Shown piece after piece: positions 1-64,000 of a stretch of 64,000 nt of DNA. This DNA is from Gemmatimonadaceae bacterium (GTDB taxonomy: Bacteria > Latescibacterota > UBA2968 > UBA8231). Numbering within the stretch: position 1 is the stretch's first letter; the number at the start of each line of letters is the position of its first letter. The translations under genes and the position numbers were made by a program. The DNA is taken from positions 1-64,000 of the forward strand of contig JAPOZM010000007.1 of NCBI GenBank assembly GCA_026706075.1. The letters are read 5' to 3'. A model generated the notes under the pieces. That model was not told the origin of the DNA. It searched no databases and saw only the letters and a list, made by a program, of their open reading frames with translations.

Positions 1-269
1 GCGACGTGGTCTACGCCCTGCGCCCGGAGTTCGACGGCGCCCACGGCAAGCAGCTGCCCTCGGTCGCCTTCGGCATGGCCGGCCAGCACTCGACCTTCAT
101 CGCCGCCGGCGCCGGCGTGCGCGCCTCGGGCCAGCTGCAACGCCAGGTTCGCGTCATCGACGTGGCACCCACGATCTGCTACCTGACCGGGGCGCCGATG
201 CCGCGCAACGTCGAGGGCGGCGTGATCTACGAGGCGGTGAGGGAGCCGGACCTGCACCGGGCGGGGTGA
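1..269 (+). CDS. Alkaline phosphatase/sulfatase-like protein, C-terminal end (partial)
   Basis: The reading frame is open at the window's left edge and ends at a TGA at 267-269, so only the last ~89 residues are seen. The tail has the layout of the alkaline-phosphatase superfamily (type I phosphodiesterase, sulfatase-like): a GQHSTF metal-ligand-like stretch followed by DVAPTICYLTGAPMPRNVEG, the usual 'target reached, family closes' segment. The catalytic nucleophile and most metal ligands lie outside the window, so substrate cannot be inferred. The next gene is convergent, with a repeat and a hairpin between them. Confidence 0.65.
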   Translation, partial: DVVYALRPEFDGAHGKQLPSVAFGMAGQHSTFIAAGAGVRASGQLQRQVRVIDVAPTICYLTGAPMPRNVEGGVIYEAVREPDLHRAG

Positions 270-352
270 GCGTTGCGGCTGCGGCGGGTCCGGGCTGCCC
301 CGGGAGAGGACGACTTCGCATGGGTTGACAGTGCTCTTGAAGCATGTACCCT

Positions 353-541
353 CTCCATCGGGTTGAAACGGTTGGGATGGAGACGTACAGGTTGTCCCCC
401 GGGGCAGGAGGTTGCAGCCTCCTCGCCCCCACAGTCTGGATTTGGAGGAGCAGTCACGCTCCATCTTGGGTTAAAGGAATGGGATGGAGACTTACAGGCT
501 GCCCCCCGGGGGCAGGAGGTGACAGCCTCCTCGCCCCCACA
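353..541 (+). repeat. Two-copy tandem structured repeat, possible RNA element
   Basis: Two imperfect copies (353-433 and 459-541, period ~106 nt). Each begins with CTCCATC paired to GATGGAG (353-359/376-382 and 459-465/483-489). Each then has a TACAGG box and ends in a GC-rich hairpin GGGGCAGGAGG, 6-nt loop, CCTCCTCGCCCC. In copy 2 the segment CTGCCCCC/GGGGGCAG could form an alternative stem that competes with the terminal hairpin. Differences between copies fall mainly in loops. The element lies in the 3' intergenic region of convergent genes and matches no riboswitch class I can recall. Strand is inferred only from the upstream + gene. Confidence 0.6.
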
Positions 542-551
542 TGATGCGGCA

Positions 552-587
552 GATGCCCCCGCCCCTGGTCACCGGGTCGGGGGCATC
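552..587. terminator. Strong hairpin between convergent genes
   Basis: GATGCCCCCG (552-561) is perfectly complementary to CGGGGGCATC (578-587), a 10-bp GC-rich stem with a 16-nt loop. It lies between a + gene ending at 269 and a - gene ending at 739. No clean U-tract follows on the + side (GCTTTAG), so it is either a weak or bidirectional terminator or an mRNA 3' end protector. Confidence 0.55.
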
Positions 588-738
588 GCTTTAGTACGGA
601 GAAGCGAACCTACCGAGGCCGGTCACAGAGTCAAGAAACCCTGTGCACTCGGCATGGTCGGTCAGCAGTCGATCCTCGAGGTCCTGCGATGGCCCCGGGC
701 GTGGGTGACCGCCGGGGTCACCAGGAGCAGCAGCGGCC

Positions 739-1812
739 TCACTCCTCCAGCGCCGGCACGCCGTGAGCGGCCGCGAAACGCGGGTTCCAGGCCACGGCGC
801 CTGACACCACGTCCTCCAGCGCCAGGCGCTCCCCGTCGCGCTCGGCCGAGGCGTTGGCGCCCAACACCGCCGCCAGGCTGTTCAGGCTCGGCCCGTAGGG
901 GCTGAGAGTCGCAGACGGGTCGCCCGCCCGCACCGCGGCGACGAAGGCCTCGGCCTGCAGGCCGAAGGAGGCCCGCCCTTCGGCCTCCTCCTCCCAGACC
1001 GTCTCGCCGTTCTCCACCACCCTCGCCGCCGACCACTCGATCAGGGCGTCGTCGCAGACTACCAGCACCTCGCGCCGTCCCGCCTGCACGTTGGTGAGCA
1101 CCCGCGAGGTGGTGAAGCTGCCCGTGACCCCGGAGTCGAAGCGGTAGTTCACGTCGTAGGCGTGGGGCAGGTTCATCGGCTCGGGACCCATCCCCGGCTC
1201 GCGCCAGTGGTAGAAGGCGGAGACCTGGGCGATGTCGCCGAGCCAGTATCGCACCAGGTCGACCATGTGGATGGTGTTCTCCACGAAGGAGCCGCCGCAC
1301 TCCTCGTAGCGGCTGGTCCACCAGCGGATCGGACTTCCGCTGTAGAGCAGCTGCACCTGGACGTGGCGGGGGGTCAGGGACGCGAGGCGCTCGCGAACGA
1401 CCGCCGACGAAGGGCAGTAGCGGCTGTTGAACCCGACCTGGGAGACGACACCCGCCTTCTCGATGGCGGCGGCGAACTCCACGGCCTGGGCCAGGTCCAG
1501 GCTCACCGGCTTCTCCACGAAGAGGTGGAGGCCGCGCTCGGCGGCCAGCTTCACCTGGTCGGTGTGCAGGGTCGGCGGCAGGTTGACGTACACGGCGTCG
1601 AGGGCCTCGCGCTCCAGCATGCGTTCGTGATCGGTGTAGACCGCCCTGGCGCCGAAGGCGGCGGCCTGCTCCTTCCCGGTCTCCTCGTTGAGGTCGCAGA
1701 AGGCGGTGAATTCCGCCTCGCCGGCCTCCACCAGCGGCTGCAGGGCCGGCAGGTGGGCGCGCTGGGTGATGAACCCCACGCCGATGAATCCGAGTCTCAC
1801 GGGTGCGGCCAT
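739..1812 (-). CDS. Gfo/Idh/MocA family NAD(P)-dependent oxidoreductase
   Basis: 357 residues, the normal length for the family. The N-terminal Rossmann fold starts GFIGVGFITQRAHLPAL and the conserved EKP motif is present (FVEKPVSLDL, near residue 100), followed by the GFNSRY segment and a C-terminal alpha/beta substrate domain. Members oxidise or reduce hydroxyl groups of sugars, inositols or their derivatives; the substrate is not deducible. The start ATG overlaps the aldo/keto reductase stop by one base (TGATG), so the two are probably co-translated. It is the last gene of the minus-strand run and faces a hairpin. Confidence 0.88.
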   Translation of the reverse strand: MAAPVRLGFIGVGFITQRAHLPALQPLVEAGEAEFTAFCDLNEETGKEQAAAFGARAVYTDHERMLEREALDAVYVNLPPTLHTDQVKLAAERGLHLFVEKPVSLDLAQAVEFAAAIEKAGVVSQVGFNSRYCPSSAVVRERLASLTPRHVQVQLLYSGSPIRWWTSRYEECGGSFVENTIHMVDLVRYWLGDIAQVSAFYHWREPGMGPEPMNLPHAYDVNYRFDSGVTGSFTTSRVLTNVQAGRREVLVVCDDALIEWSAARVVENGETVWEEEAEGRASFGLQAEAFVAAVRAGDPSATLSPYGPSLNSLAAVLGANASAERDGERLALEDVVSGAVAWNPRFAAAHGVPALEE

Positions 1813-2708
1813 CAGGCCTCCTCGATCTGGCGGATCAGCTCCGCGTCCAGGGGTCCGGCGTCCGAAGCGGCGACGGACCGTTCCAGCTCGGCGACGCTGT
1901 CGACGCCGGAGAGGATGGTCCCCACGCGGGCATCCGACAGCAGGTAGCGCAGCCCCGCGTCGGCGGGGCTCAGGCCGTGGCGGTCCAGGACCGCCTCGAC
2001 CCGCTCCAGGCGCTCGTAGCGGTCGCGGAAGCGGCCCTGCTGGCGCCAGTGGTCGCGCCGCGAGCCGAGAAGCCCGGCGTGCAGCGGCGAGGCGCAGATG
2101 AGGGCGGCGTCGGCGGCGACCGCGGCCGGCACCAGGGCCTCGCGGGCGTCCTGCACCAGCAGGTCGTACTTCAGGTAGGTGATGACGGAGACGAACTCGT
2201 CGGTGGCGCCGAGCATGCGCACCATGAGACCGAGGTCGGAGCCGGTGAGGCCGATGTGGGTCGCCAGACCCTGCTCGCGCAGCTCGATCAGCGCTTCGAG
2301 GGTGCGCCCCTTGCCGAAGACCCCCTCCCAGCCGGCCTTCTCGGTCTCGTGAATCTGCACCAGGTCGACGCGGTCCCGCTGCAGGCGCCGGAGGCTGGCC
2401 TCGAAGCCGCGCATCACCGTGTCGCGGGTGTAGTCGAAGGGCTCGGGTAGGTAGCCGACCTTGGTGGCCAGGAAGAAGGGCTGCTTCACCCCCTTCAGCG
2501 CGTGGCCCAGGACCTCCTCGCTGCGGCCGCTGCCGTAGAGGGGGGCCGTGTCGATGTAGTTGACGCCCAGCTCGAGGGCGCGCTCGACGATGGCGGCGCC
2601 GTGGGAGACGGGCCGCGGGCCGAACTCGGGACGGCCGTAGAACCAGGCGCCGCCGAGGGCGATCTCGCTGACCTGCCAGCCGGTCTTGCCGAACCGGCGG
2701 CAGCGCAT
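1812..2708 (-). CDS. Aldo/keto reductase
   Basis: 298 residues read from the internal ATG at 2708; the longer ORF in the track is an out-of-frame extension through the upstream gene. Family hallmarks are an N-terminal RRFGKTGWQVSEIALGG, the catalytic Asp/Tyr in NYIDTAPLYGSG, the Lys in FLATKVG and the His in VQIHET, so the tetrad is complete. It is predicted to be a cytosolic NADPH-dependent carbonyl/aldose reductase. Both ends are coupled by TGATG overlaps (DCC gene upstream, Gfo/Idh gene downstream). Confidence 0.88.
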   Translation of the reverse strand: MRCRRFGKTGWQVSEIALGGAWFYGRPEFGPRPVSHGAAIVERALELGVNYIDTAPLYGSGRSEEVLGHALKGVKQPFFLATKVGYLPEPFDYTRDTVMRGFEASLRRLQRDRVDLVQIHETEKAGWEGVFGKGRTLEALIELREQGLATHIGLTGSDLGLMVRMLGATDEFVSVITYLKYDLLVQDAREALVPAAVAADAALICASPLHAGLLGSRRDHWRQQGRFRDRYERLERVEAVLDRHGLSPADAGLRYLLSDARVGTILSGVDSVAELERSVAASDAGPLDAELIRQIEEA

Positions 2709-3136
2709 CAGGGCGGCGCCGCCGGCGGCCGGGTCTGGCGCTCGCCGTAGGAGATGTCGCAGAGGTCGTCGCAGGCCATCTCGGGCGGGACCCGCCCGAA
2801 GCGGTGGCGGTTGCGGGCGATCACCGCGTAGCCCAGGCGGAAGAGCCAGGTGAGCACCGGCACCCGGTAGAGCCAGGCCACCCGATTCAGGGGCGGCAGC
2901 CGCCGGTAGATGTGGTAGACGCCGTCGGCGCCGACGTGGACGGTATCCGCGTCGGGCACGAGCCGCAGGCCGGTGTTGAAGTCGCTGTGCTTGAGCAGCG
3001 GGAAGCGCTCCTCGGCGCCGGGGGCCTGCCGCGGGAGGTACTCGAACTGCCCCTCGCGGTCCAGCCGCTGGATGCGGGTCACGCTCCACCGGCAGAAGCG
3101 GCACTCGCCGTCGTAGACGACTACGGGTCGATTCAT
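2708..3136 (-). CDS. DCC-family thiol-disulfide oxidoreductase-like protein (DUF393)
   Basis: 142 residues from the ATG at 3136. The N-terminus VVVYDGECRFCRWSV carries the DxxCxxC motif typical of DUF393, a small thioredoxin-related family whose biochemical role is poorly known. A hydrophobic stretch near residues 85-105 (VAWLYRVPVLTWLFRLGY) is normal for the family. Its stop overlaps the aldo/keto reductase start (TGATG). Confidence 0.82.
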   Translation of the reverse strand: MNRPVVVYDGECRFCRWSVTRIQRLDREGQFEYLPRQAPGAEERFPLLKHSDFNTGLRLVPDADTVHVGADGVYHIYRRLPPLNRVAWLYRVPVLTWLFRLGYAVIARNRHRFGRVPPEMACDDLCDISYGERQTRPPAAPP

Positions 3137-3200
3137 GGGGGGAAAGGAACGGAAAGGATCGAGATTCGCAAGACTGGCGTCCGGTTGATGCCGCAGCCGG

Positions 3201-5615
3201 TCAACTCCGGTGCTCTCTACGCTCTCTGAAGACCAGGACCAGGGCTCCTGCAAGGGAGACCCCGGCGAGCAGGAGAAGGCTCTTGCGGAGAGGAGAGAGC
3301 CGCGCCCGGATCACGATCTCGTGCTCGCCGGCTTCCAGTGGGATGGCCATGAAGCGGCCGGCCGTCTCCATGGGCCGCACCGGCGTCCCGTCGACGGTGA
3401 CCCGCAGCCAGGGCCAGTACCCGTAGGCCAGCCGCGCATGGCACTTTGCGGAAACGGTCACCGTCATTTCCACCTGCTGGTGGTCGACCCGGTGGGCCAG
3501 GACCTGCGCCGTCGGTGTGGTCCCCAAGTCGAGGTCGCTCTCCACGCCCCGGACGAGGATGCGCTCGCAGGAGAGGGAGGCCCCATGGTGGACACCGGTC
3601 CGGGTGATGATCCACAGGGCCCGGGCGATCCGATCGTCCAGATCCTCGCCGAAGCGGGAATGGATGCCGGCGAGATCGACGGCGTTCTCGTCGTAGCCGA
3701 CCAGCCGCCCGGAGACCCTGATGGGGCTGGCGTGGTCCAGAGAGAAGCCGAAGCCGGATGTCTTCTCCTCTGATGTGACTGTCAGGTATCGGGTGTTCAG
3801 CAGGTGGAAACCAGCCAACAAAGAGTGGCGGTCGGCGTGGGCCGTGAGTTGCTCGACCGACTCCATCTGTGGCATCAGTGCGTGGGCCCACTCGGTGAAG
3901 GGACCGGTAAAGGCATCGAGGGTGCGCAGTTCGCCGGGATGGAAGGTCTCCGCAACCGGGGTCTTCCCTATGTGGAGCATGCGCGCCACCCGCAGGGTCG
4001 GGTAGATGCCCTCGGCGACCCACTGGGCCCGGTAGTTGGGCAGGTCCCCCTGCTCCGCGAATGGCCTGGCTCCATCCGCGACCTGCGCGAAGAGCTCCGG
4101 CGGCCAGCCCGTGGGTGTCACTGCGGGAGAGGCATAGGGCTGAAGGAAGGTGGTGGGAAACAGATCGACGAACACCACCAGCAGCAAGAGGGAACACCAG
4201 CGGCTGCCCTCGACTCCCCAGGGAGGGTTCTTCGTGAGCACATGGGCGCCTGCGCCGACCGCCAGGGCGAGGAAGAAGGTCAGGAAGAGGAGGTAGCGCG
4301 AGGCGTTGAAGGCATGAATGAGCGGCAGCGAATCCACGAGTGGCAGGCGGTAGGCGCAGAGGACAAGGAGGGTAAGGAGCAGGCATACCCAGCAGGCGGC
4401 GAAGCGCCTGTCTCTCCGTGTCAGTACGGCCGCGCCGCCAACGATGGCGATGACACACAACGAAACGCCCAGGTAACCGCCGTACCAGTGAAAGGGCTCC
4501 GGGGGAATCAGCCAGAAGCGATAGTTCGACCAGCCCAGCAGGTGCAGCCAGCTGGGGTCGGGGAGGCCGGACAGGTCCATGGCGAAGTCGTGCATGCGGG
4601 TATGAACACGCTCGAAGTACATGCCCACGTTCATGTAGGACCCGAGAACGATCCCCAGGGCGAAGAGCAGCAGTCCGGCGCGCAGGACGGCTGCCCTGCC
4701 AGGGGAGCTCCAACAAGACCACACACGCACCAGGCCGTAGCAACCCGCCAGGGCCATGGCGAAGGCGCCGTAGCCGGGATGGGTGAAGGCGAGCAGTGCC
4801 AGGCAGACCCCGCCCAGCAGGGCCGCCGTCACTCTCCGCGGGCCATCAACCACCCGCTCGATCGAGTAGAACGCCCACGGCAGGAAGGCGTAGAGCAGCG
4901 ACAAGGACAGTCGCCCCATCAACAGGACGTGCTGGGTATGCCAGAAGCAGAGGGCATAGGCCAGTCCGGCGATGAACCCGGCGGAGCGCGAGCGGCAGAG
5001 ACTGGCCGCCAGGAGGTACATGCCGATGCCGGAGAGCACGTGGGCGGCGCCCATGATCAGCTTCAACGACAGGCCGAAGTTGTCGAGACCCAGGTTGACC
5101 AGTCCCACGAGGTAGAAGAAGACGAAGCCGTAGGTCTGGAAGACGGGAGAGCCGGTGCCGATGTAGAACGTCCAGATGGGCAGCTGGCCGTCGGCGATGG
5201 CCCGGGCGGCGATCCAGGAGTGGGCGAGGTGGTGGGAGGCGTCAGCGGCCCAGCTGGGCTCGCCGCGGGCGAAGTAGAACCGGCCGCAGACCGCCAGCGA
5301 GGCGGTGAGCAACCACATGGTCTTGTGCGGACTGTCGAAGCAGTCCTGAAGGAACCCGGAGAGCGCGCGATGGCGCGCCTCCCCGTACACGAGTGCCGCC
5401 GCACACAGGACGAAGAGGGCGGCCAGCAGGCCATCGAGGGCGCCGAAGGTGATCTGCTTCTCGCCGACGGCCTGCAGGAAATTGCCCCAGGTGACGTAGG
5501 ACTGGCTCGGCGACAGCACCCAGAGCTTTGTCATCGTGACATACTGGATGCCGACCGCCAGGGCCCCGAGAGAGATCAGAATCCCCAGGGTGGGGAACCG
5601 GGTCCTGCCTGTCAC
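3201..5615 (-). CDS. Large YfhO-like polytopic membrane protein
   Basis: 804 residues from a GTG at 5615. Roughly twelve or more hydrophobic helices span residues ~10-490, followed by a ~300-residue soluble domain and one last helix near the C-terminus (SLLLLAGVSLAGALVLVF). This is the plan of YfhO/GT-C-like membrane proteins, and the segment GYWPWLRVTVDGTPVRP just before the last helix is typical of YfhO. It probably acts on lipid-linked sugars or other envelope polymers at the inner membrane; the specific reaction is unknown. GC is visibly lower than in neighbouring enzymes. The gap to the Zn-ADH upstream is 54 bp. Confidence 0.7.
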   Translation of the reverse strand: MTGRTRFPTLGILISLGALAVGIQYVTMTKLWVLSPSQSYVTWGNFLQAVGEKQITFGALDGLLAALFVLCAAALVYGEARHRALSGFLQDCFDSPHKTMWLLTASLAVCGRFYFARGEPSWAADASHHLAHSWIAARAIADGQLPIWTFYIGTGSPVFQTYGFVFFYLVGLVNLGLDNFGLSLKLIMGAAHVLSGIGMYLLAASLCRSRSAGFIAGLAYALCFWHTQHVLLMGRLSLSLLYAFLPWAFYSIERVVDGPRRVTAALLGGVCLALLAFTHPGYGAFAMALAGCYGLVRVWSCWSSPGRAAVLRAGLLLFALGIVLGSYMNVGMYFERVHTRMHDFAMDLSGLPDPSWLHLLGWSNYRFWLIPPEPFHWYGGYLGVSLCVIAIVGGAAVLTRRDRRFAACWVCLLLTLLVLCAYRLPLVDSLPLIHAFNASRYLLFLTFFLALAVGAGAHVLTKNPPWGVEGSRWCSLLLLVVFVDLFPTTFLQPYASPAVTPTGWPPELFAQVADGARPFAEQGDLPNYRAQWVAEGIYPTLRVARMLHIGKTPVAETFHPGELRTLDAFTGPFTEWAHALMPQMESVEQLTAHADRHSLLAGFHLLNTRYLTVTSEEKTSGFGFSLDHASPIRVSGRLVGYDENAVDLAGIHSRFGEDLDDRIARALWIITRTGVHHGASLSCERILVRGVESDLDLGTTPTAQVLAHRVDHQQVEMTVTVSAKCHARLAYGYWPWLRVTVDGTPVRPMETAGRFMAIPLEAGEHEIVIRARLSPLRKSLLLLAGVSLAGALVLVFRERREHRS

Positions 5616-5669
5616 GAGTGTTGCAGATCGGCCGCTCGGGGGACCGGGACTCGGGTGGTCAGGCCGAGC

Positions 5670-6788
5670 CTACGGAACCACCACCACCTTCATCGAGCCC
5701 TCGGTCCCCGTCACCTCGATGCCTTTCTCGGTCTCGTCCAGGCCCAGGGTGTGGGTGATGAAGCGGTCCAGGGGAGCGCGGGTGCTCCGGAGGAAGGAGA
5801 GGGCCGTCTTGAACTGCATCGCCGGGTAGGCCCACATGCCGCGGATGTCGAGGTCCTTGAAGCAGACCTGGTTCGGGCGGATCTCGACGCCGCCGGGGTC
5901 GGTGAAGTGGCCGACCTCGACGACGATGCCGCCGCGGCGGACGAAGTCGAGGGACTCCTTGAAGACGACGGGCACGCCGGCGGTCTCGATGACGATGTCG
6001 GGACCGACCCCGCCGGTGAGCTCCTGAACCTGCTCCAGGCGCTCGTCGAGGGAGGCGTCGGCGGCGATGGCGTGGTGGGCACCCATGGCCCCGGCCAGGG
6101 TCAGCCTCGACGGGCTGAGGTCCGAGGCGATGATGCAGTCGGTGCCGACGTGGGCGAGGGCGGCGATGACGAGCTGGCCGATGGGGCCGGCGCCGAGGAC
6201 CATGACCGACTTGTCCATGCCGAGGCCCTCGGAGATGTGGGGGATGCCCGGCGCCAGGGCGCGCTCCACGGCGCGGGTGGCGACGGCGGCGGGCTCGGTG
6301 AGGACGGCGATCTCCGGCGAGAGGCCCTCGGGAATCTTGAATATCCAGGAGCGGGAGGTCAGGTGCATGTGCTCGGCGAAGCCGCCCCTCGGCGCCGGGG
6401 CCACGTCGCTGGAGACGAAGCCGTGGACGTAGCGGTTGGCGCACAGGGCCGGGCGCTGGGGCTGGTGCAGGCAGAACCAGCAACGGCCGCAGGCCACCGA
6501 GCTGGGGGTGGTGGTGACGAGGTCGCCCTCGGCGATCGGGCCGCCGATGACGGCCATCTCGTCGGCCGCGCGCGGGCCCAGCTCCTCGATGACGCCGACC
6601 AGCTCGTGGCCGGGGACCACCGGGAACTGCAGCGGCATGTGGCCGGCGTACATGTGCTTGTCGGAGCCGCAGATGCCGGCGCGCTCCACCTTCAGCAGGA
6701 TCTCGTCGCCGCCGATGGCCGGCCTCGGGAACTCCCGCATCTCCACCGCCCCGGGGCCGGTCATGACGGCGGCCTTCACGGCGGCCAT
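5670..6788 (-). CDS. Zinc-dependent alcohol dehydrogenase (MDR family)
   Basis: 372 residues from the ATG at 6788 (the track ORF extends into the upstream gene). Catalytic zinc ligands are C40 (GICGSDKHM) and H61-E62 (GHELVG). The structural-zinc lobe is CGRCWFCLHQPQRPALC. The NAD(P) fold has VLGAGPIGQLV. The closest functional types are threonine/sorbitol/L-idonate-type dehydrogenases acting on secondary alcohols of polyols or hydroxy acids. It begins 2 bp after the stop of the D-threonine-aldolase-like gene, so they form one operon. Confidence 0.88.
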   Translation of the reverse strand: MAAVKAAVMTGPGAVEMREFPRPAIGGDEILLKVERAGICGSDKHMYAGHMPLQFPVVPGHELVGVIEELGPRAADEMAVIGGPIAEGDLVTTTPSSVACGRCWFCLHQPQRPALCANRYVHGFVSSDVAPAPRGGFAEHMHLTSRSWIFKIPEGLSPEIAVLTEPAAVATRAVERALAPGIPHISEGLGMDKSVMVLGAGPIGQLVIAALAHVGTDCIIASDLSPSRLTLAGAMGAHHAIAADASLDERLEQVQELTGGVGPDIVIETAGVPVVFKESLDFVRRGGIVVEVGHFTDPGGVEIRPNQVCFKDLDIRGMWAYPAMQFKTALSFLRSTRAPLDRFITHTLGLDETEKGIEVTGTEGSMKVVVVP

Positions 6789-6790
6789 GG

Positions 6791-7936
6791 TCAGCGCACC
6801 TTGCCGCGGGCGGCGACGGGCCACACCGCCTCGAGCCGGCCGCCGCGCACGGCGTAGAGTTCGTCGTAGAGGTTGACGGTGGTGCAGCCGTGGCCGGGGA
6901 TGAACTCGATCACGTCGCCGCACTGCAAGTGGCACGGCCCTCCCTTGGCGCGCAGGCGGCCGTGCTCCTCCGACAGGGACTCGCACTCCAGGTGGCGCAG
7001 GCCCTGCGGGTCCCAGCCGACCTCGACGCCATCCCGCGAGGGCAGCTTGACGAGGGGGAAGCCGTGCTCGGGAGTCGCCGCCTTCAGCCCGGCGTCGGTG
7101 ATCACCTGCTCTGGGGTGGGCCGGCTGGTGACCGTGGTGAGCACGGTCATGGCGTTGCGGAAGCCGAGGCCGAGGCGGCCGTAGGCGGCGTCCATGAGGG
7201 CGTAGGAACCGGCCTGCACCTCGGTGACGGCGTCGTAGGTGGTGCTCACGTAGTAGTCGCCGGTGGCCGAGGTGCTGACGATCTCCAGGGGGAGGCCGTC
7301 GGCCTTCACCCGCCCGGCGCAGTCCGAGAGCCGCTGCAGGCACTCGCGGGCGCCGGCCTCGCGCTCGTCGGCGTCCTCCAGGGCGACGATGTGGCCCTGG
7401 TAGCCCATGAGGCCGGCGAAGCGCAGGTGCTCGGCCCGGTGGGCGGCGCGGCACAGCTCCAGGGCCTGGTCGGAGCTGGACAGGACGCCGCAGCGGTTGT
7501 GGCCGATGTTGACCTCCACCAGGATCCGCGGCGAGACCCCGGCGGCGCCGGCGGCGGCGTCGAGGTCGGCCAGGTTGTCCGGGTGGTCGACGGCGGCCAT
7601 GATGTCGCAGCGGCGGGCCAGGGCCATGAGGCGCTCCACCTTGCGGCGTCCCACGACCTCGTTGGCGATGAGCACGTCGTCGATGCCGGCGTCGGCCATG
7701 ACCTCGGCCTCGCCGACCTTGGCGCAGGTGACGCCGATGGCGCCGGCCTGCAGCTGCATGTGGGCGATGGCGGGGGTCTTGTGCGACTTGGTGTGGGGCC
7801 TCAGGTGCTTGCCCGCGGCCTCGAAGTGGCCGGCGAGCTTCCTGATGTTGAACTCCAGGTCGTCGAGATCGACCAGCAGGGCGGGGGTGTCGATCTCGGC
7901 GACGGGCATGCCGATGTACTCGCCGGGGCTCACCAT
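6791..7936 (-). CDS. DSD1/D-threonine aldolase-family PLP enzyme
   Basis: 381 residues, usual length for the family. A fold-III (alanine-racemase-like) N-terminal barrel has the PLP-lysine motif RPHTKSHKTP (lysine near residue 50). The C-terminal domain contains the metal-binding motif GHGCTTVN seen in eukaryotic-type D-serine dehydratases, D-threonine aldolases and 3-hydroxy-D-aspartate aldolases. The likely reaction is metal-dependent cleavage or dehydration of a D-beta-hydroxy amino acid; which one cannot be told from sequence. It overlaps the LarA-like gene by 7 bp. Confidence 0.87.
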   Translation of the reverse strand: MVSPGEYIGMPVAEIDTPALLVDLDDLEFNIRKLAGHFEAAGKHLRPHTKSHKTPAIAHMQLQAGAIGVTCAKVGEAEVMADAGIDDVLIANEVVGRRKVERLMALARRCDIMAAVDHPDNLADLDAAAGAAGVSPRILVEVNIGHNRCGVLSSSDQALELCRAAHRAEHLRFAGLMGYQGHIVALEDADEREAGARECLQRLSDCAGRVKADGLPLEIVSTSATGDYYVSTTYDAVTEVQAGSYALMDAAYGRLGLGFRNAMTVLTTVTSRPTPEQVITDAGLKAATPEHGFPLVKLPSRDGVEVGWDPQGLRHLECESLSEEHGRLRAKGGPCHLQCGDVIEFIPGHGCTTVNLYDELYAVRGGRLEAVWPVAARGKVR

Positions 7937-9186
7937 TCCAGTAGATCGTCCCTTTCGTCGAATGTCATGTCAGCGGGTTTCTCCAGGACGGACAGGTCGG
8001 GGCGGGCCTCCACCTCCCTGGCGTAGGCCTCGGAGACCAGCAGCTCGCCGAGGTGCAGGGTGTCGCGGATGCGCAGGACCTTCGCCCTGGCGGGCTCCAC
8101 GAACCCCACCGTGGTCAGGGCCTGGTCCAGGCACTCGCGGTCGGTGGGGAAGTGGACGGGCACGGAGGCGCCGGAGGGCGCGTTCCCCGTCATGCAGTTG
8201 ATGACGGTGGCGTTCACGTCCATGGCGTCGACGAGGCGCTGGTGGCAGTACTCGGCCATGCCGATGCCGGCGGCGTTGCCGTGGGTCTCCTCGGTCAGGC
8301 CGCGGACGAAGATGCGCGTCACCTTGGGGAACTCCTTGGCGGCGGCGCAGTGGTCGTAGTACTTGCGGCCCACGACGTTGGTGTCCATGCCGGAGCCGGA
8401 GATGTTCTTGCCCATCTCGTCGACGATCAGCAGGTCGACGTGGTCGAAGGGCAGGCGCGGCATCCACTGCTTGGCCAGCACCAGCAGCTCCTTCTCGCGC
8501 TCCACGAACCTGTCGGGCGGCACGGCGTCGATCTCGGCCGTCCGGTCGTACTGGTTCTCGACGATGGCCAGCCCGAAGAGGACCCGGCACTTGTCGATCA
8601 CCTCCTGGCCGACGGCGCGGACGATGCGGTCGAAGGAGTATTGGACGATCGCCTGGTGGTAGACGGCGGCGCCCCGGTGCTTGCCCAGGCCGATGAGCAT
8701 CATCTTGTGAAGGCCGGACTCGATCTCGCCCACGAACCCGGTGTGGGGCTTGACCCGTCCGGCGACGACCACGTGGTCGGCCTCGCTGGCGTACTTGTCG
8801 AAGTAGACGGGCACCTCGCCCTCGACGGTGCCGACCTGCACGACCTCCATCGTCGAGCGGATCGGGCAGCCCGTGAACTCCTCCGTCACCCCGTAGCTCT
8901 CGACGATCTCGCGCTGGCCTTCGGCGGTGCCGCCGCCGTGGCTGCCCATGGCCGGCACGATGAAGGGCTCGGCGCCGAGCTCCTTCAGGGCCTCCACCAT
9001 GGCGCGGGTGATGACGGCGATGTTGTTGATGCCGCGGCTGCCCACGGTGACGGCCACCGAGTCACCTCGGCCGACCTTGCGGGACAGGTCCAGCGCTTCG
9101 ATACGCTCCTTCACGGTGGCGGGGATATCCCCGATCTCCGGGGCCTCGAAGTGCTGGCGCACCTTCATCATTCTCGGGAAAGGCAT
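7930..9186 (-). CDS. LarA-like lactate-racemase-domain protein (DUF2088)
   Basis: 418 residues from the ATG at 9186. The N-terminal domain has a Rossmann-like GSRGINNIAVI and PAMGSHGGG with a candidate catalytic histidine. The segment KPHTGFVGEIESGLHKMM then IGLGKHRGA gives the H...K...H spacing seen around the nickel-pincer cofactor lysine of LarA. LarA superfamily proteins racemise or epimerise 2-hydroxy acids. The cofactor maturation genes larB/C/E are not in this window, so activity depends on genes elsewhere or on a different chemistry. It sits 11 bp after the Fe-ADH stop and overlaps the aldolase-like gene. Confidence 0.8.
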   Translation of the reverse strand: MPFPRMMKVRQHFEAPEIGDIPATVKERIEALDLSRKVGRGDSVAVTVGSRGINNIAVITRAMVEALKELGAEPFIVPAMGSHGGGTAEGQREIVESYGVTEEFTGCPIRSTMEVVQVGTVEGEVPVYFDKYASEADHVVVAGRVKPHTGFVGEIESGLHKMMLIGLGKHRGAAVYHQAIVQYSFDRIVRAVGQEVIDKCRVLFGLAIVENQYDRTAEIDAVPPDRFVEREKELLVLAKQWMPRLPFDHVDLLIVDEMGKNISGSGMDTNVVGRKYYDHCAAAKEFPKVTRIFVRGLTEETHGNAAGIGMAEYCHQRLVDAMDVNATVINCMTGNAPSGASVPVHFPTDRECLDQALTTVGFVEPARAKVLRIRDTLHLGELLVSEAYAREVEARPDLSVLEKPADMTFDERDDLLEW

Positions 9187-9197
9187 GTTTCCTCCGA

Positions 9198-10361
9198 TCA
9201 GAGTCCGCAGGACTTGCGGAACAGCTCTTCCATGTCGGACATGGTCGTCTTGCGCGGGTTCACCCGCACGTTGCCGCTGCGCATGGCGGCCTCCGCCAAG
9301 CCTTCGATGTCCGGGTCCTCGACGCCGGCGTCGCACAGGTGCCCGGGGATGCCCAGGTCCTCGTTGAGGCGGCGCACCGCCTCCACCGCCAGGCAGGCGG
9401 CATCGTAGTCGCCGTGGCCGTCGGTCTCCTCCCCGAGGGCGGCGGCGACGGCGGCGAACTCGGGGACCCGGGCCTGCAGGTTGTACTCCATCACGTGGGG
9501 CAGGATCACGGCGTTGGCCAGGCCGTGGTGAACGCCGTGCCGGGCGCCGACCGGATGGGACATGGCGTGCACGTTGCCGAGCCGCGTCTGCGAGAAGGCC
9601 ACGCCCGCCAGGCAGCTGGCGATGAGCATGTTCCCGGTCGCCTCCAGCTCGTGGTCGTTGGCGCAGGCCCGGCGCAGGTTGCCGCCGATCAGCTCGATGG
9701 CGCCCAGGGCGAGGCCCTCGGTGAAGGGGGTGGAGAGCAGGTTGGTGTACGACTCGAGGGCGTGGGTGAGGGCGTCCATGCCCGTGGGGCCGCCCACCGA
9801 GGCCGGCAGGGCCACGGCCAGCTCCGGGTCGAGGACGGCCGCCCGGGGCGCGAGCCGCCAGCTGATGACGGGTTCCTTGTTGCGGGTGCGGGGGTGGGTG
9901 AGCACGGCGAAGGGGGTCACCTCGCTGCCGGTGCCGTAGGTGGTGGGCACGCAGACCAGGGGCGGCAGCTCGCGGGTGACCTTGTCCTGGTAGCCGATGT
10001 AGCTGCCGATGCGGCCTCCGTGGCTGACGATGACGCCGATCATCTTGGCCACGTCCATGGGGGAGCCGCCGCCGACGCCGAGGATGGCTCCGCAGCCGGC
10101 GCGCTCGTAGAGCCGGGCGCCGGAGGAGACGTTGCGGGCCACGGGATTGGCGGTGACGTCGGTGAACAGGGCCCACGCGACGCCGGCGTCGTCGAGGGTG
10201 GAGGTGACGCGCTCGACCACGCCGGCCTGCTCCAGGCCGCGGTCGGAGACGACGAGGACCTTCTCGCCCTCGGGCAGCAACTCGGGCAAGCGGGCGACCG
10301 AGCCGGCCCCGTGGACGACGCGGGTCGGAGAGCGGAAGTCGAAACTGTTGGGAAAGGCCAT
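9198..10361 (-). CDS. Iron-containing alcohol dehydrogenase (group III)
   Basis: 387 residues from the ATG at 10361. Motifs: GGGSPMDVAK for NAD(P) binding, TTYGTGSEVT, metal ligands in GMDALTHALES and AMSHPVGARHGVHHG. Enzymes of this family interconvert small alcohols and aldehydes (lactaldehyde, 1,3-propanediol, methanol, 4-hydroxybutyrate). It is the first gene of the minus-strand run; a 159-bp divergent region separates it from the + gene at 10521, where the promoter must lie. The 1474-residue track ORF extending upstream is a shadow. Confidence 0.9.
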   Translation of the reverse strand: MAFPNSFDFRSPTRVVHGAGSVARLPELLPEGEKVLVVSDRGLEQAGVVERVTSTLDDAGVAWALFTDVTANPVARNVSSGARLYERAGCGAILGVGGGSPMDVAKMIGVIVSHGGRIGSYIGYQDKVTRELPPLVCVPTTYGTGSEVTPFAVLTHPRTRNKEPVISWRLAPRAAVLDPELAVALPASVGGPTGMDALTHALESYTNLLSTPFTEGLALGAIELIGGNLRRACANDHELEATGNMLIASCLAGVAFSQTRLGNVHAMSHPVGARHGVHHGLANAVILPHVMEYNLQARVPEFAAVAAALGEETDGHGDYDAACLAVEAVRRLNEDLGIPGHLCDAGVEDPDIEGLAEAAMRSGNVRVNPRKTTMSDMEELFRKSCGL

Positions 10362-10520
10362 CACCGGCCGGAAGCGTTGGGGTTGGGAGGGGCGAAGGTA
10401 GGGGGGACCGGATGGGCGGGCAAGGACGGGACGCCGTAGACTAGCCGCCAAGGCCCTGCCCCCGAAGGCCGCAGTTCCGAGCGTGCCACGGACGCCGGCG
10501 GGCCTTTGTGACGACCTCCT

Positions 10521-12128
10521 GTGATCCGCTCCCTCCGCAATCGCCGCGTGCTCCTGTGCCTGCTGGCGTCGCTGGCGGTGCACATGCTCTTCCTGTGGGC
10601 CTACCAGCGTTGGGCGGCCGAAAGCGTGCTGCGGGTGCTGCGCCCGGCGCGCTTCGAGCTGGCCCCGTCGCTGGAGCCGCAACGCTTCGAGCCGGCGCCG
10701 CGCGCCACGGTGCCCGATGTCGTGATGGAGCAGCTCCGCCTGGCCGAGCTGATGATGGAGGCGCCCCTGCCCGAGGACGCGGTGGCGGTGCCATCGCCGG
10801 GCCTGGAGGGCCTGGCGCCGGAGCCGGGGCTGGAGGCCGACCCGGGGCTGGGACCCGCCCTTCTGCCGGGGGACACCCTGTCCTACGACAGTGCCCTCAC
10901 CGACCTCTACCGGCGCAAGCTCGTGGAGCTGCACGGGCGCCGCGTCCGGGTGCTGCCCCTGGCCGACACCACCTCCGAGGCCGGCCGCAGGCGCACCCGG
11001 GCCCGCCGGATCATCGACCGCGCCATCGAGGCCATGGGCGGGCTCGAGCGGCTGCAGGCGATCCGGGACAAGAGGATCCGCGTCGAGCGGTGGAACCACC
11101 AGCGCCAGATCTGGGAGCCCGGCGTTGTGCGCTCGTACCTGCGCGGCCGGCGCTACCGCGTCGACATCGGTCCCGCCGAGGCGCGCGGGTACGACGGCAT
11201 GCAGAGCTGGTACCTGCGGTACGGACTCCTCCTGCCCCCCGGGGACGAGAGGCACAACGCCGAGCGCTGGGACTTCCTGACGCGGTTCCGCGGCGACGGC
11301 GTGATCGTGGAGTACGTGGGCCGGCGGGAGATGCGGTTCCGGACCTTGGAGGCGGTACGCGTCATCGACACGAAGTTCGGCCGCCAGCGCCTCGCCTACT
11401 TCGACCCGGGCGACAGCCTGCTTCACACCGAGGTGGAGCGTGGCCGCACGACCACCTACAGGCAGTACCGGGAGACCGGAGGCGTGCTGACGCCCTTCGA
11501 GGTCCTGATCGGGCGACTCTCCTCGCCGCGAGTCACTCGCTACCGCTGGCACACGGAGTTGAACGCTGGCCTGACGGCGGACCTCTTCGAGGTGCCGCAG
11601 CCCGTCTCCTGGGAGCCGGAGGCGGTGCGAATGGTCATCTTCGAGCACGCCCCCGTGCCGCCGGGGGGTCCCGCCGCGCTGAGCCTTCGGTTGGAGGAAC
11701 TGGACCCGGGGGTCGATCTCGAGGGCCGGGCATGGCTCGACCCCCTCGCAACCAACTTGCTCCGGACCTACATGAAGAGGAAGCTGGAGGCGGCCGGCGT
11801 CCTGGCCGAGGCCGAACCCGACTGGCGGCTGAGTTTCCGGGTGGAGGGGTTCTGGGTGGTTTCCGGGCTGGATGGGGGCCCGCCGGTGGCCACGATCGTG
11901 ATCGCCGTGCGACTGCAGAGCCTGACTGGCGAGGGCCTGTGGGAAGGGGAGGTGAAGGACCGCTGGAGGGTCCGCGGCGCTGCCATCGACGACCAGGCGG
12001 CCGATCACCTGACCTTCGAGGGGATCTCGCGGGCCTCGGCGGGTCTGAAGGCGCTCCTCGACGCCCGCACCGCCGTCGCTCAGCCGGCGTCGACTCCGAG
12101 CGCCGGCAGCAGCTCCGGCAGCGAGTAG
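10521..12128 (+). CDS. Inner-membrane-anchored protein with TonB-like N-terminus and LolA-like domain
   Basis: 535 residues from a GTG start without a convincing ribosome-binding site. Residues ~9-27 form one transmembrane helix with SLAVH (S17, H21), the SxxxH pattern and position found in TonB energy transducers. Residues ~38-120 are Pro/Glu/Leu-rich, like a periplasmic linker. Residues ~170-390 begin RIIDRAIEAMGGLERLQAI, as in LolA/outer-membrane lipoprotein-sorting-like domains. The last ~140 residues resemble ABC-transport auxiliary lipoproteins only weakly. No TonB C-terminal domain was seen. The tail overlaps the convergent HAD gene by 49 bp. Confidence 0.6.
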   Translation: MIRSLRNRRVLLCLLASLAVHMLFLWAYQRWAAESVLRVLRPARFELAPSLEPQRFEPAPRATVPDVVMEQLRLAELMMEAPLPEDAVAVPSPGLEGLAPEPGLEADPGLGPALLPGDTLSYDSALTDLYRRKLVELHGRRVRVLPLADTTSEAGRRRTRARRIIDRAIEAMGGLERLQAIRDKRIRVERWNHQRQIWEPGVVRSYLRGRRYRVDIGPAEARGYDGMQSWYLRYGLLLPPGDERHNAERWDFLTRFRGDGVIVEYVGRREMRFRTLEAVRVIDTKFGRQRLAYFDPGDSLLHTEVERGRTTTYRQYRETGGVLTPFEVLIGRLSSPRVTRYRWHTELNAGLTADLFEVPQPVSWEPEAVRMVIFEHAPVPPGGPAALSLRLEELDPGVDLEGRAWLDPLATNLLRTYMKRKLEAAGVLAEAEPDWRLSFRVEGFWVVSGLDGGPPVATIVIAVRLQSLTGEGLWEGEVKDRWRVRGAAIDDQAADHLTFEGISRASAGLKALLDARTAVAQPASTPSAGSSSGSE

Positions 12129-12667
12129 ATCACCAGGCCGTCCCCGTCCTCGCCGTCCCCGTGGTTGTCCAGATGCACGTAGGGGACGCCCGCCGCCTCC
12201 GAGGCCATGCGGTCGTAGCGGCCGTCGCCGACGAAGACGGCCTCGCCGGCGCCCACGCCAAGCCGCTCCAGGGCCACCCACAGCAGGTCGGGGGCCGGCT
12301 TCAGCATTCCGTCCTCCCGGCAGAGCATCACCTCGAAGCTCAGCCCGAAGGCGGCCACCACCCGCTCCATCGCCTCGCGGTGGTTGTTGGTGATCAGGGC
12401 GCGTCTCAGGGGCAAGCGGTCCAGCCCCTCGAAGAGCTCCGCCAGCCCCTCGTTGGGGACCGCGGCCTCGGCCGCCTCCAGCTCGGTCTCGCGGACGATG
12501 CCCTCGGCGCGGCGGGCCTCGTCCGGCGGCAGCCCGTAGATGTGCTCCATGATGCCGGCGCCCTCGGGCACGCCGACGCGGGCGCGCAGGGACTTCCAGT
12601 CGATGTGGGGGACGGTCAGGGTGCCGTCCATGTCGAAGAGGATGGCCTGCAGGTTCGCGTTGTTCAT
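12080..12667 (-). CDS. HAD-superfamily phosphatase
   Basis: 195 residues. All four HAD motifs are readable: FDMDGTL (nucleophile Asp), ITNNHREA, LKPAPDLL (Lys) and VGDGRYDRMA (acidic pair). An alpha-helical cap lies between motifs I and II, as in phosphoglycolate phosphatase-like (subclass IA) enzymes. Cytosolic phosphate-ester hydrolysis is likely; the substrate is unknown. Its 3' end overlaps the tail of the + gene, and its start faces the aldo/keto reductase across 157 bp. Confidence 0.85.
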   Translation of the reverse strand: MNNANLQAILFDMDGTLTVPHIDWKSLRARVGVPEGAGIMEHIYGLPPDEARRAEGIVRETELEAAEAAVPNEGLAELFEGLDRLPLRRALITNNHREAMERVVAAFGLSFEVMLCREDGMLKPAPDLLWVALERLGVGAGEAVFVGDGRYDRMASEAAGVPYVHLDNHGDGEDGDGLVIYSLPELLPALGVDAG

Positions 12668-12824
12668 GCAGGCTAAGTTGCGTCCCAGGGCCGTGGAGCG
12701 ACAGGGAGGGCCGCGATCTGCGCGGGCGCAGAAGGCCGCGGGCTCCGCCGGTTTGCATCTCCCCCGCCGGGGTCCGTTGCGTATGCGCGAGGCACCGCGT
12801 CATGCGCGACTCCGCAGGATTCCA

Positions 12825-13889
12825 ATGCAACGACGAGCCCTGGGCCGGACCGGCCTGAAGGTCAGCGAGATCGCCATCGGGGGCATCGGGCCCATGGGCA
12901 AGTACGGCCCGGTGGCCGCCGACGGCACCTCCCCGCGCGACCCGGGCCGGCCCAGCGGCGCCTACCGCGGCAACCCCCACTTCGAGGTGGCGCCCGAGGG
13001 GTTCGCCCGCACCATGGCGCGGGCCGAGGAGCTGGGCGTGAACCTCCTCGACACGGCGACTTCCTACGGCCGCAGCGAGGAGGTCTTCGGCCACTACCTG
13101 CGGGACCCCGCCCACCGGAGGAACTGGGTGGTGTGCACCAAGACCGGCGTCTGCGGCAGCATGGGCGACGGCGAGGCCCTGCGGAGCGAGGAGATCGCCG
13201 CCCAGGCCGAGGCCAGCCTGGCCCGGCTGCGGATCGACGAGATCGACATCCTCCTCATCCACAGCGTCGACCAGTACGGCGAGGGGGCCGGGGCGATCGA
13301 GCGGATCCTCAGTTCCGGCATGGTCGAGGCCCTCGAGCGGTTGAAGGCGGAAGGCAAGATCCGGCACTACGGCGTCAGCGGCATGCTGCCCGAGCTCACC
13401 GCGGCCGTCCGCACGGGGCTGTTCGACGTGGCCCTCACCTACAACACCCACAACCTGCTGGTCCGGGACGCGGAGCAGGAGTTCCTGCCCGTGGCGGCCG
13501 AGCAGGACCTTGGCGTGCTGCTCGCGGGCGTCTTCCACGGCGGCCTGCTCTCGGGAGACGCGGCCTGCCAGTCCCTGACGGCGATCGAGCGCTTCTACGA
13601 GAAGGGCGACCCGGGTCTGCACGAGACCGCCCGCATCCTCGAGGGCGCCCGCCGGCTCCAGGAGCTCGCCGGGGGCGGGGCCGCCGGCCTGCGCCGGCTC
13701 GGCATCCGCTTCGCCCTGTCCAACCCGGCGGTCTCGTCGATCGTCTCCGGGATCCGCAGCATCGCCGAGATCGAGGAGAACGCGGCGGCCGTCTCGCAGG
13801 GTCCCCTCTCCGAGGACGAGCTGGTCCGGCTGGCCGAGGTCACCGCGGACCTGCCCGAGATCACCTGGCGGTCCCCGGCGGGGGCGTGA
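12825..13889 (+). CDS. Aldo/keto reductase
   Basis: 354 residues from the ATG at 12825, with AGGA just upstream; the track ORF starting at 12540 is not needed. Tetrad: Asp/Tyr in NLLDTATSYGRSEE, Lys in VVCTKTG, His in LLIHSVDQYG. It is longer than the other aldo/keto reductase in the window because of an insertion after the first strand (residues ~20-50, Gly/Pro-rich). It is followed 2 bp later by the NIPSNAP-like start, so both belonged to one transcript. Confidence 0.86.
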   Translation: MQRRALGRTGLKVSEIAIGGIGPMGKYGPVAADGTSPRDPGRPSGAYRGNPHFEVAPEGFARTMARAEELGVNLLDTATSYGRSEEVFGHYLRDPAHRRNWVVCTKTGVCGSMGDGEALRSEEIAAQAEASLARLRIDEIDILLIHSVDQYGEGAGAIERILSSGMVEALERLKAEGKIRHYGVSGMLPELTAAVRTGLFDVALTYNTHNLLVRDAEQEFLPVAAEQDLGVLLAGVFHGGLLSGDAACQSLTAIERFYEKGDPGLHETARILEGARRLQELAGGGAAGLRRLGIRFALSNPAVSSIVSGIRSIAEIEENAAAVSQGPLSEDELVRLAEVTADLPEITWRSPAGA

Positions 13890-13891
13890 GC

Positions 13892-14265
13892 ATGGGACGG
13901 ATCTACGAGTTCCGCACCTACAAGCTGCACCCCGGCAAGCTGGAAGCCTTCCGGAAGCGCCTCGAGGAGGGCAGCGTCCCCTTCTTCAAGAAGCACGGCG
14001 TCAGGCTCCACGGCTTCTTCGAGATCGGGGAGGTCCGCCCGAGGCGGTGGCCGAGCACTCGGCCGGAGGGATCGTGCTGCCGGCGGAGGGCACCCGGTTC
14101 GGGCGGGACGAGGTGGCCTACGAGGGCGACGCCGTCTGGCGGCGGTTCGTCGCCGACCCCGAGTGGCACGCCCTGCGCGCCGACAGCGAGGAGCGCCACG
14201 GCGCCATCGTCGCCGAGGAGCGCACGGGCATCCTGACGCCGGGGGCCTGCTCTCCGATGCAGTAG
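13892..14265 (+). pseudogene. NIPSNAP-family protein, frameshifted
   Basis: The frame opened by the ATG at 13892 reads GRIYEFRTYKLHPGKLEAFR, a typical NIPSNAP start. After EIGEVRP (near 14035) it turns into low-complexity Arg/Pro/Ser. The frame beginning EAVAEHSAGG then carries the family's second half (VWRRFVADPEWHALRA) to a TAG at 14263-14265. A one-base indel near 14030-14045 therefore separates two good halves. Function of NIPSNAP domains is poorly defined (often linked to small catabolic operons). A sequencing or assembly error is the alternative. Confidence 0.72.
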
Positions 14266-14267
14266 CC

Positions 14268-15071
14268 CTACCCGTAGGCGCCGCTCGGCAGGAAGCCGAG
14301 CAGACGGCGCAGCCGGTCGTCGGCGCCCGCGTACACGTGCTCGGGCATCTGGTAGTTCATGAAGGGATGGTACTTGTGGCCGATCACCCGCCGGGCATAG
14401 CTGATCTGGGTGATGTAGCGCGTGCGGTCGCTCTGGTTTGGCGCGCCCCGGTGCCAGACCTGGTTGTTGAACATGATCACGCTGCCCGCCGGGCCGACGT
14501 TGGAGACCACCCGGTCCTCGTAGCCGCTGCCCTCGATCGGGTTCGGCGGACGGGCGCCGAACAGGTGCGAGCGCGGCACGGTCTGGGTGGGCCCGTTCTC
14601 CACGGTGTCCACGTCGGTGAGGTAGTAGTTGCAGGTGAAGAGGAGCACGGGCAGATGGACGTTGTCGGGCGGCTCTCCGTGGGTGACCTCGAAGTGGGGG
14701 GCGTCGTCCTGGTGCCAGCCGCTGATGCCGCCGCCGGTGGGCGTGCGGAAGCTGTTGTTGTGCATCACGTGGCAGTCCGGCGCCACCAGGCGCTCGGCGA
14801 AGGTGACGATCGGCTCCAGGTCGAAGAGCCGCAGGTTGGCGGCGCTCGTCTCGAACATGCGGGGGTGGAGCTGCTTCCCGGTCCCCTCCTCGGGGCGGCC
14901 GAGAGCGCTCTCCAGGTCGCGGCGCAGCTCGGCGCACCAGTCGGGCGGCAGCACGTTGCGCAGGAAGAGGCAGCCCTCCCGGTGAAAGCGCTGGACCCAG
15001 CCGTCTATGACGGCGTCGTCGGGGGGCTGGTCGGCGAGGCAGGGCTGCTGTGTGGACATTGAGGTGGCCAT
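14268..15071 (-). CDS. Phytanoyl-CoA dioxygenase (PhyH) family protein
   Basis: 267 residues. Non-haem Fe(II)/2-oxoglutarate oxygenase ligands are seen as HxD in GWHQDDAPH and the distal His in QVWHRGAP, with the 2-oxoglutarate-binding Arg in SDRTRYIT. The substrate is unknown; bacterial members hydroxylate small metabolites. It ends 3 bp from the frameshifted NIPSNAP gene (convergent) and its start faces the mannonate dehydratase across 120 bp, suggesting shared control of the divergent pair. Confidence 0.87.
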   Translation of the reverse strand: MATSMSTQQPCLADQPPDDAVIDGWVQRFHREGCLFLRNVLPPDWCAELRRDLESALGRPEEGTGKQLHPRMFETSAANLRLFDLEPIVTFAERLVAPDCHVMHNNSFRTPTGGGISGWHQDDAPHFEVTHGEPPDNVHLPVLLFTCNYYLTDVDTVENGPTQTVPRSHLFGARPPNPIEGSGYEDRVVSNVGPAGSVIMFNNQVWHRGAPNQSDRTRYITQISYARRVIGHKYHPFMNYQMPEHVYAGADDRLRRLLGFLPSGAYG

Positions 15072-15191
15072 GCTGTATGGTGTTCCCCCCTGTCAGAGAG
15101 TCGGTCGGTGGCTGGGAATCCAACCTAAGCAGCATCGACCGTTGGGGTCCAACAATCCGCCTTCACGCCATACCATAACGAAAGGAATCAC

Positions 15192-16262
15192 GTGAAGAAG
15201 ACAGATCCATTTGAAGAGGGCCTGGCGGCCGGCGAGGCGGCGGCTTCCGCCGCCGGAGGCGCATCGGAGACATCGGGAAACGGGGAGCGCATGTATGTGC
15301 GCACCCAGGGCTTCGGGTCGACTGACGCCGAGCTGCGTTTCCTGCAGCGCTGCGGCGTGCGCCACAAGGCCGCCAACTTCCCCTTCCACCCCGGCCAGGG
15401 CTGGGTTCTCGAGGAGTTGATCCAGGAGAGAGAGCGCCACGAGGCCTTCGGGCTGACACTGGATCTGAGCCTGCTGCCCATATATCAGGAGTTCCCCAGC
15501 ATCATCTACTGGGGGAAGAGCCCGGATCGGGACCGCGACATCGACCTCGTCTGCGAAATGATCCGGACCGCGTCACGGGCCGGTATCGATTCTCTTCGCT
15601 ACAATACCTGCATCCTGAACATCGACCGGACGGAGCAGGAGGAGGGCCGCGGCGGTTACATGCACACCGCCTTCCGTCTGGAGAAGATCCCGGCAGAAGA
15701 TCAGGCCAGGCTCACCGAGGTCGGGAGGGTCACGGCGGAGATGCACTGGGAGCGGATCGAGTATCTGCTGGAACGCATGATTCCCGTGGCGGAGGAGTTC
15801 AAGGTTCGAATGGGCAACTCCCAGGAGGATCCTGCCGTACCCCTCGGGTACAGGGGCGTGGACAAGGTCCTCAATGAGTTCGAGGGGATGAAGCGCTTCA
15901 TCGAGATAGAGCGCAGTCCATACCACGGGTGGAACTTCTGTGTCGGTTCGGTCGCGGAAGGGCTCGAGGATCCGGCGACTGAGATCTACCCCATCATCGA
16001 GTACTTCGGCAGCCGCGATACGATCTTCCTGGTTCACTACCGCAACCTGCTGGGGGGTCGTTACAGCTTCCGCGAGGCTCTGCCCGACGAAGGAGACATG
16101 GACTTTCACCGGGTGCTGAAGGCCCTCAAGGACACGGGCTACTGCTACGGCATCGATCCCGACCACGTCCCCCACACCAAGGACGATCCCGGGGGCCACT
16201 ACCAGTCCTACGCCTACTGCTTCGGCTACATCAATGCCATGATCCAGGCCGTGTACGGATAG
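15192..16262 (+). CDS. Mannonate dehydratase-like protein (UxuA family)
   Basis: 356 residues. A GTG start at 15192 is supported by AAAGGA 5 nt upstream; the first ~33 residues are a Gly/Ala-rich extension and an ATG at 15291 (MYVRTQGFG) is an alternative. The TIM-barrel body contains the UxuA landmarks PLGYRGVDKVL, the HYRN segment and the C-terminal SYAYCFGYINAMIQAVYG. UxuA converts D-mannonate to 2-keto-3-deoxy-gluconate in hexuronate breakdown using a divalent metal. An SDR (49752) and an aldolase (41240) that could flank this step lie elsewhere in the window. Confidence 0.82.
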   Translation: MKKTDPFEEGLAAGEAAASAAGGASETSGNGERMYVRTQGFGSTDAELRFLQRCGVRHKAANFPFHPGQGWVLEELIQERERHEAFGLTLDLSLLPIYQEFPSIIYWGKSPDRDRDIDLVCEMIRTASRAGIDSLRYNTCILNIDRTEQEEGRGGYMHTAFRLEKIPAEDQARLTEVGRVTAEMHWERIEYLLERMIPVAEEFKVRMGNSQEDPAVPLGYRGVDKVLNEFEGMKRFIEIERSPYHGWNFCVGSVAEGLEDPATEIYPIIEYFGSRDTIFLVHYRNLLGGRYSFREALPDEGDMDFHRVLKALKDTGYCYGIDPDHVPHTKDDPGGHYQSYAYCFGYINAMIQAVYG

Positions 16263-16281
16263 AGGCGCAAGACCTGGCCAG

Positions 16282-16716
16282 ATGGGTTCGCTGGAGATCA
16301 GGATTGCGGAGGGCCGATCCGAGCTGGAGGTCGTCGGAAGTCTGATGCTCCAGCTCCGATCCGGCTATGACCTGGACGGCATGCTCTCGCAGATCGAGGC
16401 CCAGCAGGAGAGAGGCTACAGGGTCGCGTATGCAGAGGAGGGTGGGCGGGCGGTCTGTGCCGCGGGATTCGCAATCAAGACCGGCCTCGCCTGGGGGAAG
16501 CACATGTACATCGAAGATCTGGTCACGGACTCGGAGCGGCGTTCCTCGGGCATGGGCCGTGTCATGATGGATTGGCTCAAGTCTCATGCTCGGGAGCACG
16601 GGTGCGAGCAGATCCATCTGGATTCGAGCGTTCGGCGGTTCCCCGCCCACAGGTTCTACCTTCGCGAGGGCTTCAAGATCGCGAGTCATCACTTCTCGAT
16701 CGTGGATCTCAGGTGA
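16282..16716 (+). CDS. GNAT family N-acetyltransferase
   Basis: 144 residues. Single GNAT fold: beta4 MYIEDLVTDSERRSSGMGRVMM contains the acetyl-CoA pyrophosphate-binding R/Q-x-x-G-x-G/A-like turn (RRSSGMG), and the C-terminal HRFYLREGFKI is the usual 'fYek.GF' strand. The acceptor is unknown. It is 19 bp after the mannonate dehydratase and 6 bp before the membrane protein, so probably co-transcribed. Confidence 0.82.
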   Translation: MGSLEIRIAEGRSELEVVGSLMLQLRSGYDLDGMLSQIEAQQERGYRVAYAEEGGRAVCAAGFAIKTGLAWGKHMYIEDLVTDSERRSSGMGRVMMDWLKSHAREHGCEQIHLDSSVRRFPAHRFYLREGFKIASHHFSIVDLR

Positions 16717-16722
16717 GGTAGG

Positions 16723-17142
16723 ATGGAACCTGGTCTCGGTATTGTAGCAGTTCTTGCTTGGGCTCCCCTGTTTCTCCTGTGCGCTCTGCTCCTGATCTTC
16801 GGTATCAAGACGAGCCGAAGCTGCAAGCTCGAGAGTCTGCCCTGGCTGGGCGTCTACGTCTTCGGGTCGGTCGTATTGTCATTGACGTGGCCTGTTCTGA
16901 TCCGCCAGGCGGTCGACAGCATGGGCACGGAGGGTGCGCCCTTTGGATGGACTGTGGCGGCATTCGCAGTCCTCTTGCACTATTGCGGCGCTTTCCTCTC
17001 GAATTCAGCCGGACTGGTTCTGGGCCTTCTCATTCTCTCGGACCTGGTGTTCTTGCTCTCGAAGTCCGGTGTTGCCGTAGAAGGTAGATTCCTGACAGAC
17101 TCATCAGGGTACGGGAGCACGGCACCACCTGGGGCACCGTGA
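16723..17142 (+). CDS. Small polytopic membrane protein, unknown
   Basis: 139 residues; no family recognised. Hydrophobic helices: ~5-27 (VAVLAWAPLFLLCALLLIFG), ~42-60, ~75-95 and ~95-112, then a short hydrophilic tail. Base composition is lower in GC than the flanks. Its TGA (17140-17142) overlaps an ATG that opens an 18-codon hydrophobic ORF in another frame. This could be a coupled microprotein, or the missing last helix after a frameshift. Confidence 0.55.
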   Translation: MEPGLGIVAVLAWAPLFLLCALLLIFGIKTSRSCKLESLPWLGVYVFGSVVLSLTWPVLIRQAVDSMGTEGAPFGWTVAAFAVLLHYCGAFLSNSAGLVLGLLILSDLVFLLSKSGVAVEGRFLTDSSGYGSTAPPGAP

Positions 17143-17198
17143 TGTCCATCCTGCTGTTCTCGAAGCTCGCCGTGGTCCTGATCCTCTATCTGTACTAG
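17142..17198 (+). CDS. Candidate 18-residue hydrophobic microprotein
   Basis: MSILLFSKLAVVLILYLY, a single predicted transmembrane helix. It starts on the A of the preceding gene's stop (TGATG) and ends at TAG 17196-17198. The coupling arrangement matches others in this window. In the same frame the codons just upstream (HGTTWGTV) also look protein-like, so it may instead be the true C-terminus of the upstream gene after an indel. Too short for the ORF track. Confidence 0.35.
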   Translation: MSILLFSKLAVVLILYLY

Positions 17199-17209
17199 AG
17201 ATCGGAGCC

Positions 17210-19483
17210 CTACAGCGTCCCCGACAGCGCCACCGTGACCCGGCGCATGGGGCGTATCTCGCGCTCCGACAGGATGTAGTGGTAGCGCAGCAGGTTGTCG
17301 ACTCGGAGGATCAGCGTCGCCGGCCCGATACGGCGCTCGACGAAGGCGTCCACCAGGTAGACGGGCAGGTGGTCCCGCCCGCACTCCGCGAACAGTCCTG
17401 ACACCCTTTCGAAGCGGCTCGTGTAGCGGAAGGTCACTCCGCCGCGACCGTGGCCCCTCGCCATTCCCAGGCTGGTCGTGACGGCGTGGCGGGACCGGTA
17501 CGGCAGGGGCGCGGTCTGTCCGGGGCCCAGGTCGTCGTGGCAGTACGGCGGAAGGGGCACCCCCTCGGCGAGGTACTCCTCGGCGTCGACGTAGGTGTAG
17601 GACGCCTTCCAGAGCGCCCCGAGGGGCAGCGCCAGTTGCTGCTCCAGCTCGAGGCCGCGGATGCGGGCCCTGGAGATGTTGCGGAAGCTGGCCCTGGGGA
17701 CGACCGTGGAGGTCGGATCGGGCCGGGCCTCGATCAGCCCTTCGAACTCGTTCCAGAACAGGGCGGCGTCGACGGCGAGCGCCCCTCCGAGGACCCGCCG
17801 GATCCCCGCCTCGTACGACCAGCTGCTCTCCGAGGCGAGATCAGGGTTCGGACAGACCAGGATTCCCGAAGCGTCGGCCTGGACGTGGATCTCGGTAACC
17901 GAGGGAGCCCTGAAGCCGCGGCCGGCCGAGAGCCGGATGGCGCCCGGGGCCGCCTTCCACGACAGCCCGACCTGGGGGCTGAGCTGGGCCTCCGTGTGCG
18001 CCGCGATGCCGTGGTCTCCCGCCGCCGGTCCGCACGGCCCGCCGGCCGGCGCGGCCTCTCCGGCGCCGCGGCGGTGCAGGTCGGCGCGCAGGCCGAGGGC
18101 GAGCTCCAGGTCGCGGAAGGCCGACACGTTCTGGGCGTAGAGCGCCGTGTTGAGCACGGTGCGCTGGCCGAGGAAGTCCGCCGGGGACCGCGCCAGGTCG
18201 TAGATCCCGGTGGCGCCCACGATGAGCCCGCGGCTGCCGAGGCGCTCCCCGAGGTCGAGCTGCGCCTCGGTGCCGATCTTGTGTCCCGCCGAGGCCAGGC
18301 CTCCGGCGGCGCGGGTGTTGTCGAAGTCGGTGCGGAAGTAGAACCCGCGCCAGGTCAGGTTCGTCCCCGGGTTCACGAGGTGGGTCACCTGGGTGTTGAG
18401 ATTGAGCTTCCACGAGACCGTGGCCGCACCGCGGTCGCCCACCGGCACAAGCAGCGGCGTGGCGCGGTCCTTCCACTGCAGGAAGACCCCGTGGTCGTCG
18501 TGGGCCCAGCTGGCCAGGCCGGTCCAGCGGGTGTGCCGGCCGAGCCGGCGGGTCCCCTTGGCGAAGAGGTTGTAGCGGGTCGCCTCGTTGTTCTCGCGGT
18601 ACCCCGTCCGGCGCTTGTGTCCCGCGGAGACGAGGTAGCCGCCGGCGGAGGTCGTGCGGGAGTGGCTCACATCGACGCCGCCGAGGTACATGAGGTCCCG
18701 CCACTCCCAGGACGGGTGCGCCGGCTGGTCGTAGAGGCCGCTCACGAGGCGGAAGCGGGTCTCGGGAAGCTCCGACGGCGCGCGGGTGATGACGTTGATG
18801 ACGCCGCCGAGGGCCCCGGTCCCGTAGAGGGCCGAGCCCGCCCCCTTGATCAGCTCGACCCGCTCCACCTCGGTGACGGGGATGATGTCCCACTTGATGT
18901 CGGCCTGGTCGGCCGAGAGGGCGGGGACGCCGTCGAAGAGCAGGAGCACGCGGCTGCCCGTGCCGCGGCTGTACCCGCTGGAGCCGCGGATGCTGACCTG
19001 ACTGCCCACCTGGCTGACGCCGGGCAGATGGCGCAGGGGCCCCGAAAGGCTGAAGGAGTTGAAGCCGGTCAGCTCCCGCCGGTCGGTCACCGACATGCTG
19101 ATCGGGGCTTCGGAGAACAGCTGCGGCCTCCGGGTCGCCGTGACCACGACCCCGGGCAGCTCGACCGCGGACTCTTGGAGGACGAGGACGCCGAGATCGA
19201 GAGACTCCCCCTCGCCGACCTCGACGGGAACCGTGCGGGTGCCATAGCCGAGGAAGGAGACGACGAGCAGCTCCGCACCCGGCTCCACCGCGAATCGGAA
19301 GCGGCCTCCCTTCCCGGCAAGGACCCCCTGTCCGCTCTTCTTCAGGTAGACACTCGCTCCGGCGAGGGCGGTGCTGTCGACGGCCGCGGCGATCCGGCCG
19401 CTGATCCCGGCGCCGGTTGCCGGGGCCGCGGACGCGAGCAGGCCGCCTGCCAACAGCGCCAGGAGAAGCACACGGGCCGCCAT
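17210..19483 (-). CDS. TonB-dependent outer-membrane receptor
   Basis: 757 residues from the ATG at 19483 (the 982-residue track ORF adds an unrelated upstream frame). Signal peptide ~1-24 (LLLALLAGGLLASAAPATGA). A carboxypeptidase-regulatory-like domain covers ~25-105 (GRIAAAVDSTALAGASVYL). The plug, ~110-230, has VVVTATR and the VSIRGSSG/VLLLFDGVP and GSALYGTGALGGVINVIT motifs. A 22-strand-type barrel then runs to the end. The order and Cys-poor barrel resemble cobalamin/iron-chelate receptors (BtuB-like), but cargo is not deducible. It is coupled by TGATG to the upstream lipoprotein, whose gene precedes it on the same strand. Confidence 0.85.
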   Translation of the reverse strand: MAARVLLLALLAGGLLASAAPATGAGISGRIAAAVDSTALAGASVYLKKSGQGVLAGKGGRFRFAVEPGAELLVVSFLGYGTRTVPVEVGEGESLDLGVLVLQESAVELPGVVVTATRRPQLFSEAPISMSVTDRRELTGFNSFSLSGPLRHLPGVSQVGSQVSIRGSSGYSRGTGSRVLLLFDGVPALSADQADIKWDIIPVTEVERVELIKGAGSALYGTGALGGVINVITRAPSELPETRFRLVSGLYDQPAHPSWEWRDLMYLGGVDVSHSRTTSAGGYLVSAGHKRRTGYRENNEATRYNLFAKGTRRLGRHTRWTGLASWAHDDHGVFLQWKDRATPLLVPVGDRGAATVSWKLNLNTQVTHLVNPGTNLTWRGFYFRTDFDNTRAAGGLASAGHKIGTEAQLDLGERLGSRGLIVGATGIYDLARSPADFLGQRTVLNTALYAQNVSAFRDLELALGLRADLHRRGAGEAAPAGGPCGPAAGDHGIAAHTEAQLSPQVGLSWKAAPGAIRLSAGRGFRAPSVTEIHVQADASGILVCPNPDLASESSWSYEAGIRRVLGGALAVDAALFWNEFEGLIEARPDPTSTVVPRASFRNISRARIRGLELEQQLALPLGALWKASYTYVDAEEYLAEGVPLPPYCHDDLGPGQTAPLPYRSRHAVTTSLGMARGHGRGGVTFRYTSRFERVSGLFAECGRDHLPVYLVDAFVERRIGPATLILRVDNLLRYHYILSEREIRPMRRVTVALSGTL

Positions 19484-20043
19484 CACTCTTGTCCCGCCTG
19501 GGCCGCCTCGATCAGGCTCTCGGGCAACACCGCCGTGCAGGGGGTGGAACCGAGCTCGGGAGGATCGGCGATCACGGCGAGGTCGATGGTCATGTCGATG
19601 CCGGTGGCGACGCGGCCGGGAGAGACCTCGACCACCCCGGGAAGCGAATCCCCCTCGACGTGGTAGCATCCGAGGAGAGAGGTGAAGTCCCAGAAGGCCT
19701 CCGGCCGCCGCCAGGCGACGATGATCCAGCGGTAGGTCCCTTCCCTCTGGATGGGCACGAAGTAGTCGTAGCTGCGGCTCCCGAGGGGGACGCCCTGATC
19801 GGTGCCGCTGAGCCCGAAGAGGTCCGCCGGCTCCTCGGGCAGATCGCGGTACACGGCGACCGCCACCTCGCCGATCTCCTCCGTCCACTCCCCCAGGAAG
19901 GTCACGGTGCCGGCGATGCCGGTGAGGGGCGGCTCGGCCTCCAGGCCGCGGTCGCAGGCAGCGATTGCGAGAGCGGCGGCGATCGCTGCGGCGGCGGCCA
20001 GGGCTCGAGGGCCACGTCGACAGGGTGTCCTGGGCGGTTGCAT
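19483..20043 (-). CDS. Lipoprotein of unknown function, coupled to TonB receptor
   Basis: 186 residues. A twin-Arg-rich N-terminus, hydrophobic Ala stretch and lipobox LAIAAC (Cys ~30) indicate a lipoprotein. The mature part begins with an Ig-like/transthyretin-like stretch (GIAGTVTFLG) and contains GTYRWIIVAWRRPEAFWDF. No named family recognised. The stop overlaps the receptor start (TGATG), so the two are expected at fixed stoichiometry; a surface-exposed or periplasmic partner of the receptor is a reasonable guess. Confidence 0.65.
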   Translation of the reverse strand: MQPPRTPCRRGPRALAAAAAIAAALAIAACDRGLEAEPPLTGIAGTVTFLGEWTEEIGEVAVAVYRDLPEEPADLFGLSGTDQGVPLGSRSYDYFVPIQREGTYRWIIVAWRRPEAFWDFTSLLGCYHVEGDSLPGVVEVSPGRVATGIDMTIDLAVIADPPELGSTPCTAVLPESLIEAAQAGQE

Positions 20044-20461
20044 TGCCGTCTGGGCGTCTCACCTCGTGAGCGGAACGGGTGCTCCCTAGCCAGGTCGGGA
20101 AGATAGCCTCAAGGCAGTTCGCCCTGCTACACCGGGAGCGAGCCGTGCAACTGTCCATGCGGACCGTCGGGGGAAGTCGTCACCTCGGGCCGGTGGACGG
20201 ACTGGCCTTACCCGCCAGGAACCCTATCCGCGCCTGAAGGTCAACTGGGGGATCTGACCTGCCCGATCGTCAGCGCGGAAGCTCAACTGGACGAGAAGGA
20301 GAACTTCCACAAGCACCCTGCGGGTGCGCCGTGCCGGGACGTTGACATCGTGGCAATCGGCAGGCTACGTGAGTACCTCGCCACACGGGGGGAAAGTGGA
20401 GGCTCGGATTAGCGGGACTGTTCGAATCCTCGGACGCAGGGATCATGCCGGGAGCACAGGA
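20044..20461. other. Intergenic region, little recognised
   Basis: 418 bp between the divergent lipoprotein (-) and radical SAM (+) genes. It must hold both promoters, but I see no convincing -35/-10 pair, riboswitch or inverted repeat. The radical SAM frame is open upstream to 20324, yet that part lacks protein-like composition. Confidence 0.4.
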
Positions 20462-21814
20462 GTGGGCCGGCGGAGACACACGCACTGGGTTGAGCTGATC
20501 ACGGCGGAGTCCGAAGCGTCGCGGTTCGTCCGCCACCGCCGGATCATCCGCTTTCCTCAGCTCACCATGCCCCTCATCGCGGCGTACACCCCCGGGAACT
20601 GGCGGGTCACGCACACCGACGAGATCGTGCAGCGGGTCCGCTTCGACCGTCCCTTCTCCCTGGTGGGCATCACCGCCAACACCGCCGCCGCCCCTCACGC
20701 CTACGGGCTGGCGCGGAGATACCGCGGACTGGGGATCCCGGTCGTCATCGGGGGCCCTCACGCAACCCTCATGCCGGAGGAGGTGGGGGAGCACGCGGAT
20801 GCCGTCGTCGTGGGGGAGGGAGAGCTGGTCTGGCCGCGACTGCTGAAGGACTTCGAGCAGGGACGGCTGGCCAGGGTCTACAACAGCGAGACCCTGCCCG
20901 ACCTGAAGAGCATGCCGCCGCCGCGCTGGGACCTGATCAAGGGGCGGGTCTACGGCAAGGGGGTCGCCATCGCCACCCGCGGCTGCCCCTTCGACTGCGA
21001 CTACTGCTCGATCCCGGCCATGTACAAGCGGCGCATGCGCTACCGTCCCGTCGGCGAGGTGGTGGATGAGGTTCGCCGGATGCCCGGCAAGGCGCTGGTG
21101 TTGTGGGATGACAACATCAGCGCGAACCGCAGGTATTCGAAGGAGCTCTTCGAGGCGATAGCACCGCTGGGCCGCTGGTGGACGAGTCAGGCGACCCTGG
21201 ATGCGGCCTTCGACGACGAGTTCCTCCACCTGGCGGCGAAGAGCGGCTGCAAGGCGCTCTTCATCGGCCTCGAGTCGGTCTCGCAGGCCAGCCTGAACGG
21301 CGCCAACAAGAAGCACAACGACGTCTCCCGCTACCGTGAGGCGGTGCGCCGACTTCACTGGCACGGAATCGCGATCCAGGCCGGTACCGTCTTCGGATTC
21401 GACAACGACGACCGCTCCATCTTCCGGGACACGGTCGACCATTTCCGCGAGATCGCCATCGATTCGGCCACCATCGGCATCTTGGTGCCGTTCCCCAATA
21501 CGGCCTTGTTCCGGCGGCTGGACGCGGAGGGGCGCATCCTGACCCGGGACTGGTCGAAGTACGATGGCAAGAAGCACGTCGTCTTCGAGCCCGCCCGAAT
21601 GACCCCGGAGGAGTTGCTGATGGGGACCGAGTGGGCGGCCCGGGAGTTCTATTCACTCGGCTCCATAGCCGAGCGGATGCGGCGGTCGAAGACGGGGCTC
21701 TGGTGGAACGTCCTGCGAAATGCAGGATACCACCTGGCGCTCAGGAACTTCGGACGGATCGGCCGCGATCCGGCTGCAGCGGCGGAAGGGAGGCTCTCCA
21801 CATGCCCGGCGTAG
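20462..21814 (+). CDS. B12-binding-domain radical SAM protein
   Basis: About 450 residues from a GTG at 20462 with GGGAG 7 nt upstream. The track start at 20324 adds ~46 residues of poor composition. The N-terminal ~150 residues form a cobalamin-binding-like domain (IPVVIGGPHATLMPEEV, ADAVVVGEGE). The radical SAM core has the CxxxCxxC cluster in RGCPFDCDYCSIP, then LVLWDDNISANRRY and a TIM-barrel end ILVPFPNTALFRRL. This is the plan of class B methyltransferase/BchE-like enzymes; the substrate is unknown. No pathway partner is adjacent: a GNAT follows 18 bp later. Confidence 0.82.
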   Translation: MGRRRHTHWVELITAESEASRFVRHRRIIRFPQLTMPLIAAYTPGNWRVTHTDEIVQRVRFDRPFSLVGITANTAAAPHAYGLARRYRGLGIPVVIGGPHATLMPEEVGEHADAVVVGEGELVWPRLLKDFEQGRLARVYNSETLPDLKSMPPPRWDLIKGRVYGKGVAIATRGCPFDCDYCSIPAMYKRRMRYRPVGEVVDEVRRMPGKALVLWDDNISANRRYSKELFEAIAPLGRWWTSQATLDAAFDDEFLHLAAKSGCKALFIGLESVSQASLNGANKKHNDVSRYREAVRRLHWHGIAIQAGTVFGFDNDDRSIFRDTVDHFREIAIDSATIGILVPFPNTALFRRLDAEGRILTRDWSKYDGKKHVVFEPARMTPEELLMGTEWAAREFYSLGSIAERMRRSKTGLWWNVLRNAGYHLALRNFGRIGRDPAAAAEGRLSTCPA

Positions 21815-21832
21815 TGTCCCGGGAAGACGCTG

Positions 21833-22420
21833 ATGTCTGAGACCCCGCAGCAGGAGGGCGTCACCCCCACGAAGACCTGGCCGCGGCTGACCACCGACCG
21901 CCTGGTCCTGCGCCCCTTCTCGCTCGAGGACGCGAAGGACGTGCAGAGACTGGCCGGCGACCGTGACGTGGCTGCCACGACCCAGGTTCCCCACCCCTAC
22001 GAGGACGGCGTCGCCGAGGAGTGGATCGGCGGCCACGAGTCCGCCTTCCAGCAGGGGTCCAGGATGGTATTCGCCATCACCCTGAGATCGGGAGAGCTCG
22101 TCGGCGCCATCGGCATGAGCATCAACGAGAAGCATCGCAGGGGAGAGCTGGGTTACTGGATCGGCAAGGCTTTCTGGAACAACGGCTACTGCACCGAGGC
22201 CGTGCAGGAGATGGTCCGGTACGGCTTCGAGGAGCTTGGCCTGAACCGGATCGAGGCGCGTCACATGACGAGGAACCCGGCCTCGGGCCGGGTGATGGCG
22301 AAGGCGGGGATGAAGTTGGAAGGGACCCTGAGGCAGCAAGTGCTGAAGTGGGATTCCTTCGAGGACCTCGTGATCTACGGGATTCTCGCCTCCGATCTCG
22401 ACCGGCCCTCGAACAGTTGA
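21833..22420 (+). CDS. RimJ/RimL-type GNAT N-acetyltransferase
   Basis: 195 residues. The start RLTTDRLVLRPFSLEDA is the standard opening of RimJ/RimL-like acetyltransferases. The fold continues with GELGYWIGKAFWNNGYCTEAV (acetyl-CoA binding) and RNPASGRVMAKAGM. Likely acetylates an N-terminal or small-molecule amine in the cytosol. It sits 18 bp downstream of the radical SAM gene. Confidence 0.88.
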   Translation: MSETPQQEGVTPTKTWPRLTTDRLVLRPFSLEDAKDVQRLAGDRDVAATTQVPHPYEDGVAEEWIGGHESAFQQGSRMVFAITLRSGELVGAIGMSINEKHRRGELGYWIGKAFWNNGYCTEAVQEMVRYGFEELGLNRIEARHMTRNPASGRVMAKAGMKLEGTLRQQVLKWDSFEDLVIYGILASDLDRPSNS

Positions 22421-22456
22421 CGCTTCAGGACGCGGGAAGCTACCCTTCCCGCCGCC

Positions 22457-23962
22457 ATGCGGAGACGGAGACATCCCGCCCGCCGTCGATGGCCGCTGGC
22501 GGTCCTCTCTCTCGCGATGGTGACCGGAGCGTGCGCCCCGGATTCCGCACGGGCCCCGGAGCTGGCAACCTGGCCCGATCCCGACTCTACCGTGGCCTGG
22601 CAGTCCTGGGGGCACGCGGCCTTCGACAGTGCCCGCAGCCGCGACGTGCCGGTCCTGCTCTACGTCTCCGGCCCCGGCTGCGGGGGCCTCTTCGCCGGTG
22701 ACGAGGGGGTGGCCGCCTGGAACGCGGAGACGCGCTTTCTGCCCGTGCGCATCGATCCCGAGAGACAGCCTCACGTGGCGCGCCGCTACGCGCCGGCGGG
22801 ATGCCCGTCGATCAGCGTCCTCGACTCCTCCGGGAGGGAGGTCGTGCGCGCCACCGACATTCCCGCCGACAACGTGACCCGCCTGCTGACCCGCATCCAC
22901 CACCACCGGCGCCAGGATCCCTCCCGACTGCGGGTGCCGCCGCCGCCCGCCGCCGTCCGCCGCCACCGGCTCTCGGCGGCGAGCGTTCATGCCGCCGTGG
23001 TCTCCGACTACGACGAGCGCTTCGGCGGCTTCGGCGGACCCCACAAGTTCCCCGAGCCGCAGGTGATCGCCTTCCTCCAGGCGTGGGAGGGCCGCAGGGC
23101 CGAACCGGAGGCCGGGCGGATGGCGCGTCGCAGCCTCGACGCGCTGCTGGCCAGCCCCCTGTGGATGCCGCGGGGGGTCCTGAGCTACTCCCACACGCCC
23201 GACTGGACGACGCCGCGGCGGGAGATGAGCGGCGCCGCGCAGGCCGGCCTGCTGAGGGTGCTGGCCGCCTCCGACTCCTCCTCCCACCGCAAGGCGGCCG
23301 GGACTCTGTTCGAGATCCTGCGGCGGGACTGGTACGACGAGGACCGCGGCGTCTTCCGCACACGGAGGCTGCGCGCTTCCGACGGCCGGTGGTGGTCGGA
23401 TCCCACGGTCTACAGCGGGGACAACCTGCTGCTGATCCGCGCCCTCCTGGGCACGGGAGCCGCCCTCGACCGGCAGGCCGCCGCGGGGGAGACGGCGGCA
23501 GCGGCCGGCGGCTTCCTGCTGCGGGAATGCCTGGACGCCGACGGCAGGGTCCGCCGCGACGACGGCCCGGAGGCCGCCGCGGGTCTGCTGAGCGACCAGA
23601 TGCTGGCCTCCCTCGCCTTCGGCGATCTCGCCCGCCACAGCGGCCGCGGTGATTTCGCCGATGCCGCGCGGAAGGCCCTCGGATGGGCGGACCGCCACTT
23701 GTGGGACGAGACGGCCGGCGCCTACGCCGACGCTCCCGACCCGGCCGCTCCCGAGGCCTGGCCGCGGCGGTACGCCCTCGACGACGACGGCCGGCGGCCG
23801 GCGGGACAGGCCCTGGCCGTCGAGGCGCTGCTCGCCGCGGGAGAGGCCGACCGCGCCCGGAGGATCCTGGAGGGCCTTCGCTACCCGGTTCCGCCGGCGC
23901 GGCCCCAGGCGTCGATGGCCACCCAGCTGCTGCGTCTCGAGGACGGGGCGGAGCCGCGATGA
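22457..23962 (+). CDS. DUF255/thioredoxin-like lipoprotein with glycan-toroid-type C-terminus
   Basis: 501 residues. Signal sequence with lipobox VTGAC (Cys ~26). Residues ~45-160 form a thioredoxin-like DUF255 domain, but the active-site region reads GPGCGGLFAG with one Cys, so a CxxC redox pair is lacking. The remainder, with FGGFGGPHKFPEPQ and long helical stretches, is the (alpha/alpha) barrel of the YyaL/spermatogenesis-associated 20-like family. That family is normally ~650-700 residues and cytosolic; this one is shorter and secreted. ATGA overlap with rmlD-like gene. Confidence 0.75.
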   Translation: MRRRRHPARRRWPLAVLSLAMVTGACAPDSARAPELATWPDPDSTVAWQSWGHAAFDSARSRDVPVLLYVSGPGCGGLFAGDEGVAAWNAETRFLPVRIDPERQPHVARRYAPAGCPSISVLDSSGREVVRATDIPADNVTRLLTRIHHHRRQDPSRLRVPPPPAAVRRHRLSAASVHAAVVSDYDERFGGFGGPHKFPEPQVIAFLQAWEGRRAEPEAGRMARRSLDALLASPLWMPRGVLSYSHTPDWTTPRREMSGAAQAGLLRVLAASDSSSHRKAAGTLFEILRRDWYDEDRGVFRTRRLRASDGRWWSDPTVYSGDNLLLIRALLGTGAALDRQAAAGETAAAAGGFLLRECLDADGRVRRDDGPEAAAGLLSDQMLASLAFGDLARHSGRGDFADAARKALGWADRHLWDETAGAYADAPDPAAPEAWPRRYALDDDGRRPAGQALAVEALLAAGEADRARRILEGLRYPVPPARPQASMATQLLRLEDGAEPR

Positions 23963-24891
23963 AGCTGCTGGTCACCGGCGCCCACGGGCTGCTGGGGCGC
24001 ACCCTCCTGGAGACCGACTGGGGCGCCGATGCGGAACTCGTGGGGTGCGGCCGGCGTCCCGGTGCCGTGGGCGGACGCGAGTGCCGGGTCGTCGACCTGA
24101 CCGAACCGGGCGCCGTCCGCGAGCTGATCTCCCGGGAACGGCCGGACCGGGTCATCCACACGGCGGCGGAGACCAACGTCGATCTGTGCGAGACCGACCC
24201 CGCTCCGGCACGGCGGATCAACGTCGACGCCGTCGCCAACCTCGTGACCGCCTGCGCCGCCTCGGGCTGCGGCCTGGTGCAGCTGTCGACGGACTACGTC
24301 TTCGACGGCGCCGCGGGACCCTACTCCGAAGAGGACGAGACCCATCCCCTGTCGCACTACGGGCGCATGAAGCTGGCGAGCGAGGCCCTCGTCCTCGAAG
24401 GGGGAGGCCCCGGCCTGGTCCTGCGTACCTTGTGGCTCTACGGCCACCGCCGGGGCGCGCGGCCGAACCTGGTCACCTGGCCGCTGGCGGCCCTGGCCCG
24501 CGGCGAGACGGTGCGCGTCGTCGCCGATCAGTGGGGCAACCCGACGCCGGTGGCCGATCTCGCCCGGGCGGCCGTCGAGTTGTGTGTCCGCGGCGCCACC
24601 GGGTGCTTTCACGTGGGGGGGGCCTCGTTCATGACCCGTGAGGAGCTGGTGCGCCGCACCGCGGCCTTCTTCCAGCTGGACTGCGGGAGGCTGGAGACGG
24701 TGACCACCGCCGAGGCCGGGCAGGCGGCGGCGCGGCCGCTGCGCTCCGGTCTGCGCACGGAGCGGCTCGAGGCCGAGCTCGGCTGGGCCCCGGCCGACCT
24801 GGAGTCGGGCCTGGAACGGATGGCCTCCGCAGAGCCCTTCCGCCGCGACTTCGCGAACCTCGTCGACCTTGGGGAGATGCCCCGCAGGTGA
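23959..24891 (+). CDS. dTDP-4-dehydrorhamnose reductase-like (RmlD) SDR
   Basis: 310 residues from the ATG at 23959. The extended-SDR nucleotide-binding turn VTGAHGLLGR, LSTDYVFDG (characteristic of RmlD) and the catalytic HYGRMKLASE (Y/K) are present. It likely makes dTDP-L-rhamnose or a related 6-deoxy sugar nucleotide for envelope glycans. It is coupled on both sides (ATGA with the DUF255 gene, GTGA with the Dpm1-like gene), linking it to two glycosyltransferases. Confidence 0.85.
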   Translation: MKLLVTGAHGLLGRTLLETDWGADAELVGCGRRPGAVGGRECRVVDLTEPGAVRELISRERPDRVIHTAAETNVDLCETDPAPARRINVDAVANLVTACAASGCGLVQLSTDYVFDGAAGPYSEEDETHPLSHYGRMKLASEALVLEGGGPGLVLRTLWLYGHRRGARPNLVTWPLAALARGETVRVVADQWGNPTPVADLARAAVELCVRGATGCFHVGGASFMTREELVRRTAAFFQLDCGRLETVTTAEAGQAAARPLRSGLRTERLEAELGWAPADLESGLERMASAEPFRRDFANLVDLGEMPRR

Positions 24892-25604
24892 ACGACCGAC
24901 TCTCCATCTCCCTGGTCGCTCCGACCTACAACGAGCGCCAGAACGTCGTCCTCCTGGCCGAGGAGATCTTCGGCCTCCTCGGCGCCTGCGGCGACATCGA
25001 CCTGGAGCTGATCATCGTCGACGACAACTCGCCCGACGGCACGGGACAGGCCGCCGAGGAGCTGACGGAGCGGTTCCCGGTGCGGGTCGTGCACCGCCCG
25101 GGCAAGCTCGGCCTCGGCTCGGCGGTGATGGAGGGATGGCGCCACTCCGAGCGCCCCTTCCTCGGCGTCATCGACGCCGACCTGAGCCACGACCCGGAGA
25201 TCCTGGCCGATCTCGTGCGCGGCCTGCGCACCCACGACCTGATGATCGGCAGCCGCTTCGGCGAGACCAGCCGCGTCATGAAGTGGGCCCCGCACCGCAA
25301 GATGATCTCCTTCCTCGGCGTCGGCCTGGCGCGGCTCATCACCGGGGCCGAGGATCCGCTCTCGGGGTACTTCTGCCTGCGGCGGGAGGTGCTGGGAGAC
25401 CTGCGCCTGACCTCCGGCGGCTACAAGATCCTCTTCGAGATCCTGGTGAAGGGCCGATACCGCTCCCACCGCTCCATCCCCTACGTCTTCCGCAACCGCC
25501 AGTTCAGCGCCAGCAAGCTCGACTGGCGGGAATACCTGCTCTTCGCCAAGCAGGTCCTGGTCTTCGGGTGGCGGCGCCTTCTCCGACGCCGCGGCTCCAC
25601 ATGA
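24888..25604 (+). CDS. Polyprenol-phosphate mannosyltransferase-like GT2 (Dpm1-like)
   Basis: 238 residues from a GTG that overlaps the preceding stop (GTGA). GT2 fold: LVAPTYNERQNV, the DDNSPDGT substrate motif and the metal-binding IDADLSHDPE, then FGWRRLLRRR. The length and absence of membrane helices match the soluble catalytic domain of dolichol/polyprenol-phosphate mannose synthases. It would load a sugar onto polyprenyl phosphate at the inner membrane for later transfer, plausibly by a YfhO/GT-C-type protein. Confidence 0.87.
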   Translation: MNDRLSISLVAPTYNERQNVVLLAEEIFGLLGACGDIDLELIIVDDNSPDGTGQAAEELTERFPVRVVHRPGKLGLGSAVMEGWRHSERPFLGVIDADLSHDPEILADLVRGLRTHDLMIGSRFGETSRVMKWAPHRKMISFLGVGLARLITGAEDPLSGYFCLRREVLGDLRLTSGGYKILFEILVKGRYRSHRSIPYVFRNRQFSASKLDWREYLLFAKQVLVFGWRRLLRRRGST

Positions 25605-27334
25605 CGGCCGCCGAACCGACCCGCGACGCGGGCTCCGCGCCCAACGACTCCGCCGCCGAGGTGGACCTGAGCGTCGTCATCCCCAGCTACAACACGCGGG
25701 AGCTGATGGAGCAGGCCCTGCGCACGGTGGACGAGGCCTCCGGGGGCTTGCGGGTGCAGGTGATCGTCGTCGACAACGCCTCCCGGGACGGGAGCCAGGA
25801 GATGGTGGAGGCCGGCTTCCCCCACGTGGAGCTGATCCGCAACGACCGCAACCTCGGGTTCGGCGGCGCCAACAACATCGCCTTCGGGCGGGTGAAGGGG
25901 CGCCACGTCCTGCTGCTCAACTCCGACACCATCGTCCGCGCCGACACCCTGCGCACCCTGGTGGAGTTCATGGACCAGCATCCCGAGGCCGGCGCCGCCG
26001 GATGCCGGATCCTCAACCCCGACGGCAGCCTGCAGCTCGACTGCCGGCGCGGCTTCCCGACGCCGTCGGCGGCGTTCTACAAGCTCACCGGCCTCAGCCG
26101 CCTGTTTCCGCGGAGCCGACGCTTCGGGCGCTACAACCTCACCTACCTGGACCCGGAGGAGACGAGCGAGGTCGACGCCCTGTCGGGCTCGTGCATGATC
26201 GTGCGGGGCCGGGTCTTGGAGGAGGTGGGGGGGTTCGACGAGGACTACTTCATGTACGGAGAAGACCTCGACTGGTGTTTCCGCATGGGCCAGGCGGGAT
26301 GGAAGATCTACTACGTGCCGGCGACGCAGATCATCCACTTCGGGGGAGCGAGCGGGCGCGCCGAGTCGATGCGCATCCAGTTCCGCAAGAGCTCGGCCAT
26401 GTCGACCTTCGTCAGCAAGCACATGCGGGACCGCTACCGGTTCTTCCCCGCATGGATGCTGCACGCCGGCATTCTCGCCTACGGGCTCTACTCCTTCCTG
26501 GGCCCGCTGGCGCGCAGCCTCGCTCTCCCGGTACTCGACGGGCTGCTCTTCCTGCTCTCCGTGCGCCTGGCCCTGCTGGTCCGCTATCACGCCGATCTGC
26601 TGCCCCTGATCGCCGCCCTGGAGCGCGTCTGCCGGGGTCTCGGCCTCGACGTGAACCCCACCCGGTGGGTGGCGCCGCCGAGCTACACCGACTTCCAGTG
26701 GCTGCTGGTCTACCTCGTGCCGCTGGCGATCTGGTCGGCCTGCTTCTTCGCTCTCGGTCTCTACGACCGCCGCCGCTACTCGCCGGCCGTGGCGGCCCTG
26801 GCGGTGGCGCTCGGATTCGCCGCCGTGGTGACCACCGCCTTCTTCTTCAAGGACTACAGCTTCTCGCGTCTGGCGGCGGGCGCCGCCTGGGTCTGCAGCA
26901 CGGTGCTGGTCGCCGGCTGGCGCCTCGGGGCCCGCTGGCTGACGCGCTCCACTTCCGGGCGCCGACTCGGGCGTCGGCGGTTGCTCATGGCCGGCACCGA
27001 CCCCGCCATGCGGGAGTTCGTGGAGCTCGTCCAGGCCCGGGGTGGGCTCGATTGCCAGATCGTCGGCTTCGCGGGAAGCAGCGAGGAGCGGGGCCGGGTC
27101 GTGTCGGGGGCTCCCGTCCTGGGGGTGCTGGAGGAACTGAGCAGGCTCGTGAAAGAGTACGACGTGGACGAGGTCCTGTTCTCCGCCGATACGGTTACCG
27201 ACGGCCTGGGCCACGTGCGCGGCCGCTGGCGGCGGTCCCCGAGGCGGCGGCTGGTGCCCGGCCGCCTCGGCAGCCTCGACCTGGTGCCGGAGTCGGTGGA
27301 CGATCTGCCCCTGGTCGACATCCACTCCGGCTGA
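25601..27334 (+). CDS. GT2 glycosyltransferase fused to membrane and CoA_binding_3-like domain
   Basis: 577 residues from the ATG at 25601 (ATGA overlap). Residues ~22-260 are a rhamnosyl-type GT2 domain (VVIPSYNTRELM, NLGFGGANN, LLNSDT, EDLDWCFR). After it come about five hydrophobic helices (~285-445), then a nucleotide-binding-like domain (~450-575) ending LVPESVDDLPLVDI. The helices plus this domain match the N-terminal half of polyprenyl glycosylphosphotransferases (WbaP-like), but the catalytic sugar-phosphate transferase domain is absent. The role is probably envelope polysaccharide assembly with its two coupled upstream genes. Confidence 0.78.
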   Translation: MTAAEPTRDAGSAPNDSAAEVDLSVVIPSYNTRELMEQALRTVDEASGGLRVQVIVVDNASRDGSQEMVEAGFPHVELIRNDRNLGFGGANNIAFGRVKGRHVLLLNSDTIVRADTLRTLVEFMDQHPEAGAAGCRILNPDGSLQLDCRRGFPTPSAAFYKLTGLSRLFPRSRRFGRYNLTYLDPEETSEVDALSGSCMIVRGRVLEEVGGFDEDYFMYGEDLDWCFRMGQAGWKIYYVPATQIIHFGGASGRAESMRIQFRKSSAMSTFVSKHMRDRYRFFPAWMLHAGILAYGLYSFLGPLARSLALPVLDGLLFLLSVRLALLVRYHADLLPLIAALERVCRGLGLDVNPTRWVAPPSYTDFQWLLVYLVPLAIWSACFFALGLYDRRRYSPAVAALAVALGFAAVVTTAFFFKDYSFSRLAAGAAWVCSTVLVAGWRLGARWLTRSTSGRRLGRRRLLMAGTDPAMREFVELVQARGGLDCQIVGFAGSSEERGRVVSGAPVLGVLEELSRLVKEYDVDEVLFSADTVTDGLGHVRGRWRRSPRRRLVPGRLGSLDLVPESVDDLPLVDIHSG

Positions 27335-27400
27335 GCTTGATGGCCGCCCCCGCGGGGCCGTACCTTGACGGGTCCTGTGGCCAAACTCTGAGAGGACGAG

Positions 27401-28105
27401 ATGACGGAACACGCACTGGCGGGCGGGCGCTCGATATCCCTGCCCATGAGCAAGGCCCTGGAGATCAGCCTGCGGAGCCTGAAGATCCGCTTCGGCCGCT
27501 CCCTGATCACGACCAGCGGCATCATCCTCGCCATCGCCTTCCTGATGTCCGTGTGGAGCAACAACGAGATCATCGGGAGCCTGCGGGCGCCCAACAAGAG
27601 CGACATCAACCTGCTGCTGCAGAAGAACGGGCACGAGACCATGGCCGCCTCGGGCGAAGCGGCCACCTCGCCCGAGGCCATGGCCCGCCTCGAGGAGGAG
27701 CGCTCCAAGCAGGCGTGGCTCATCAGCCTGTCCCTGCTCGTCTGCGTCGTCGGCATCGCCAACGCCATGCTCATGTCGGTGACCGAGCGCTTCCGCGAGA
27801 TCGGCACCATGAAGTGCCTCGGCGCTCTCGACTCCTTCATCATCAAGCTCTTCCTGCTCGAATCGACCTTCCAGGGGGCGGCGGGAACGGCCGTGGGCAT
27901 CGTCCTCGGTCTGTTGATGACCCTGGCCCTGGCCTTCATCGACTACGGCATGTTCGTCATCGACTACTTCCCCACCGCGGGCATCCTCCGATCGGCCCTC
28001 GCGGCGATCGTCTCGGGCACCTTGCTGTCCCTCGTGGGCGCCATGCTCCCGGCCTACAAGGCGGCCAAGATGGAACCGGTCGAGGCGATGCGCTCCGACA
28101 CCTGA
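27401..28105 (+). CDS. Reduced MacB/LolC-type ABC permease (FtsX domain)
   Basis: 234 residues, versus ~380-420 for usual MacB/LolC permeases. Helix 1 is ~36-58 (SLITTSGIILAIAFLMSV); then only ~45 residues before helix 2 (WLISLSLLVCVVGIANAM), where the large periplasmic MacB_PCD domain normally sits. Helices 3 and 4 (GIVLGLLMTLAL, AIVSGTLLSLVGAMLPAY) and the final AYKAAKMEPVEAMR are standard FtsX. Partner ATPase follows 16 bp later. Loss of the periplasmic domain suggests a non-MacA, mechanotransmission-poor role. Confidence 0.85.
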   Translation: MTEHALAGGRSISLPMSKALEISLRSLKIRFGRSLITTSGIILAIAFLMSVWSNNEIIGSLRAPNKSDINLLLQKNGHETMAASGEAATSPEAMARLEEERSKQAWLISLSLLVCVVGIANAMLMSVTERFREIGTMKCLGALDSFIIKLFLLESTFQGAAGTAVGIVLGLLMTLALAFIDYGMFVIDYFPTAGILRSALAAIVSGTLLSLVGAMLPAYKAAKMEPVEAMRSDT

Positions 28106-28121
28106 GGAAAGGCGGCTGACC

Positions 28122-28919
28122 ATGACAGAGACGACGAAAGCACCGGCGGCGGCAACCGCCGAGGAGCGCAACGGCGCCGAGGAGGAGAAGCGCACGGTGG
28201 TGCGCACCCAGCAGGTCAAGAAGGTCTACCAGATGGGCGAGATCGAGGTCCACGCCCTGCGCGGGGTCGACCTCGAGATCTACGCCGGCGAGTACCTGTC
28301 GATCATGGGCCCCTCCGGCTCCGGAAAGAGCACCTTCTTCAACATGGTGGGCGGCCTCGACAAGCCGACGGAGGGCAAGGTCTACATCGACGAGGTCGAC
28401 GTGGCCCAGCTCGACGCCTACGAGCTGGCCTGGCTGCGGTGCCGCAAGATCGGCTACATCTTCCAGTCCTTCAACCTGATCCCGGTGATGACCGCCCTCG
28501 AGAACGTGACCCTGCCCATGGTCTTCGCCGGGCTCACGAGCGACGAGTCCCGCGACAAAGGCATGGACCTGTTGGGCAAGGTTGGTCTCGGCGAGCGCCA
28601 CTCCCACAAGCCCTTCGAGCTGTCCGGCGGGCAGCAGCAGCGCGTGGCCGTGGCCCGGGCCCTGGCCAACGACCCGGCGGTGGTGCTGGCCGACGAGCCG
28701 ACGGCCAACCTCGACCTGCGCACGGGCACCGAGATCATCGAGTTGCTGCGCAGCATGAACGAGAGCTTCGGCGTCACCGTCATCTCCGCGACCCACGACC
28801 ACAAGATGCTCAGCGTCTCCGACCGCGTGGTGCGGGTGAGCGACGGCCAGGTCGAGCGCATTCAGCTGCGCGAAGATCTCGAGATCGAGACCGTCGCCGT
28901 CGGCGACGAGGAGACCTAG
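28122..28919 (+). CDS. LolD/MacB-type ABC transporter ATP-binding protein
   Basis: 265 residues. Walker A GPSGSGKST, Q-loop IFQSFNLIPVMTALENV, signature LSGGQQQR, Walker B VVLADEPTANLD, switch His in SATHD. The N-terminal ~25 residues are a low-complexity Ala/Glu extension before the family start. It energises the adjacent four-helix permease, likely lipoprotein release, peptide export or envelope remodelling. Confidence 0.9.
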   Translation: MTETTKAPAAATAEERNGAEEEKRTVVRTQQVKKVYQMGEIEVHALRGVDLEIYAGEYLSIMGPSGSGKSTFFNMVGGLDKPTEGKVYIDEVDVAQLDAYELAWLRCRKIGYIFQSFNLIPVMTALENVTLPMVFAGLTSDESRDKGMDLLGKVGLGERHSHKPFELSGGQQQRVAVARALANDPAVVLADEPTANLDLRTGTEIIELLRSMNESFGVTVISATHDHKMLSVSDRVVRVSDGQVERIQLREDLEIETVAVGDEET

Positions 28920-28956
28920 TCCCCGGGAGAGGCTCCCTCGCGGGACCCCCGCTCCA

Positions 28957-30219
28957 CTACCTGACCCGCACCCCCGCCTGAAAGACCGCCCTCACGTCGC
29001 TGAAGGCGGCCACGTCCTCGGTCGGATCTCCGCCGAAGGCCGCCAGGTCGGCCGCCTTTCCCGCCTCGATCGTCCCCACCTCGTCGGCGATGCCGGCGGC
29101 TTCCGCCGAGGTCCGGGTCGCCGAGACCAGGGCCTCGCCGGGGGTGAAGCCGCACGCCACCAGCAGCTGGAGGTCGTAGTCGAGGTGGCCGAACTCGAGG
29201 CCTCCCACCCCGGAGTCGGTGCCGGGGACGATCCGTTCCTTCAGGCAGTAGTCGAGCATCCTCCGCATGAGGTCGATGCGCTTCTCCGCGCGCTGTTCCA
29301 GGTGGGCGAGCCGGGCCTCCTCCCTGGCGCCGAGGGCCCCCTGCTCGCGGCGCCGGCGCAGCTGCACCATCGAGGGGTAGTTGGTCCAGGCCTGCAGGGT
29401 GGGGCTGAGCCAGACTCCCGACTCGGCCAGCATCTCGGCGACCTTGGGGTCGAAGCGCATCTGGTGGTCCGGGTCGAGGAACTCGACGTGCTCGATCAGG
29501 TCGATGCCGGCCTCGACGGCCCGCACCATCGACTCCTTGGCGCGGCAGTGGGCCGCGGTGAGGCGGTGGAACTGGCGCGCCTCCCCCACCAGCGCCCGCA
29601 GCTCCCGGGTGGAGTAGGTGGCCAGCCCCGGGATGGTGCCGGCCGTGCCGCCGCCGGAGGCCATCACCTTGATGTAGTCGGCCCCCTCGTGCACCAGCCG
29701 CCGCACCGAGCGGCGGATCTCCTCCTCGCCGTCGGCGATCTCGTTGCACATGTGGAAGTGGCCCCCGATGCAGGTGATCGGACGGCCGCTGACCAGCATC
29801 CGCGGTCCCGGGATGTACCCCTGCCGCAGTCCTTCCTTGAGGGTGAAGCCGACCCGGTTGCGGGCCCCGTGCTCGCGCAGGGTGGTGATGCCGGCGTCGA
29901 GGTGGCGCCGCAGGTTCATGGCCCCGATGAGCGCCATCGTCTCGTCGCTCTCGCCGAAGGTCTCGCGGTAGGGGCGGCCGTCGCCGGGCAGGCTGAGATG
30001 GGTGTGGCCGTCGATCAGCCCGGGGGTCAGACAGCAGCCGGGCAGGTCGACCGCCTCGGTCCCGGGCGGCACCTCCGTGGCGACCGCCTCCGCCGGTCCG
30101 ACCGCGGCGATACGGCCGTTCCGCACGAAGACCGACTCGCCGGCACGGGCGCTGCCGCCGAGGCCGTCGGCGACCAGCCCGGGCCGAATGAGTACCGTCC
30201 GCGAATTCGACTCTGCCAT
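28957..30219 (-). CDS. Amidohydrolase family protein (imidazolonepropionase-like)
   Basis: 420 residues, ATG preceded by GGAGAG. Metal site HxH in DGHTHLS, the later YIKVMASGGG lysine, TAAHCRAKE, LIEHVEF and PGTDSG match the metal-dependent hydrolase barrel. The flanking beta-sandwich is formed by both termini (VFVRNGRIAAVG). Many such enzymes hydrolyse cyclic amides, prolyl-dipeptides or lactones. Last gene of a minus-strand set (Gfo/Idh, GNAT, DUF457-like, this). No signal peptide, so cytosolic. Confidence 0.88.
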   Translation of the reverse strand: MAESNSRTVLIRPGLVADGLGGSARAGESVFVRNGRIAAVGPAEAVATEVPPGTEAVDLPGCCLTPGLIDGHTHLSLPGDGRPYRETFGESDETMALIGAMNLRRHLDAGITTLREHGARNRVGFTLKEGLRQGYIPGPRMLVSGRPITCIGGHFHMCNEIADGEEEIRRSVRRLVHEGADYIKVMASGGGTAGTIPGLATYSTRELRALVGEARQFHRLTAAHCRAKESMVRAVEAGIDLIEHVEFLDPDHQMRFDPKVAEMLAESGVWLSPTLQAWTNYPSMVQLRRRREQGALGAREEARLAHLEQRAEKRIDLMRRMLDYCLKERIVPGTDSGVGGLEFGHLDYDLQLLVACGFTPGEALVSATRTSAEAAGIADEVGTIEAGKAADLAAFGGDPTEDVAAFSDVRAVFQAGVRVR

Positions 30220-30239
30220 TCCTGTCTCTCCTTTGGAAT

Positions 30240-31295
30240 TCAGGGTTGCCGCTCCGGGCGAATCCTCGGAGGGGGCCTGCCGCTGTTCACCCAGACCGCG
30301 TCCGCGTCGCGGATGCGGCGCCAGACCCAGGCGAGCTGACTCCGCGAAGCGCCCCCCGACCCGGCCCGCACCGCCATCGGCTCCGCCGCCCCTGCGGCGG
30401 TGATCTCACCCACGACGAACTGGAACACGTAGAGCGGGTCCAGGCCCATGCGCAGATCGACGAGGACCACCCGCCGCCCGTCGAGGCGCGCGGCGTAGTA
30501 CCCGCCCGTGAACCACTGCAGCCGCCGCACCGCCCAGCTCTCCGAGAGGGGCTCCAGCAGCCGTCGGCCTCCGGCGCGGCGGCGCAGCTCGGGGGGCCGG
30601 TCGACGCCGTCGGCCAGGGAGTGGTAACCCTCCAGGTAGTCCCCTTCCGGCGTCATCGCCAGGATCCGCCACAGGAGGCTGTTGAAGGGGGTGGGGGTGG
30701 CCATGATGCGCTCTACCTCGACGCCTCCCGAGACCGCCGTACGGCGGCCCAGTTCCTCCACGTGGTCCTGGGCCGCGGCGGTCCACAACAGGTAGGCCGT
30801 GCTCAGGCAGAGGCCCGCCGTGTTGCATCGGTGCGCCAGCCGGCCCGGCCGCACCAGGACGGCGATCACCCCGGCCAGCAGCGGCAGGGTGTAGGCGGGG
30901 TCGACGATGAAGATCGTCGACCAGGCGACCGGCGGCGCCGGCAGCGGCCACAGCAGCTGGGTGCCGTAGGCGGTGAAGGCGTCGAGGAGGGCGTGGGTCC
31001 ACAGGCAGGCGAGGACGAGGACCGACCAGCGGCGGCGGTCCTCGCGCACCTGGGGGTGCAGCCGGCCGAGGGCCCACACCAGGACAGGCGCGGCGGCGGC
31101 CATCACCGGCAGGGAATGGGTGAAGGAGCGGTGGGAGGTGAACTCGAGGACGTCGTTGCCGAGGGGGATGAAGACGTCGAGATCGGGCAGGGTCGCCAGG
31201 GCCGCGCCCCAGGCGGCGGCCTTGCGTCCGGCGCGGCGTCCGCCAATCGCGTGGCCGACGGCGGCCCCGAGGGCGGCCTGGGAGAGGGAGTCCAC
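30240..31295 (-). CDS. Membrane-bound metal-dependent hydrolase (YdjM/DUF457-like)
   Basis: 351 residues from a GTG. The start SLSQAALGAAVGHAIGG and the metal-ligand pattern DLDVF...HRSFTHS...THALLDAFTAYG are diagnostic of the YdjM/DUF457 family. Several hydrophobic helices fill residues 1-180; the C-terminal ~150 residues are soluble. Natural substrates are unknown; a lipid or alkyl ester is a guess. 20 bp before the amidohydrolase. Confidence 0.85.
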   Translation of the reverse strand: MDSLSQAALGAAVGHAIGGRRAGRKAAAWGAALATLPDLDVFIPLGNDVLEFTSHRSFTHSLPVMAAAAPVLVWALGRLHPQVREDRRRWSVLVLACLWTHALLDAFTAYGTQLLWPLPAPPVAWSTIFIVDPAYTLPLLAGVIAVLVRPGRLAHRCNTAGLCLSTAYLLWTAAAQDHVEELGRRTAVSGGVEVERIMATPTPFNSLLWRILAMTPEGDYLEGYHSLADGVDRPPELRRRAGGRRLLEPLSESWAVRRLQWFTGGYYAARLDGRRVVLVDLRMGLDPLYVFQFVVGEITAAGAAEPMAVRAGSGGASRSQLAWVWRRIRDADAVWVNSGRPPPRIRPERQP

Positions 31296-31300
31296 CGGCC

Positions 31301-31879
31301 CTATTCGTAGCGCTCGCGGGGGCCGCGCAGGATCGGCTCGAAGCGCTCCGGCCAGTCCAGATCCTCCAGGATCCGGCGCCAGCGGTCGGGATGGCTCCCG
31401 TGGGCGATGACGGGCTCGAATCCCATGCGCAGGTAGATCCTCAGGGCCGGCACGCGGAAGTCGTCGGTCTGGAGGAAGGCGCGCCGGCGGCCCTCCTCGA
31501 CGGCCTGGTGCAGGACGGCCAGGGAGACCAGGGCGCCGAGGCCCCGGCCGCCGTGGCCGGGATGGCGGGCGACCCAGTGGAGCACGGCGGCGTCGTCGCC
31601 GTAGCGGGGCAGGACCCAGCAGGAGGCGGTGGCCACGATCTTCCCCGTGGCGTCGAGGAGCAGCTTCACCCTCTCTGGACGGTAAGGGTCGTCGGCGGCC
31701 ATCTCCCGCGCGAAGTCGGACTGCCCCGGCCGGCGCTCGAAGGCCAGGTCCATGAGCGCGTTCCAGCCCGCCTCGTCGCCGGGGCGGAAGTGGCGCAGCT
31801 CGTAGCCCTCGGGAGGGACCGCGGCCGGCACCTCCCGCAGGTGGGGCCGGCGCATGACCAGCTGGGGTCTGAGGCTCAC
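31301..31879 (-). CDS. GNAT family N-acetyltransferase
   Basis: 192 residues. The GNAT core contains LHWVARHPGHGGRGLGALVSLAVL (acetyl-CoA loop HPGHGGRGLG) and LRIYLRMGFEPVI. The N-terminal part (YELRHFRPGDEAGWNALMD) is typical of mycothiol-synthase-like GNATs. Acceptor unknown. The GTG start overlaps the Gfo/Idh stop (31876-31879), indicating coupling. Confidence 0.85.
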   Translation of the reverse strand: MSLRPQLVMRRPHLREVPAAVPPEGYELRHFRPGDEAGWNALMDLAFERRPGQSDFAREMAADDPYRPERVKLLLDATGKIVATASCWVLPRYGDDAAVLHWVARHPGHGGRGLGALVSLAVLHQAVEEGRRRAFLQTDDFRVPALRIYLRMGFEPVIAHGSHPDRWRRILEDLDWPERFEPILRGPRERYE

Positions 31880-32994
31880 GGCGTCCCCGTCCAGGCGCGG
31901 CTGTCCGGCACCGGATGCCAGCCGCCGCCGGCGGCCATGGAGGTCTGGCTGACCAGGCCCGGCAGGGTCTGGTCCATGGCCTCGTGCACGCCCAGCTCGG
32001 CCGGAGAGTCCCCGCGCACGGCGTCGACGAAGGCGCAGATCACGCGGGCGTCGCTGCCCCCGTGGCCCTGGCGATCACCGACGGTGCCGCTCCAGCGCGC
32101 CGGCAGGAACTCCTCCACCAGGTCTTCCAGGTCGAGCCAGGTGCCCTCGTCCGGGGAGCGCGACCGCAGCCACAGGCGGTGCCGCTCACCCGGTGCGCGG
32201 GCCGACTCGTAGCAGCCGTCCGTCCCCTGGAGCTGGTAGGTGGTAGTCACGCTGGGACGGTCGGAGATCATGTCGACGCGCAACTTGACGAGCCCGCCGC
32301 CGGAGAGCCGGCCGAGCATGACGTGCGTGTCCTGGTGGTAGGCGTCGCCCCGGGGGTCGAGGTGGTGATGGCCGCTGCCGGCGCAGCAGACCTCCGTGAC
32401 TCGCCCCGGCAGCCATCGCAGGATCGGTCCGAGGCTGTGGGTGCCGTAGGTGATCCCGTCGACGCCGGTCTGCCAGCGCCGCCGCCAGGGGGTGCGCTCG
32501 TTGAGGGCCTTCACCTCGTGGAGGTACTCGCCGTCGGCGAAGTAGGGCGTGCCGAAGAGGCCCTGGTCGACGAGGGCGGCCACCACGAGGTTGGGCACCG
32601 TGTAGTTGCAGTTCTCGGCCAGCATGTAGAGCCCGGACGAGCGCTGCGCGGCCCGGACCAGCCGCCGGCACTGCTCGAGGTCGACGGCGGCCGTGACCTC
32701 GCTGAGCACGTGCAGGCCGGCGTCGAGGGCGGCGGCGGACTGGCCGGCGTGGAGGTGCATGGGCGTGGCCACGACCACGGCGTCGAGGCCGCCGCAGGAA
32801 AGCAGGTCGTCGAAACAGGTGAAGGCGTGCTCGGCGCCGGTCTGGCGGCGGACCTGCTGCAGTCCCTCGGCGTCGGTGTCGCAGACGGCGGCGATGCAGG
32901 CCACCGACTCCCGGGCCGAGAGCCCCGACAGGAAGGCCCGCCCCCGGGCGCAGGCGCCGGCGATGCCGATGTGGAGCTTCTCGACGCGGTTCAC
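31876..32994 (-). CDS. Gfo/Idh/MocA family oxidoreductase
   Basis: About 372 residues taken from a GTG at 32994, because the Rossmann strand KLHIGIAGACARGRAFL begins only a few codons later. The track start (TTG, 33030) adds Arg-rich residues. The usual EKP triad is replaced by SEVTAAVDL at the expected place, so the catalytic lysine is not where it normally is. ENCNYT and GITYGTHSLGP follow the family pattern of the C-terminal domain. Divergent from the secreted DUF4091 gene, with only 53 bp between. Confidence 0.82.
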   Translation of the reverse strand: MNRVEKLHIGIAGACARGRAFLSGLSARESVACIAAVCDTDAEGLQQVRRQTGAEHAFTCFDDLLSCGGLDAVVVATPMHLHAGQSAAALDAGLHVLSEVTAAVDLEQCRRLVRAAQRSSGLYMLAENCNYTVPNLVVAALVDQGLFGTPYFADGEYLHEVKALNERTPWRRRWQTGVDGITYGTHSLGPILRWLPGRVTEVCCAGSGHHHLDPRGDAYHQDTHVMLGRLSGGGLVKLRVDMISDRPSVTTTYQLQGTDGCYESARAPGERHRLWLRSRSPDEGTWLDLEDLVEEFLPARWSGTVGDRQGHGGSDARVICAFVDAVRGDSPAELGVHEAMDQTLPGLVSQTSMAAGGGWHPVPDSRAWTGTP

Positions 32995-33047
32995 GGCGGT
33001 TAGATTCGCCCGGCGCCGGCACCATCGCAAGAGCCCGGAGCCGTCCC

Positions 33048-36000
33048 GTGCCGAAGTGTCGAATCATCCTCGCTTTGTGCGTGGGCTGTCTGACCGCTGC
33101 CCAGGCCCAGGAGGCGCCCAACCCCACCTTTGCGCGGGGGGACTCCCTGCCGGCCGGGTGGAGCCTGCGCGGCGAGGGAGAGTGGCGGACGATCGCCGGC
33201 GATCCCGCGATCGTCGTCCGCGGCGATGGCCGGGGGTCGGGCTGGTGGCGCTCGGACTCCCTCGCCTTCGAGGCCGGCGGCCACTACCGCGTGCGCTTCC
33301 GGGCCCGGCGCCTGGAGGGGAGCGGCGGCGGCACCGTCACCTCGGGGGCGGGATTCGCCAACCGCGACCTGGGGGAGACCGGCTTCGAGTGGCGGCGGTT
33401 CAGCTCCAGCTTCGCCGCCCCAGCGGCCACGAACCCCCACCGCCGGCTGCGCTTCGGCCAGTGGCGGCTGCCCGGCGCCGCCGCCTTCGACGACATCGAG
33501 CTGGACCGGGTGCGCGCCGTGCACCGCCTCGTCGGCGATGGTCTGCGCCTCGGCCAGGGCGAGCGCCTCGAGGCGGGCCGGTACGTCTTCGACTCCCCCC
33601 AGCACACGCCGCTGGCCAACATCAGCCGGCCCCTGGAGAGCCACGACGCCGGTTTCAACACCTACCGCTGGGTCTTCGGCCCGGGCCAGGAAGTCGTCTT
33701 CCGGCACGAGGTGGGGCACTTCCCGCAGCGGGAGGCAGGACTCCGCGTGAACCTCAACCACCACACCGGCGGCCACCTGCTCATCGAGGTCTCCACCGGC
33801 GGCGGGTGGATCACCCTCGGGGTGGTGCCGGAGGTCGCCTCCGCCTCCTTCGACGTGCCGGACTCGCTGCTGCCCGCCGCCGCCGTGCGGGTGCGTCTGC
33901 GCGCGGCCGGCGAGGGCGGCGGCGCCTTCCAGGTGGACGACTACGGGTACCAGGCCCGCCTCGACGGGGAGATCCCGGAGGGGGAGGGGTCCACCCTCCT
34001 GGTGTCGGAGGGCGGACGGGCGGGATCGCTGCGCTGCCGGGTGGAGGACCCGGGCCCGCTGCGGCCGGGTCTGGCCGACACTCTGCGCCTGCTCGTCCAC
34101 AGCTCCTCCGCCGAGACACTGCCGGCGCGGGTGCGCGCGGTGACGGGGGCCCTCGGGGAGGAGCCGCCGGAAGGGGGCTGGCGGCCGGCCGAGCTCCACC
34201 CGGGGGAGAACCGCCTCGCCGTGCCCTGCCGCATCTCGGGGACGGGCGCCCTCGTCCTGCACCTGCAGGTGGAGGCGGACGGGCTCTGGCGGGCGGAGGC
34301 CGATCTGGCCCTGTCGATGCTGCACGCCGACGGCTACGGCGAGCTGCTGAGCGCCGAAGACGCCGACCCGGGGGTGTGGTGGGCCTCCTCCGGCTGGAAG
34401 GTGTCGCGCACGCGGGCCCCGCCGCGGCGGAGGGGCACGGCGATCGCGATCTCCGCCGCCGGCAACGAGACCGAGGCGGCCCAACTCGTCCTGCGTCCCG
34501 GGCACCCTCTGCGTGGGCTGCGCCTGCGGCCCACCGAGCTGACCGGCCCGGAGGGCGCGGGCATCCCGGCCGATCGCATCGAGGTGCTGCGCGTGGGATA
34601 CGTGCCGGTGCGCCGCCCCACCGACCTGGCCGGAGAAGCGGCGTGGTGGCCCGATCCCCTCCTGCCCATCGACTCCGCCCTCGACCTGCCGGCGCGGCGC
34701 AATCAGCCCTTCTGGGTCCGCGTGTCCGTGCCGCCATCGACCCCCGCCGGGATCTACGAGGGGGCCCTCGTGCTGACCGCCGCCGACTACGAGACCGTCG
34801 TTCCTGTGCGGGTCGAGGTCTTCGGCTTCGACCTCCCCCGCCGCATGACCTGCGAGACCGCCTTCGGGTTCCACCCCGGCCACATCTGGCGCTATCACGG
34901 CGTCGACGAGGAGGCCGACCGCCGGCGCCTCCTCGATCTCTATCTCGAGAGCTTCTCCCGCCATCACATCTCCCCCTACGATCCCGCCCCTCTCGATCCG
35001 CCGGTGACCACCTGGCCGGACCTGACGGGCCGCGACGTCGCCGAGGGAGAGGTCATCGAACCGGCGATCGACTTCACCGCCTGGGACGCGGCGATGACGC
35101 GGGCCATCGAGGAGTACGGCTTCAACACCTTCCGCCTGGGCCTGCCGGGCATGGGGGGAGGCAGCTTTCACCGGCGCCGGGAACCGGTGCTGCGCGGATT
35201 CGCCGCGGACACGCCGCAGTACCAGGCCCTGTTCCGCGGCTATGCGGGGGCCGTGGAGCGGCACCTGAGGAGCCGGGGGTGGTTGGACGAAGCCTTCGTC
35301 TACTGGTTCGACGAGCCGGAGCCGAAGGACTACGCCTTCGTGATGGACGGCTTCCGCCGGGTGGCGTCCGCGGCCCCGGACCTGCGCCGCATGCTCACCG
35401 AGCAGGTCGAGCCCGAGCTGGTGGGCGGGCCCGACCTGTGGAGCCCGCTGGCGAGCCGCTTCGACCCGGCGGCCTCGGCCCCCCGCCTGGAAGCGGGAGA
35501 CCGCTTCTGGTGGTACCTGTGCACGGTGCCGAAGACCCCGTACCCCGGTCTGTTCATCGACCGCGCCGCAACCGACCCCAGGGTGTGGCTGTGGCAGACC
35601 TGGCAGGCGGGGGTCGACGGAATCCTCGTGTGGGCGAGCAACTACTGGACGAGCGGCGCCGCCTATCCCGAAAGCCTCCAGGACCCGTACGAGGATCCCA
35701 TGAGCTGGGTGTCGCTCCACTCCGGGTCCGTGGGCTCCCGGAGGCCGTGGGGCAACGGCGACGGCCGCTTCCTCTATCCGCCCCCGGGGGCTCTCGGGGG
35801 GGCCCCGGTGCTGGCCGGCCCCGTGGAGAGCGTGCGCTGGGAAATGCTGCGCGACGGCATCGAGGACTACGAGTACCTGGCGATGTTGAGGCGGTCGCTG
35901 GGCTCGGGGACGGAGCTGACGGCGGACGAGCGCCGCCGCTTCGAGGCGCTGTTGGCGGTGCCGCCGGAGATCAGCGTCTCCCTGACCCGCTTCACGAAGG

Positions 36001-36068
36001 ACCCGGCGCCGATCGAGGTGCGGCGCCGGGAGGTGGCGGCCGCCGTGGAGAGGCTGGCCGGAGGCTGA
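33048..36068 (+). CDS. Secreted DUF4091 (GH123-like) glycoside hydrolase-type protein
   Basis: 1006 residues from a GTG. Signal peptide ~1-20 (IILALCVGCLTAAQAQ). Two N-terminal beta-sandwich/CBM-like segments (~20-170 and ~230-330) precede a beta-sandwich plus TIM barrel. The barrel carries VYWFDEPEPKDYAFV (D-E pair near residue 755) and DGILVWASNYW, and ends with EMLRDGIEDYEYLAML, the hallmark of DUF4091 and its relation to GH123 beta-N-acetylgalactosaminidases. Likely periplasmic or surface glycan hydrolase; linkage unknown. Its divergent neighbour is a Gfo/Idh oxidoreductase. Confidence 0.85.
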   Translation: MPKCRIILALCVGCLTAAQAQEAPNPTFARGDSLPAGWSLRGEGEWRTIAGDPAIVVRGDGRGSGWWRSDSLAFEAGGHYRVRFRARRLEGSGGGTVTSGAGFANRDLGETGFEWRRFSSSFAAPAATNPHRRLRFGQWRLPGAAAFDDIELDRVRAVHRLVGDGLRLGQGERLEAGRYVFDSPQHTPLANISRPLESHDAGFNTYRWVFGPGQEVVFRHEVGHFPQREAGLRVNLNHHTGGHLLIEVSTGGGWITLGVVPEVASASFDVPDSLLPAAAVRVRLRAAGEGGGAFQVDDYGYQARLDGEIPEGEGSTLLVSEGGRAGSLRCRVEDPGPLRPGLADTLRLLVHSSSAETLPARVRAVTGALGEEPPEGGWRPAELHPGENRLAVPCRISGTGALVLHLQVEADGLWRAEADLALSMLHADGYGELLSAEDADPGVWWASSGWKVSRTRAPPRRRGTAIAISAAGNETEAAQLVLRPGHPLRGLRLRPTELTGPEGAGIPADRIEVLRVGYVPVRRPTDLAGEAAWWPDPLLPIDSALDLPARRNQPFWVRVSVPPSTPAGIYEGALVLTAADYETVVPVRVEVFGFDLPRRMTCETAFGFHPGHIWRYHGVDEEADRRRLLDLYLESFSRHHISPYDPAPLDPPVTTWPDLTGRDVAEGEVIEPAIDFTAWDAAMTRAIEEYGFNTFRLGLPGMGGGSFHRRREPVLRGFAADTPQYQALFRGYAGAVERHLRSRGWLDEAFVYWFDEPEPKDYAFVMDGFRRVASAAPDLRRMLTEQVEPELVGGPDLWSPLASRFDPAASAPRLEAGDRFWWYLCTVPKTPYPGLFIDRAATDPRVWLWQTWQAGVDGILVWASNYWTSGAAYPESLQDPYEDPMSWVSLHSGSVGSRRPWGNGDGRFLYPPPGALGGAPVLAGPVESVRWEMLRDGIEDYEYLAMLRRSLGSGTELTADERRRFEALLAVPPEISVSLTRFTKDPAPIEVRRREVAAAVERLAGG

Positions 36069-36072
36069 CGCT

Positions 36073-36396
36073 TCAGGCCGCCCCGGATCCCACCGGCTGG
36101 CAGCGATGAACCCGCCCGCAGGAGGGACAGCGGCAGCGCACCCGCCCGAACCAGTCCTGGCTCAGCAGATGGCGCATGGTGGAGGCGCCGAAGAGGTGCT
36201 CGCAGCCCGGGCAGGCGTAGCGCCGGCGGCGGGCCTGCCAGGCGGCGGCGCCGATGCCGGCCACCAGACAGGCGGCGAGGACGACGATCACGCAGGTCAC
36301 CAGCCCGAATCGCTCGATCAGCCACGGCCGGGCGAGGAGGTAGAGGCCGGCGACGAAGAGCAGCATCACCGCCGGGGCGCGCCAGGAGGTCAGCAC
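36073..36396 (-). CDS. Small membrane protein with C-terminal zinc-ribbon-like cysteines
   Basis: 107 residues from a GTG. Two predicted helices (~8-26 and ~32-55), then ARRRRYACPGCEHLFG and VRCRCPSCGRVHRC: two CxxC pairs that could bind one zinc. No family recognised and no ribosome-binding site seen, so the start is uncertain (an ATG at residue 11 is an alternative). Convergent with the DUF4091 gene, 4 bp from its stop. Confidence 0.55.
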   Translation of the reverse strand: MLTSWRAPAVMLLFVAGLYLLARPWLIERFGLVTCVIVVLAACLVAGIGAAAWQARRRRYACPGCEHLFGASTMRHLLSQDWFGRVRCRCPSCGRVHRCQPVGSGAA

Positions 36397-36514
36397 GGTC
36401 GGGCGGGGCGGGACGGAGGGGGGAGGATGTGGGCGGACATGGGGCGCGGTAAACTAGGCATCCGCCCAGGAGGGACCAATCGCGGTGGTCGTCCGCGGCG
36501 CCCTGGTCCTGCCG

Positions 36515-36808
36515 TCAGAGCTTGATGACCCCGATGAGGATGCCGGTGAGGGCGACCAGGGTGGTCAGGGTCCACCTGAAGTTGGATTCCATGGCCTTGT
36601 GCACCGCCCGGATCTGCTCGCCCAGGGATCGGTTGGTCTCGTCGATGCGGCCATTCGTCTCGTCGATACGGCCATTGGTCTCGTCGATGCGGCGATGCAG
36701 GCTGCCTACCTGGTTGCGCAAGTCCTGGATGTCTTCCCGCAGATAGCCGAGGCCCCTGTGCAGCTCCTCGGAGGTGGGATGAGACGGGGAGGTGGCGCCA
36801 TCGGCCAT
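36515..36808 (-). CDS. Coiled-coil membrane-anchored small protein
   Basis: 97 residues from the ATG at 36808. Residues ~12-75 are heptad-like and include three exact-length repeats RIDETNG/RIDETNG/RIDETNR encoded by 21-bp DNA repeats. A C-terminal helix (RWTLTTLVALTGILIGVIKL) anchors it in the inner membrane. The plan matches small DUF-type coiled-coil anchor proteins of unknown function. The track ORF reaching 37030 is not needed; nothing protein-like precedes the ATG. Confidence 0.68.
   Translation of the reverse strand: MADGATSPSHPTSEELHRGLGYLREDIQDLRNQVGSLHRRIDETNGRIDETNGRIDETNRSLGEQIRAVHKAMESNFRWTLTTLVALTGILIGVIKL
36635..36697 (-). repeat. Three tandem 21-bp repeats within coding sequence
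   Basis: Units at 36635-36655, 36656-36676 and 36677-36697 differ by only a few bases (GGTCTCGTCGATGCGGCCAT and variants). They encode the RIDETNG heptads of the coiled-coil protein. In-frame slippage would change the coil length by exactly one heptad. Confidence 0.85.
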
Positions 36809-37122
36809 CGCCGCGGCTCCTTCCGTGCATGGGGACAGGGGAAATATGGCGACCCAGGGAAAAGCGGAGCAACCTCCATGCCCGGCACCCGCCCTGTGCC
36901 GGGGGACACGCCAGGCGATCGCGGAGGTCTCCCGGATCTTCCGGGGTTCCCTCTCCGCGTCTCCCGGGGGGCACACCCATGGCACCGGAGGGTAGCACGC
37001 CACGCGCATGTCCCGGACCGACTCCTGCATGGCAGCCAGCGCGCCCGGGCTCGATGGCTGCTCCGCGGGAACCGCGGTCCCTTGACCCCTTCTCCACGGT
37101 GCCTACCTTGAGCCTACGACAT
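36809..37122. other. Intergenic region with one perfect hairpin
   Basis: 314 bp between the coiled-coil gene (-) and the TPP riboswitch (+). The only clear structure is CCCGGCAC (36881-36888) paired with GTGCCGGG (36896-36903), an 8-bp perfect stem with a 7-nt loop and no U-tract. The promoter for the riboswitch transcript must lie in the right part, but no strong -35/-10 pair is evident. Confidence 0.45.
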
Positions 37123-37202
37123 CCGTTGGGGGTGGCCGGCTCTCCGGCCTGAGATCAGAACCCTTCGAACCTGACCTGGATCATGCCAGCGTAGGGAAAC
37201 GG
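37123..37202 (+). ncRNA. TPP (THI element) riboswitch aptamer
   Basis: All core boxes are present in order: P1 CCGTT (37123-37127) pairing with AACGG (37198-37202); GGGGGTGGCC; a GGCCGG/CCGGCC variable stem; CTGAGA (37149-37154); ACCCTTCGAACCTGA with ACCTGA at 37169-37174; GGATCATGCCAGCGTAGGGAAA. It binds thiamine pyrophosphate. It precedes a TonB receptor and thiamine pyrophosphokinase, so it represses thiamine uptake and activation when TPP is plentiful. Confidence 0.95.
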
Positions 37203-37255
37203 ACCAGCGCCATCAGAGGCCGTTTCCCACGTCTGGAGAAAGCGGCCTCTTTCTT
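37194..37255 (+). terminator. Riboswitch expression platform: terminator/antiterminator
   Basis: AGAGGCCG (37215-37222) pairs with CGGCCTCT (37243-37250) and is followed by TTCTT, an intrinsic terminator ending one base before the ATG. GGGAAACGG (37194-37202), which includes the 3' strand of aptamer P1, is perfectly complementary to CCGTTTCCC (37220-37228). That 9-bp antiterminator excludes both P1 and the terminator stem. TPP binding should therefore favour termination. No Shine-Dalgarno sits at normal distance from the ATG (GGAG is ~17 nt away). Confidence 0.85.
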
Positions 37256-39622
37256 ATGCGCATCCTACCTTCCGGCGCCGCTCCGGCGCTGATCGCCTTC
37301 CTCCTCACAGCTGCCACCGTCCCGGCGGAGACGCTGCGCGGCACCGTCGTCGACGCGTCGACCGGTGATCCCCTGCCGGGCGCCCATCTGACCCACGGAG
37401 ACCTGGTCGTCACCGCCGACGCCGACGGCCGCTTCGAGTTGTCCCTGGCGGCGGGGGACTCGGCCTTGGTCACCCACGTGGGCTACGGGCCTGCCGTCGT
37501 CCGCCCACGCCCGGGGGCGGTGCAGCCTGTCACCGTGCGGCTGCTGCCGGCGGCCGTGCCCGTGCCCGAGACCGTGGTCACCGGCGGGCTGATCGAGCAG
37601 GCCCTGGCCGAGGTCGCCTCCTCGGTGACCGTCCTCGACCGGGGCCGCCTGGCCGATTCGGGCGGCGACCACCTCCACGAGCTGATCCCCGCCGTGGCCA
37701 ACCTCAACTGGTCCGGCGGCACCTCCCGGCCTCGCTACTACCAGATCCGCGGGATCGGCGAGCGCAGCCACTACGCCGGCGAGGGGCCGCCCAGCTTCTC
37801 CGTGGGATTCGTCATGGACGACGTCGATCTGAGCGGTCTCGGCATGGCGGGTCTGCTCCACGACCTCGACCAGGCCGAGGTCTTCAAGGGCCCCCAGTCA
37901 ACCCTCTTCGGCCCCAACGCCATGGCCGGGCTGATCAACCTGAGGTCCACCGATCCCGCCCCGACCGCGGGCGGGGAGGCGACCCTGGCCGCCGGCAGCG
38001 ACGGACTCCTGCGCTACGCCGGGACCGTGAACCTCCCGGCCGGCGAGCGGTGGGCGGCGCGGGTCGGCTACAGCTCCGGGCGCACCAATGGGTTCCGCGA
38101 GAACCGGCACCTCGGGATCGACGACTCCAACGGCCGCGAGGAGACGCTGGCGCGGGCCAAGGTGGCCTACGAGGGGGACGGTCTGCGCCTCGTGGGCACG
38201 CTCTTCCGCGCCGACCTCGACAACGGCTACGACGCCTGGGCGCCGGACAACAACGAGGACCTGGCGACCTGGTCCGACAATCTGGGCAAGGACAGCCAGA
38301 CGACGGACGCCCTCTCCCTGCGGGCCCGGGCGCCCCTGCCGGGATCCGGCGCCGAGCTGGTCTCCATCACCTCCTTCAGTCGCACCGACCTGGAGCACAG
38401 CTACGACGGCGACTGGGGCAACGACGACTTCTGGAAGCAGGATCCCTACGGCTTCGATCCGGAGGAGCAGGGCTGGAGCTACGACTTCTTCGACCGCAAC
38501 CTGAGGGAGCGCAGCACCTTCACGCAGGAGATCCGGCTGCGGAGGGAAGATCCCGCCGGCGGGGGCGGCCTGGTGGCCGGCGCCTACCTGAAGTCGCTGG
38601 CCGAGGAGGACGATGCCGCCGGGTACCTCTTCGGCGGCGACGCCACCGACCTGCAGAGCCGCTTCGAGATCTCCGATCTCGCCTTCTACGGCCAGTACGG
38701 CCGCGCCCTGTCCGGCCGCTGGCACCTGACCCTCAACGGCCGGGTCGACCGAAACGCTACCTCGTACGAGGGCTCCACCAACAACGGCGCCGAACAGGTG
38801 GAGTTCGACGTGGCCCAGTGGCTGCCCGGCGGCAAGGCGGCCCTGGCGTACCGGCCGGCGCCGGACCGCAACCTCTACGCGGCGGTCTCCCGGGGTTTCC
38901 GCGCCGGCGGGGTCAACCAGCATCCCCGGCTGGCGTCCGCGAGCCGGCCCTTCGACCCGGAGTACGTCCTCAACCTGGAGGTGGGATACCGCGCCTCGGG
39001 TCCGCGGACGACCACGGCCCTCACCCTGTTCCACGCCCTGCGCTCCGACCAGCAGGTCGAGCTGTCGAGCCAGCAGGACCCGGGGGATCCCAACAGCTTC
39101 TTCTACTTCACCGCCAACGCCGTGACCGGGCGCAGCACCGGCGTGGAGTGGGAGCAGAGCCTCCGGCTCCGGCCGGACCTGCGCCTCACCGCCTCCCTCG
39201 GCCTGCTCGACACCTATGTCGACACCTACACCTTCCCCATCGGCGAAGGGGAGGAGGAGAGCCTGGGCGACCGCGCCGGCGCCCACGCCCCGCGCTACAC
39301 CTTCCGCCTGGGAGGCGAGTACCGCCATCCCTCGGGCCTGGGGGCGCGCTTGGCGCTGAGCGGCGCCGACCGGTTCTACTTCTCCGAGAGCCACGACCAG
39401 GAGTCGGAGCCCTACCAGCTGGTGGACGCCCAGCTCTCCTGGGACCGTGGGATCTGGTCGCTGCAACTGTGGGGGCGGAACCTGCTCGACGCGCGCTACG
39501 CGGTGCGGGGCTTCTTCTTCGGCCTGGAGCCGCCCGACTACGCCGACAAGCTCTACAAGAGCTACGGGGACCCGCGCCAGGTGGGCCTGCGGCTGACGGC
39601 GCGGCTGCCGGCGGGGGACTGA
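37256..39622 (+). CDS. TonB-dependent receptor, predicted thiamine/thiamine-phosphate importer
   Basis: 788 residues. Signal peptide ~1-24. A carboxypeptidase-regulatory-like domain covers ~25-100 (GTVVDASTGDPLPGAHL). The plug, ~110-230, has TVVTGG, RYYQIRGIGERS, VFKGPQSTLFGPNAMAGLINL. The barrel follows, with SRGFRAGGVNQHPRL and a C-terminal RQVGLRLTARL. Regulation by a TPP riboswitch and the thiamine pyrophosphokinase 5 bp downstream make thiamine or a derivative the probable cargo; this is inference from context. The barrel has many aromatic and acidic residues. Confidence 0.9.
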   Translation: MRILPSGAAPALIAFLLTAATVPAETLRGTVVDASTGDPLPGAHLTHGDLVVTADADGRFELSLAAGDSALVTHVGYGPAVVRPRPGAVQPVTVRLLPAAVPVPETVVTGGLIEQALAEVASSVTVLDRGRLADSGGDHLHELIPAVANLNWSGGTSRPRYYQIRGIGERSHYAGEGPPSFSVGFVMDDVDLSGLGMAGLLHDLDQAEVFKGPQSTLFGPNAMAGLINLRSTDPAPTAGGEATLAAGSDGLLRYAGTVNLPAGERWAARVGYSSGRTNGFRENRHLGIDDSNGREETLARAKVAYEGDGLRLVGTLFRADLDNGYDAWAPDNNEDLATWSDNLGKDSQTTDALSLRARAPLPGSGAELVSITSFSRTDLEHSYDGDWGNDDFWKQDPYGFDPEEQGWSYDFFDRNLRERSTFTQEIRLRREDPAGGGGLVAGAYLKSLAEEDDAAGYLFGGDATDLQSRFEISDLAFYGQYGRALSGRWHLTLNGRVDRNATSYEGSTNNGAEQVEFDVAQWLPGGKAALAYRPAPDRNLYAAVSRGFRAGGVNQHPRLASASRPFDPEYVLNLEVGYRASGPRTTTALTLFHALRSDQQVELSSQQDPGDPNSFFYFTANAVTGRSTGVEWEQSLRLRPDLRLTASLGLLDTYVDTYTFPIGEGEEESLGDRAGAHAPRYTFRLGGEYRHPSGLGARLALSGADRFYFSESHDQESEPYQLVDAQLSWDRGIWSLQLWGRNLLDARYAVRGFFFGLEPPDYADKLYKSYGDPRQVGLRLTARLPAGD

Positions 39623-39626
39623 AGCA

Positions 39627-40292
39627 GTGGCCGGCCGCTCGGCGCTCATCGTCGGCAACGGCGAGCCCCCCTCGCGGGAGCTGTTCGCCGCCTGCGCCCG
39701 GGAGGCGGACCTGGTCCTGTGCGCCGACGGCGGCGCCGACACCGCCCGGCGCCTCGGACGGGCCCCCGACTACATCGCCGGCGACCTCGACTCGGTCAGC
39801 GGCCCGGGGATGGCCGCCGTCGCCGGGGACCGCCTCGTCCGCGTCGACGCCGACGACACGGGCACGGACATGCAGAAGGTTCTGCGGCTGGCCCTGGAGT
39901 TGGGGGTCGGCCGGGCGGACATGCTGGGCTTCACCGGGCGGCGCACCGACCACACCCTGTGGAACCTGAGCCTGCTGAGGACCTTCGGCGACCGGCTGGA
40001 CCTGCGGCTGATCGACGACCACTGCGAGATCCGCCTGATCCGCGGCCGGGTGCGCTTCCGCGCCGACGTGGGGCAGAAGCTCTCCCTGTGTCCGCTCGAC
40101 GGACCGGCCGGCGGCATCGAGACCGAGGGCCTGAGGTGGCCTCTGCGGGGGGAGAGCCTCGTCCCTGGCCGCCGCGACGGCATCTCCAACGAGGTCACCG
40201 CCAGCCCGGTGGAGATCCGGGTGGGACGCGGCGACCTGCTGCTCTGCGTGCAGCGGCAGAGCGCCTCGGGGCGGATCGAGCTGCTGGAGTAG
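39627..40292 (+). CDS. thiN: Thiamine pyrophosphokinase (thiamine diphosphokinase)
   Basis: 221 residues from a GTG. Conserved core: CADGGADTARRLG, YIAGDLDSVS, the D-D-TDMQKVL motif and GRRTDHTLWNLSLL. C-terminal beta-sandwich binds thiamine (GISNEVTASPVEI). The enzyme makes TPP from thiamine and ATP. It is 5 bp after the receptor and under the same riboswitch, so import and activation form one scavenging unit. No thiC/thiG/thiE biosynthesis genes are in the window. Confidence 0.93.
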   Translation: MAGRSALIVGNGEPPSRELFAACAREADLVLCADGGADTARRLGRAPDYIAGDLDSVSGPGMAAVAGDRLVRVDADDTGTDMQKVLRLALELGVGRADMLGFTGRRTDHTLWNLSLLRTFGDRLDLRLIDDHCEIRLIRGRVRFRADVGQKLSLCPLDGPAGGIETEGLRWPLRGESLVPGRRDGISNEVTASPVEIRVGRGDLLLCVQRQSASGRIELLE

Positions 40293-40296
40293 CGGA

Positions 40297-41247
40297 TCAG
40301 GCGGAGCAGTGGGCTCCGCCGAGGACGCAGAACCGGGCGCAGTGGGGGTGGTTGAGCTTCACCGGCCCCCAGGCCTCGCTCAGGGTCGCGCCCATCTCGA
40401 AGGCCTCGTCATAGGGCAGGAGGGTGCAGGAGAGGACGACGGGCGCGTCCGCGCCCCGGCGCTTGACCACCATGCGCGACGAGGCGCACATGACGTCGTC
40501 GGGGGACTGGCCGAGGATCTCCCAGCAGGCGCCGGTGATCTCCGGCACGTCGGCGGCGGCGTCCATCTCCGGAAAGAGCACGAGCTGGGCGGGATCGCCG
40601 GCGTCGATGCGGACCCCGAGATCGGCGAAGAGGCGGGCGAAGCCGGCCCGCAGTTCCTCCTCGCAGCCGCCCCAGAGGGTGCGGCCGGCGGCGGTCACGT
40701 GGAAGCCGGAGTCCGAGAGCCAGCGCAGGCCCTCGACCATCGGCGCCCAGGAGCGCGGGCCCCGCTCCTCCTCGTGCAGGGCGGGGTCGTAGTGGTCGAT
40801 GGAGACGCGGACCCCCAGCCGGCCGCCGTGGTCGTCCCGCAGCCGCAGCAGTTCCCCGCCGCACTTCATCATCGGCCGCATGGCGTTGGTCAGCACCAGG
40901 CACTCGAAGCCCCGATCCAGGACCTCCCCGAGCATGTCGAGGATCCCGGGGTTCATGAAGGGCTCGCCGCCGGTGAAGCCGATCTCGCGGGTGCCCAGCC
41001 CGGCGCGCTCGATCTCGTCGAGGAAGGAGGAGACCTCGGCCGCCGTGAGGTAGACGAGGCGGTCGTTGCGCGGGCTCGACTCGATGTAGCAGTTGGCGCA
41101 GGTGAGGTTGCAGAGGGTGCCGGTGTTGAACCAGAGGGTCTCGAGGCGGGTCAGGGCGACCCGGGCCCTCGGCTCTCCCTCGGCGGTGACGTCGGGATCT
41201 CGGAACTTGCGAGGGTCCAGCCGGGCCGGGGCCAGCGTCTCAGTCAC
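40297..41247 (-). CDS. Radical SAM protein with C-terminal cysteine-rich tail
   Basis: 316 residues. The SAM cluster CNLTCANCY (CxxxCxxC) lies near residue 45, GFTGGEPFMNP binds SAM, and the C-terminus has a Cys-rich SPASM/twitch-like tail (CTLLPY, HCARFCVLGGAHCSA). It resembles MoaA/PqqE-like enzymes rather than the B12-type one at 20462. Its start overlaps the aldolase stop by 8 bp; whether it modifies a peptide or acts in metabolism is unknown. Confidence 0.82.
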   Translation of the reverse strand: MTETLAPARLDPRKFRDPDVTAEGEPRARVALTRLETLWFNTGTLCNLTCANCYIESSPRNDRLVYLTAAEVSSFLDEIERAGLGTREIGFTGGEPFMNPGILDMLGEVLDRGFECLVLTNAMRPMMKCGGELLRLRDDHGGRLGVRVSIDHYDPALHEEERGPRSWAPMVEGLRWLSDSGFHVTAAGRTLWGGCEEELRAGFARLFADLGVRIDAGDPAQLVLFPEMDAAADVPEITGACWEILGQSPDDVMCASSRMVVKRRGADAPVVLSCTLLPYDEAFEMGATLSEAWGPVKLNHPHCARFCVLGGAHCSA

Positions 41248-42025
41248 CGTCCAGGGCCTTGCGCAGGTCGTCGCCGTTCGCCTTCCACCAGTTGAACAGG
41301 ATGGAGACGTCGGTGCCGATGCAGAAGTGGCGGACCCCCAGGTCGAGGTAGTACTTCGCCCCGTCGGCGCCGCCGATCTCGGCGCGCGGGGGCACGCCGG
41401 CGGCCAGGCAGGTCTCGATGACGCGCTTCTCCACCGCCTTGATCTCGGGTGAGCCGCCCTGTCCGGCCTTGCCGACGCTCATGGAGTAGTCGGACGGCCC
41501 CCACTGCACCATGTCGATGGGCAGCTCCACGATCTGCTCCAGGCTCTCCACGGCGCCGTGCTTCTCGATCATCAGGACGACGACGATGTCGCGCAGGGTC
41601 TGCACGTAGTCCATCGATCCGCCGTAGCCGGCGTGGGTGAACCGCCGCGAGGCGACGCCGTAGGTGCCGCCGTCCTCCGGGGTGTCGGGACGGGCGATGC
41701 GCAGGCACTCGCGGGCGTCCTCGACGCCGCGGCTGTCGGAGAACAGGACCGACTCGAAGCCCGAGCCGATGGCGCGCTGGGCGATCCAGGAGCGCGGCTC
41801 CTGCTCGACCTTGATCATCGTGCCGAGGTCGTGGAGCTCGGCGGCGCGGCAGATGTCGTCGAAGGCGTAGAGGTCGTAGGGGCCGTACTCGGCGACGAAC
41901 TCGACGTAGTCGTAGAGGCCGGTCTCGCCCAGGATCTCGACCACGTTGGGCCAGGTCGTGTGAACGTGGGTGCCGAGGGTCGGCTTCCCGTCGTTGAGCA
42001 GCTGTCGGAGCTTGTTCGGTTGGAT
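41240..42025 (-). CDS. HpcH/HpaI family aldolase (2-keto-3-deoxy-sugar acid aldolase type)
   Basis: The fold reads VEFVAEYGPYDLYAFDD, KVEQEPRSWIAQRAIGSGFESVLFSD, VQWGPSDYSMSVG, matching KDR/2-oxo-4-hydroxy-acid aldolases that release pyruvate from 2-keto-3-deoxy sugar acids. The track's GTG start (41944) truncates the barrel. Homologous codons run upstream (LRQLLNDGKPTLGTHVHTTW), and AAGGAGG sits 5 nt before an in-frame ATC at 42025 where an ATG would be expected. No ATG/GTG/TTG exists further upstream in frame. The true start is either AUC or an ATG changed by mutation or error. Confidence 0.8.
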   Translation of the reverse strand: MQPNKLRQLLNDGKPTLGTHVHTTWPNVVEILGETGLYDYVEFVAEYGPYDLYAFDDICRAAELHDLGTMIKVEQEPRSWIAQRAIGSGFESVLFSDSRGVEDARECLRIARPDTPEDGGTYGVASRRFTHAGYGGSMDYVQTLRDIVVVLMIEKHGAVESLEQIVELPIDMVQWGPSDYSMSVGKAGQGGSPEIKAVEKRVIETCLAAGVPPRAEIGGADGAKYYLDLGVRHFCIGTDVSILFNWWKANGDDLRKALDGD

Positions 42026-42055
42026 GGCGGCCTCCTTCAGACCGTGGCTGTGGGG

Positions 42056-42073
42056 CCGGCGCTCGAGCGCCGG
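42056..42073. repeat. Perfect 18-bp palindrome
   Basis: CCGGCGCTCGAGCGCCGG lies between the lactonase stop (42132) and the aldolase start. As RNA it folds into a 7-bp GC stem with a TCGA loop. It may be a terminator-like or processing hairpin, or a dimeric-regulator operator 5' of the aldolase. No T-tract follows. Confidence 0.55.
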
Positions 42074-42131
42074 ATCGTTCGGCCCGCGAAGGCGGGCACC
42101 TGGTTCGACGCGGGGCTCGCCGGGCGGTTTC

Positions 42132-43190
42132 TCAGCGAAGCATCCTGATGCACACCGGGGAGGGCGTCTCCGCGCTCTCTCCCGTGTCCTGGAGCCGGCC
42201 CGATCCGTCGACGCGCAGCCGGGCGATGCGGTCGGTGTGGTGTCCGCCCGAGTAGAGCCAGCGGCCCGAGGGGTCGATGGCGAAGTTGCGCGGCGCCGAC
42301 GGCACCGGCGTGTGGCCGAGGAGGGTGAGCTGTCCGCTGCCGGCGTCGACGGCGAAGGCGGCGATCGAGTCGTGGCCGCGGTTGGAGCCGTAGAGGAAGC
42401 GGCCGTCGGCGGACAGGTGGATGTCGGAGGTGTGCGTGGTCTCGGCGTAGCCGGCTGGGAGGGTGGTGACCTCCTCGACCTCGATCAGGGAGCCGCCGTC
42501 GTCGCCGCGGGCGAAGAGGGTGATCGTGTTGGACATCTCGTTGATGACGTAGGCGAAGCGGCGGTTCGGGTGGAAGGCCATGTGCCGGGGACCGCCGCCG
42601 GGGGTCACCCGCCCCGAGCCGTGGGGGACCAGGCGTCCGGCCTCCAGGTCGAGGCCGTAGACCAGGACCTCGTCGAGGCCGAGATCGGCGCAGAAGGCGA
42701 AGCCGTTGTCGGGATCGACGTTGATCGAGTGGGCGTGCGGCCCCTGCTGGCGCCCCGGATCGACGCTCGAGCCCATGTGCTGATGGAAGTCGGAGATCTC
42801 ACCCAGGCTGCCGTCGTCCCGCACGGGGTGCATGGAGACGCTGCCGCCGCCGTAGTTGGCGCACAGGACGTAGCGGCCGCTGTGGTCGACGGTGTTGTGG
42901 CACGGCGCCGAGCCGCCCGTGGGCTGCAGGTTGAGGAAGGTGAGGGCCCCCGAGTCGGCGTCGATGGAGAAGGCGCTCACGGCGCCGCCGCCGTCGAAGT
43001 GGGAGACCTCGTTCACGGCGTAGAGGAAGCGGCCGTTCGGGTGCAGGGCCAGGAAGGAGGGGTTGTCTTCGCAGGGGGTGCGGCCGTGGATGCGCAGGGC
43101 TCCCGAGTCGGGGTCGGCCTCGCCGTAGTAGATGGCGGCGTCGTCACCGCTGGTGTAGTTGCCGATGAAAACGAGAGCCCGGTCTGCCAT
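42132..43190 (-). CDS. Lactonase family protein (YbhE-like beta-propeller, 6-phosphogluconolactonase type)
   Basis: 352 residues, the usual length. Seven-bladed propeller features: FIGNYTSG at the start, PSFLALHPNGRFLYAVNE, GSAPCHNTVDHSGRYVLCANYGGG, GPHAHSINVDP, GGGPRHMAFHPN, IHLSADGRFLYGSNRGHDS, APRNFAIDPSGRWLYSG. Family members hydrolyse sugar or dicarboxylic acid lactones. It precedes the aldolase/radical SAM pair on the same strand, with 106 bp between. Confidence 0.88.
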   Translation of the reverse strand: MADRALVFIGNYTSGDDAAIYYGEADPDSGALRIHGRTPCEDNPSFLALHPNGRFLYAVNEVSHFDGGGAVSAFSIDADSGALTFLNLQPTGGSAPCHNTVDHSGRYVLCANYGGGSVSMHPVRDDGSLGEISDFHQHMGSSVDPGRQQGPHAHSINVDPDNGFAFCADLGLDEVLVYGLDLEAGRLVPHGSGRVTPGGGPRHMAFHPNRRFAYVINEMSNTITLFARGDDGGSLIEVEEVTTLPAGYAETTHTSDIHLSADGRFLYGSNRGHDSIAAFAVDAGSGQLTLLGHTPVPSAPRNFAIDPSGRWLYSGGHHTDRIARLRVDGSGRLQDTGESAETPSPVCIRMLR

Positions 43191-43317
43191 GTGCGGTCAC
43201 GCGCTCCGGTGGAGGTCGGTATAGCCAAGGGGGGCGCAAGGTACGCATGGCCTCGATTGCCGACAAGCTCCCGCGGGCCCCGGCAGTGCCGCAGATGCGC
43301 CCGGTGGAGCGGCACTC

Positions 43318-43781
43318 TCACAGCTTGCAGTCAAGGGCCAGCGTCCCATCTCGGTACACTCTTGCGATGAACGGTTTGTCGTGCGCATCAAGGAAACGCC
43401 CAAGTCGGGGAACGGCCTTTAGCAGTGCAGCGGCCATGCTCTCTCCGCGCTGATTGCTGCTGATCAGCACGAACAATGCCACTCCTGCGTTCTTGACGGC
43501 CATCTTCTCATGCTGCCTGTACCTGATCCTTCGATCCTTTGTTATCACAATCCAATCGCGCTGTCCGACTTCAGCGATCCACTTCTCGTCAGCCGCGGCG
43601 GGGTCGAATGCTCCTCGAGCGTATGCACCACAACCCCTTCATCTCGAAGTGCCTGTACAACAATCCTGCTTCCTATGGAATGATCCAGAAAGAGCGGAGG
43701 CAGGTCAGGCGGCGAGGGGGAGGCCTTGGGCTTCGAACCGGATGGCCGCCTGGATTTCGAGCGGCTCTCGCCCATAGTCAT
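43318..43781 (-). pseudogene. VapC45-like PIN toxin, frameshifted
   Basis: Two frames together make one PIN-like toxin. The upstream frame gives PPLFLDHSIGSRIVVQALRDEG (first catalytic Asp region). The downstream frame gives EKWIAEVGQRDWIVITKDRRIR, the family's second acidic motif, and ends with PFIARVYRDGTLALDCKL. The switch between frames is near 43605-43612 (CTCGAGGAGCATTC on the minus strand), a one-base indel. The start is uncertain (the first frame is open to 43781 inside the antitoxin). It is a broken ribonuclease toxin unless this is a sequencing error or programmed frameshift. Confidence 0.68.
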
Positions 43782-44370
43782 AGGACAGATCTTCGATGGA
43801 CTCGCCGGCCCCGAAACGCTCGGCTATGACAGAAGTGGGTATTCCCGTTCCAACAATCGAAGGACGACCAAAGGACTTGTTCGGATCGATCACGACAATG
43901 CGTAGTTCGCTCAGTGAGTCGGTCGCTCTGGTCGTGAGGGGAAACAGCCGAGCGGCAAGTCCATTTTCCTTGTCAATTCGGCTCAGACTTGCTTCGATCA
44001 ACTCTCGGAGAACCAACTGGCCACTCCTCGATACCGCAATCCGGGTTACGAAGAGATCGAGGCCATCGGTGTCTATGTCCAGTTCGGCAAGGGGATGCTC
44101 AGAGGCAAAGGCCCCCTGCATATAGTCAATGGTGCGACGCATCCTCTGGAAGGAGATCCTGTGTCTCTTCCGGATGAAACCAAGAACATGCGCTTCCACC
44201 AGATTGGTGAAGGAGAGTTGGTCGCTGCCCCCCGGAGGATGGAATATGGGCGAAAAGCCACGGCCGCCACGAAACCAGGACCTCAATGTGGAAGATGGAA
44301 TGCGCAGATAGTGCGCAACCTCGACGACTCCATAGGCTGGCAGCGTACGAACGTCCTCAGTGAAGATCAC
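43705..44370 (-). CDS. DUF433-family antitoxin with N-terminal MerR-like HTH (VapB45-like)
   Basis: 221 residues from a GTG preceded by GGGGGAG. The N-terminal HTH (YGVVEVAHYLRIPSSTLRSWF) is MerR-like. The C-terminal ~70 residues are DUF433 (GRPSIVGTGIPTSVIAERFGAGESIEDLSYDYG). This architecture is the antitoxin of VapBC45-type modules, preceding a PIN toxin on the same strand. It would bind its own promoter and neutralise the toxin. GC is clearly lower than in the surroundings, suggesting transfer. Confidence 0.85.
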   Translation of the reverse strand: MIFTEDVRTLPAYGVVEVAHYLRIPSSTLRSWFRGGRGFSPIFHPPGGSDQLSFTNLVEAHVLGFIRKRHRISFQRMRRTIDYMQGAFASEHPLAELDIDTDGLDLFVTRIAVSRSGQLVLRELIEASLSRIDKENGLAARLFPLTTRATDSLSELRIVVIDPNKSFGRPSIVGTGIPTSVIAERFGAGESIEDLSYDYGREPLEIQAAIRFEAQGLPLAA

Positions 44371-44674
44371 TGGCTCCCCCGAACCGTGGCCGATTCCTCG
44401 TTGCTGGGAGGCTCTGGGATGGTGTGAGAAGGTGGAAGGGCCTGTTGCGTTTGGGTCTCGCGCTGAAAGACGGGAAGGAGGGGTGGCGATACCCGGCCGG
44501 ACAGGTGCAATTCAATCTGCGAAAATAGCTCCCGAATCATGGCGGGTCAATTTGTCCACCGAGTTCCGGCAGCTCGGCCAAAGCAACACTTGTGCCGGAC
44601 TGATCATACCGAGCTTTCGGCCTGAAGATACGTCCTGTCCGCCCCCAGCCGCGGACCGGAAGGGGAGCGTCGGC
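44371..44674. other. Intergenic region upstream of the antitoxin
   Basis: 304 bp between the antitoxin start and the GH172 stop (both minus strand). Contains the antitoxin's promoter; no clear terminator for the toxin-antitoxin locus or regulatory palindrome stood out. Lower GC (visible AT-rich stretches such as AATTTGTCCACCG) than the neighbouring GH172 gene. Confidence 0.4.
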
Positions 44675-45721
44675 TCAGATCACCTCCCGCGCGTCCGCGT
44701 CGGGAAGCTCGGGAAGGGGCGCCGACGGCAGCGTCTGGTACCAGTAGACGACGGAGGAGATGTCGTCCTGCAGGGCCAGGTAACGGCCCTCCGAGCGCCA
44801 GCCGAGGGCCTGCATGTGGACCCGCAGATCGCTCTTGAAGAACACGGGGTCGTGGACGTGGAAGCGGTACAGGGTCATGCGGCAGCCGGCCTCGCCGGAG
44901 GTCTTCACCACCTGCCGGAAGCCGGCGTACGGTCCCGAGAAGTCGCGGCGGTCGAAGCCCCAGGCGCCCAGGAAGTAGTCCTCGGTGCCGGTGCCGCAGA
45001 TCGTCGGGTGCTCGCCGTCGCCGTCGAGGAACATCTTGATCTCCCCCTCGCCCCACCAGCCGGCGCTGTTCTGCTGCCAGGCCATGAAGGTGCCCACGTA
45101 CTGGCCGCGGCCACGGATGCCGTCGGCCATGACGTACTCCTGCGCGTAGGGCAGGGGGTTCGTGCGCCGCCACTGGGCGCAGAAGGCGAGGGCTTCGGCC
45201 GGGACCTCCTCCAGCGTGTAGTTGATGGTGTAGAAGAACCCGGGCAGCTCGTTGACGCCGTCGTTCTCCACGGTGATGCGGGCGTGCTTCCGGAAGGGCA
45301 TGGGGAAGTAGACGTTCATGCCGCCGTGGGGGTTGACGTTGACCGGCGCGCCGAGCACGTCCTGGCGCTCGTTCCAGGCGTTGCAGCCGAAGTCCCCGAG
45401 GGGCGCCTCCACCGAGGGGTGGTCCTGTCCGTCCCAGTAGATGCGCAGGATGACGGAGCGGTAGAAGGTGTGGCGGAAGGTGAACCACATGTGGCGGATG
45501 ACGCCGGGTCCCTCGTGGTCCATCAGGGTGGTGGTGCTGCCGGGGGCCAGCTTCAGGCACGGCCGCACCTTCCAGCCCTTGCCGAGGTCGCGGGCGGCGC
45601 TGCCGGCTTCGGGCTCGGCGCGGGCGCCGCCGCCGACGGCGCCGTCGGGGTTCTCGGCGCTCAGGGAGCGGGACTCGGCGCGCCGGTCGAGGTAGAGGTT
45701 GCCCAGGTCGATCGGTAGCAT
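44675..45721 (-). CDS. DUF2961/GH172-family protein
   Basis: 348 residues from the ATG at 45721 (the track's longer ORF adds the DadA region out of frame). GH172 (DUF2961) landmarks: GPGVIRHMWFTF, ILRIYWDGQDHPSVEAPLGDFF-like segment, NVYFPMPFRKHARITVEN and TGTEDYFLGAWGF with the catalytic-type acidic residues. Established members are difructose-dianhydride/alpha-D-arabinofuranosidase-type glycosidases. No signal peptide, so cytosolic here. It is 11 bp from the DadA stop, last gene of a four-gene run. Confidence 0.87.
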   Translation of the reverse strand: MLPIDLGNLYLDRRAESRSLSAENPDGAVGGGARAEPEAGSAARDLGKGWKVRPCLKLAPGSTTTLMDHEGPGVIRHMWFTFRHTFYRSVILRIYWDGQDHPSVEAPLGDFGCNAWNERQDVLGAPVNVNPHGGMNVYFPMPFRKHARITVENDGVNELPGFFYTINYTLEEVPAEALAFCAQWRRTNPLPYAQEYVMADGIRGRGQYVGTFMAWQQNSAGWWGEGEIKMFLDGDGEHPTICGTGTEDYFLGAWGFDRRDFSGPYAGFRQVVKTSGEAGCRMTLYRFHVHDPVFFKSDLRVHMQALGWRSEGRYLALQDDISSVVYWYQTLPSAPLPELPDADAREVI

Positions 45722-45732
45722 GGCGTCCTTTC

Positions 45733-47022
45733 TCAGGAGAAACGGTCGGGGTCGAGCAGCTCCAGGTCGTGGCCGGGCTCCTCGCCGGCCACCAGCCGCG
45801 AGACGATGCGCCCGGTCACCGGCCCCAGGGAGAGGCCGATCATGGCGTGGCCGGCGGCGACCACCACGTTGCGCCAGCGCCGCGGCCGGCCGAGGAGGGC
45901 CATGCCGTCGGGGGTGCACGGCCTCAGCCCGCGCCAGACCTCGTGGACGCGGAAGCTCGAGGGGTCCCAGTGGGGAATGTAGCGGGGCACGCCGCGCATG
46001 ATGGCGTCGACACGCCGCTGGTTGATCGACAGGTCCATGCCGGCCAGCTCCAGGGTGCCGGCGAAGCGCACCCGGTCCCGGCCCATGGGCGTCATCGCCA
46101 CCCGGGCCTCGGTCAGCATGAGGGGCAGGTCGGGCGTGCCGGGCGGGGACTCGACGGTGACCGAGTATCCCTTGGCCGGCTGGATCGGCGCCTTCACGCC
46201 GAGGCCGCGGGCCAGCTCCGGGCTCCAGGAGCCGGCGGCCAGGACCAGCTGACGGGGGCGGAAGACGCCCCGCGTCGTCTCCACCGCCTCGACGCTGTCG
46301 CCGCGGGTCAGCAGCCGCAGCACCTCGGCCCCCTCGACGACGGTCACCCCTGCCTCGGCGGCGCGGCCGGCGAGCCCCCGCACGAAGCGTCCGGGATCCA
46401 TGTGGGAGTCCTGGGAGTAGAAGACCCCGCCCACGCAGCGCACCTCGAAGCCGCCAAGCCGTGCGGCGGCCTCGGCAGCGTCCACGCTCTCCACCTCGAT
46501 GCCGGCGGCGCCCATGTGACGGGCCTCCTCCTCGGCGTCGGCGAGCCCCTCCGGGGTGTCGCACAGCATCAGCCGGCCGATCTCGCCGTAGCTGAAGTCG
46601 AGGCCGCTGTCGGCGATCTCGCGGAAGAGGCCGCGGCTCTCGAGGTGGAGGTCGCGCAGGACGGGGACGGCCCGGTCGACGCGGGCCTGGGTGGCGGCGC
46701 GGCGGAAGCGCCACAGCCAGCGCAGCAGGTCGCCGTCGAGGCGCGGCTTGATGTAGAAGGGGCTGTCGGGGCTCATCATGTAGCGCAGCCCGGCGCGCAG
46801 GGCCGCCGGCTCGGCGAGGGGCACGCTGTGGCTGGGCACCACGAGGCCGGCGTTTCCGTGGGAGCTGCCCGAGCAGACCTCGCCCTTGTCGAGGAGGACG
46901 ACCTCGGCGCCGGCCTGGCGCAGGAACCAGGCGCTGCAGACGCCGACGGAACCGGCGCCGACCACCAGGACCTCGGCGTCGCGGGGCCGGCCGAAGGCGG
47001 GGGCGGGCGCGGCTTCGCTCAT
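45733..47022 (-). CDS. D-amino acid dehydrogenase-like FAD oxidoreductase (DadA family)
   Basis: 429 residues from the ATG at 47022, which overlaps the zinc-ribbon stop (ATGA). FAD-binding VLVVGAGSVGVCSAWFL, then LDKGEVCSGSSHGNAGLV, RVGLRPCTPDGMALLG-like C-terminal (HEVWRGLRPCTPDGMALLG) and the final GHAMIGLSLGPVTGRIV, all DadA/DAO family. It oxidises D-amino acids, feeding electrons to quinones. Together with the DSD1-like enzyme it suggests use of D-amino compounds. Soluble, membrane-associated. Confidence 0.88.
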   Translation of the reverse strand: MSEAAPAPAFGRPRDAEVLVVGAGSVGVCSAWFLRQAGAEVVLLDKGEVCSGSSHGNAGLVVPSHSVPLAEPAALRAGLRYMMSPDSPFYIKPRLDGDLLRWLWRFRRAATQARVDRAVPVLRDLHLESRGLFREIADSGLDFSYGEIGRLMLCDTPEGLADAEEEARHMGAAGIEVESVDAAEAAARLGGFEVRCVGGVFYSQDSHMDPGRFVRGLAGRAAEAGVTVVEGAEVLRLLTRGDSVEAVETTRGVFRPRQLVLAAGSWSPELARGLGVKAPIQPAKGYSVTVESPPGTPDLPLMLTEARVAMTPMGRDRVRFAGTLELAGMDLSINQRRVDAIMRGVPRYIPHWDPSSFRVHEVWRGLRPCTPDGMALLGRPRRWRNVVVAAGHAMIGLSLGPVTGRIVSRLVAGEEPGHDLELLDPDRFS

Positions 47023-47294
47023 CGGCGGCGCAGCCCCCGGGTGAAGACCTTGCCGCCGATGAGGAAGGCGGGGCCGCCGCCGGGGCCGCGCTCGCGGGCG
47101 AAGGTCTGGCCGCACCGAGGGCAGCGCAGGTCGCCGTCGGTGAAGTCCTCGGCGATGCGCTCCCGGCGGATCTTCACGAGGCCGCCGTCGCCCCCCTTGC
47201 GGTAGCGCAGCAGCCGTGTCCGGCAGCCGGCGCAGAAGACCGAGACCGTGCGGGCATCGGTGGGCACCCGCGCCCGCGCAGGCGCAGCGCTCAC
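47019..47294 (-). CDS. Small zinc-ribbon protein, unknown
   Basis: 91 residues. The GTG start at 47294 overlaps the upstream stop (GTGA), and the stop overlaps DadA's ATG, so the start is well supported. Two CxxC pairs (FCAGCRTRLLR and LRCPRCGQTF) form one zinc ribbon with a ~30-residue spacer rich in Lys/Arg, similar to phage Com-type translational regulators, without enough identity to claim one. No HTH. Probably nucleic-acid or protein binding. Confidence 0.6.
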   Translation of the reverse strand: MSAAPARARVPTDARTVSVFCAGCRTRLLRYRKGGDGGLVKIRRERIAEDFTDGDLRCPRCGQTFARERGPGGGPAFLIGGKVFTRGLRRR

Positions 47295-47689
47295 GAGGAG
47301 TGGACTCCGGCCACGCGGCTGGCGAGCCAGGCCGAGGGCACGAAGACGAGAACGCTGAGCACCATGAACCACAGCGGGTGCGGGATCACCGCCAGGTTGG
47401 AGATACCGGCGAGCATCATCACCCCGCCTACGAGCAGGGCAGGGAAGGGCCGCCCGGCGATCCGCGCTGCCACCCAGGCGCCGCAGAACGTGCCGAGGGC
47501 ATAGGCGAGAAGGACCATGAGCAGGGCGCCCACCGGCATCTGGGCGACGATTTCAGCGAAGGCCTCCGGGTCGGCCGGGTCGAGGCCTTCCGGGGGCGGG
47601 TAGAGCTGGTGGCCGAGGGACTGGAACAGGGCGATGCCGCCGAAGGCGACGGCGATCCCCGCGGCGATGGCGAGAAGAGCACGGATCAT
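47291..47689 (-). CDS. Small four-helix membrane protein
   Basis: 132 residues from the ATG at 47689; the 531-residue track ORF is a shadow. Helices ~2-22, ~52-72, ~80-98 and ~103-122 with a cytoplasmic or periplasmic Pro/Asp-rich loop (PPPEGLDPADPEAF). Resembles small integral proteins of the DUF-type; no function can be named. First gene of the minus run that continues zinc-ribbon, DadA and GH172, divergent from ddl across 135 bp. Confidence 0.65.
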   Translation of the reverse strand: MIRALLAIAAGIAVAFGGIALFQSLGHQLYPPPEGLDPADPEAFAEIVAQMPVGALLMVLLAYALGTFCGAWVAARIAGRPFPALLVGGVMMLAGISNLAVIPHPLWFMVLSVLVFVPSAWLASRVAGVHSS

Positions 47690-47824
47690 GGGGTGGGTCC
47701 TCCTGCAAGGGATGGCCAATCTACCTCGCGCCGAGGCGGCCGGGCAAGAATCCGGGGGGCCGGTTTCCGGCTGCCTGTGTATCTTGGTGGAACCCCTTTG
47801 CCGCACAGAAAGGCGCAACCCCAA

Positions 47825-48928
47825 ATGGCCGACAAGATCCGGGTCGGCGTCCTCTTCGGGGGCCGCTCCGCCGAGCACGAGGTCTCCGTTACCTCGGCGC
47901 GCTCCGTGCTGGAGTCGATCGATCGCGAGAAGTACGAGGTCACCATGATCGGCATCGACCGCGACGGCCGCTGGCTGGCCGCCGGCGACGCCACGGCCCT
48001 GCTCGCCGCGGGCCGGGTGGGGGGCGAGGACCTCAAGCCCGTGGCCCTCGACTACCCGGGGGGCGAGCTGGTCATGCAGAACGGCACCGCCGGCAGTCAG
48101 GCGCTGGACGTCATCTTCCCCATCCTTCACGGCCCGTACGGCGAGGACGGCACCGTGCAGGGCCTGATGGAGCTGTCCGGAGTGGCCTACGTGGGATCCG
48201 GCGTCCTCGGCTCGGCGGTGGGCATGGACAAGGACATGATGAAGCGGGTCTTCCAGGCCGAGGGCTTCGACCAGGTGGAGTACGCCCCGGTGCTGCGCAG
48301 CCGCTGGCGCGCCGAGCCGGAGGCCGTGCGGAGCGAGCTGGAGGAGAGACTCGGCTACCCGATGTTCGTCAAGCCCGCCAACCTCGGCTCCAGCGTGGGC
48401 ATCTCGAGGGCCCGGGATGCAGGTGAGCTGACCGCCGGCCTCGACGAGGCCGCCCGCTACGACCGCAAGCTCGTGGTCGAGGCCGAGGCCGCCGACTGCC
48501 GCGAGGTGGAGGTCTCCGTCCTCGGCTACGAGGACCCCGAGGTCTCGGTGACGGGGGAGATCGTGCCCGGCAACGAGTTCTACGACTACCGCGCCAAGTA
48601 CCTCGACGACAACTCGGAGCTGATCATCCCGGCGCGGGTCGGCCCCGGGACGCAGGAGCGGGTCAGAGACTTGGGGCGGCGGGCCTTCCTGGCGGTGGAG
48701 GCGGCGGGCCTGGCGCGGGTCGACTTCTTCGTCAGCCGCGGCGACGAGGAACGGGTCTACGTGAACGAGATCAACACCATGCCGGGGTTCACGCCGATCA
48801 GCATGTACCCCAAGCTGTGGGAGGCGAGCGGCGTCAGCTACGCCGAGCTGATCGACCGCCTGATCCAGCTGGCCCTGGAGCGCCACCGCGACCGGACGGA
48901 CACCTCCACCGACCGCGGCCTGCCGTGA
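47825..48928 (+). CDS. ddl: D-alanine--D-alanine ligase
   Basis: 367 residues from the ATG at 47825. ATP-grasp enzyme: VLFGGRSAEHEVSV, HGPYGEDGTVQGLMEL, KPANLGSSVGIS, NEINTMPGFTPISMYP. It makes D-Ala-D-Ala for peptidoglycan precursors in the cytosol. It opens a + strand group with overlaps ddl-DUF445-SDR (GTGA each), and is the only clear cell-wall synthesis gene here. Length fits the long Ddl type. Confidence 0.95.
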   Translation: MADKIRVGVLFGGRSAEHEVSVTSARSVLESIDREKYEVTMIGIDRDGRWLAAGDATALLAAGRVGGEDLKPVALDYPGGELVMQNGTAGSQALDVIFPILHGPYGEDGTVQGLMELSGVAYVGSGVLGSAVGMDKDMMKRVFQAEGFDQVEYAPVLRSRWRAEPEAVRSELEERLGYPMFVKPANLGSSVGISRARDAGELTAGLDEAARYDRKLVVEAEAADCREVEVSVLGYEDPEVSVTGEIVPGNEFYDYRAKYLDDNSELIIPARVGPGTQERVRDLGRRAFLAVEAAGLARVDFFVSRGDEERVYVNEINTMPGFTPISMYPKLWEASGVSYAELIDRLIQLALERHRDRTDTSTDRGLP

Positions 48929-49755
48929 GCGAGGGTTCCACGCCCGAGGGCCCGCTGGCGGAGATCCCGGGCCTCTCGGGACAAGACCCCGGCTTCTGGA
49001 CCAAGGGCAAGATCTCCAACGGCCTCTCCCTGCTGGTGCTGCTGGCGGGGCTGGGTCTGTCCGCGGGATCCCCCGGAGCCCCCGCCTGGCTGGCGGCGGC
49101 CGCCCCCTGGGCGCTGGCGGCCGGGCTCTTCGGGTTCGCCGGCGGCATCACCAACTGGCTGGCGGTGAAGATGCTCTTCGACCGCGTGCCCGGCCTCTAC
49201 GGGTCGGGGGTGATCCCCAACCGCTTCCGCGAGATCCGCGCCACCATCAAGACGCTGATCATGACCCACTTCTTCGACGAGGCGTACCTGCGCCGGTTCT
49301 TCGAGGAACACGGGTCCGGCGGCGAGGCCCCCCGCCTGGGGGAGGAGATGCGGGCCCTGCTGGACTCGCCGGAGGCCGACGCCGCCATCGAGGCGGAGGT
49401 GGAGAGCCTGAAGCAGGGCCCCATGGGGATGATGATCCGCATGGCCGGCGCGGATGTGGTCAAGATCCTGGCTCAGCAGTTCGTCGGTGCCCTGATCGAC
49501 CGCCTGGCGCCCCTGGTCGAGGAGCGGCTGCGGGAGGACCCCTCGGCCGGCATCCCGGCCCTGCGGGCGCAGGTCGACCGCCTGCTGGAGGCCAAGCTCG
49601 AGGAGCTGACGCCCGCCGTCGTCAAGGAGATGATGGAGCACGTGATGCGCCGCCACCTCGGCTGGCTGATCGTCTGGGGCAACGTCTTCGGGGGCCTGAT
49701 CGGCCTGCTGTCGAGGGCGGTGGCCGCGGGCTGGGGCCTGCGGGGGGTGCCGTGA
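48925..49755 (+). CDS. DUF445 family membrane protein
   Basis: 276 residues from the GTG that overlaps the ddl stop. Two N-terminal helices (~30-70, with FAGGITNWLAVKMLFDR, the DUF445 signature), a long helical amphipathic middle, and a C-terminal hydrophobic hairpin (~238-262). DUF445 proteins are widespread inner-membrane proteins of unknown function. Translationally coupled to both ddl and the SDR. Confidence 0.83.
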   Translation: MSEGSTPEGPLAEIPGLSGQDPGFWTKGKISNGLSLLVLLAGLGLSAGSPGAPAWLAAAAPWALAAGLFGFAGGITNWLAVKMLFDRVPGLYGSGVIPNRFREIRATIKTLIMTHFFDEAYLRRFFEEHGSGGEAPRLGEEMRALLDSPEADAAIEAEVESLKQGPMGMMIRMAGADVVKILAQQFVGALIDRLAPLVEERLREDPSAGIPALRAQVDRLLEAKLEELTPAVVKEMMEHVMRRHLGWLIVWGNVFGGLIGLLSRAVAAGWGLRGVP

Positions 49756-50558
49756 GCGAGCGCTTCCGCCTCGACGGACAGGTCGCCGTGGTCGTCGGCG
49801 GCACCGGGGCCCTCGGCGGCGCCATGGCCCGCGGCCTGGCGGCGGCCGGAGCGGCGGTGGCCGTGGCCGGACGCAACGCCGGCCGCGGCGGGCAGGTGGT
49901 GGAGGCTGTCGAGGCGGCGGGAGGCCGGGCGGTCTTCGCCCCCTGCGACGCGGGTTCCCGGGGGCAGCTGGTGGAGGCGCGGGAACTCGTCCTGCAGCGG
50001 CTCGGCGAGCCGTCGGTGCTGGTGAACGCCGCCGGCGGCAACCAGCCCGCCGTCACCCTGGACGAGCAGCTCCGCTTCGAGGACGTGGACCTGCAGGCCT
50101 GGCGGGACTGCCTCGACCTCAACCTGTCCGCCGGGGTGCTGCTGCCGTGCCAGGTCTTCGGACCGCCCATGAAGGCCGCCGGCCGCGGCTCCATCGTCAA
50201 CATCGCGTCGATCAGCGCCCACGTGCCCCTGTCGCGGGTGGTGGCCTACTCGGCGGCCAAGGCGGCCGTCGTCAACCTGACGCGGTTCCTGGCCCGCGAG
50301 TGGGCGCCGGCGGTGCGGGTCAACTCGATCACGCCCGGGTTCTTCCCCGGCGAGCAGAACCGCCGGCTGCTGTTCCAGGAGGACGGGGAGCCCACCGAGC
50401 GAGGCCGCCAGATCCTGGAGGGCACGCCCATGGGCCGCTTCGGCGATCCCGCGGAGCTGGTGGGCGCGGCCGTCTTCCTGGCCTGTCACGAGGCCAGCTC
50501 CTTCGTCACCGGCGCCGACCTGCCCGTCGACGGCGGCTTCCTGGCCTCCGCGCTCTGA
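49752..50558 (+). CDS. SDR oxidoreductase, mannonate/gluconate-dehydrogenase type
   Basis: 268 residues from a GTG. Classical SDR: VVGGTGALGGAMARGL (TGxxxGxG), NAAGGNQP, the catalytic S-Y-K in IASISAHVPLSRVVAYSAAKAAVVNL, and DLPVDGGFLASAL. The NAAGGNQPxA stretch is common in D-mannonate oxidoreductase-like SDRs that reduce fructuronate. It could feed the UxuA-like mannonate dehydratase, although the two genes are 33 kb apart. GTGA coupling to DUF445. Confidence 0.82.
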   Translation: MSERFRLDGQVAVVVGGTGALGGAMARGLAAAGAAVAVAGRNAGRGGQVVEAVEAAGGRAVFAPCDAGSRGQLVEARELVLQRLGEPSVLVNAAGGNQPAVTLDEQLRFEDVDLQAWRDCLDLNLSAGVLLPCQVFGPPMKAAGRGSIVNIASISAHVPLSRVVAYSAAKAAVVNLTRFLAREWAPAVRVNSITPGFFPGEQNRRLLFQEDGEPTERGRQILEGTPMGRFGDPAELVGAAVFLACHEASSFVTGADLPVDGGFLASAL

Positions 50559-50590
50559 GACCCGGCGCGTCCGCCCCGGGCTCCACCCCA

Positions 50591-51865
50591 TCAGGCGAAG
50601 AGCAGCTTGAGGTAGTACAGGGGGCTGGTGAGCTCCTTCTTCGGCACGGCGTTGGCCATCATGCCGCAGATGTGCTCGGAGACTTTGGGCGAGCGCGCCC
50701 CCTTGCCGATGACGAAGTTGAGCAGCGGCCGCACGCGGCCCATGCGCTGCATCTGGTAGCTCACCTTCAGCTCGGGGCCGAGGGCGTCCCAGAGGCGGTC
50801 CTCGTAGCGGCCCAGGACGGCGGCCGAGGTGTCGCCCTCGTCCACGGCTTCGCGGCAGACCTCGGCGGCGATGCGGGCCGAGTAGAGGGCGTTGCCGATG
50901 CCCTCGCCGGTGAAGGGGTCGATCAGGCTGGCGGCGTCCCCGAGCAGCAGGAAGCCGTCGCCGTGGCAGGGACGCCGGCGGCTGCCCACGGGCAGGTTCC
51001 AGCCCACGGGCCGCTCCAACCGCCGGGCCTCGGCGAAGCGCTCGGCGAAGGGCGGCCGGCCGATGACCTGCTCCAGGGCCCCCTTCAGGTCGACGTCCCG
51101 GCGCTTCATCTCCGAGTGCACCATGCCGATACCGATGTTGGCGCCGCCGTTCTCGAGGGGGAAGATCCAGAAGTACCCGGGCCGGACCTCGTCGACGAAG
51201 TGCAGCTCGATCTCGTCGGTGGTGCCGGTCACGCCTTCGTAGTAGCAGCGCAGGGCGACCACCCAGTGCGGGGGATCGTGGGAGTAGAGTCCGGCGCGGC
51301 GGGCGACGATGGAGTTGAAGCCGTCGCAGCCGAGGACGACCCGGGCCGTCAAGGTCTCCTCGGGCCCGCGGTGACCGTTGCCGTTGCCGGAGCCGCCCGT
51401 CCGATGGCCCCGCACCCCGACGACGCGGCCTCCTTCGTCGCGAACCAGGTCCTTCACGGCGAACCCCTCCCGCACCTCGATACCCTGGGCGCGGGCCTCG
51501 CGCACCAGGAAGTGGTCGAAGACGCGCCGGCGGATCACGTAGCCGCGCAGCGGCAGGTCGCGGCCCGTGAGGGGGTCGTGGTGGCGCCGGTCGCGCAGGT
51601 CGACGCTCAGGCCGACGTGCTCGGGGCTGGCCATGAGGACGCGGTTGATCTCGCTGCCCTCGAGAGCGGCCGTGCCCTCCAGGAGTCCGAGCTCGTCGAG
51701 GACGGCGAGGGCCTTCCCGGACAGGGCGTCGCCGCAGATCTTGTCGCGCGGGAAGGTGTCGCGGTCGACGACGATGGATGTCAGGCCCTGGCGGGCGGCG
51801 TACATGGCGGCGGCGGTGCCGGCCGGGCCGGCGCCGACGATGAGCAGGTCGCAGTCGGTTCCCAT
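50591..51865 (-). CDS. Geranylgeranyl reductase-family FAD oxidoreductase
   Basis: 424 residues from the ATG at 51865. FAD-binding DLLIVGAGPAGTAAAMYAA, the DKICGDALSGKAL motif in the catalytic loop, LGCDGFNSIVARRAG and LLGDAASLIDPFTGEGIGNAL (second FAD contact), all typical of the family. Members saturate isoprenoid chains or reduce ubiquinone/menaquinone precursors. A short Gly/Asn linker GGSGNGNGHRG interrupts the middle. Convergent with the SDR (32 bp). Confidence 0.85.
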   Translation of the reverse strand: MGTDCDLLIVGAGPAGTAAAMYAARQGLTSIVVDRDTFPRDKICGDALSGKALAVLDELGLLEGTAALEGSEINRVLMASPEHVGLSVDLRDRRHHDPLTGRDLPLRGYVIRRRVFDHFLVREARAQGIEVREGFAVKDLVRDEGGRVVGVRGHRTGGSGNGNGHRGPEETLTARVVLGCDGFNSIVARRAGLYSHDPPHWVVALRCYYEGVTGTTDEIELHFVDEVRPGYFWIFPLENGGANIGIGMVHSEMKRRDVDLKGALEQVIGRPPFAERFAEARRLERPVGWNLPVGSRRRPCHGDGFLLLGDAASLIDPFTGEGIGNALYSARIAAEVCREAVDEGDTSAAVLGRYEDRLWDALGPELKVSYQMQRMGRVRPLLNFVIGKGARSPKVSEHICGMMANAVPKKELTSPLYYLKLLFA

Positions 51866-51987
51866 GGCAGCAGGAAGATACGGGCGCCGCCGGGGACCGG
51901 CCAAAGGCCGCCTTGCCCCGGCCGGGGGCGGCCGTAGATTCTCAGGTTTCCCGAAGCCGCGACACCACCCACCTTCCGAACACGCCC

Positions 51988-54099
51988 ATGACGACCGAAC
52001 ATCACACCACCCCCGAAGAGGAAGCACAGGTCGAGGAGCGGGCCTTCCAGACCGAGGTCCAGCAGGTCCTGCAGATCCTCGTCCACTCCCTCTACACCGA
52101 CAAGGACGTCTTCCTGAGGGAGCTGGTCTCCAACGCCTCCGACGCCCTCGACAAGATCCGCTTCCGCTCCCTCACGGATCAGGGCATCGTCGACCCCGAC
52201 GCCGAGCTCGAGATCGACATCAGCGTCGACAAGAGCGCCAGCAAGCTGACCATCCGCGACACCGGCATCGGCATGACCCGGGACGAGGTGAACCGCAACA
52301 TCGGCACCATCGCCCACTCCGGGTCGCGGGAGTTCCTCGAGCGTCTGTCGGCCGAGCAGGACGAGGAGCAGCGGCTGAAGCTGATCGGCCAGTTCGGCGT
52401 CGGCTTCTACTCGGTCTTCATGATCGCCGAGCGCGTCGTCCTCACCACCCGTTCCGCCGACCCCGAGGCCGAGGCGGTGGTGTGGGAGTCCACCGGCGAC
52501 GGCAGCTACACCGTGGCCACGACTCGCGACAAGACCGGCCGCGGCACCGAGATCCAGGTCTTCGTGCGCTCCGACTGCGAGGAGTACCTCGACGCCCACC
52601 GCCTGGAGGCCGTGGTGCGCCGCCACTCCGACTACGTGGCCTACCCGATCAAGGTGGCCGGCAAGCAGTCGAACGAGGCCTCGGCCCTGTGGGCGCGCCC
52701 CCGCAACGAGATCACGGAGGAGCAGTACAAGGAGTTCTACCAGCACCTCTCCGGCGACCACCAGGAACCGCTGGTCTGGGAGCACGTGGCCGTCGACGTG
52801 CCGATCCAGTTCTACGCCGTCCTCTACCTGCCGCGGCAGTCGCCGCTGGAGCTGCTGTTCTCGCCGGAGCCGAAGGTGCGGGTCAACCTGCACGTGAAGC
52901 GCGTCTTCATCCAGGACGACTGCGAGGTCCTGCCCCTGTACCTGCGCTTCGTGCGCGGCGTCGTCGACTGCGACGACCTGCCGCTGAACGTGGCCCGCGA
53001 GTCGCTGCAGAACAACCCGGTGGTGGCCAAGATCCGGCAGACCCTGACACGGCGGGTTCTCTCCTGCATCGAAGGTCTCGCGGACCGGGACCCGGCGGCC
53101 TTCCTGACCTTCTGGGAGTCCTTCGGCATCGTCCTCAAGGAGGGGGTGGCCCGCGACTTCGAGCACCGCGAGCAGGTGGGCAAGCTGCTGCGCTTCTACT
53201 CCTCCTTCTCCCGGAAGCTGGCCACCGACGCCGGCCCCGCGGAGGCGGACGCCGTGGAGGCGGGCCAGGCGGATGCCGTGAAGGCGCAGGGCGAGGAGGC
53301 GGGCCAGGCGGCTGCCGCCGGGGAGGCGACCCAAGAGGCTGACGCGGAGGCCGACGCCGAAGACGCCGCCGAGAGCCAGGAGAAGGCCCGCACGCCCGAG
53401 AGCGAGGGGCTGGTCTCCCTGCAGGCCTACGTGGACCGCATGAAGTCGGACCAGGAGAAGATCTTCTACCTGAGCGGCGACAGCCGGGCGGCGGTCGAGC
53501 AGAGCCCGTTGCTGGAGGCCTTCCGGCGCCACGACCTGGAGGTTCTCTACCTCACCGACCCGGTGGACGAGTGGGTGGTGGGCTCGATGCAGGACTTCGA
53601 CGGCAAGTCCTTTCAGGCGATCGACGCCGAGGATGTGGAGCTGCCCGAGGAGGTCAAGCTCGAAGGGACCGAGGACGCCGGCGACAAGGAGCGCACCATC
53701 GAGCTGGTGAGCTACCTGAAGAAGGAGCTGGAGGAGCGGGTCGGCGACGTGCGGGAGTCGAGCCGGCTGAGCGACAGTCCCTGCGCCCTGGTGACCCCCA
53801 AGGGGGGCGTGAGCCAGCAGATGGAGCGGCTCATGCGCATCAGCGACGAGAGCTTCCCCCTCACCAAGCGCACCCTCGAGATCAACCCCGGGCACGCGGC
53901 GATCCGCAACATGGGCGAGCTTCTCAAGACCCAGCGCGACTCGGAGGAGCTGAAGTCGTGGTCCCACTTCCTCGTGGACTATGTGCTCCTCGCCGAGGGC
54001 CAGGTGGAAGACCCCCAGCGGGTGATGGGCCAGATCCAGAAGATGATGGGCGCCGCCAGCGAGGCGGCCCTCGCTGAGCGCAAGCAGGAGGACTCGTGA
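51988..54099 (+). CDS. htpG: Molecular chaperone HtpG (Hsp90) with an acidic insertion
   Basis: 703 residues from the ATG at 51988, longer than the usual 620-640. N-terminal ATPase motifs: VSNASDALDKIRF, DTGIGMTRDEV, GTIAHSGS, GQFGVGFYSVF. Middle and C-terminal domains follow. Around residues 412-472 there is a ~60-residue Ala/Glu/Gln/Asp-rich insertion (EAGQADAVKAQGEEAGQA) before LVSLQAYVDRMKSDQEKIFY, absent from typical HtpG. The gene is coupled by GTGA to proA. ATP-dependent client folding is expected. Confidence 0.94.
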   Translation: MTTEHHTTPEEEAQVEERAFQTEVQQVLQILVHSLYTDKDVFLRELVSNASDALDKIRFRSLTDQGIVDPDAELEIDISVDKSASKLTIRDTGIGMTRDEVNRNIGTIAHSGSREFLERLSAEQDEEQRLKLIGQFGVGFYSVFMIAERVVLTTRSADPEAEAVVWESTGDGSYTVATTRDKTGRGTEIQVFVRSDCEEYLDAHRLEAVVRRHSDYVAYPIKVAGKQSNEASALWARPRNEITEEQYKEFYQHLSGDHQEPLVWEHVAVDVPIQFYAVLYLPRQSPLELLFSPEPKVRVNLHVKRVFIQDDCEVLPLYLRFVRGVVDCDDLPLNVARESLQNNPVVAKIRQTLTRRVLSCIEGLADRDPAAFLTFWESFGIVLKEGVARDFEHREQVGKLLRFYSSFSRKLATDAGPAEADAVEAGQADAVKAQGEEAGQAAAAGEATQEADAEADAEDAAESQEKARTPESEGLVSLQAYVDRMKSDQEKIFYLSGDSRAAVEQSPLLEAFRRHDLEVLYLTDPVDEWVVGSMQDFDGKSFQAIDAEDVELPEEVKLEGTEDAGDKERTIELVSYLKKELEERVGDVRESSRLSDSPCALVTPKGGVSQQMERLMRISDESFPLTKRTLEINPGHAAIRNMGELLKTQRDSEELKSWSHFLVDYVLLAEGQVEDPQRVMGQIQKMMGAASEAALAERKQEDS

Positions 54100-55442
54100 G
54101 CACGGCTGCCGAAGCATCCGCCGACCTGCGCGGCCTGGCCCTGAGGGCCCGGGAGGCGGGGCGCAAGCTGGCGGCCATCCCGGGAAGGGTGCGCGACGCG
54201 GGCCTCGAGGCGATCGCCCGGGCCCTGGAGGCCGAGCGGGAGGCGATGCTGGAGGCCAACGCCGCCGACTGCCGGGACGCGCAGGAGCTGGCGTCCCGGG
54301 GCGAGCTGGGCCTGCCGCTGGTGTCGCGCCTGGACCTTTCCTCCGGCAAGTACGAGCGCGCCGTGGAGAGCGTGCGCAGCGTCGCCGCCATGGAGGACCC
54401 GCTGTGGCGGACGCAGGGCGCCACCGAGGTCGACGACGGGCTGCGCCTCTTCAAGGTGAGCGTGCCCATCGGCGTCCTCGGCGTGATCTTCGAGTCGCGG
54501 CCCGACGCCCTCGTGCAGATCGCCGCCCTCTGCCTGAAGTCGGGCAACGCCGTCCTCATGAAGGGCGGCTCCGAGGCGTCCCGCTCCAACCGCGCCCTGG
54601 CGGACCTGATCGCGCGCGCCACCGCGGCCGTCGAAGGCCTTCCCGAGGGCTGGCTCACCCTGCTGGAGACGCGGGAGGACGTGCGCTCCATGCTGGACCA
54701 GGACGACGCCATCGACCTGATCATCCCCCGGGGGAGCAACGACTTCGTGCGCTACATCATGGACAACACCAAGATCCCCGTCACCGGCCACTCCGACGGC
54801 GTCTGCCACGTGTACGTCGACGCCGCCGCCGATCTCGACAAGGCGCTCCAGGTGGCGGTGGACGCCAAGGTGCAGGACGTCTCCACCTGCTGCACCGCCG
54901 AGACCCTGCTGGTCCACGCCGGCGTGGCCGAGGCCTTCCTCGGGACGGCGCTGGGCCGGCTGGCCGAGGCCGAGGTGGAGCTGCGCGGCGACCCCCGCAC
55001 CTGCAGGATCGCCGGCGACGGCCGGGTGGGGGAGGCCTCGGAGGAGGACTGGAGCGCCGAGTACCTCGACTACATCCTGGCGGTGAAGGTGGTGGACGGC
55101 CTCGAGGAGGCCGTGGACCACATCAACCGCTACGGCAGCGCCCACACCGACTCGATCGTCACCGAGGACCGGGCGGCGGCGGTGCGCTTCCTGCAGGGGG
55201 TGGACTCGGCGTCGGTCTTCGTGAACGCCTCGACGCGCTTTGCCGACGGCTTCCGCTTCGGCCTGGGCGCCGAGGTCGGCATCAGCACCGGCCGGCTGCA
55301 CAGCCGCGGGCCGGTGGGGCTGGAGGGGCTGACCATCTACAAGTACCTGATGGAAGGAGAGGGGCACACCGTGGGTTACTACGAGGGAGACCCGCCGAGG
55401 CCGTACGCGCATCGGCGACTGGAGGAGGAGTGGAGGGCATGA
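54096..55442 (+). CDS. proA: Glutamate-5-semialdehyde dehydrogenase
   Basis: 448 residues from a GTG overlapping the htpG stop. ALDH superfamily with gamma-glutamyl-phosphate-reductase features: FESRPDALVQIAALCLKSGN, LIIPRGSNDFVRYI and the catalytic Cys in DVSTCCTAETLLVH. It reduces gamma-glutamyl phosphate to the semialdehyde for proline synthesis. The proB kinase is not in the window. The ATGA overlap to the 2Fe-2S gene indicates a three-gene operon htpG-proA-fdx-like. Confidence 0.94.
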   Translation: MSTAAEASADLRGLALRAREAGRKLAAIPGRVRDAGLEAIARALEAEREAMLEANAADCRDAQELASRGELGLPLVSRLDLSSGKYERAVESVRSVAAMEDPLWRTQGATEVDDGLRLFKVSVPIGVLGVIFESRPDALVQIAALCLKSGNAVLMKGGSEASRSNRALADLIARATAAVEGLPEGWLTLLETREDVRSMLDQDDAIDLIIPRGSNDFVRYIMDNTKIPVTGHSDGVCHVYVDAAADLDKALQVAVDAKVQDVSTCCTAETLLVHAGVAEAFLGTALGRLAEAEVELRGDPRTCRIAGDGRVGEASEEDWSAEYLDYILAVKVVDGLEEAVDHINRYGSAHTDSIVTEDRAAAVRFLQGVDSASVFVNASTRFADGFRFGLGAEVGISTGRLHSRGPVGLEGLTIYKYLMEGEGHTVGYYEGDPPRPYAHRRLEEEWRA

Positions 55443-55795
55443 GCGAGCAGACCGACAACACGATCCGGCGTCACATCTTCCTGTGCGCCACGCCGACGAA
55501 GCCGAAGTGCCACACCGACGGCACCGGCGAGGAGTGCTGGGAATACCTGAAGAACCGCCTGCGCGAGCTGGGCTACGGCGATCCCACCACCGGGATCCAC
55601 CGCAGCAAGGCGGACTGCCTGCGGGTCTGCGAGCGCGGGCCCACGGTGCTGGTCTACCCCGAGCAGACCTGGTACCACTCGATGACGGTGGAGAAGCTCG
55701 AGCGCATCATCACCGAGCACCTGATCGGCGGCAAGGTGGTGGAGGATCTCGTGAACGAGGCGCCCTTCCGCCAGATCGAGGCCGAGAAGGGCTAG
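55439..55795 (+). CDS. Thioredoxin-like 2Fe-2S ferredoxin family protein
   Basis: 118 residues from the ATG overlapping proA. Four cysteines at the family positions: HIFLCATPTKPKCH and CLRVCERGPTVLVYPE. This is the (2Fe-2S) thioredoxin-like fold (as in the NuoE/FdI-like family), a small soluble electron carrier. The partner is not obvious; proA neighbourhood suggests redox supply but this is unproven. Confidence 0.87.
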   Translation: MSEQTDNTIRRHIFLCATPTKPKCHTDGTGEECWEYLKNRLRELGYGDPTTGIHRSKADCLRVCERGPTVLVYPEQTWYHSMTVEKLERIITEHLIGGKVVEDLVNEAPFRQIEAEKG

Positions 55796-55803
55796 GCGGC
55801 GTC

Positions 55804-56997
55804 TCAGCCGCCGGCGCCCAGGTGCCGGCCGAACCAGGCCAGGGCCTCGGCCTGGATCTCGGCGTCGTAGCAGTGGTCCTTGTCGGGCCGGTAGTCGCGG
55901 AACCGATCCCCGAGTCCCGCCCACTCGTACCCCGCGCGGATCTGGCGCGCCGCGTCGGCCTGGCCCTCCACCGGGAACAGCTCGTCCCGCTGTCCCGAGA
56001 CGACCATGGCGGCTCCCGGCGCCGACATGACCGTCAGGTCCGGCACGTCGAGGCGGTCCCACACCCCCGGCAGCAGGCAGAAGGTGCCGATGGCGCCGTC
56101 CACGTTGTAGACCTGCTGGTAGTCCCCCGTCGTCATCCAGCCGACGCTTACCGACGCCTTGATGCGTCCGTCCAGGGCGGCGAGCACGTTCGTGCGCCAG
56201 CCGCCGCCTGACAGGCCGGTGCAGCCGATCCGCCCGGCGTCGACCTCCGGCCGTGAGAGCAGGTAGTCGACGCAGCGGCTGTCGTCCCAGTAGTTGACGC
56301 CCATCCAGGTGGTGCCGGCCCAGTTGAGCTGGCGCACGCCGAGGTAGAGGGCCTGCCGCACCCGGCCGTCGAGATCCTCGTACTCCTCCTCGCCCAGGTC
56401 GAAGGGATCGTAGCGGGCGGGGATCCCGAGGCCGCCGGCGTCCAGACCCCGGGGGGCGCGCCCGCCGAAGTGCCAGGCGTCGACGACGATCACCGCGTAC
56501 CCGGCGGCGGCGAAGACCTCGGCGAGGTAGCGGCCGCCGTAGTACTTGCGCCGGTGCTCGACCAGCACGGGATGGTCGCGGCCGCTGTTGACGATGCGGT
56601 CCCTGCCGAAGAGCATCGGCCCGCCCCAGGCGTGGAGGACCACGAGGCCGGGCAGGGGGCCGGGTGCCGCGGACGGGCGCAGGAAGTATCCCTGGAGGCG
56701 GCTCCAGGGGGTGGCAGTGAAGGCGACGCGCTCCACGATCAGGCCGTCGCGCTCCTCCGAGTCGAGCACCTCCGGGCGCAGATTCGCCGGCCCCGGGTCG
56801 CAGTGCAGCCCCTGTAGCAGGCAGCCCCGGGCCTGCTCCCGCCACGTCTCGAAGGAGCCGCCGGGGTGGCGGACCCGCCAGCGCTCGGCGTTCAGGTCGA
56901 GGGGGCGGTGGGCCCGGATGCGCCGCACCGGCTCCTCGAGGCTGCCGTAGTCCCCGCGGGCCGGGCGGGAGAGCGGCAGGTCGCCGAAGCGGCTCAT
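55804..56997 (-). CDS. Alpha/beta hydrolase (acetyl xylan esterase/dienelactone hydrolase type)
   Basis: 397 residues from the ATG at 56997. Nucleophile motif GCTGLSGGGWRTN (Ser of GLSGGG). Candidate catalytic Asp/His near VVSGQRDELFPVEG and DKDHCYDAEI. The N-terminal ~90 residues form a lid or sugar-binding part. No signal peptide, so cytosolic esterase acting on an acylated sugar or lactone is likely. Convergent with the 2Fe-2S gene, 8 bp apart. Confidence 0.82.
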   Translation of the reverse strand: MSRFGDLPLSRPARGDYGSLEEPVRRIRAHRPLDLNAERWRVRHPGGSFETWREQARGCLLQGLHCDPGPANLRPEVLDSEERDGLIVERVAFTATPWSRLQGYFLRPSAAPGPLPGLVVLHAWGGPMLFGRDRIVNSGRDHPVLVEHRRKYYGGRYLAEVFAAAGYAVIVVDAWHFGGRAPRGLDAGGLGIPARYDPFDLGEEEYEDLDGRVRQALYLGVRQLNWAGTTWMGVNYWDDSRCVDYLLSRPEVDAGRIGCTGLSGGGWRTNVLAALDGRIKASVSVGWMTTGDYQQVYNVDGAIGTFCLLPGVWDRLDVPDLTVMSAPGAAMVVSGQRDELFPVEGQADAARQIRAGYEWAGLGDRFRDYRPDKDHCYDAEIQAEALAWFGRHLGAGG

Positions 56998-57081
56998 GGG
57001 GTTGCCTCCGGCGGGCAGCTGCGGCGCGCACCTTCCCGCCGATGACGAGGCTCTGGGGTCCGTGCCCTGAGCCCCCCGCGC

Positions 57082-57124
57082 TTTACGGCCTCTCGCGGCA
57101 AGAGGTATGATAAATTGCCATACC
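57082..57124 (+). promoter_or_regulatory. Toxin-antitoxin promoter with overlapping palindrome
   Basis: TTTACG (57082-57087), 18-bp spacer, TATGAT (57106-57111) form a reasonable sigma-70-like promoter. GGTATG (57104-57109) is inverted as CATACC (57119-57124) around a 9-bp AT-rich centre, overlapping the -10. This is a good operator for the ribbon-helix-helix antitoxin encoded at 57141. AGGAGG at 57125-57130 is its ribosome-binding site. Confidence 0.7.
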
Positions 57125-57140
57125 AGGAGGACATGAAGAC

Positions 57141-57383
57141 ATGGGGAAGGCCAAAGTCGCGATCACACTGGACGAGAACATCGTCAGGCATCTGGACTAC
57201 CTGGTCGGTCAGCGCGCATTCAAGAACCGAAGTCAGGTGATTCAGGAAGCCGTAGCTGAAAAACTGGAACGGCTCAGTCGCGGCCGACTGGCCCGGGAAT
57301 GTGCGCATCTGGACCCCGTCGCCGAACAGGAGTTGGCCGAGGAGGGGCTCGCCGAGGACGTGAAGACTTGGCCAGAATACTGA
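57141..57383 (+). CDS. CopG-type ribbon-helix-helix antitoxin
   Basis: 80 residues. The N-terminus GKAKVAITLDENIVRHLDYLV is a ribbon-helix-helix DNA-binding strand-helix. Asn/Gln-rich FKNRSQVIQEAVAEKLERL is the second helix, and the acidic C-terminus (VAEQELAEEGLAEDVKTW) would bind and neutralise the toxin. It overlaps the mazF-like gene by 16 bp. Lower GC than flanks, indicating acquisition. Confidence 0.87.
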   Translation: MGKAKVAITLDENIVRHLDYLVGQRAFKNRSQVIQEAVAEKLERLSRGRLARECAHLDPVAEQELAEEGLAEDVKTWPEY

Positions 57384-57706
57384 GAGGGGACATCCGCTGG
57401 GCGGACCTGAATCCGACCCGGGGCCAGGAGCATGCGGGACATCGTCCGGTTCTCGTCTTGAGTCACGAGGTATTCAACCAGCGCTCCGGTACGGTGATCG
57501 CCATGGCGATTACGAGGCAACGGCCACGAGCGGGTTTTCCACTGACTCTGCCTCTTGCTTCTGAAGATCTGCCCAGGCCATCCTGGGTCAAGGTCGGGCA
57601 GATCCGCACCTTGTCCATAGACCGGATTGGTCGAAGACTGGCGTCGGCATCTCCCGAGGAGTTGGCACGGACAGTCGAAGGGCTGGACGAAATCATCGGC
57701 CCTTGA
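57368..57706 (+). CDS. MazF/PemK-family endoribonuclease toxin
   Basis: 112 residues from a TTG at 57368 inside the antitoxin end; the track start (57299) is an antisense-like extension. MazF fold: RGDIRWADLNPTRGQEHAGHRPVLVLS (conserved Asn/Gly and Arg of the active site), SWVKVGQIRTLSIDRIGR and the C-terminal LDEIIG. Cleaves RNA. Complete and apparently functional, unlike the PIN toxin at 43318. The promoter and operator precede the antitoxin. Confidence 0.88.
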   Translation: MARILRGDIRWADLNPTRGQEHAGHRPVLVLSHEVFNQRSGTVIAMAITRQRPRAGFPLTLPLASEDLPRPSWVKVGQIRTLSIDRIGRRLASASPEELARTVEGLDEIIGP

Positions 57707-57816
57707 TGTTCCACGGCCGGTCATCCGAAGCCGGCGCCTGCGGCAGACGAGAGGAGGGCGCGCCGCCAAGGGCGGGCCACCTTCGCGAGATTGGCAAGCC
57801 ATCGACGAGGGCAGCC

Positions 57817-58566
57817 ATGCGATTTCACCCTCATGAGTGGATCGACCAGGTCCCTTCGACCAACACCCTTCTCCTCGAGCGCATCGGGAGCGGTGCGGGG
57901 GCACCCCCCGGAACGGTGCTGGCCACCGCCGACCAGACCGGTGGCCGCGGGCGGGGCCGGCGCACCTGGGTGTCGCGGCCGGGGAGCGACCTCGCCTGCT
58001 CCTTGGTGCTCGAAGCCGCGGCGGACCCCCGCCGCCTGGGATCGCTGGCCATGGCCGCGGCCCTGGGAGTGGCCGACTGCCTGGACGAGCACGGTCTGAC
58101 GGCGCAGACCAAGTGGCCCAACGACGTGATCGTGGGCCGCCGCAAGATCGCCGGGATCCTGCCCGAGCAGGCGCCGGGGAGGGGTCGGCCGGGGCTGGTG
58201 GTGGTCGGCGTCGGCCTGAACCTCGGCATGAGGCGCGAGGAGGCGGAGGCGATCGATCAGCCGGCCACCTCGGTCCTCGTGGAGACGGGCTCCGCGCCCT
58301 TGCCGCGGGAGGTGCTGCCCCGTCTGCTGCAACGGCTGAAGCCGTGGCTGGAGGCCTGGGGGAGTGGGGGCTTCGCCGCCCTGCGCGGCGGCTGGGAGGA
58401 GCGCTGCGCCGGCCTCGGCGAGCGGGTCACCGTGGTCGACGACGGGGAGCGGCTGAGCGGGGTGCTCGCGGGGTTCGGCGAGGAGGGGCAGTTGCTTCTG
58501 GAGGAGGGTGGCTCGGTGGGCGAGGTCTGGACCGGGAGCTTGGCGCTCGGGCCTTCCACCCGATGA
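57817..58566 (+). CDS. birA: Biotin--[acetyl-CoA-carboxylase] ligase, single-domain type
   Basis: 249 residues from the ATG at 57817. Biotinyl-AMP loop GRGRGRRTW, STNTLLLER, TKWPNDVIVGRRKIAGIL and the C-terminal SH3-like domain (GERVTVVDDGERLSG). There is no N-terminal winged helix, so this is the non-repressor class I ligase. It attaches biotin to AccB. It is 110 bp after the MazF gene. Confidence 0.93.
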   Translation: MRFHPHEWIDQVPSTNTLLLERIGSGAGAPPGTVLATADQTGGRGRGRRTWVSRPGSDLACSLVLEAAADPRRLGSLAMAAALGVADCLDEHGLTAQTKWPNDVIVGRRKIAGILPEQAPGRGRPGLVVVGVGLNLGMRREEAEAIDQPATSVLVETGSAPLPREVLPRLLQRLKPWLEAWGSGGFAALRGGWEERCAGLGERVTVVDDGERLSGVLAGFGEEGQLLLEEGGSVGEVWTGSLALGPSTR

Positions 58567-58621
58567 TGATGCGATGCTTTAGCGCGGTATACTTTGGCCA
58601 ACGATTCCGGAGTTGAGGGAC

Positions 58622-59785
58622 TCAGGTGTAATCGATAGTCTCTCCCCCGGCGGCGATATGCAGTGAATTGCCGCTAGTTGAGCGCTCCGTGCGGCCCACG
58701 ACGCGGCCCTCCACGCCAAATCGGGCGGCAATATCGATGATCTCCTGGCTTACCGATGGATCGCAGGCGAGTTCCAGGCGGTGCCCCATATTAAACACGA
58801 TCAGCATTTCGCGCATGCTGCGCCCAGCGCTGGATTGGATAAATTTGAAGATGGCGGGCGGCTCAAAAAGATTGTCCTTGATATACCGGATGTTCTCGCC
58901 AAAGTTCAGACACTTGGTTTGTCCGCCGCCGGAGTTGTGGAACACGGCGGAAATAGATTGACGGAAGCGCTCCAGGACCAGTAGCATGATCGGAGCATAA
59001 GTGCGCGTGGGCGATAGCAGGGCGTCTCCAACCGTCATCTCCGAACCGGGAAGGGCGTCGTCGATATCGGCTGGACCGGTGTAAGCGACTTCGGCGATCT
59101 CAGGAGCGAACGACTCGGGAAACTGCGTGCGGAAACGGCTGTGGAGTAGGTCATGCCGAGCCGAGGTAAACCCATTGGAGCCGATGCCCGAATTGGGGAT
59201 CGACTCGTAGCCAGCCCTGCCGAACGACGCCAAGCCCACCAAGTCGTGACCGGGCTGAACCTTGGCGCAGTCAATAAAATCCGCGCGCAGCATCCGTGTC
59301 GCCAGCGTGGAATCGATAGTGATGGTGCGCACCAGATCGCCTAAGTCGGCCGTTTCCCCGCCACAGGAGACGATCTCTACGCCGTGGGGACGCAGCGATG
59401 CGGCGAAATCGCTATAGCCGCGGATAACCGCCGCTATTACTTCCCCTCCGATAGCGCGCGCATTGCGGCCGATGATGTTCGAAAGCGCAAATGGTCCGAC
59501 AGCGCCAACGCAGAGGAGGTCGTCGAGATTCATCGCCAGCGAGTCCTGCGCCAGGCGTTCGAATACGCGGATGTCGCCGTGGCGTTTATAGTGCAGATAT
59601 GCCAGCGAGGATTTTGTGCCCGCGCCGTCGGCGTGCAGAATGTAGCAATGCTCGGGCGAAGCGCCCAGTACATCGGGTATCGCCTTGCAGAATGCGCCGG
59701 GGAACAGACCGGGATCGACGCCCACTAGAGCGTTGTGAACGTCGAGCTTGTGCGGCGATACGCCGCGGGCCTCATAATCTACCAT
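58622..59785 (-). CDS. purM: Phosphoribosylformylglycinamidine cyclo-ligase (PurM-like)
   Basis: 387 residues. PurM/AIR synthase: ILHADGAGTKSSLAY (ATP loop), LAQDSLAMNLDDLLCVGA, CGGETADLGDL. Fourth step of purine synthesis (FGAM to AIR). The long 387-residue type and the opening SPHKLDVHNA resemble Bacteroidota-like versions, a comparison from memory. Base composition is clearly lower in GC than flanking genes, with codons ending A/T. Convergent with birA (55 bp). Likely horizontal origin. Confidence 0.85.
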   Translation of the reverse strand: MVDYEARGVSPHKLDVHNALVGVDPGLFPGAFCKAIPDVLGASPEHCYILHADGAGTKSSLAYLHYKRHGDIRVFERLAQDSLAMNLDDLLCVGAVGPFALSNIIGRNARAIGGEVIAAVIRGYSDFAASLRPHGVEIVSCGGETADLGDLVRTITIDSTLATRMLRADFIDCAKVQPGHDLVGLASFGRAGYESIPNSGIGSNGFTSARHDLLHSRFRTQFPESFAPEIAEVAYTGPADIDDALPGSEMTVGDALLSPTRTYAPIMLLVLERFRQSISAVFHNSGGGQTKCLNFGENIRYIKDNLFEPPAIFKFIQSSAGRSMREMLIVFNMGHRLELACDPSVSQEIIDIAARFGVEGRVVGRTERSTSGNSLHIAAGGETIDYT

Positions 59786-60030
59786 TCCTGAACGACGACT
59801 ATGTAATGAGTTCGTTGTCCGGCTGAAGCCGCATTTCTGCCTATAGGCTCATGGCGTACGGGTATTTGGCTGCTGATGCTTTACCTGAAGGCGAGAGGGG
59901 GCGCACAGTACGCGCCCCTGTGGCCCTTCAGGAGCCTCGCAGGCGCTGCGGGGCCGGCAGGAGAACCGGAGCACGACTTACCAGAGTAAGCACAAGTCCT
60001 TAGCACAGCAACTCAAGTCAGGCTGAAAAC
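59786..60030. other. PurM upstream region with nested inverted repeats
   Basis: The only strong structure is CCTGAAGG (59884-59891) paired with CCTTCAGG (59925-59932), enclosing GGGGCGC (59898-59904) paired with GCGCCCC (59912-59918). It could be a bidirectional terminator, a leader hairpin of purM, or the end of a lost mobile segment. GC is intermediate. No ORF of coding quality seen on either strand. Confidence 0.5.
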
Positions 60031-60228
60031 AGCTCTGCCCCCCGGTCCCGGTCGAGGAAGGTTGTCCCCCAGGTCGCGTGCGGGTCGGAACCGGGAATCG
60101 AGATCGTCGCCTCCAGGCGCCGGTGGAGTCCCGGCACGGAGATGAAGGCCCCCTGCTGGGTCGGCGTGTCGTTCAGGCAGAGCACGCCCTGCACACCGAG
60201 CGACAACGAACGGTTTTCTTGGAAGACA
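60031..60228 (-). pseudogene. Composite gene remnant: PhyH fragment joined to DUF5916-like tail
   Basis: On the minus strand, ~60228-60110 reads LGVQGVLCLNDTPTQQGAFI then SVPGLHRRLEA, the core of a phytanoyl-CoA dioxygenase. It then runs directly into a stretch (60105-60031) with nucleotide similarity to the end of the DUF5916-like gene at 60358-60423 (GAGGAAGGT...CCCAGGTCG...GGAACC). Neither part has an intact gene around it. It is a scar of at least one rearrangement. Confidence 0.6.
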
Positions 60229-60318
60229 CACTGGACGAATCGAGATGCTCCAAAGACCGATCCTCAGCGAGAAGGAGGAGGCCATGGGGCCAATCTACGA
60301 AGGTCGTGCCTTGAACGG

Positions 60319-62574
60319 TTACAGCCCCCACCACCAGTTGCCCTTGATCAGCAGGATGCTCTGCCCCGGGTCGAGGAAGGTGTTGCCCAGGTCGTCCCCG
60401 GGCCGGAACCGCGGGTCGAGGGCATCGAAGCCGCGGCCTCGGCTCTGCTGCCAGACGAGGAAGAGGGTGCTGCCGGGCCGGAACTCCCAGCGCAGCACCA
60501 GGTTGGAATGCAGGGAGCGGAAGTGGAAGTCGGGATTCCCGTCGAAGCCCGCGTAGGGGAGGAACTCGTAGGACCGTGGGCGGGCCAGCTCCTTGATGGC
60601 CCCGTAGTCGCCGGTGGTCACGAAGGGCTGGGCGTAGAGCTGCAGGCTCAGGGTGGGCGTGAAGGTCCAGTCGCCGCGCACGCTGATGTCCAGGACGCGG
60701 CTGTCGAGCTCTCCGAAGATGAAGCGGTCGGCCTCGCCGTCGCCGTCGTCGTCCTTGTTCCGCAGCCACTGGGCGAAGTTGCGCTGGTAGTTGTAGCTCG
60801 GCCCGATCGTCACCCTGAGCTGGGACATGGGCCTGAACTCGAGACGCACCCAGACCCCCGATTGCAGGTTGTCGCCGGACCGGCTCTCGAAGAGGCTCCA
60901 GCCGAACCGGGCGGTGACGGGCTTTCGGTCATCGCTCCACACACTCAGGTTGATCCGGGTGTCGGACGGGGCGACCATGATCGGTCCGCCGCGGGTGACC
61001 ACCTCGTCGAAGCCCTCGAAGTTGCGGATCACCCGGGCCCAGAAACCCCAGTAGTTGTGCAGCTGGTGCGAGGTGCTGGAGGCGATCCCCCGGAACAGCC
61101 GCACGCGCGCGTAGTTCCAGCGGACCCAGAAGTCGAGGTCAAACCAGGAACGGCGGGCGAACCAGTACGGGTGAAGCTTCTGGTGATAGAGGCCCAGGCC
61201 CGCCTGGATGCGGTTGCGGGGCTTCATCCAGCCCAGGTCGTTGACCTGGAAGTCGGGGGACCGCGCGTCCACGTGGGCCTCGCCGCCGAAGGCGCCTCCC
61301 GACTTCTTGAAGTTCATCAGACCCTCCCAGCCGGTGCCGCGCTCCTCCTCCTGTCCGGTGCGGCTCACGGCGAGGCGGGTGTAGATCCGGTAGGCGTTTT
61401 GCCGCCACTTGAGGTGCAGGTCGCCGGCCCCGACGTAGGCCGGGTCGAAGCCTCGGCCGTTGACCGCCGTGACCTCGGCGCCGGCGGTGGAGTTGGTCAG
61501 GAGGTCCTGCTGCACCCGGCCGACCAGGTAGTTGGTGACCGGTTCGACCTCGACGTGGCGGCGCACCGTGTCGGCCTGCTCGACGAGCACCTCCTCGCGG
61601 CCGGTGACGGCGTTGAGGAGACCGAAGGCCGTGCGTCCCCCCGTCTTCCCGGAGAGCTTGAGGGCGCCGAGGATCGTCGTGTGGTCGGGCCGCTCCAGCT
61701 CCCGGCTGCCGGCGGGAAGGGGGAACCGCGAAGGCGGCCGGCCGATGCGCCGCGAGTGGAACAGACGCGCCTGCCCGGTGACGCCCGTGATGCCCGGGCG
61801 GGGGGACTGGAAGATCTGGATGCCCTCCAGGAAGAAGGGCCGGCGCTCGCGGTGGCGGGTCTCGAAGACGGTCAGGTTGAGCACCGCGGGATCGCCCTCG
61901 ACCTGGCCGAAGTCCGGGGTTGATGGTGGCATTGAGGGAGATGTTGGGGCAAGCGTCTCAAGCCCATCCCCAGAGTAGTGCGAGATCTCCACGGCGACTA
62001 CTTCGGCCGGGTCCATCTGGTCATTCAGGAACTTAACCACTCTTTGCAGCTCCGGCGGGATCGCGTCGGCTACGAACACCAGGCGGATTCGTCCTGCCTG
62101 GAGGTTGGTCTTGACCACCTTCCAGAACTCCTCCGGCGATTCATGGTCAATGAAATCGCGCAACTGTAGATCGGGATCGTCCCCGGACGCCTCGCATGAC
62201 CCGCGGAAGAGATCCTGGAGTTGGTCAAGCGGCCAGTACGCGACTCCGTTCGCCGCGTACTCGAGCATCTGTCCGACAACCTCCCGGCGCAGTCTCGTAT
62301 CCGAGCTTCGCTTGACCTCGACCAGAGTCGGCACTCCATCCTGATCGAGGAAGAGGTGGTCGAGCGACCACCGGTCACCACCATCGTTCTCGCCGGGAAT
62401 CCCTGCCTCCCGCGAGACCAGCAACCACCGGCGGGGTGCGGTTGGGTCGATGTCATCGCCGCGCAGCAGGTCCGGGAAGCGGGCGAGAAGATCCTGCAAC
62501 TGATCCTCCGAGGAGTACTGCTGCTGATCAAGCGGCTTGAGGTCGCCATCGGCAACCAGGAACATCTTGCCCAC
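60319..62574 (-). CDS. Chimeric ORF: PD-(D/E)XK-type nuclease domain fused to DUF5916-type barrel
   Basis: About 750 residues. The start is set at a GTG at 62574 preceded by GGAAGGAAG, where the nuclease family begins (GKMFLVADGDLKPL); the frame stays open to 62871. Residues ~1-215 are a DUF91/NucS-like nuclease (DHLFLDQDGVPTLVEVKRSS) ending near SGDGLETLAPT. From about 61930 the frame continues directly as the C-terminal part of a DUF5916 outer-membrane protein, entering at TPDFGQVEGDPAVLNLTVFE and RRPFFLEGIQ. The DUF5916 signal peptide and CBM9-like domain are missing, so the barrel portion cannot be exported. The nuclease half is lower in GC. Confidence 0.75.
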   Translation of the reverse strand: MGKMFLVADGDLKPLDQQQYSSEDQLQDLLARFPDLLRGDDIDPTAPRRWLLVSREAGIPGENDGGDRWSLDHLFLDQDGVPTLVEVKRSSDTRLRREVVGQMLEYAANGVAYWPLDQLQDLFRGSCEASGDDPDLQLRDFIDHESPEEFWKVVKTNLQAGRIRLVFVADAIPPELQRVVKFLNDQMDPAEVVAVEISHYSGDGLETLAPTSPSMPPSTPDFGQVEGDPAVLNLTVFETRHRERRPFFLEGIQIFQSPRPGITGVTGQARLFHSRRIGRPPSRFPLPAGSRELERPDHTTILGALKLSGKTGGRTAFGLLNAVTGREEVLVEQADTVRRHVEVEPVTNYLVGRVQQDLLTNSTAGAEVTAVNGRGFDPAYVGAGDLHLKWRQNAYRIYTRLAVSRTGQEEERGTGWEGLMNFKKSGGAFGGEAHVDARSPDFQVNDLGWMKPRNRIQAGLGLYHQKLHPYWFARRSWFDLDFWVRWNYARVRLFRGIASSTSHQLHNYWGFWARVIRNFEGFDEVVTRGGPIMVAPSDTRINLSVWSDDRKPVTARFGWSLFESRSGDNLQSGVWVRLEFRPMSQLRVTIGPSYNYQRNFAQWLRNKDDDGDGEADRFIFGELDSRVLDISVRGDWTFTPTLSLQLYAQPFVTTGDYGAIKELARPRSYEFLPYAGFDGNPDFHFRSLHSNLVLRWEFRPGSTLFLVWQQSRGRGFDALDPRFRPGDDLGNTFLDPGQSILLIKGNWWWGL

Positions 62575-63021
62575 GGTGCTGCTTCCTTCCCTGTCAGCCA
62601 GGGTGACCAGGATCGGTGTTGTGTTCGGAGCGCCCCCGAAAACCCGGGTCACGCTGAACCTGCCAGACTCACCGTAACCTAGTGCACGATCGGACAGGCT
62701 CAGACGGTTCCGACGCTGCAAGGATCCCGTATGGTCGAACCAATCCGGAGGGGTACGTTTGGTCCAGGTGAAGGACACCACATGATCGGCAATCACGGAC
62801 ACATCGGCGTCGGCGAGATCGACCCGGAGGACATCGTCGAGGGTTACGACCCCACCGTCTTGCGCGGCCAAACCCCGCGGCAGGTCATCTCGCTGATGGA
62901 CGCGATCGGGGTCGAGCTGGCCAACAGCACCACGCCCGCGCGCTCAGGGAGCATCCGGGAAGGTTCATCGGCGTCTGCAAGATCGATGAATCAAGGGTGA
63001 CCACAGGTGTGACCGACAAGG
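62575..63021 (+). other. Junction region with an orphan coding fragment on the + strand
   Basis: 447 bp between the chimeric gene and the metallophosphoesterase (both minus). The + frame from ATG 62731 to TGA 63000 reads VGEIDPEDIVEGYDP and LRGQTPRQVISLMDAIGVE, then a Ser-rich tail. Third codon positions for ~58 codons from 62776 are G or C in all but four, a strong coding sign, while the minus frame is weaker. I cannot name the family. Likely the C-terminal remnant of a truncated gene, with no upstream part preserved. Confidence 0.5.
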
Positions 63022-64000
63022 TCACTCGCCCGCTTTCTTCCGGACCGTGGCCCGCACGGTCTCCTCCGCCGGGAAGTCCACCCGCGCCGTCAGCACCGTG
63101 TAGCGGCCGTCGTCGCTGGTGACCGCCGTCTCCAGCCGCCCCCCGTCCACCGAGTACTCCCCGGCGGGCAGCACGTAGGTCACGCGGCCGTCAGGGAAGT
63201 CCTCCTGCAGCCGGTTGGTCACCGTGGCCGTCACCCGGTCGTGCGTCCCGTCGTTGGCCGGATCCCAGGCGACCTCGAGGGGTGAAGGCCCTTCCCGCAG
63301 GAAGGGGATCGGTGCTATGGGGTCGCCGAGGTAGGTCAGCGACGCCACGCGTCCGTCCTCGAAGCGGACGATCCGGAAGCTCTCCTCGTCGTACTTGCCT
63401 GCCCGCACCGTGGGGGTGGCGCCGATGGACTGCACCTTGGGGCCCGGGCCGTGGGCGTCGTGGATCAACTGCACCCGGTGCCGGTCCAGGAAGTCCTCGA
63501 CCGGCGCGTTGGGCTCGTAGGCGTTGATCACCTTGATCCGGGTCTCGGCGCGCGAGGCCAGCAGCGCCTCGGCCCTGGAGAGGTCCACGTGCCAGGCGTG
63601 GCCGAAGTTGAGGATGCACAGGTCCGGGCCGTAGTCGATCATCCCCACCGGATCGCCGTACCAGCGCTCGTGTCCATAGAACTGGTGATTGCCGAAGTTG
63701 ATGGCGTAGGGCATCTGCAGGGCCTGGTGCGCCCCCGAGATGTAGGCCGGGTTCACCGAGTTGCTGATGAGGACCATGTCCGGCGCGATGAGGTTGGCGA
63801 CCTGCGCCAGCCGTCTCTCGAACTCCGCCTGGTACTGTCCCTGCGTGTCCAGGTGTCCGAAGGTCATGAAGACCGGATCGTCCGGGTACTCTCGAACGAC
63901 GTACACGCTCGCGGGGGAGCGCCGCTCCCAACGCCCGCGGGAGCCGGCCAGCCAGACCCACAGATCGTACAGCCCCGGTGGCATGTCCGGCGGCAGGGTC
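63022..64000 (-). CDS. Metallophosphoesterase, partial
   Basis: The frame is open at the right edge (upstream codons TLPPD precede the track's ATG), so the N-terminus is missing. Calcineurin-like features: FGHLDTQGQY, PDMVLISNSVNPAY, the GNHQF motif (INFGNHQFYG), LNFGHAWH with metal-binding histidines, and a C-terminal beta-domain (VTATVTNRLQEDF). A secreted or cytosolic phosphodiesterase/phosphatase; the missing start prevents localisation. Confidence 0.8.
   Translation of the reverse strand, partial: TLPPDMPPGLYDLWVWLAGSRGRWERRSPASVYVVREYPDDPVFMTFGHLDTQGQYQAEFERRLAQVANLIAPDMVLISNSVNPAYISGAHQALQMPYAINFGNHQFYGHERWYGDPVGMIDYGPDLCILNFGHAWHVDLSRAEALLASRAETRIKVINAYEPNAPVEDFLDRHRVQLIHDAHGPGPKVQSIGATPTVRAGKYDEESFRIVRFEDGRVASLTYLGDPIAPIPFLREGPSPLEVAWDPANDGTHDRVTATVTNRLQEDFPDGRVTYVLPAGEYSVDGGRLETAVTSDDGRYTVLTARVDFPAEETVRATVRKKAGE

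Follow-up and report, generated by a model that had tools for sequence, protein, structure and literature searches.

A candidate TonB/TolA-type force transducer with a LolA-like and PqiC/LptE-like head in place of the TonB C-terminus

How energy is supplied to outer-membrane lipid transport is an open question, and it is one that the protein family described here touches. Tol-Pal has been repeatedly linked to phospholipid trafficking, and we know of no lipid-binding transducer that would serve it. Within the window (the whole stretch of DNA analysed here, 64,000 nucleotides from an uncultured bacterium) lies a gene whose product joins a TonB-like membrane anchor to a head of another kind, and this raises the question of what such a chimera would be built to pull. 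Here we consider its anchor, the relatives of its head, the motors and genes that accompany its family, and the readings that these allow.

Anchor, linker and layout of the protein

The gene stands alone. Its neighbours on both sides lie on the opposite strand, with called ends at 10361 and 12080, the latter giving a convergent overlap of 49 bases, and its own stop codon ends at 12128. The orthologue listed in Table 1 shows 48% identity along its length and begins at an equivalent position. About 5 kb away, a gene at 17210-19483 resembles by eye a TonB-dependent receptor.

Table 1. Features of the SxxxH-LolA gene and its product, in window coordinates
Feature	Position	Strand	Evidence
Whole gene, 535 aa, GTG start at 10521, subfamily A of the SxxxH-LolA family	10521..12128	+	orthologue L038:7986-9569
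N-terminal transmembrane helix, residues 10-28, after RSLRNRR, N-in	10548..10604	+	sequence; best 19-residue hydropathy 2.18
Ser17 of SxxxH	10569..10571	+	invariant, 21/21 homologues
His21 of SxxxH	10581..10583	+	invariant, 21/21 homologues
Pro-rich linker, residues 41-148	10641..10964	+	composition; low conservation in family alignment
LolA-superfamily-like domain, residues 155-366, with AxxAMGG helix	10983..11618	+	family HMM A3 to free-standing LolA-like proteins to canonical LolA (hhalign)
C-terminal domain, residues 380-522, predicted PqiC/LptE-like fold	11658..12086	+	AF2 model; Foldseek, best PDB match 2iqi (DUF330)

The S17xxxH21 motif sits within a 19-residue hydrophobic segment, at a spacing equal to that of TonB S16/H20. 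When 21 homologues with intact N-termini, representing two deeply split subfamilies, are aligned, Ser17 and His21 are the sole invariant residues among the first 41 positions. The initial annotation had proposed a TonB-like SxxxH anchor at this spot and had staked the proposal on both residues being conserved in orthologues, as they prove to be in every sequence of the alignment. It also described a Pro/Glu-rich linker after the helix; the 108 residues do include 16 Pro and 11 Glu, but 19 Leu and 13 Ala as well, and their number agrees with the roughly 100 residues of domain II in TonB/TolA. The sequences themselves establish a conserved anchor, linker and order of domains. The full SHLS motif, with a Leu seven residues after the His and a Ser four further on, is not kept, since these positions are Y28 and A32 and neither is conserved in the family. 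In structures of TonB-ExbBD and TolA-TolQR, the Ser and His of the anchor form the docking hub on TM1 of ExbB/TolQ, and the TonB Leu of SHLS makes no contact with ExbB (PMC12905483). Coupling of the window protein to a motor of this kind is well supported by the pattern of conservation.

Beyond the linker the resemblance to TonB ends. By Pfam the window protein has no TonB_C or TolA C-terminal domain, the TonB_C matches of its own genome mapping elsewhere, and no vWA head; inspection of the sequence reveals no lipobox. Searches of Pfam, NCBIfam and PDB sequences with the window protein matched no curated family and no solved structure.

Relatives of the head domains and spread of the family

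The domain at about residues 155-366 opens with the helix ARRIIDRAIEAMGG. In direct hhalign comparisons, the family did not rise above reversed controls against either canonical LolA of the same clade or LolA_like. The first link to LolA came from a composed probe, a consensus of free-standing LolA-like proteins and not a natural sequence, which matched family members at full length (best E 1.2e-5) and also matched real plasmid-borne free-standing LolA-like proteins. The family HMM, which does not depend on the letters of the probe, gave E 8e-6 to 7e-4 for natural free-standing proteins from Cupriavidus, Paraburkholderia, Acidisarcina and Hymenobacter; in a background of 324 proteins nothing unrelated scored above them, and these free-standing proteins match canonical LolA with 96% probability and E 2e-9 (hhalign). 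Through this chain, membership of domain 155-366 in the LolA superfamily is supported transitively. The initial annotation's view of the periplasmic part as LolA-like rather than a TonB C-terminus therefore stands by way of the intermediates and agrees with the lack of a TonB_C match, but it missed the third domain at about residues 380-522. A canonical LolA was found in 28 of the 30 genomes searched, including the window's own (G000:C32), so the window protein is not the housekeeping LolA. One of the free-standing relatives, on a Hymenobacter plasmid (L156:532-1236), is immediately followed by a gene for a TonB-dependent receptor.

For the third domain, an AF2 model of residues 376-522 built from an input of three sequences (pLDDT 69.6, pTM 0.63) found 2iqi (DUF330) as its best PDB match in Foldseek (E 3.3e-6, TM 0.64/0.55), with further matches to a Caulobacter lipoprotein, PelC, CsgG, several LptE structures and E. 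coli PqiC (8q2d). The model supports a PqiC/LptE/DUF330 fold, which lipoproteins adopt in systems for envelope lipids, LPS and export. AF2 of the whole head (residues 127-535), in which a cavity was sought, gave a low-confidence model with pLDDT 39.5.

Homologues occur in 16 genomes, all inside the window's own GTDB family, of which 25 genomes were searched; none was found in the approximately 39 other genomes of the phylum that were searched, viral contigs yielded no relatives, and plasmid records no direct match. A maximum-likelihood tree splits the family into subfamilies A and B at 100/100 support. Subfamily A carries the C-terminal domain, except for L014, which has a different C-terminal extension; members of subfamily B, at about 420-450 aa, are missing the third domain; and the window's own genome encodes one of each. 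The orthologue in genome G005 (L039:7920-9317, on the same contig as L010) contains in-frame stops, either as a pseudogene or through assembly error, and intact copies exist in other genomes.

Motors, linked genes and competing readings

To what extent does SxxxH mark transducers in this clade? Genes were called around 43 ExbB/TolQ homologues of the family's genomes, "near" meaning no more than three genes away from the motor gene. SxxxH within an N-terminal hydrophobic segment was found in 7/135 near genes versus 0/154 others (Fisher p 0.004), and in 0/83 non-family genes from unrelated neighbourhoods, for a pooled contrast of 7/135 against 0/237. All seven proteins are encoded in motor operons, three in the TonB position (L235, L260, L277), two in the TolA position within TolQ-TolR operons (L249, L274), and also L251 and L267. 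This confinement to motor operons argues that SxxxH marks transducers here, although not universally, since the TonB_C protein in the ExbBDD operon of the window's own genome lacks the His. The L267 protein, from the window protein's genus, is encoded directly upstream of ExbB-ExbD and bears what appears by eye to be a DUF4159-like head on its SxxxH anchor, which indicates that heads are swapped in this clade. A further candidate signature, an S-x-x-S-W/Y motif in ExbB TM1 exclusive to partners of SxxxH transducers, was rejected because the transducers at L235, L260 and L277 adjoin ExbB proteins without it.

Motors are plentiful in these genomes, with seven ExbB homologues in the window's own and 3-9 in each of the family's 25. 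Two loci of the window's genome, L159:6938-8477 (C71) and L162:6508-8048 (C10), encode ExbB and then two unlike ExbDs with no adjoining transducer gene; the first ExbD carries Asn where the proton-binding Asp would be (PVVNVALVLLI), the second has the Asp, and on C10 the motor is followed by a gene with a TamB domain. At L267:2104-3204 and L272:5914-7014 the motor is a 366-aa ExbB-ExbD fusion in which Asn occupies the Asp position of the ExbD portion; the L267 fusion comes after the SxxxH protein with the DUF4159-like head and is itself followed by a separate Asp-bearing ExbD.

The same anchor evidence would serve equally well for a transducer that is coupled to a motor and uses its LolA-like and PqiC-like domains as protein-binding heads, pulling an outer-membrane or secreted partner and not carrying lipid. 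A genetically linked secreted protein lends this reading some substance. In genus g7, subfamily-B genes alternate, frequently in duplicated pairs, with a gene encoding a secreted protein of some 350 aa, and all 12 full-length copies of this partner in the family (12/12) lie in g7 beside a short SxxxH-LolA gene; a partner-family gene also follows the divergent homologue L014, from a different genus (E 1e-9). In L053, L054 and L055, tandem units of partner gene and short SxxxH-LolA gene lie beside a mandelate-racemase-like gene. No partner was found for the window's own gene, however, and the head is built entirely from folds that in other proteins deal with lipids, lipoproteins or envelope export, which leads us to consider protein-binding heads unlikely, if still a serious alternative. 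The C-terminal domain of the partner resembles the third domain of the window protein in a way that is suggestive only, and we do not claim homology (best pairwise hhalign E 0.0024-0.005 versus 0.2-0.55 for reversed controls); were the two the same, subfamily A would be a fusion of two linked functions. Large secreted proteins with discoidin/FlgD tails, encoded beside several homologues, were considered as working partners of the family and rejected: g7 genomes G018, G020 and G024 each hold 130-156 matches to such secreted proteins with FTPNGDGVND/FlgD-like tails, a very large paralogous family, so that adjacency is expected by chance.

In the neighbourhoods examined, no ExbB, ExbD, TolQ or TolR gene lies beside any homologue, and this, together with the incomplete SHLS motif, speaks for a motorless protein, whether an inner-membrane lipid chaperone or an envelope sensor using the LolA fold as RseB does, with the Ser and His kept for a purpose such as dimerisation. 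We judge such a protein improbable, because it is exactly the Ser and the His that are invariant at TonB/TolA spacing over very divergent sequences, because SxxxH is specific to motor transducers in this clade, and because the Pro-rich linker is of periplasm-spanning length. A reading in which the helix is cleaved off as a signal peptide, leaving a soluble LolA-like protein that is secreted, takes up the outcome that the initial annotation had set against its own reading. It fits the N-terminal position after basic residues but is very hard to credit, given a polar His within the 19-residue core, the exact retention of Ser and His across two divergent subfamilies, which a signal peptide would not be expected to show, no evident signal-peptidase site after the helix, and a following Pro (P42) kept in 20/21 homologues.

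A proposed mechanism and its relation to known systems

The explanation that we prefer, and to which we give roughly even chances, is a force transducer of the TonB/TolA type whose usual head has been exchanged for a LolA-like and PqiC/LptE-like one, most likely serving a lipid, glycolipid or lipoprotein. From the conservation of the anchor, and by analogy with the solved complexes, we infer that the helix would use Ser17 and His21 to dock on the outside of an ExbB/TolQ pentamer. The Pro-rich linker would span the periplasm, allowing the head to reach the outer membrane, and the head would act at or near that membrane while being pulled or swung by the motor. The cargo, whose lipidic nature is suggested by fold only, would be loaded, extracted or moved by motor-driven pulling. 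Proton-motive-force-coupled handling of lipids or lipoproteins, at which the initial annotation hinted, is something that we still infer, as no ExbB/ExbD gene adjoins and the head model stands at pLDDT 39.5. It is possible, if somewhat short of probable, that the family represents a further class of force transducer, in which a tethered LolA/PqiC-LptE head is pulled by ExbBD/TolQR and moves lipids or lipoproteins between membranes, all within one polypeptide.

Each part of this architecture has a known counterpart from which it also departs. With TonB and TolA the window protein shares the short basic N-terminus, the single N-in SxxxH helix, the Pro-rich periplasm-spanning linker and a globular head, while it lacks TonB_C or TolA domain III as well as the Leu and final Ser of SHLS, and is encoded outside a motor operon. 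Its relation to the LolA superfamily is one of sequence, by way of the free-standing LolA-like proteins, but it is membrane-anchored and has no Pfam LolA match. Similarly, its third domain has the predicted beta-alpha-beta-beta-beta-alpha fold of PqiC, LptE and DUF330; unlike those lipoproteins, it has no lipobox, forms part of an inner-membrane-anchored protein and matches no sequence family.

The nearest published parallel is the vWA-headed SHLS class of force transducers, in which an SHLS anchor and a linker of about 100 residues carry a non-TonB head, with the genes located beside motor genes (PMC12204202). The window family has the same plan of anchor, linker and non-TonB head, and differs in that its head is LolA-like and PqiC/LptE-like and no motor genes adjoin it. 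Our literature search found no description of a LolA-headed transducer. Taken with the TonB_C, DUF4159-like and vWA heads, the LolA/PqiC head supports a view of the SxxxH anchor as a general plug for varied heads. In plan, the window family would be the vWA class with another head; if motor-driven lipid handling proves true, it would be much more than a variant. A TonB/TolA-type anchor fused to heads of the lipid-transport type would make such handling directly testable.
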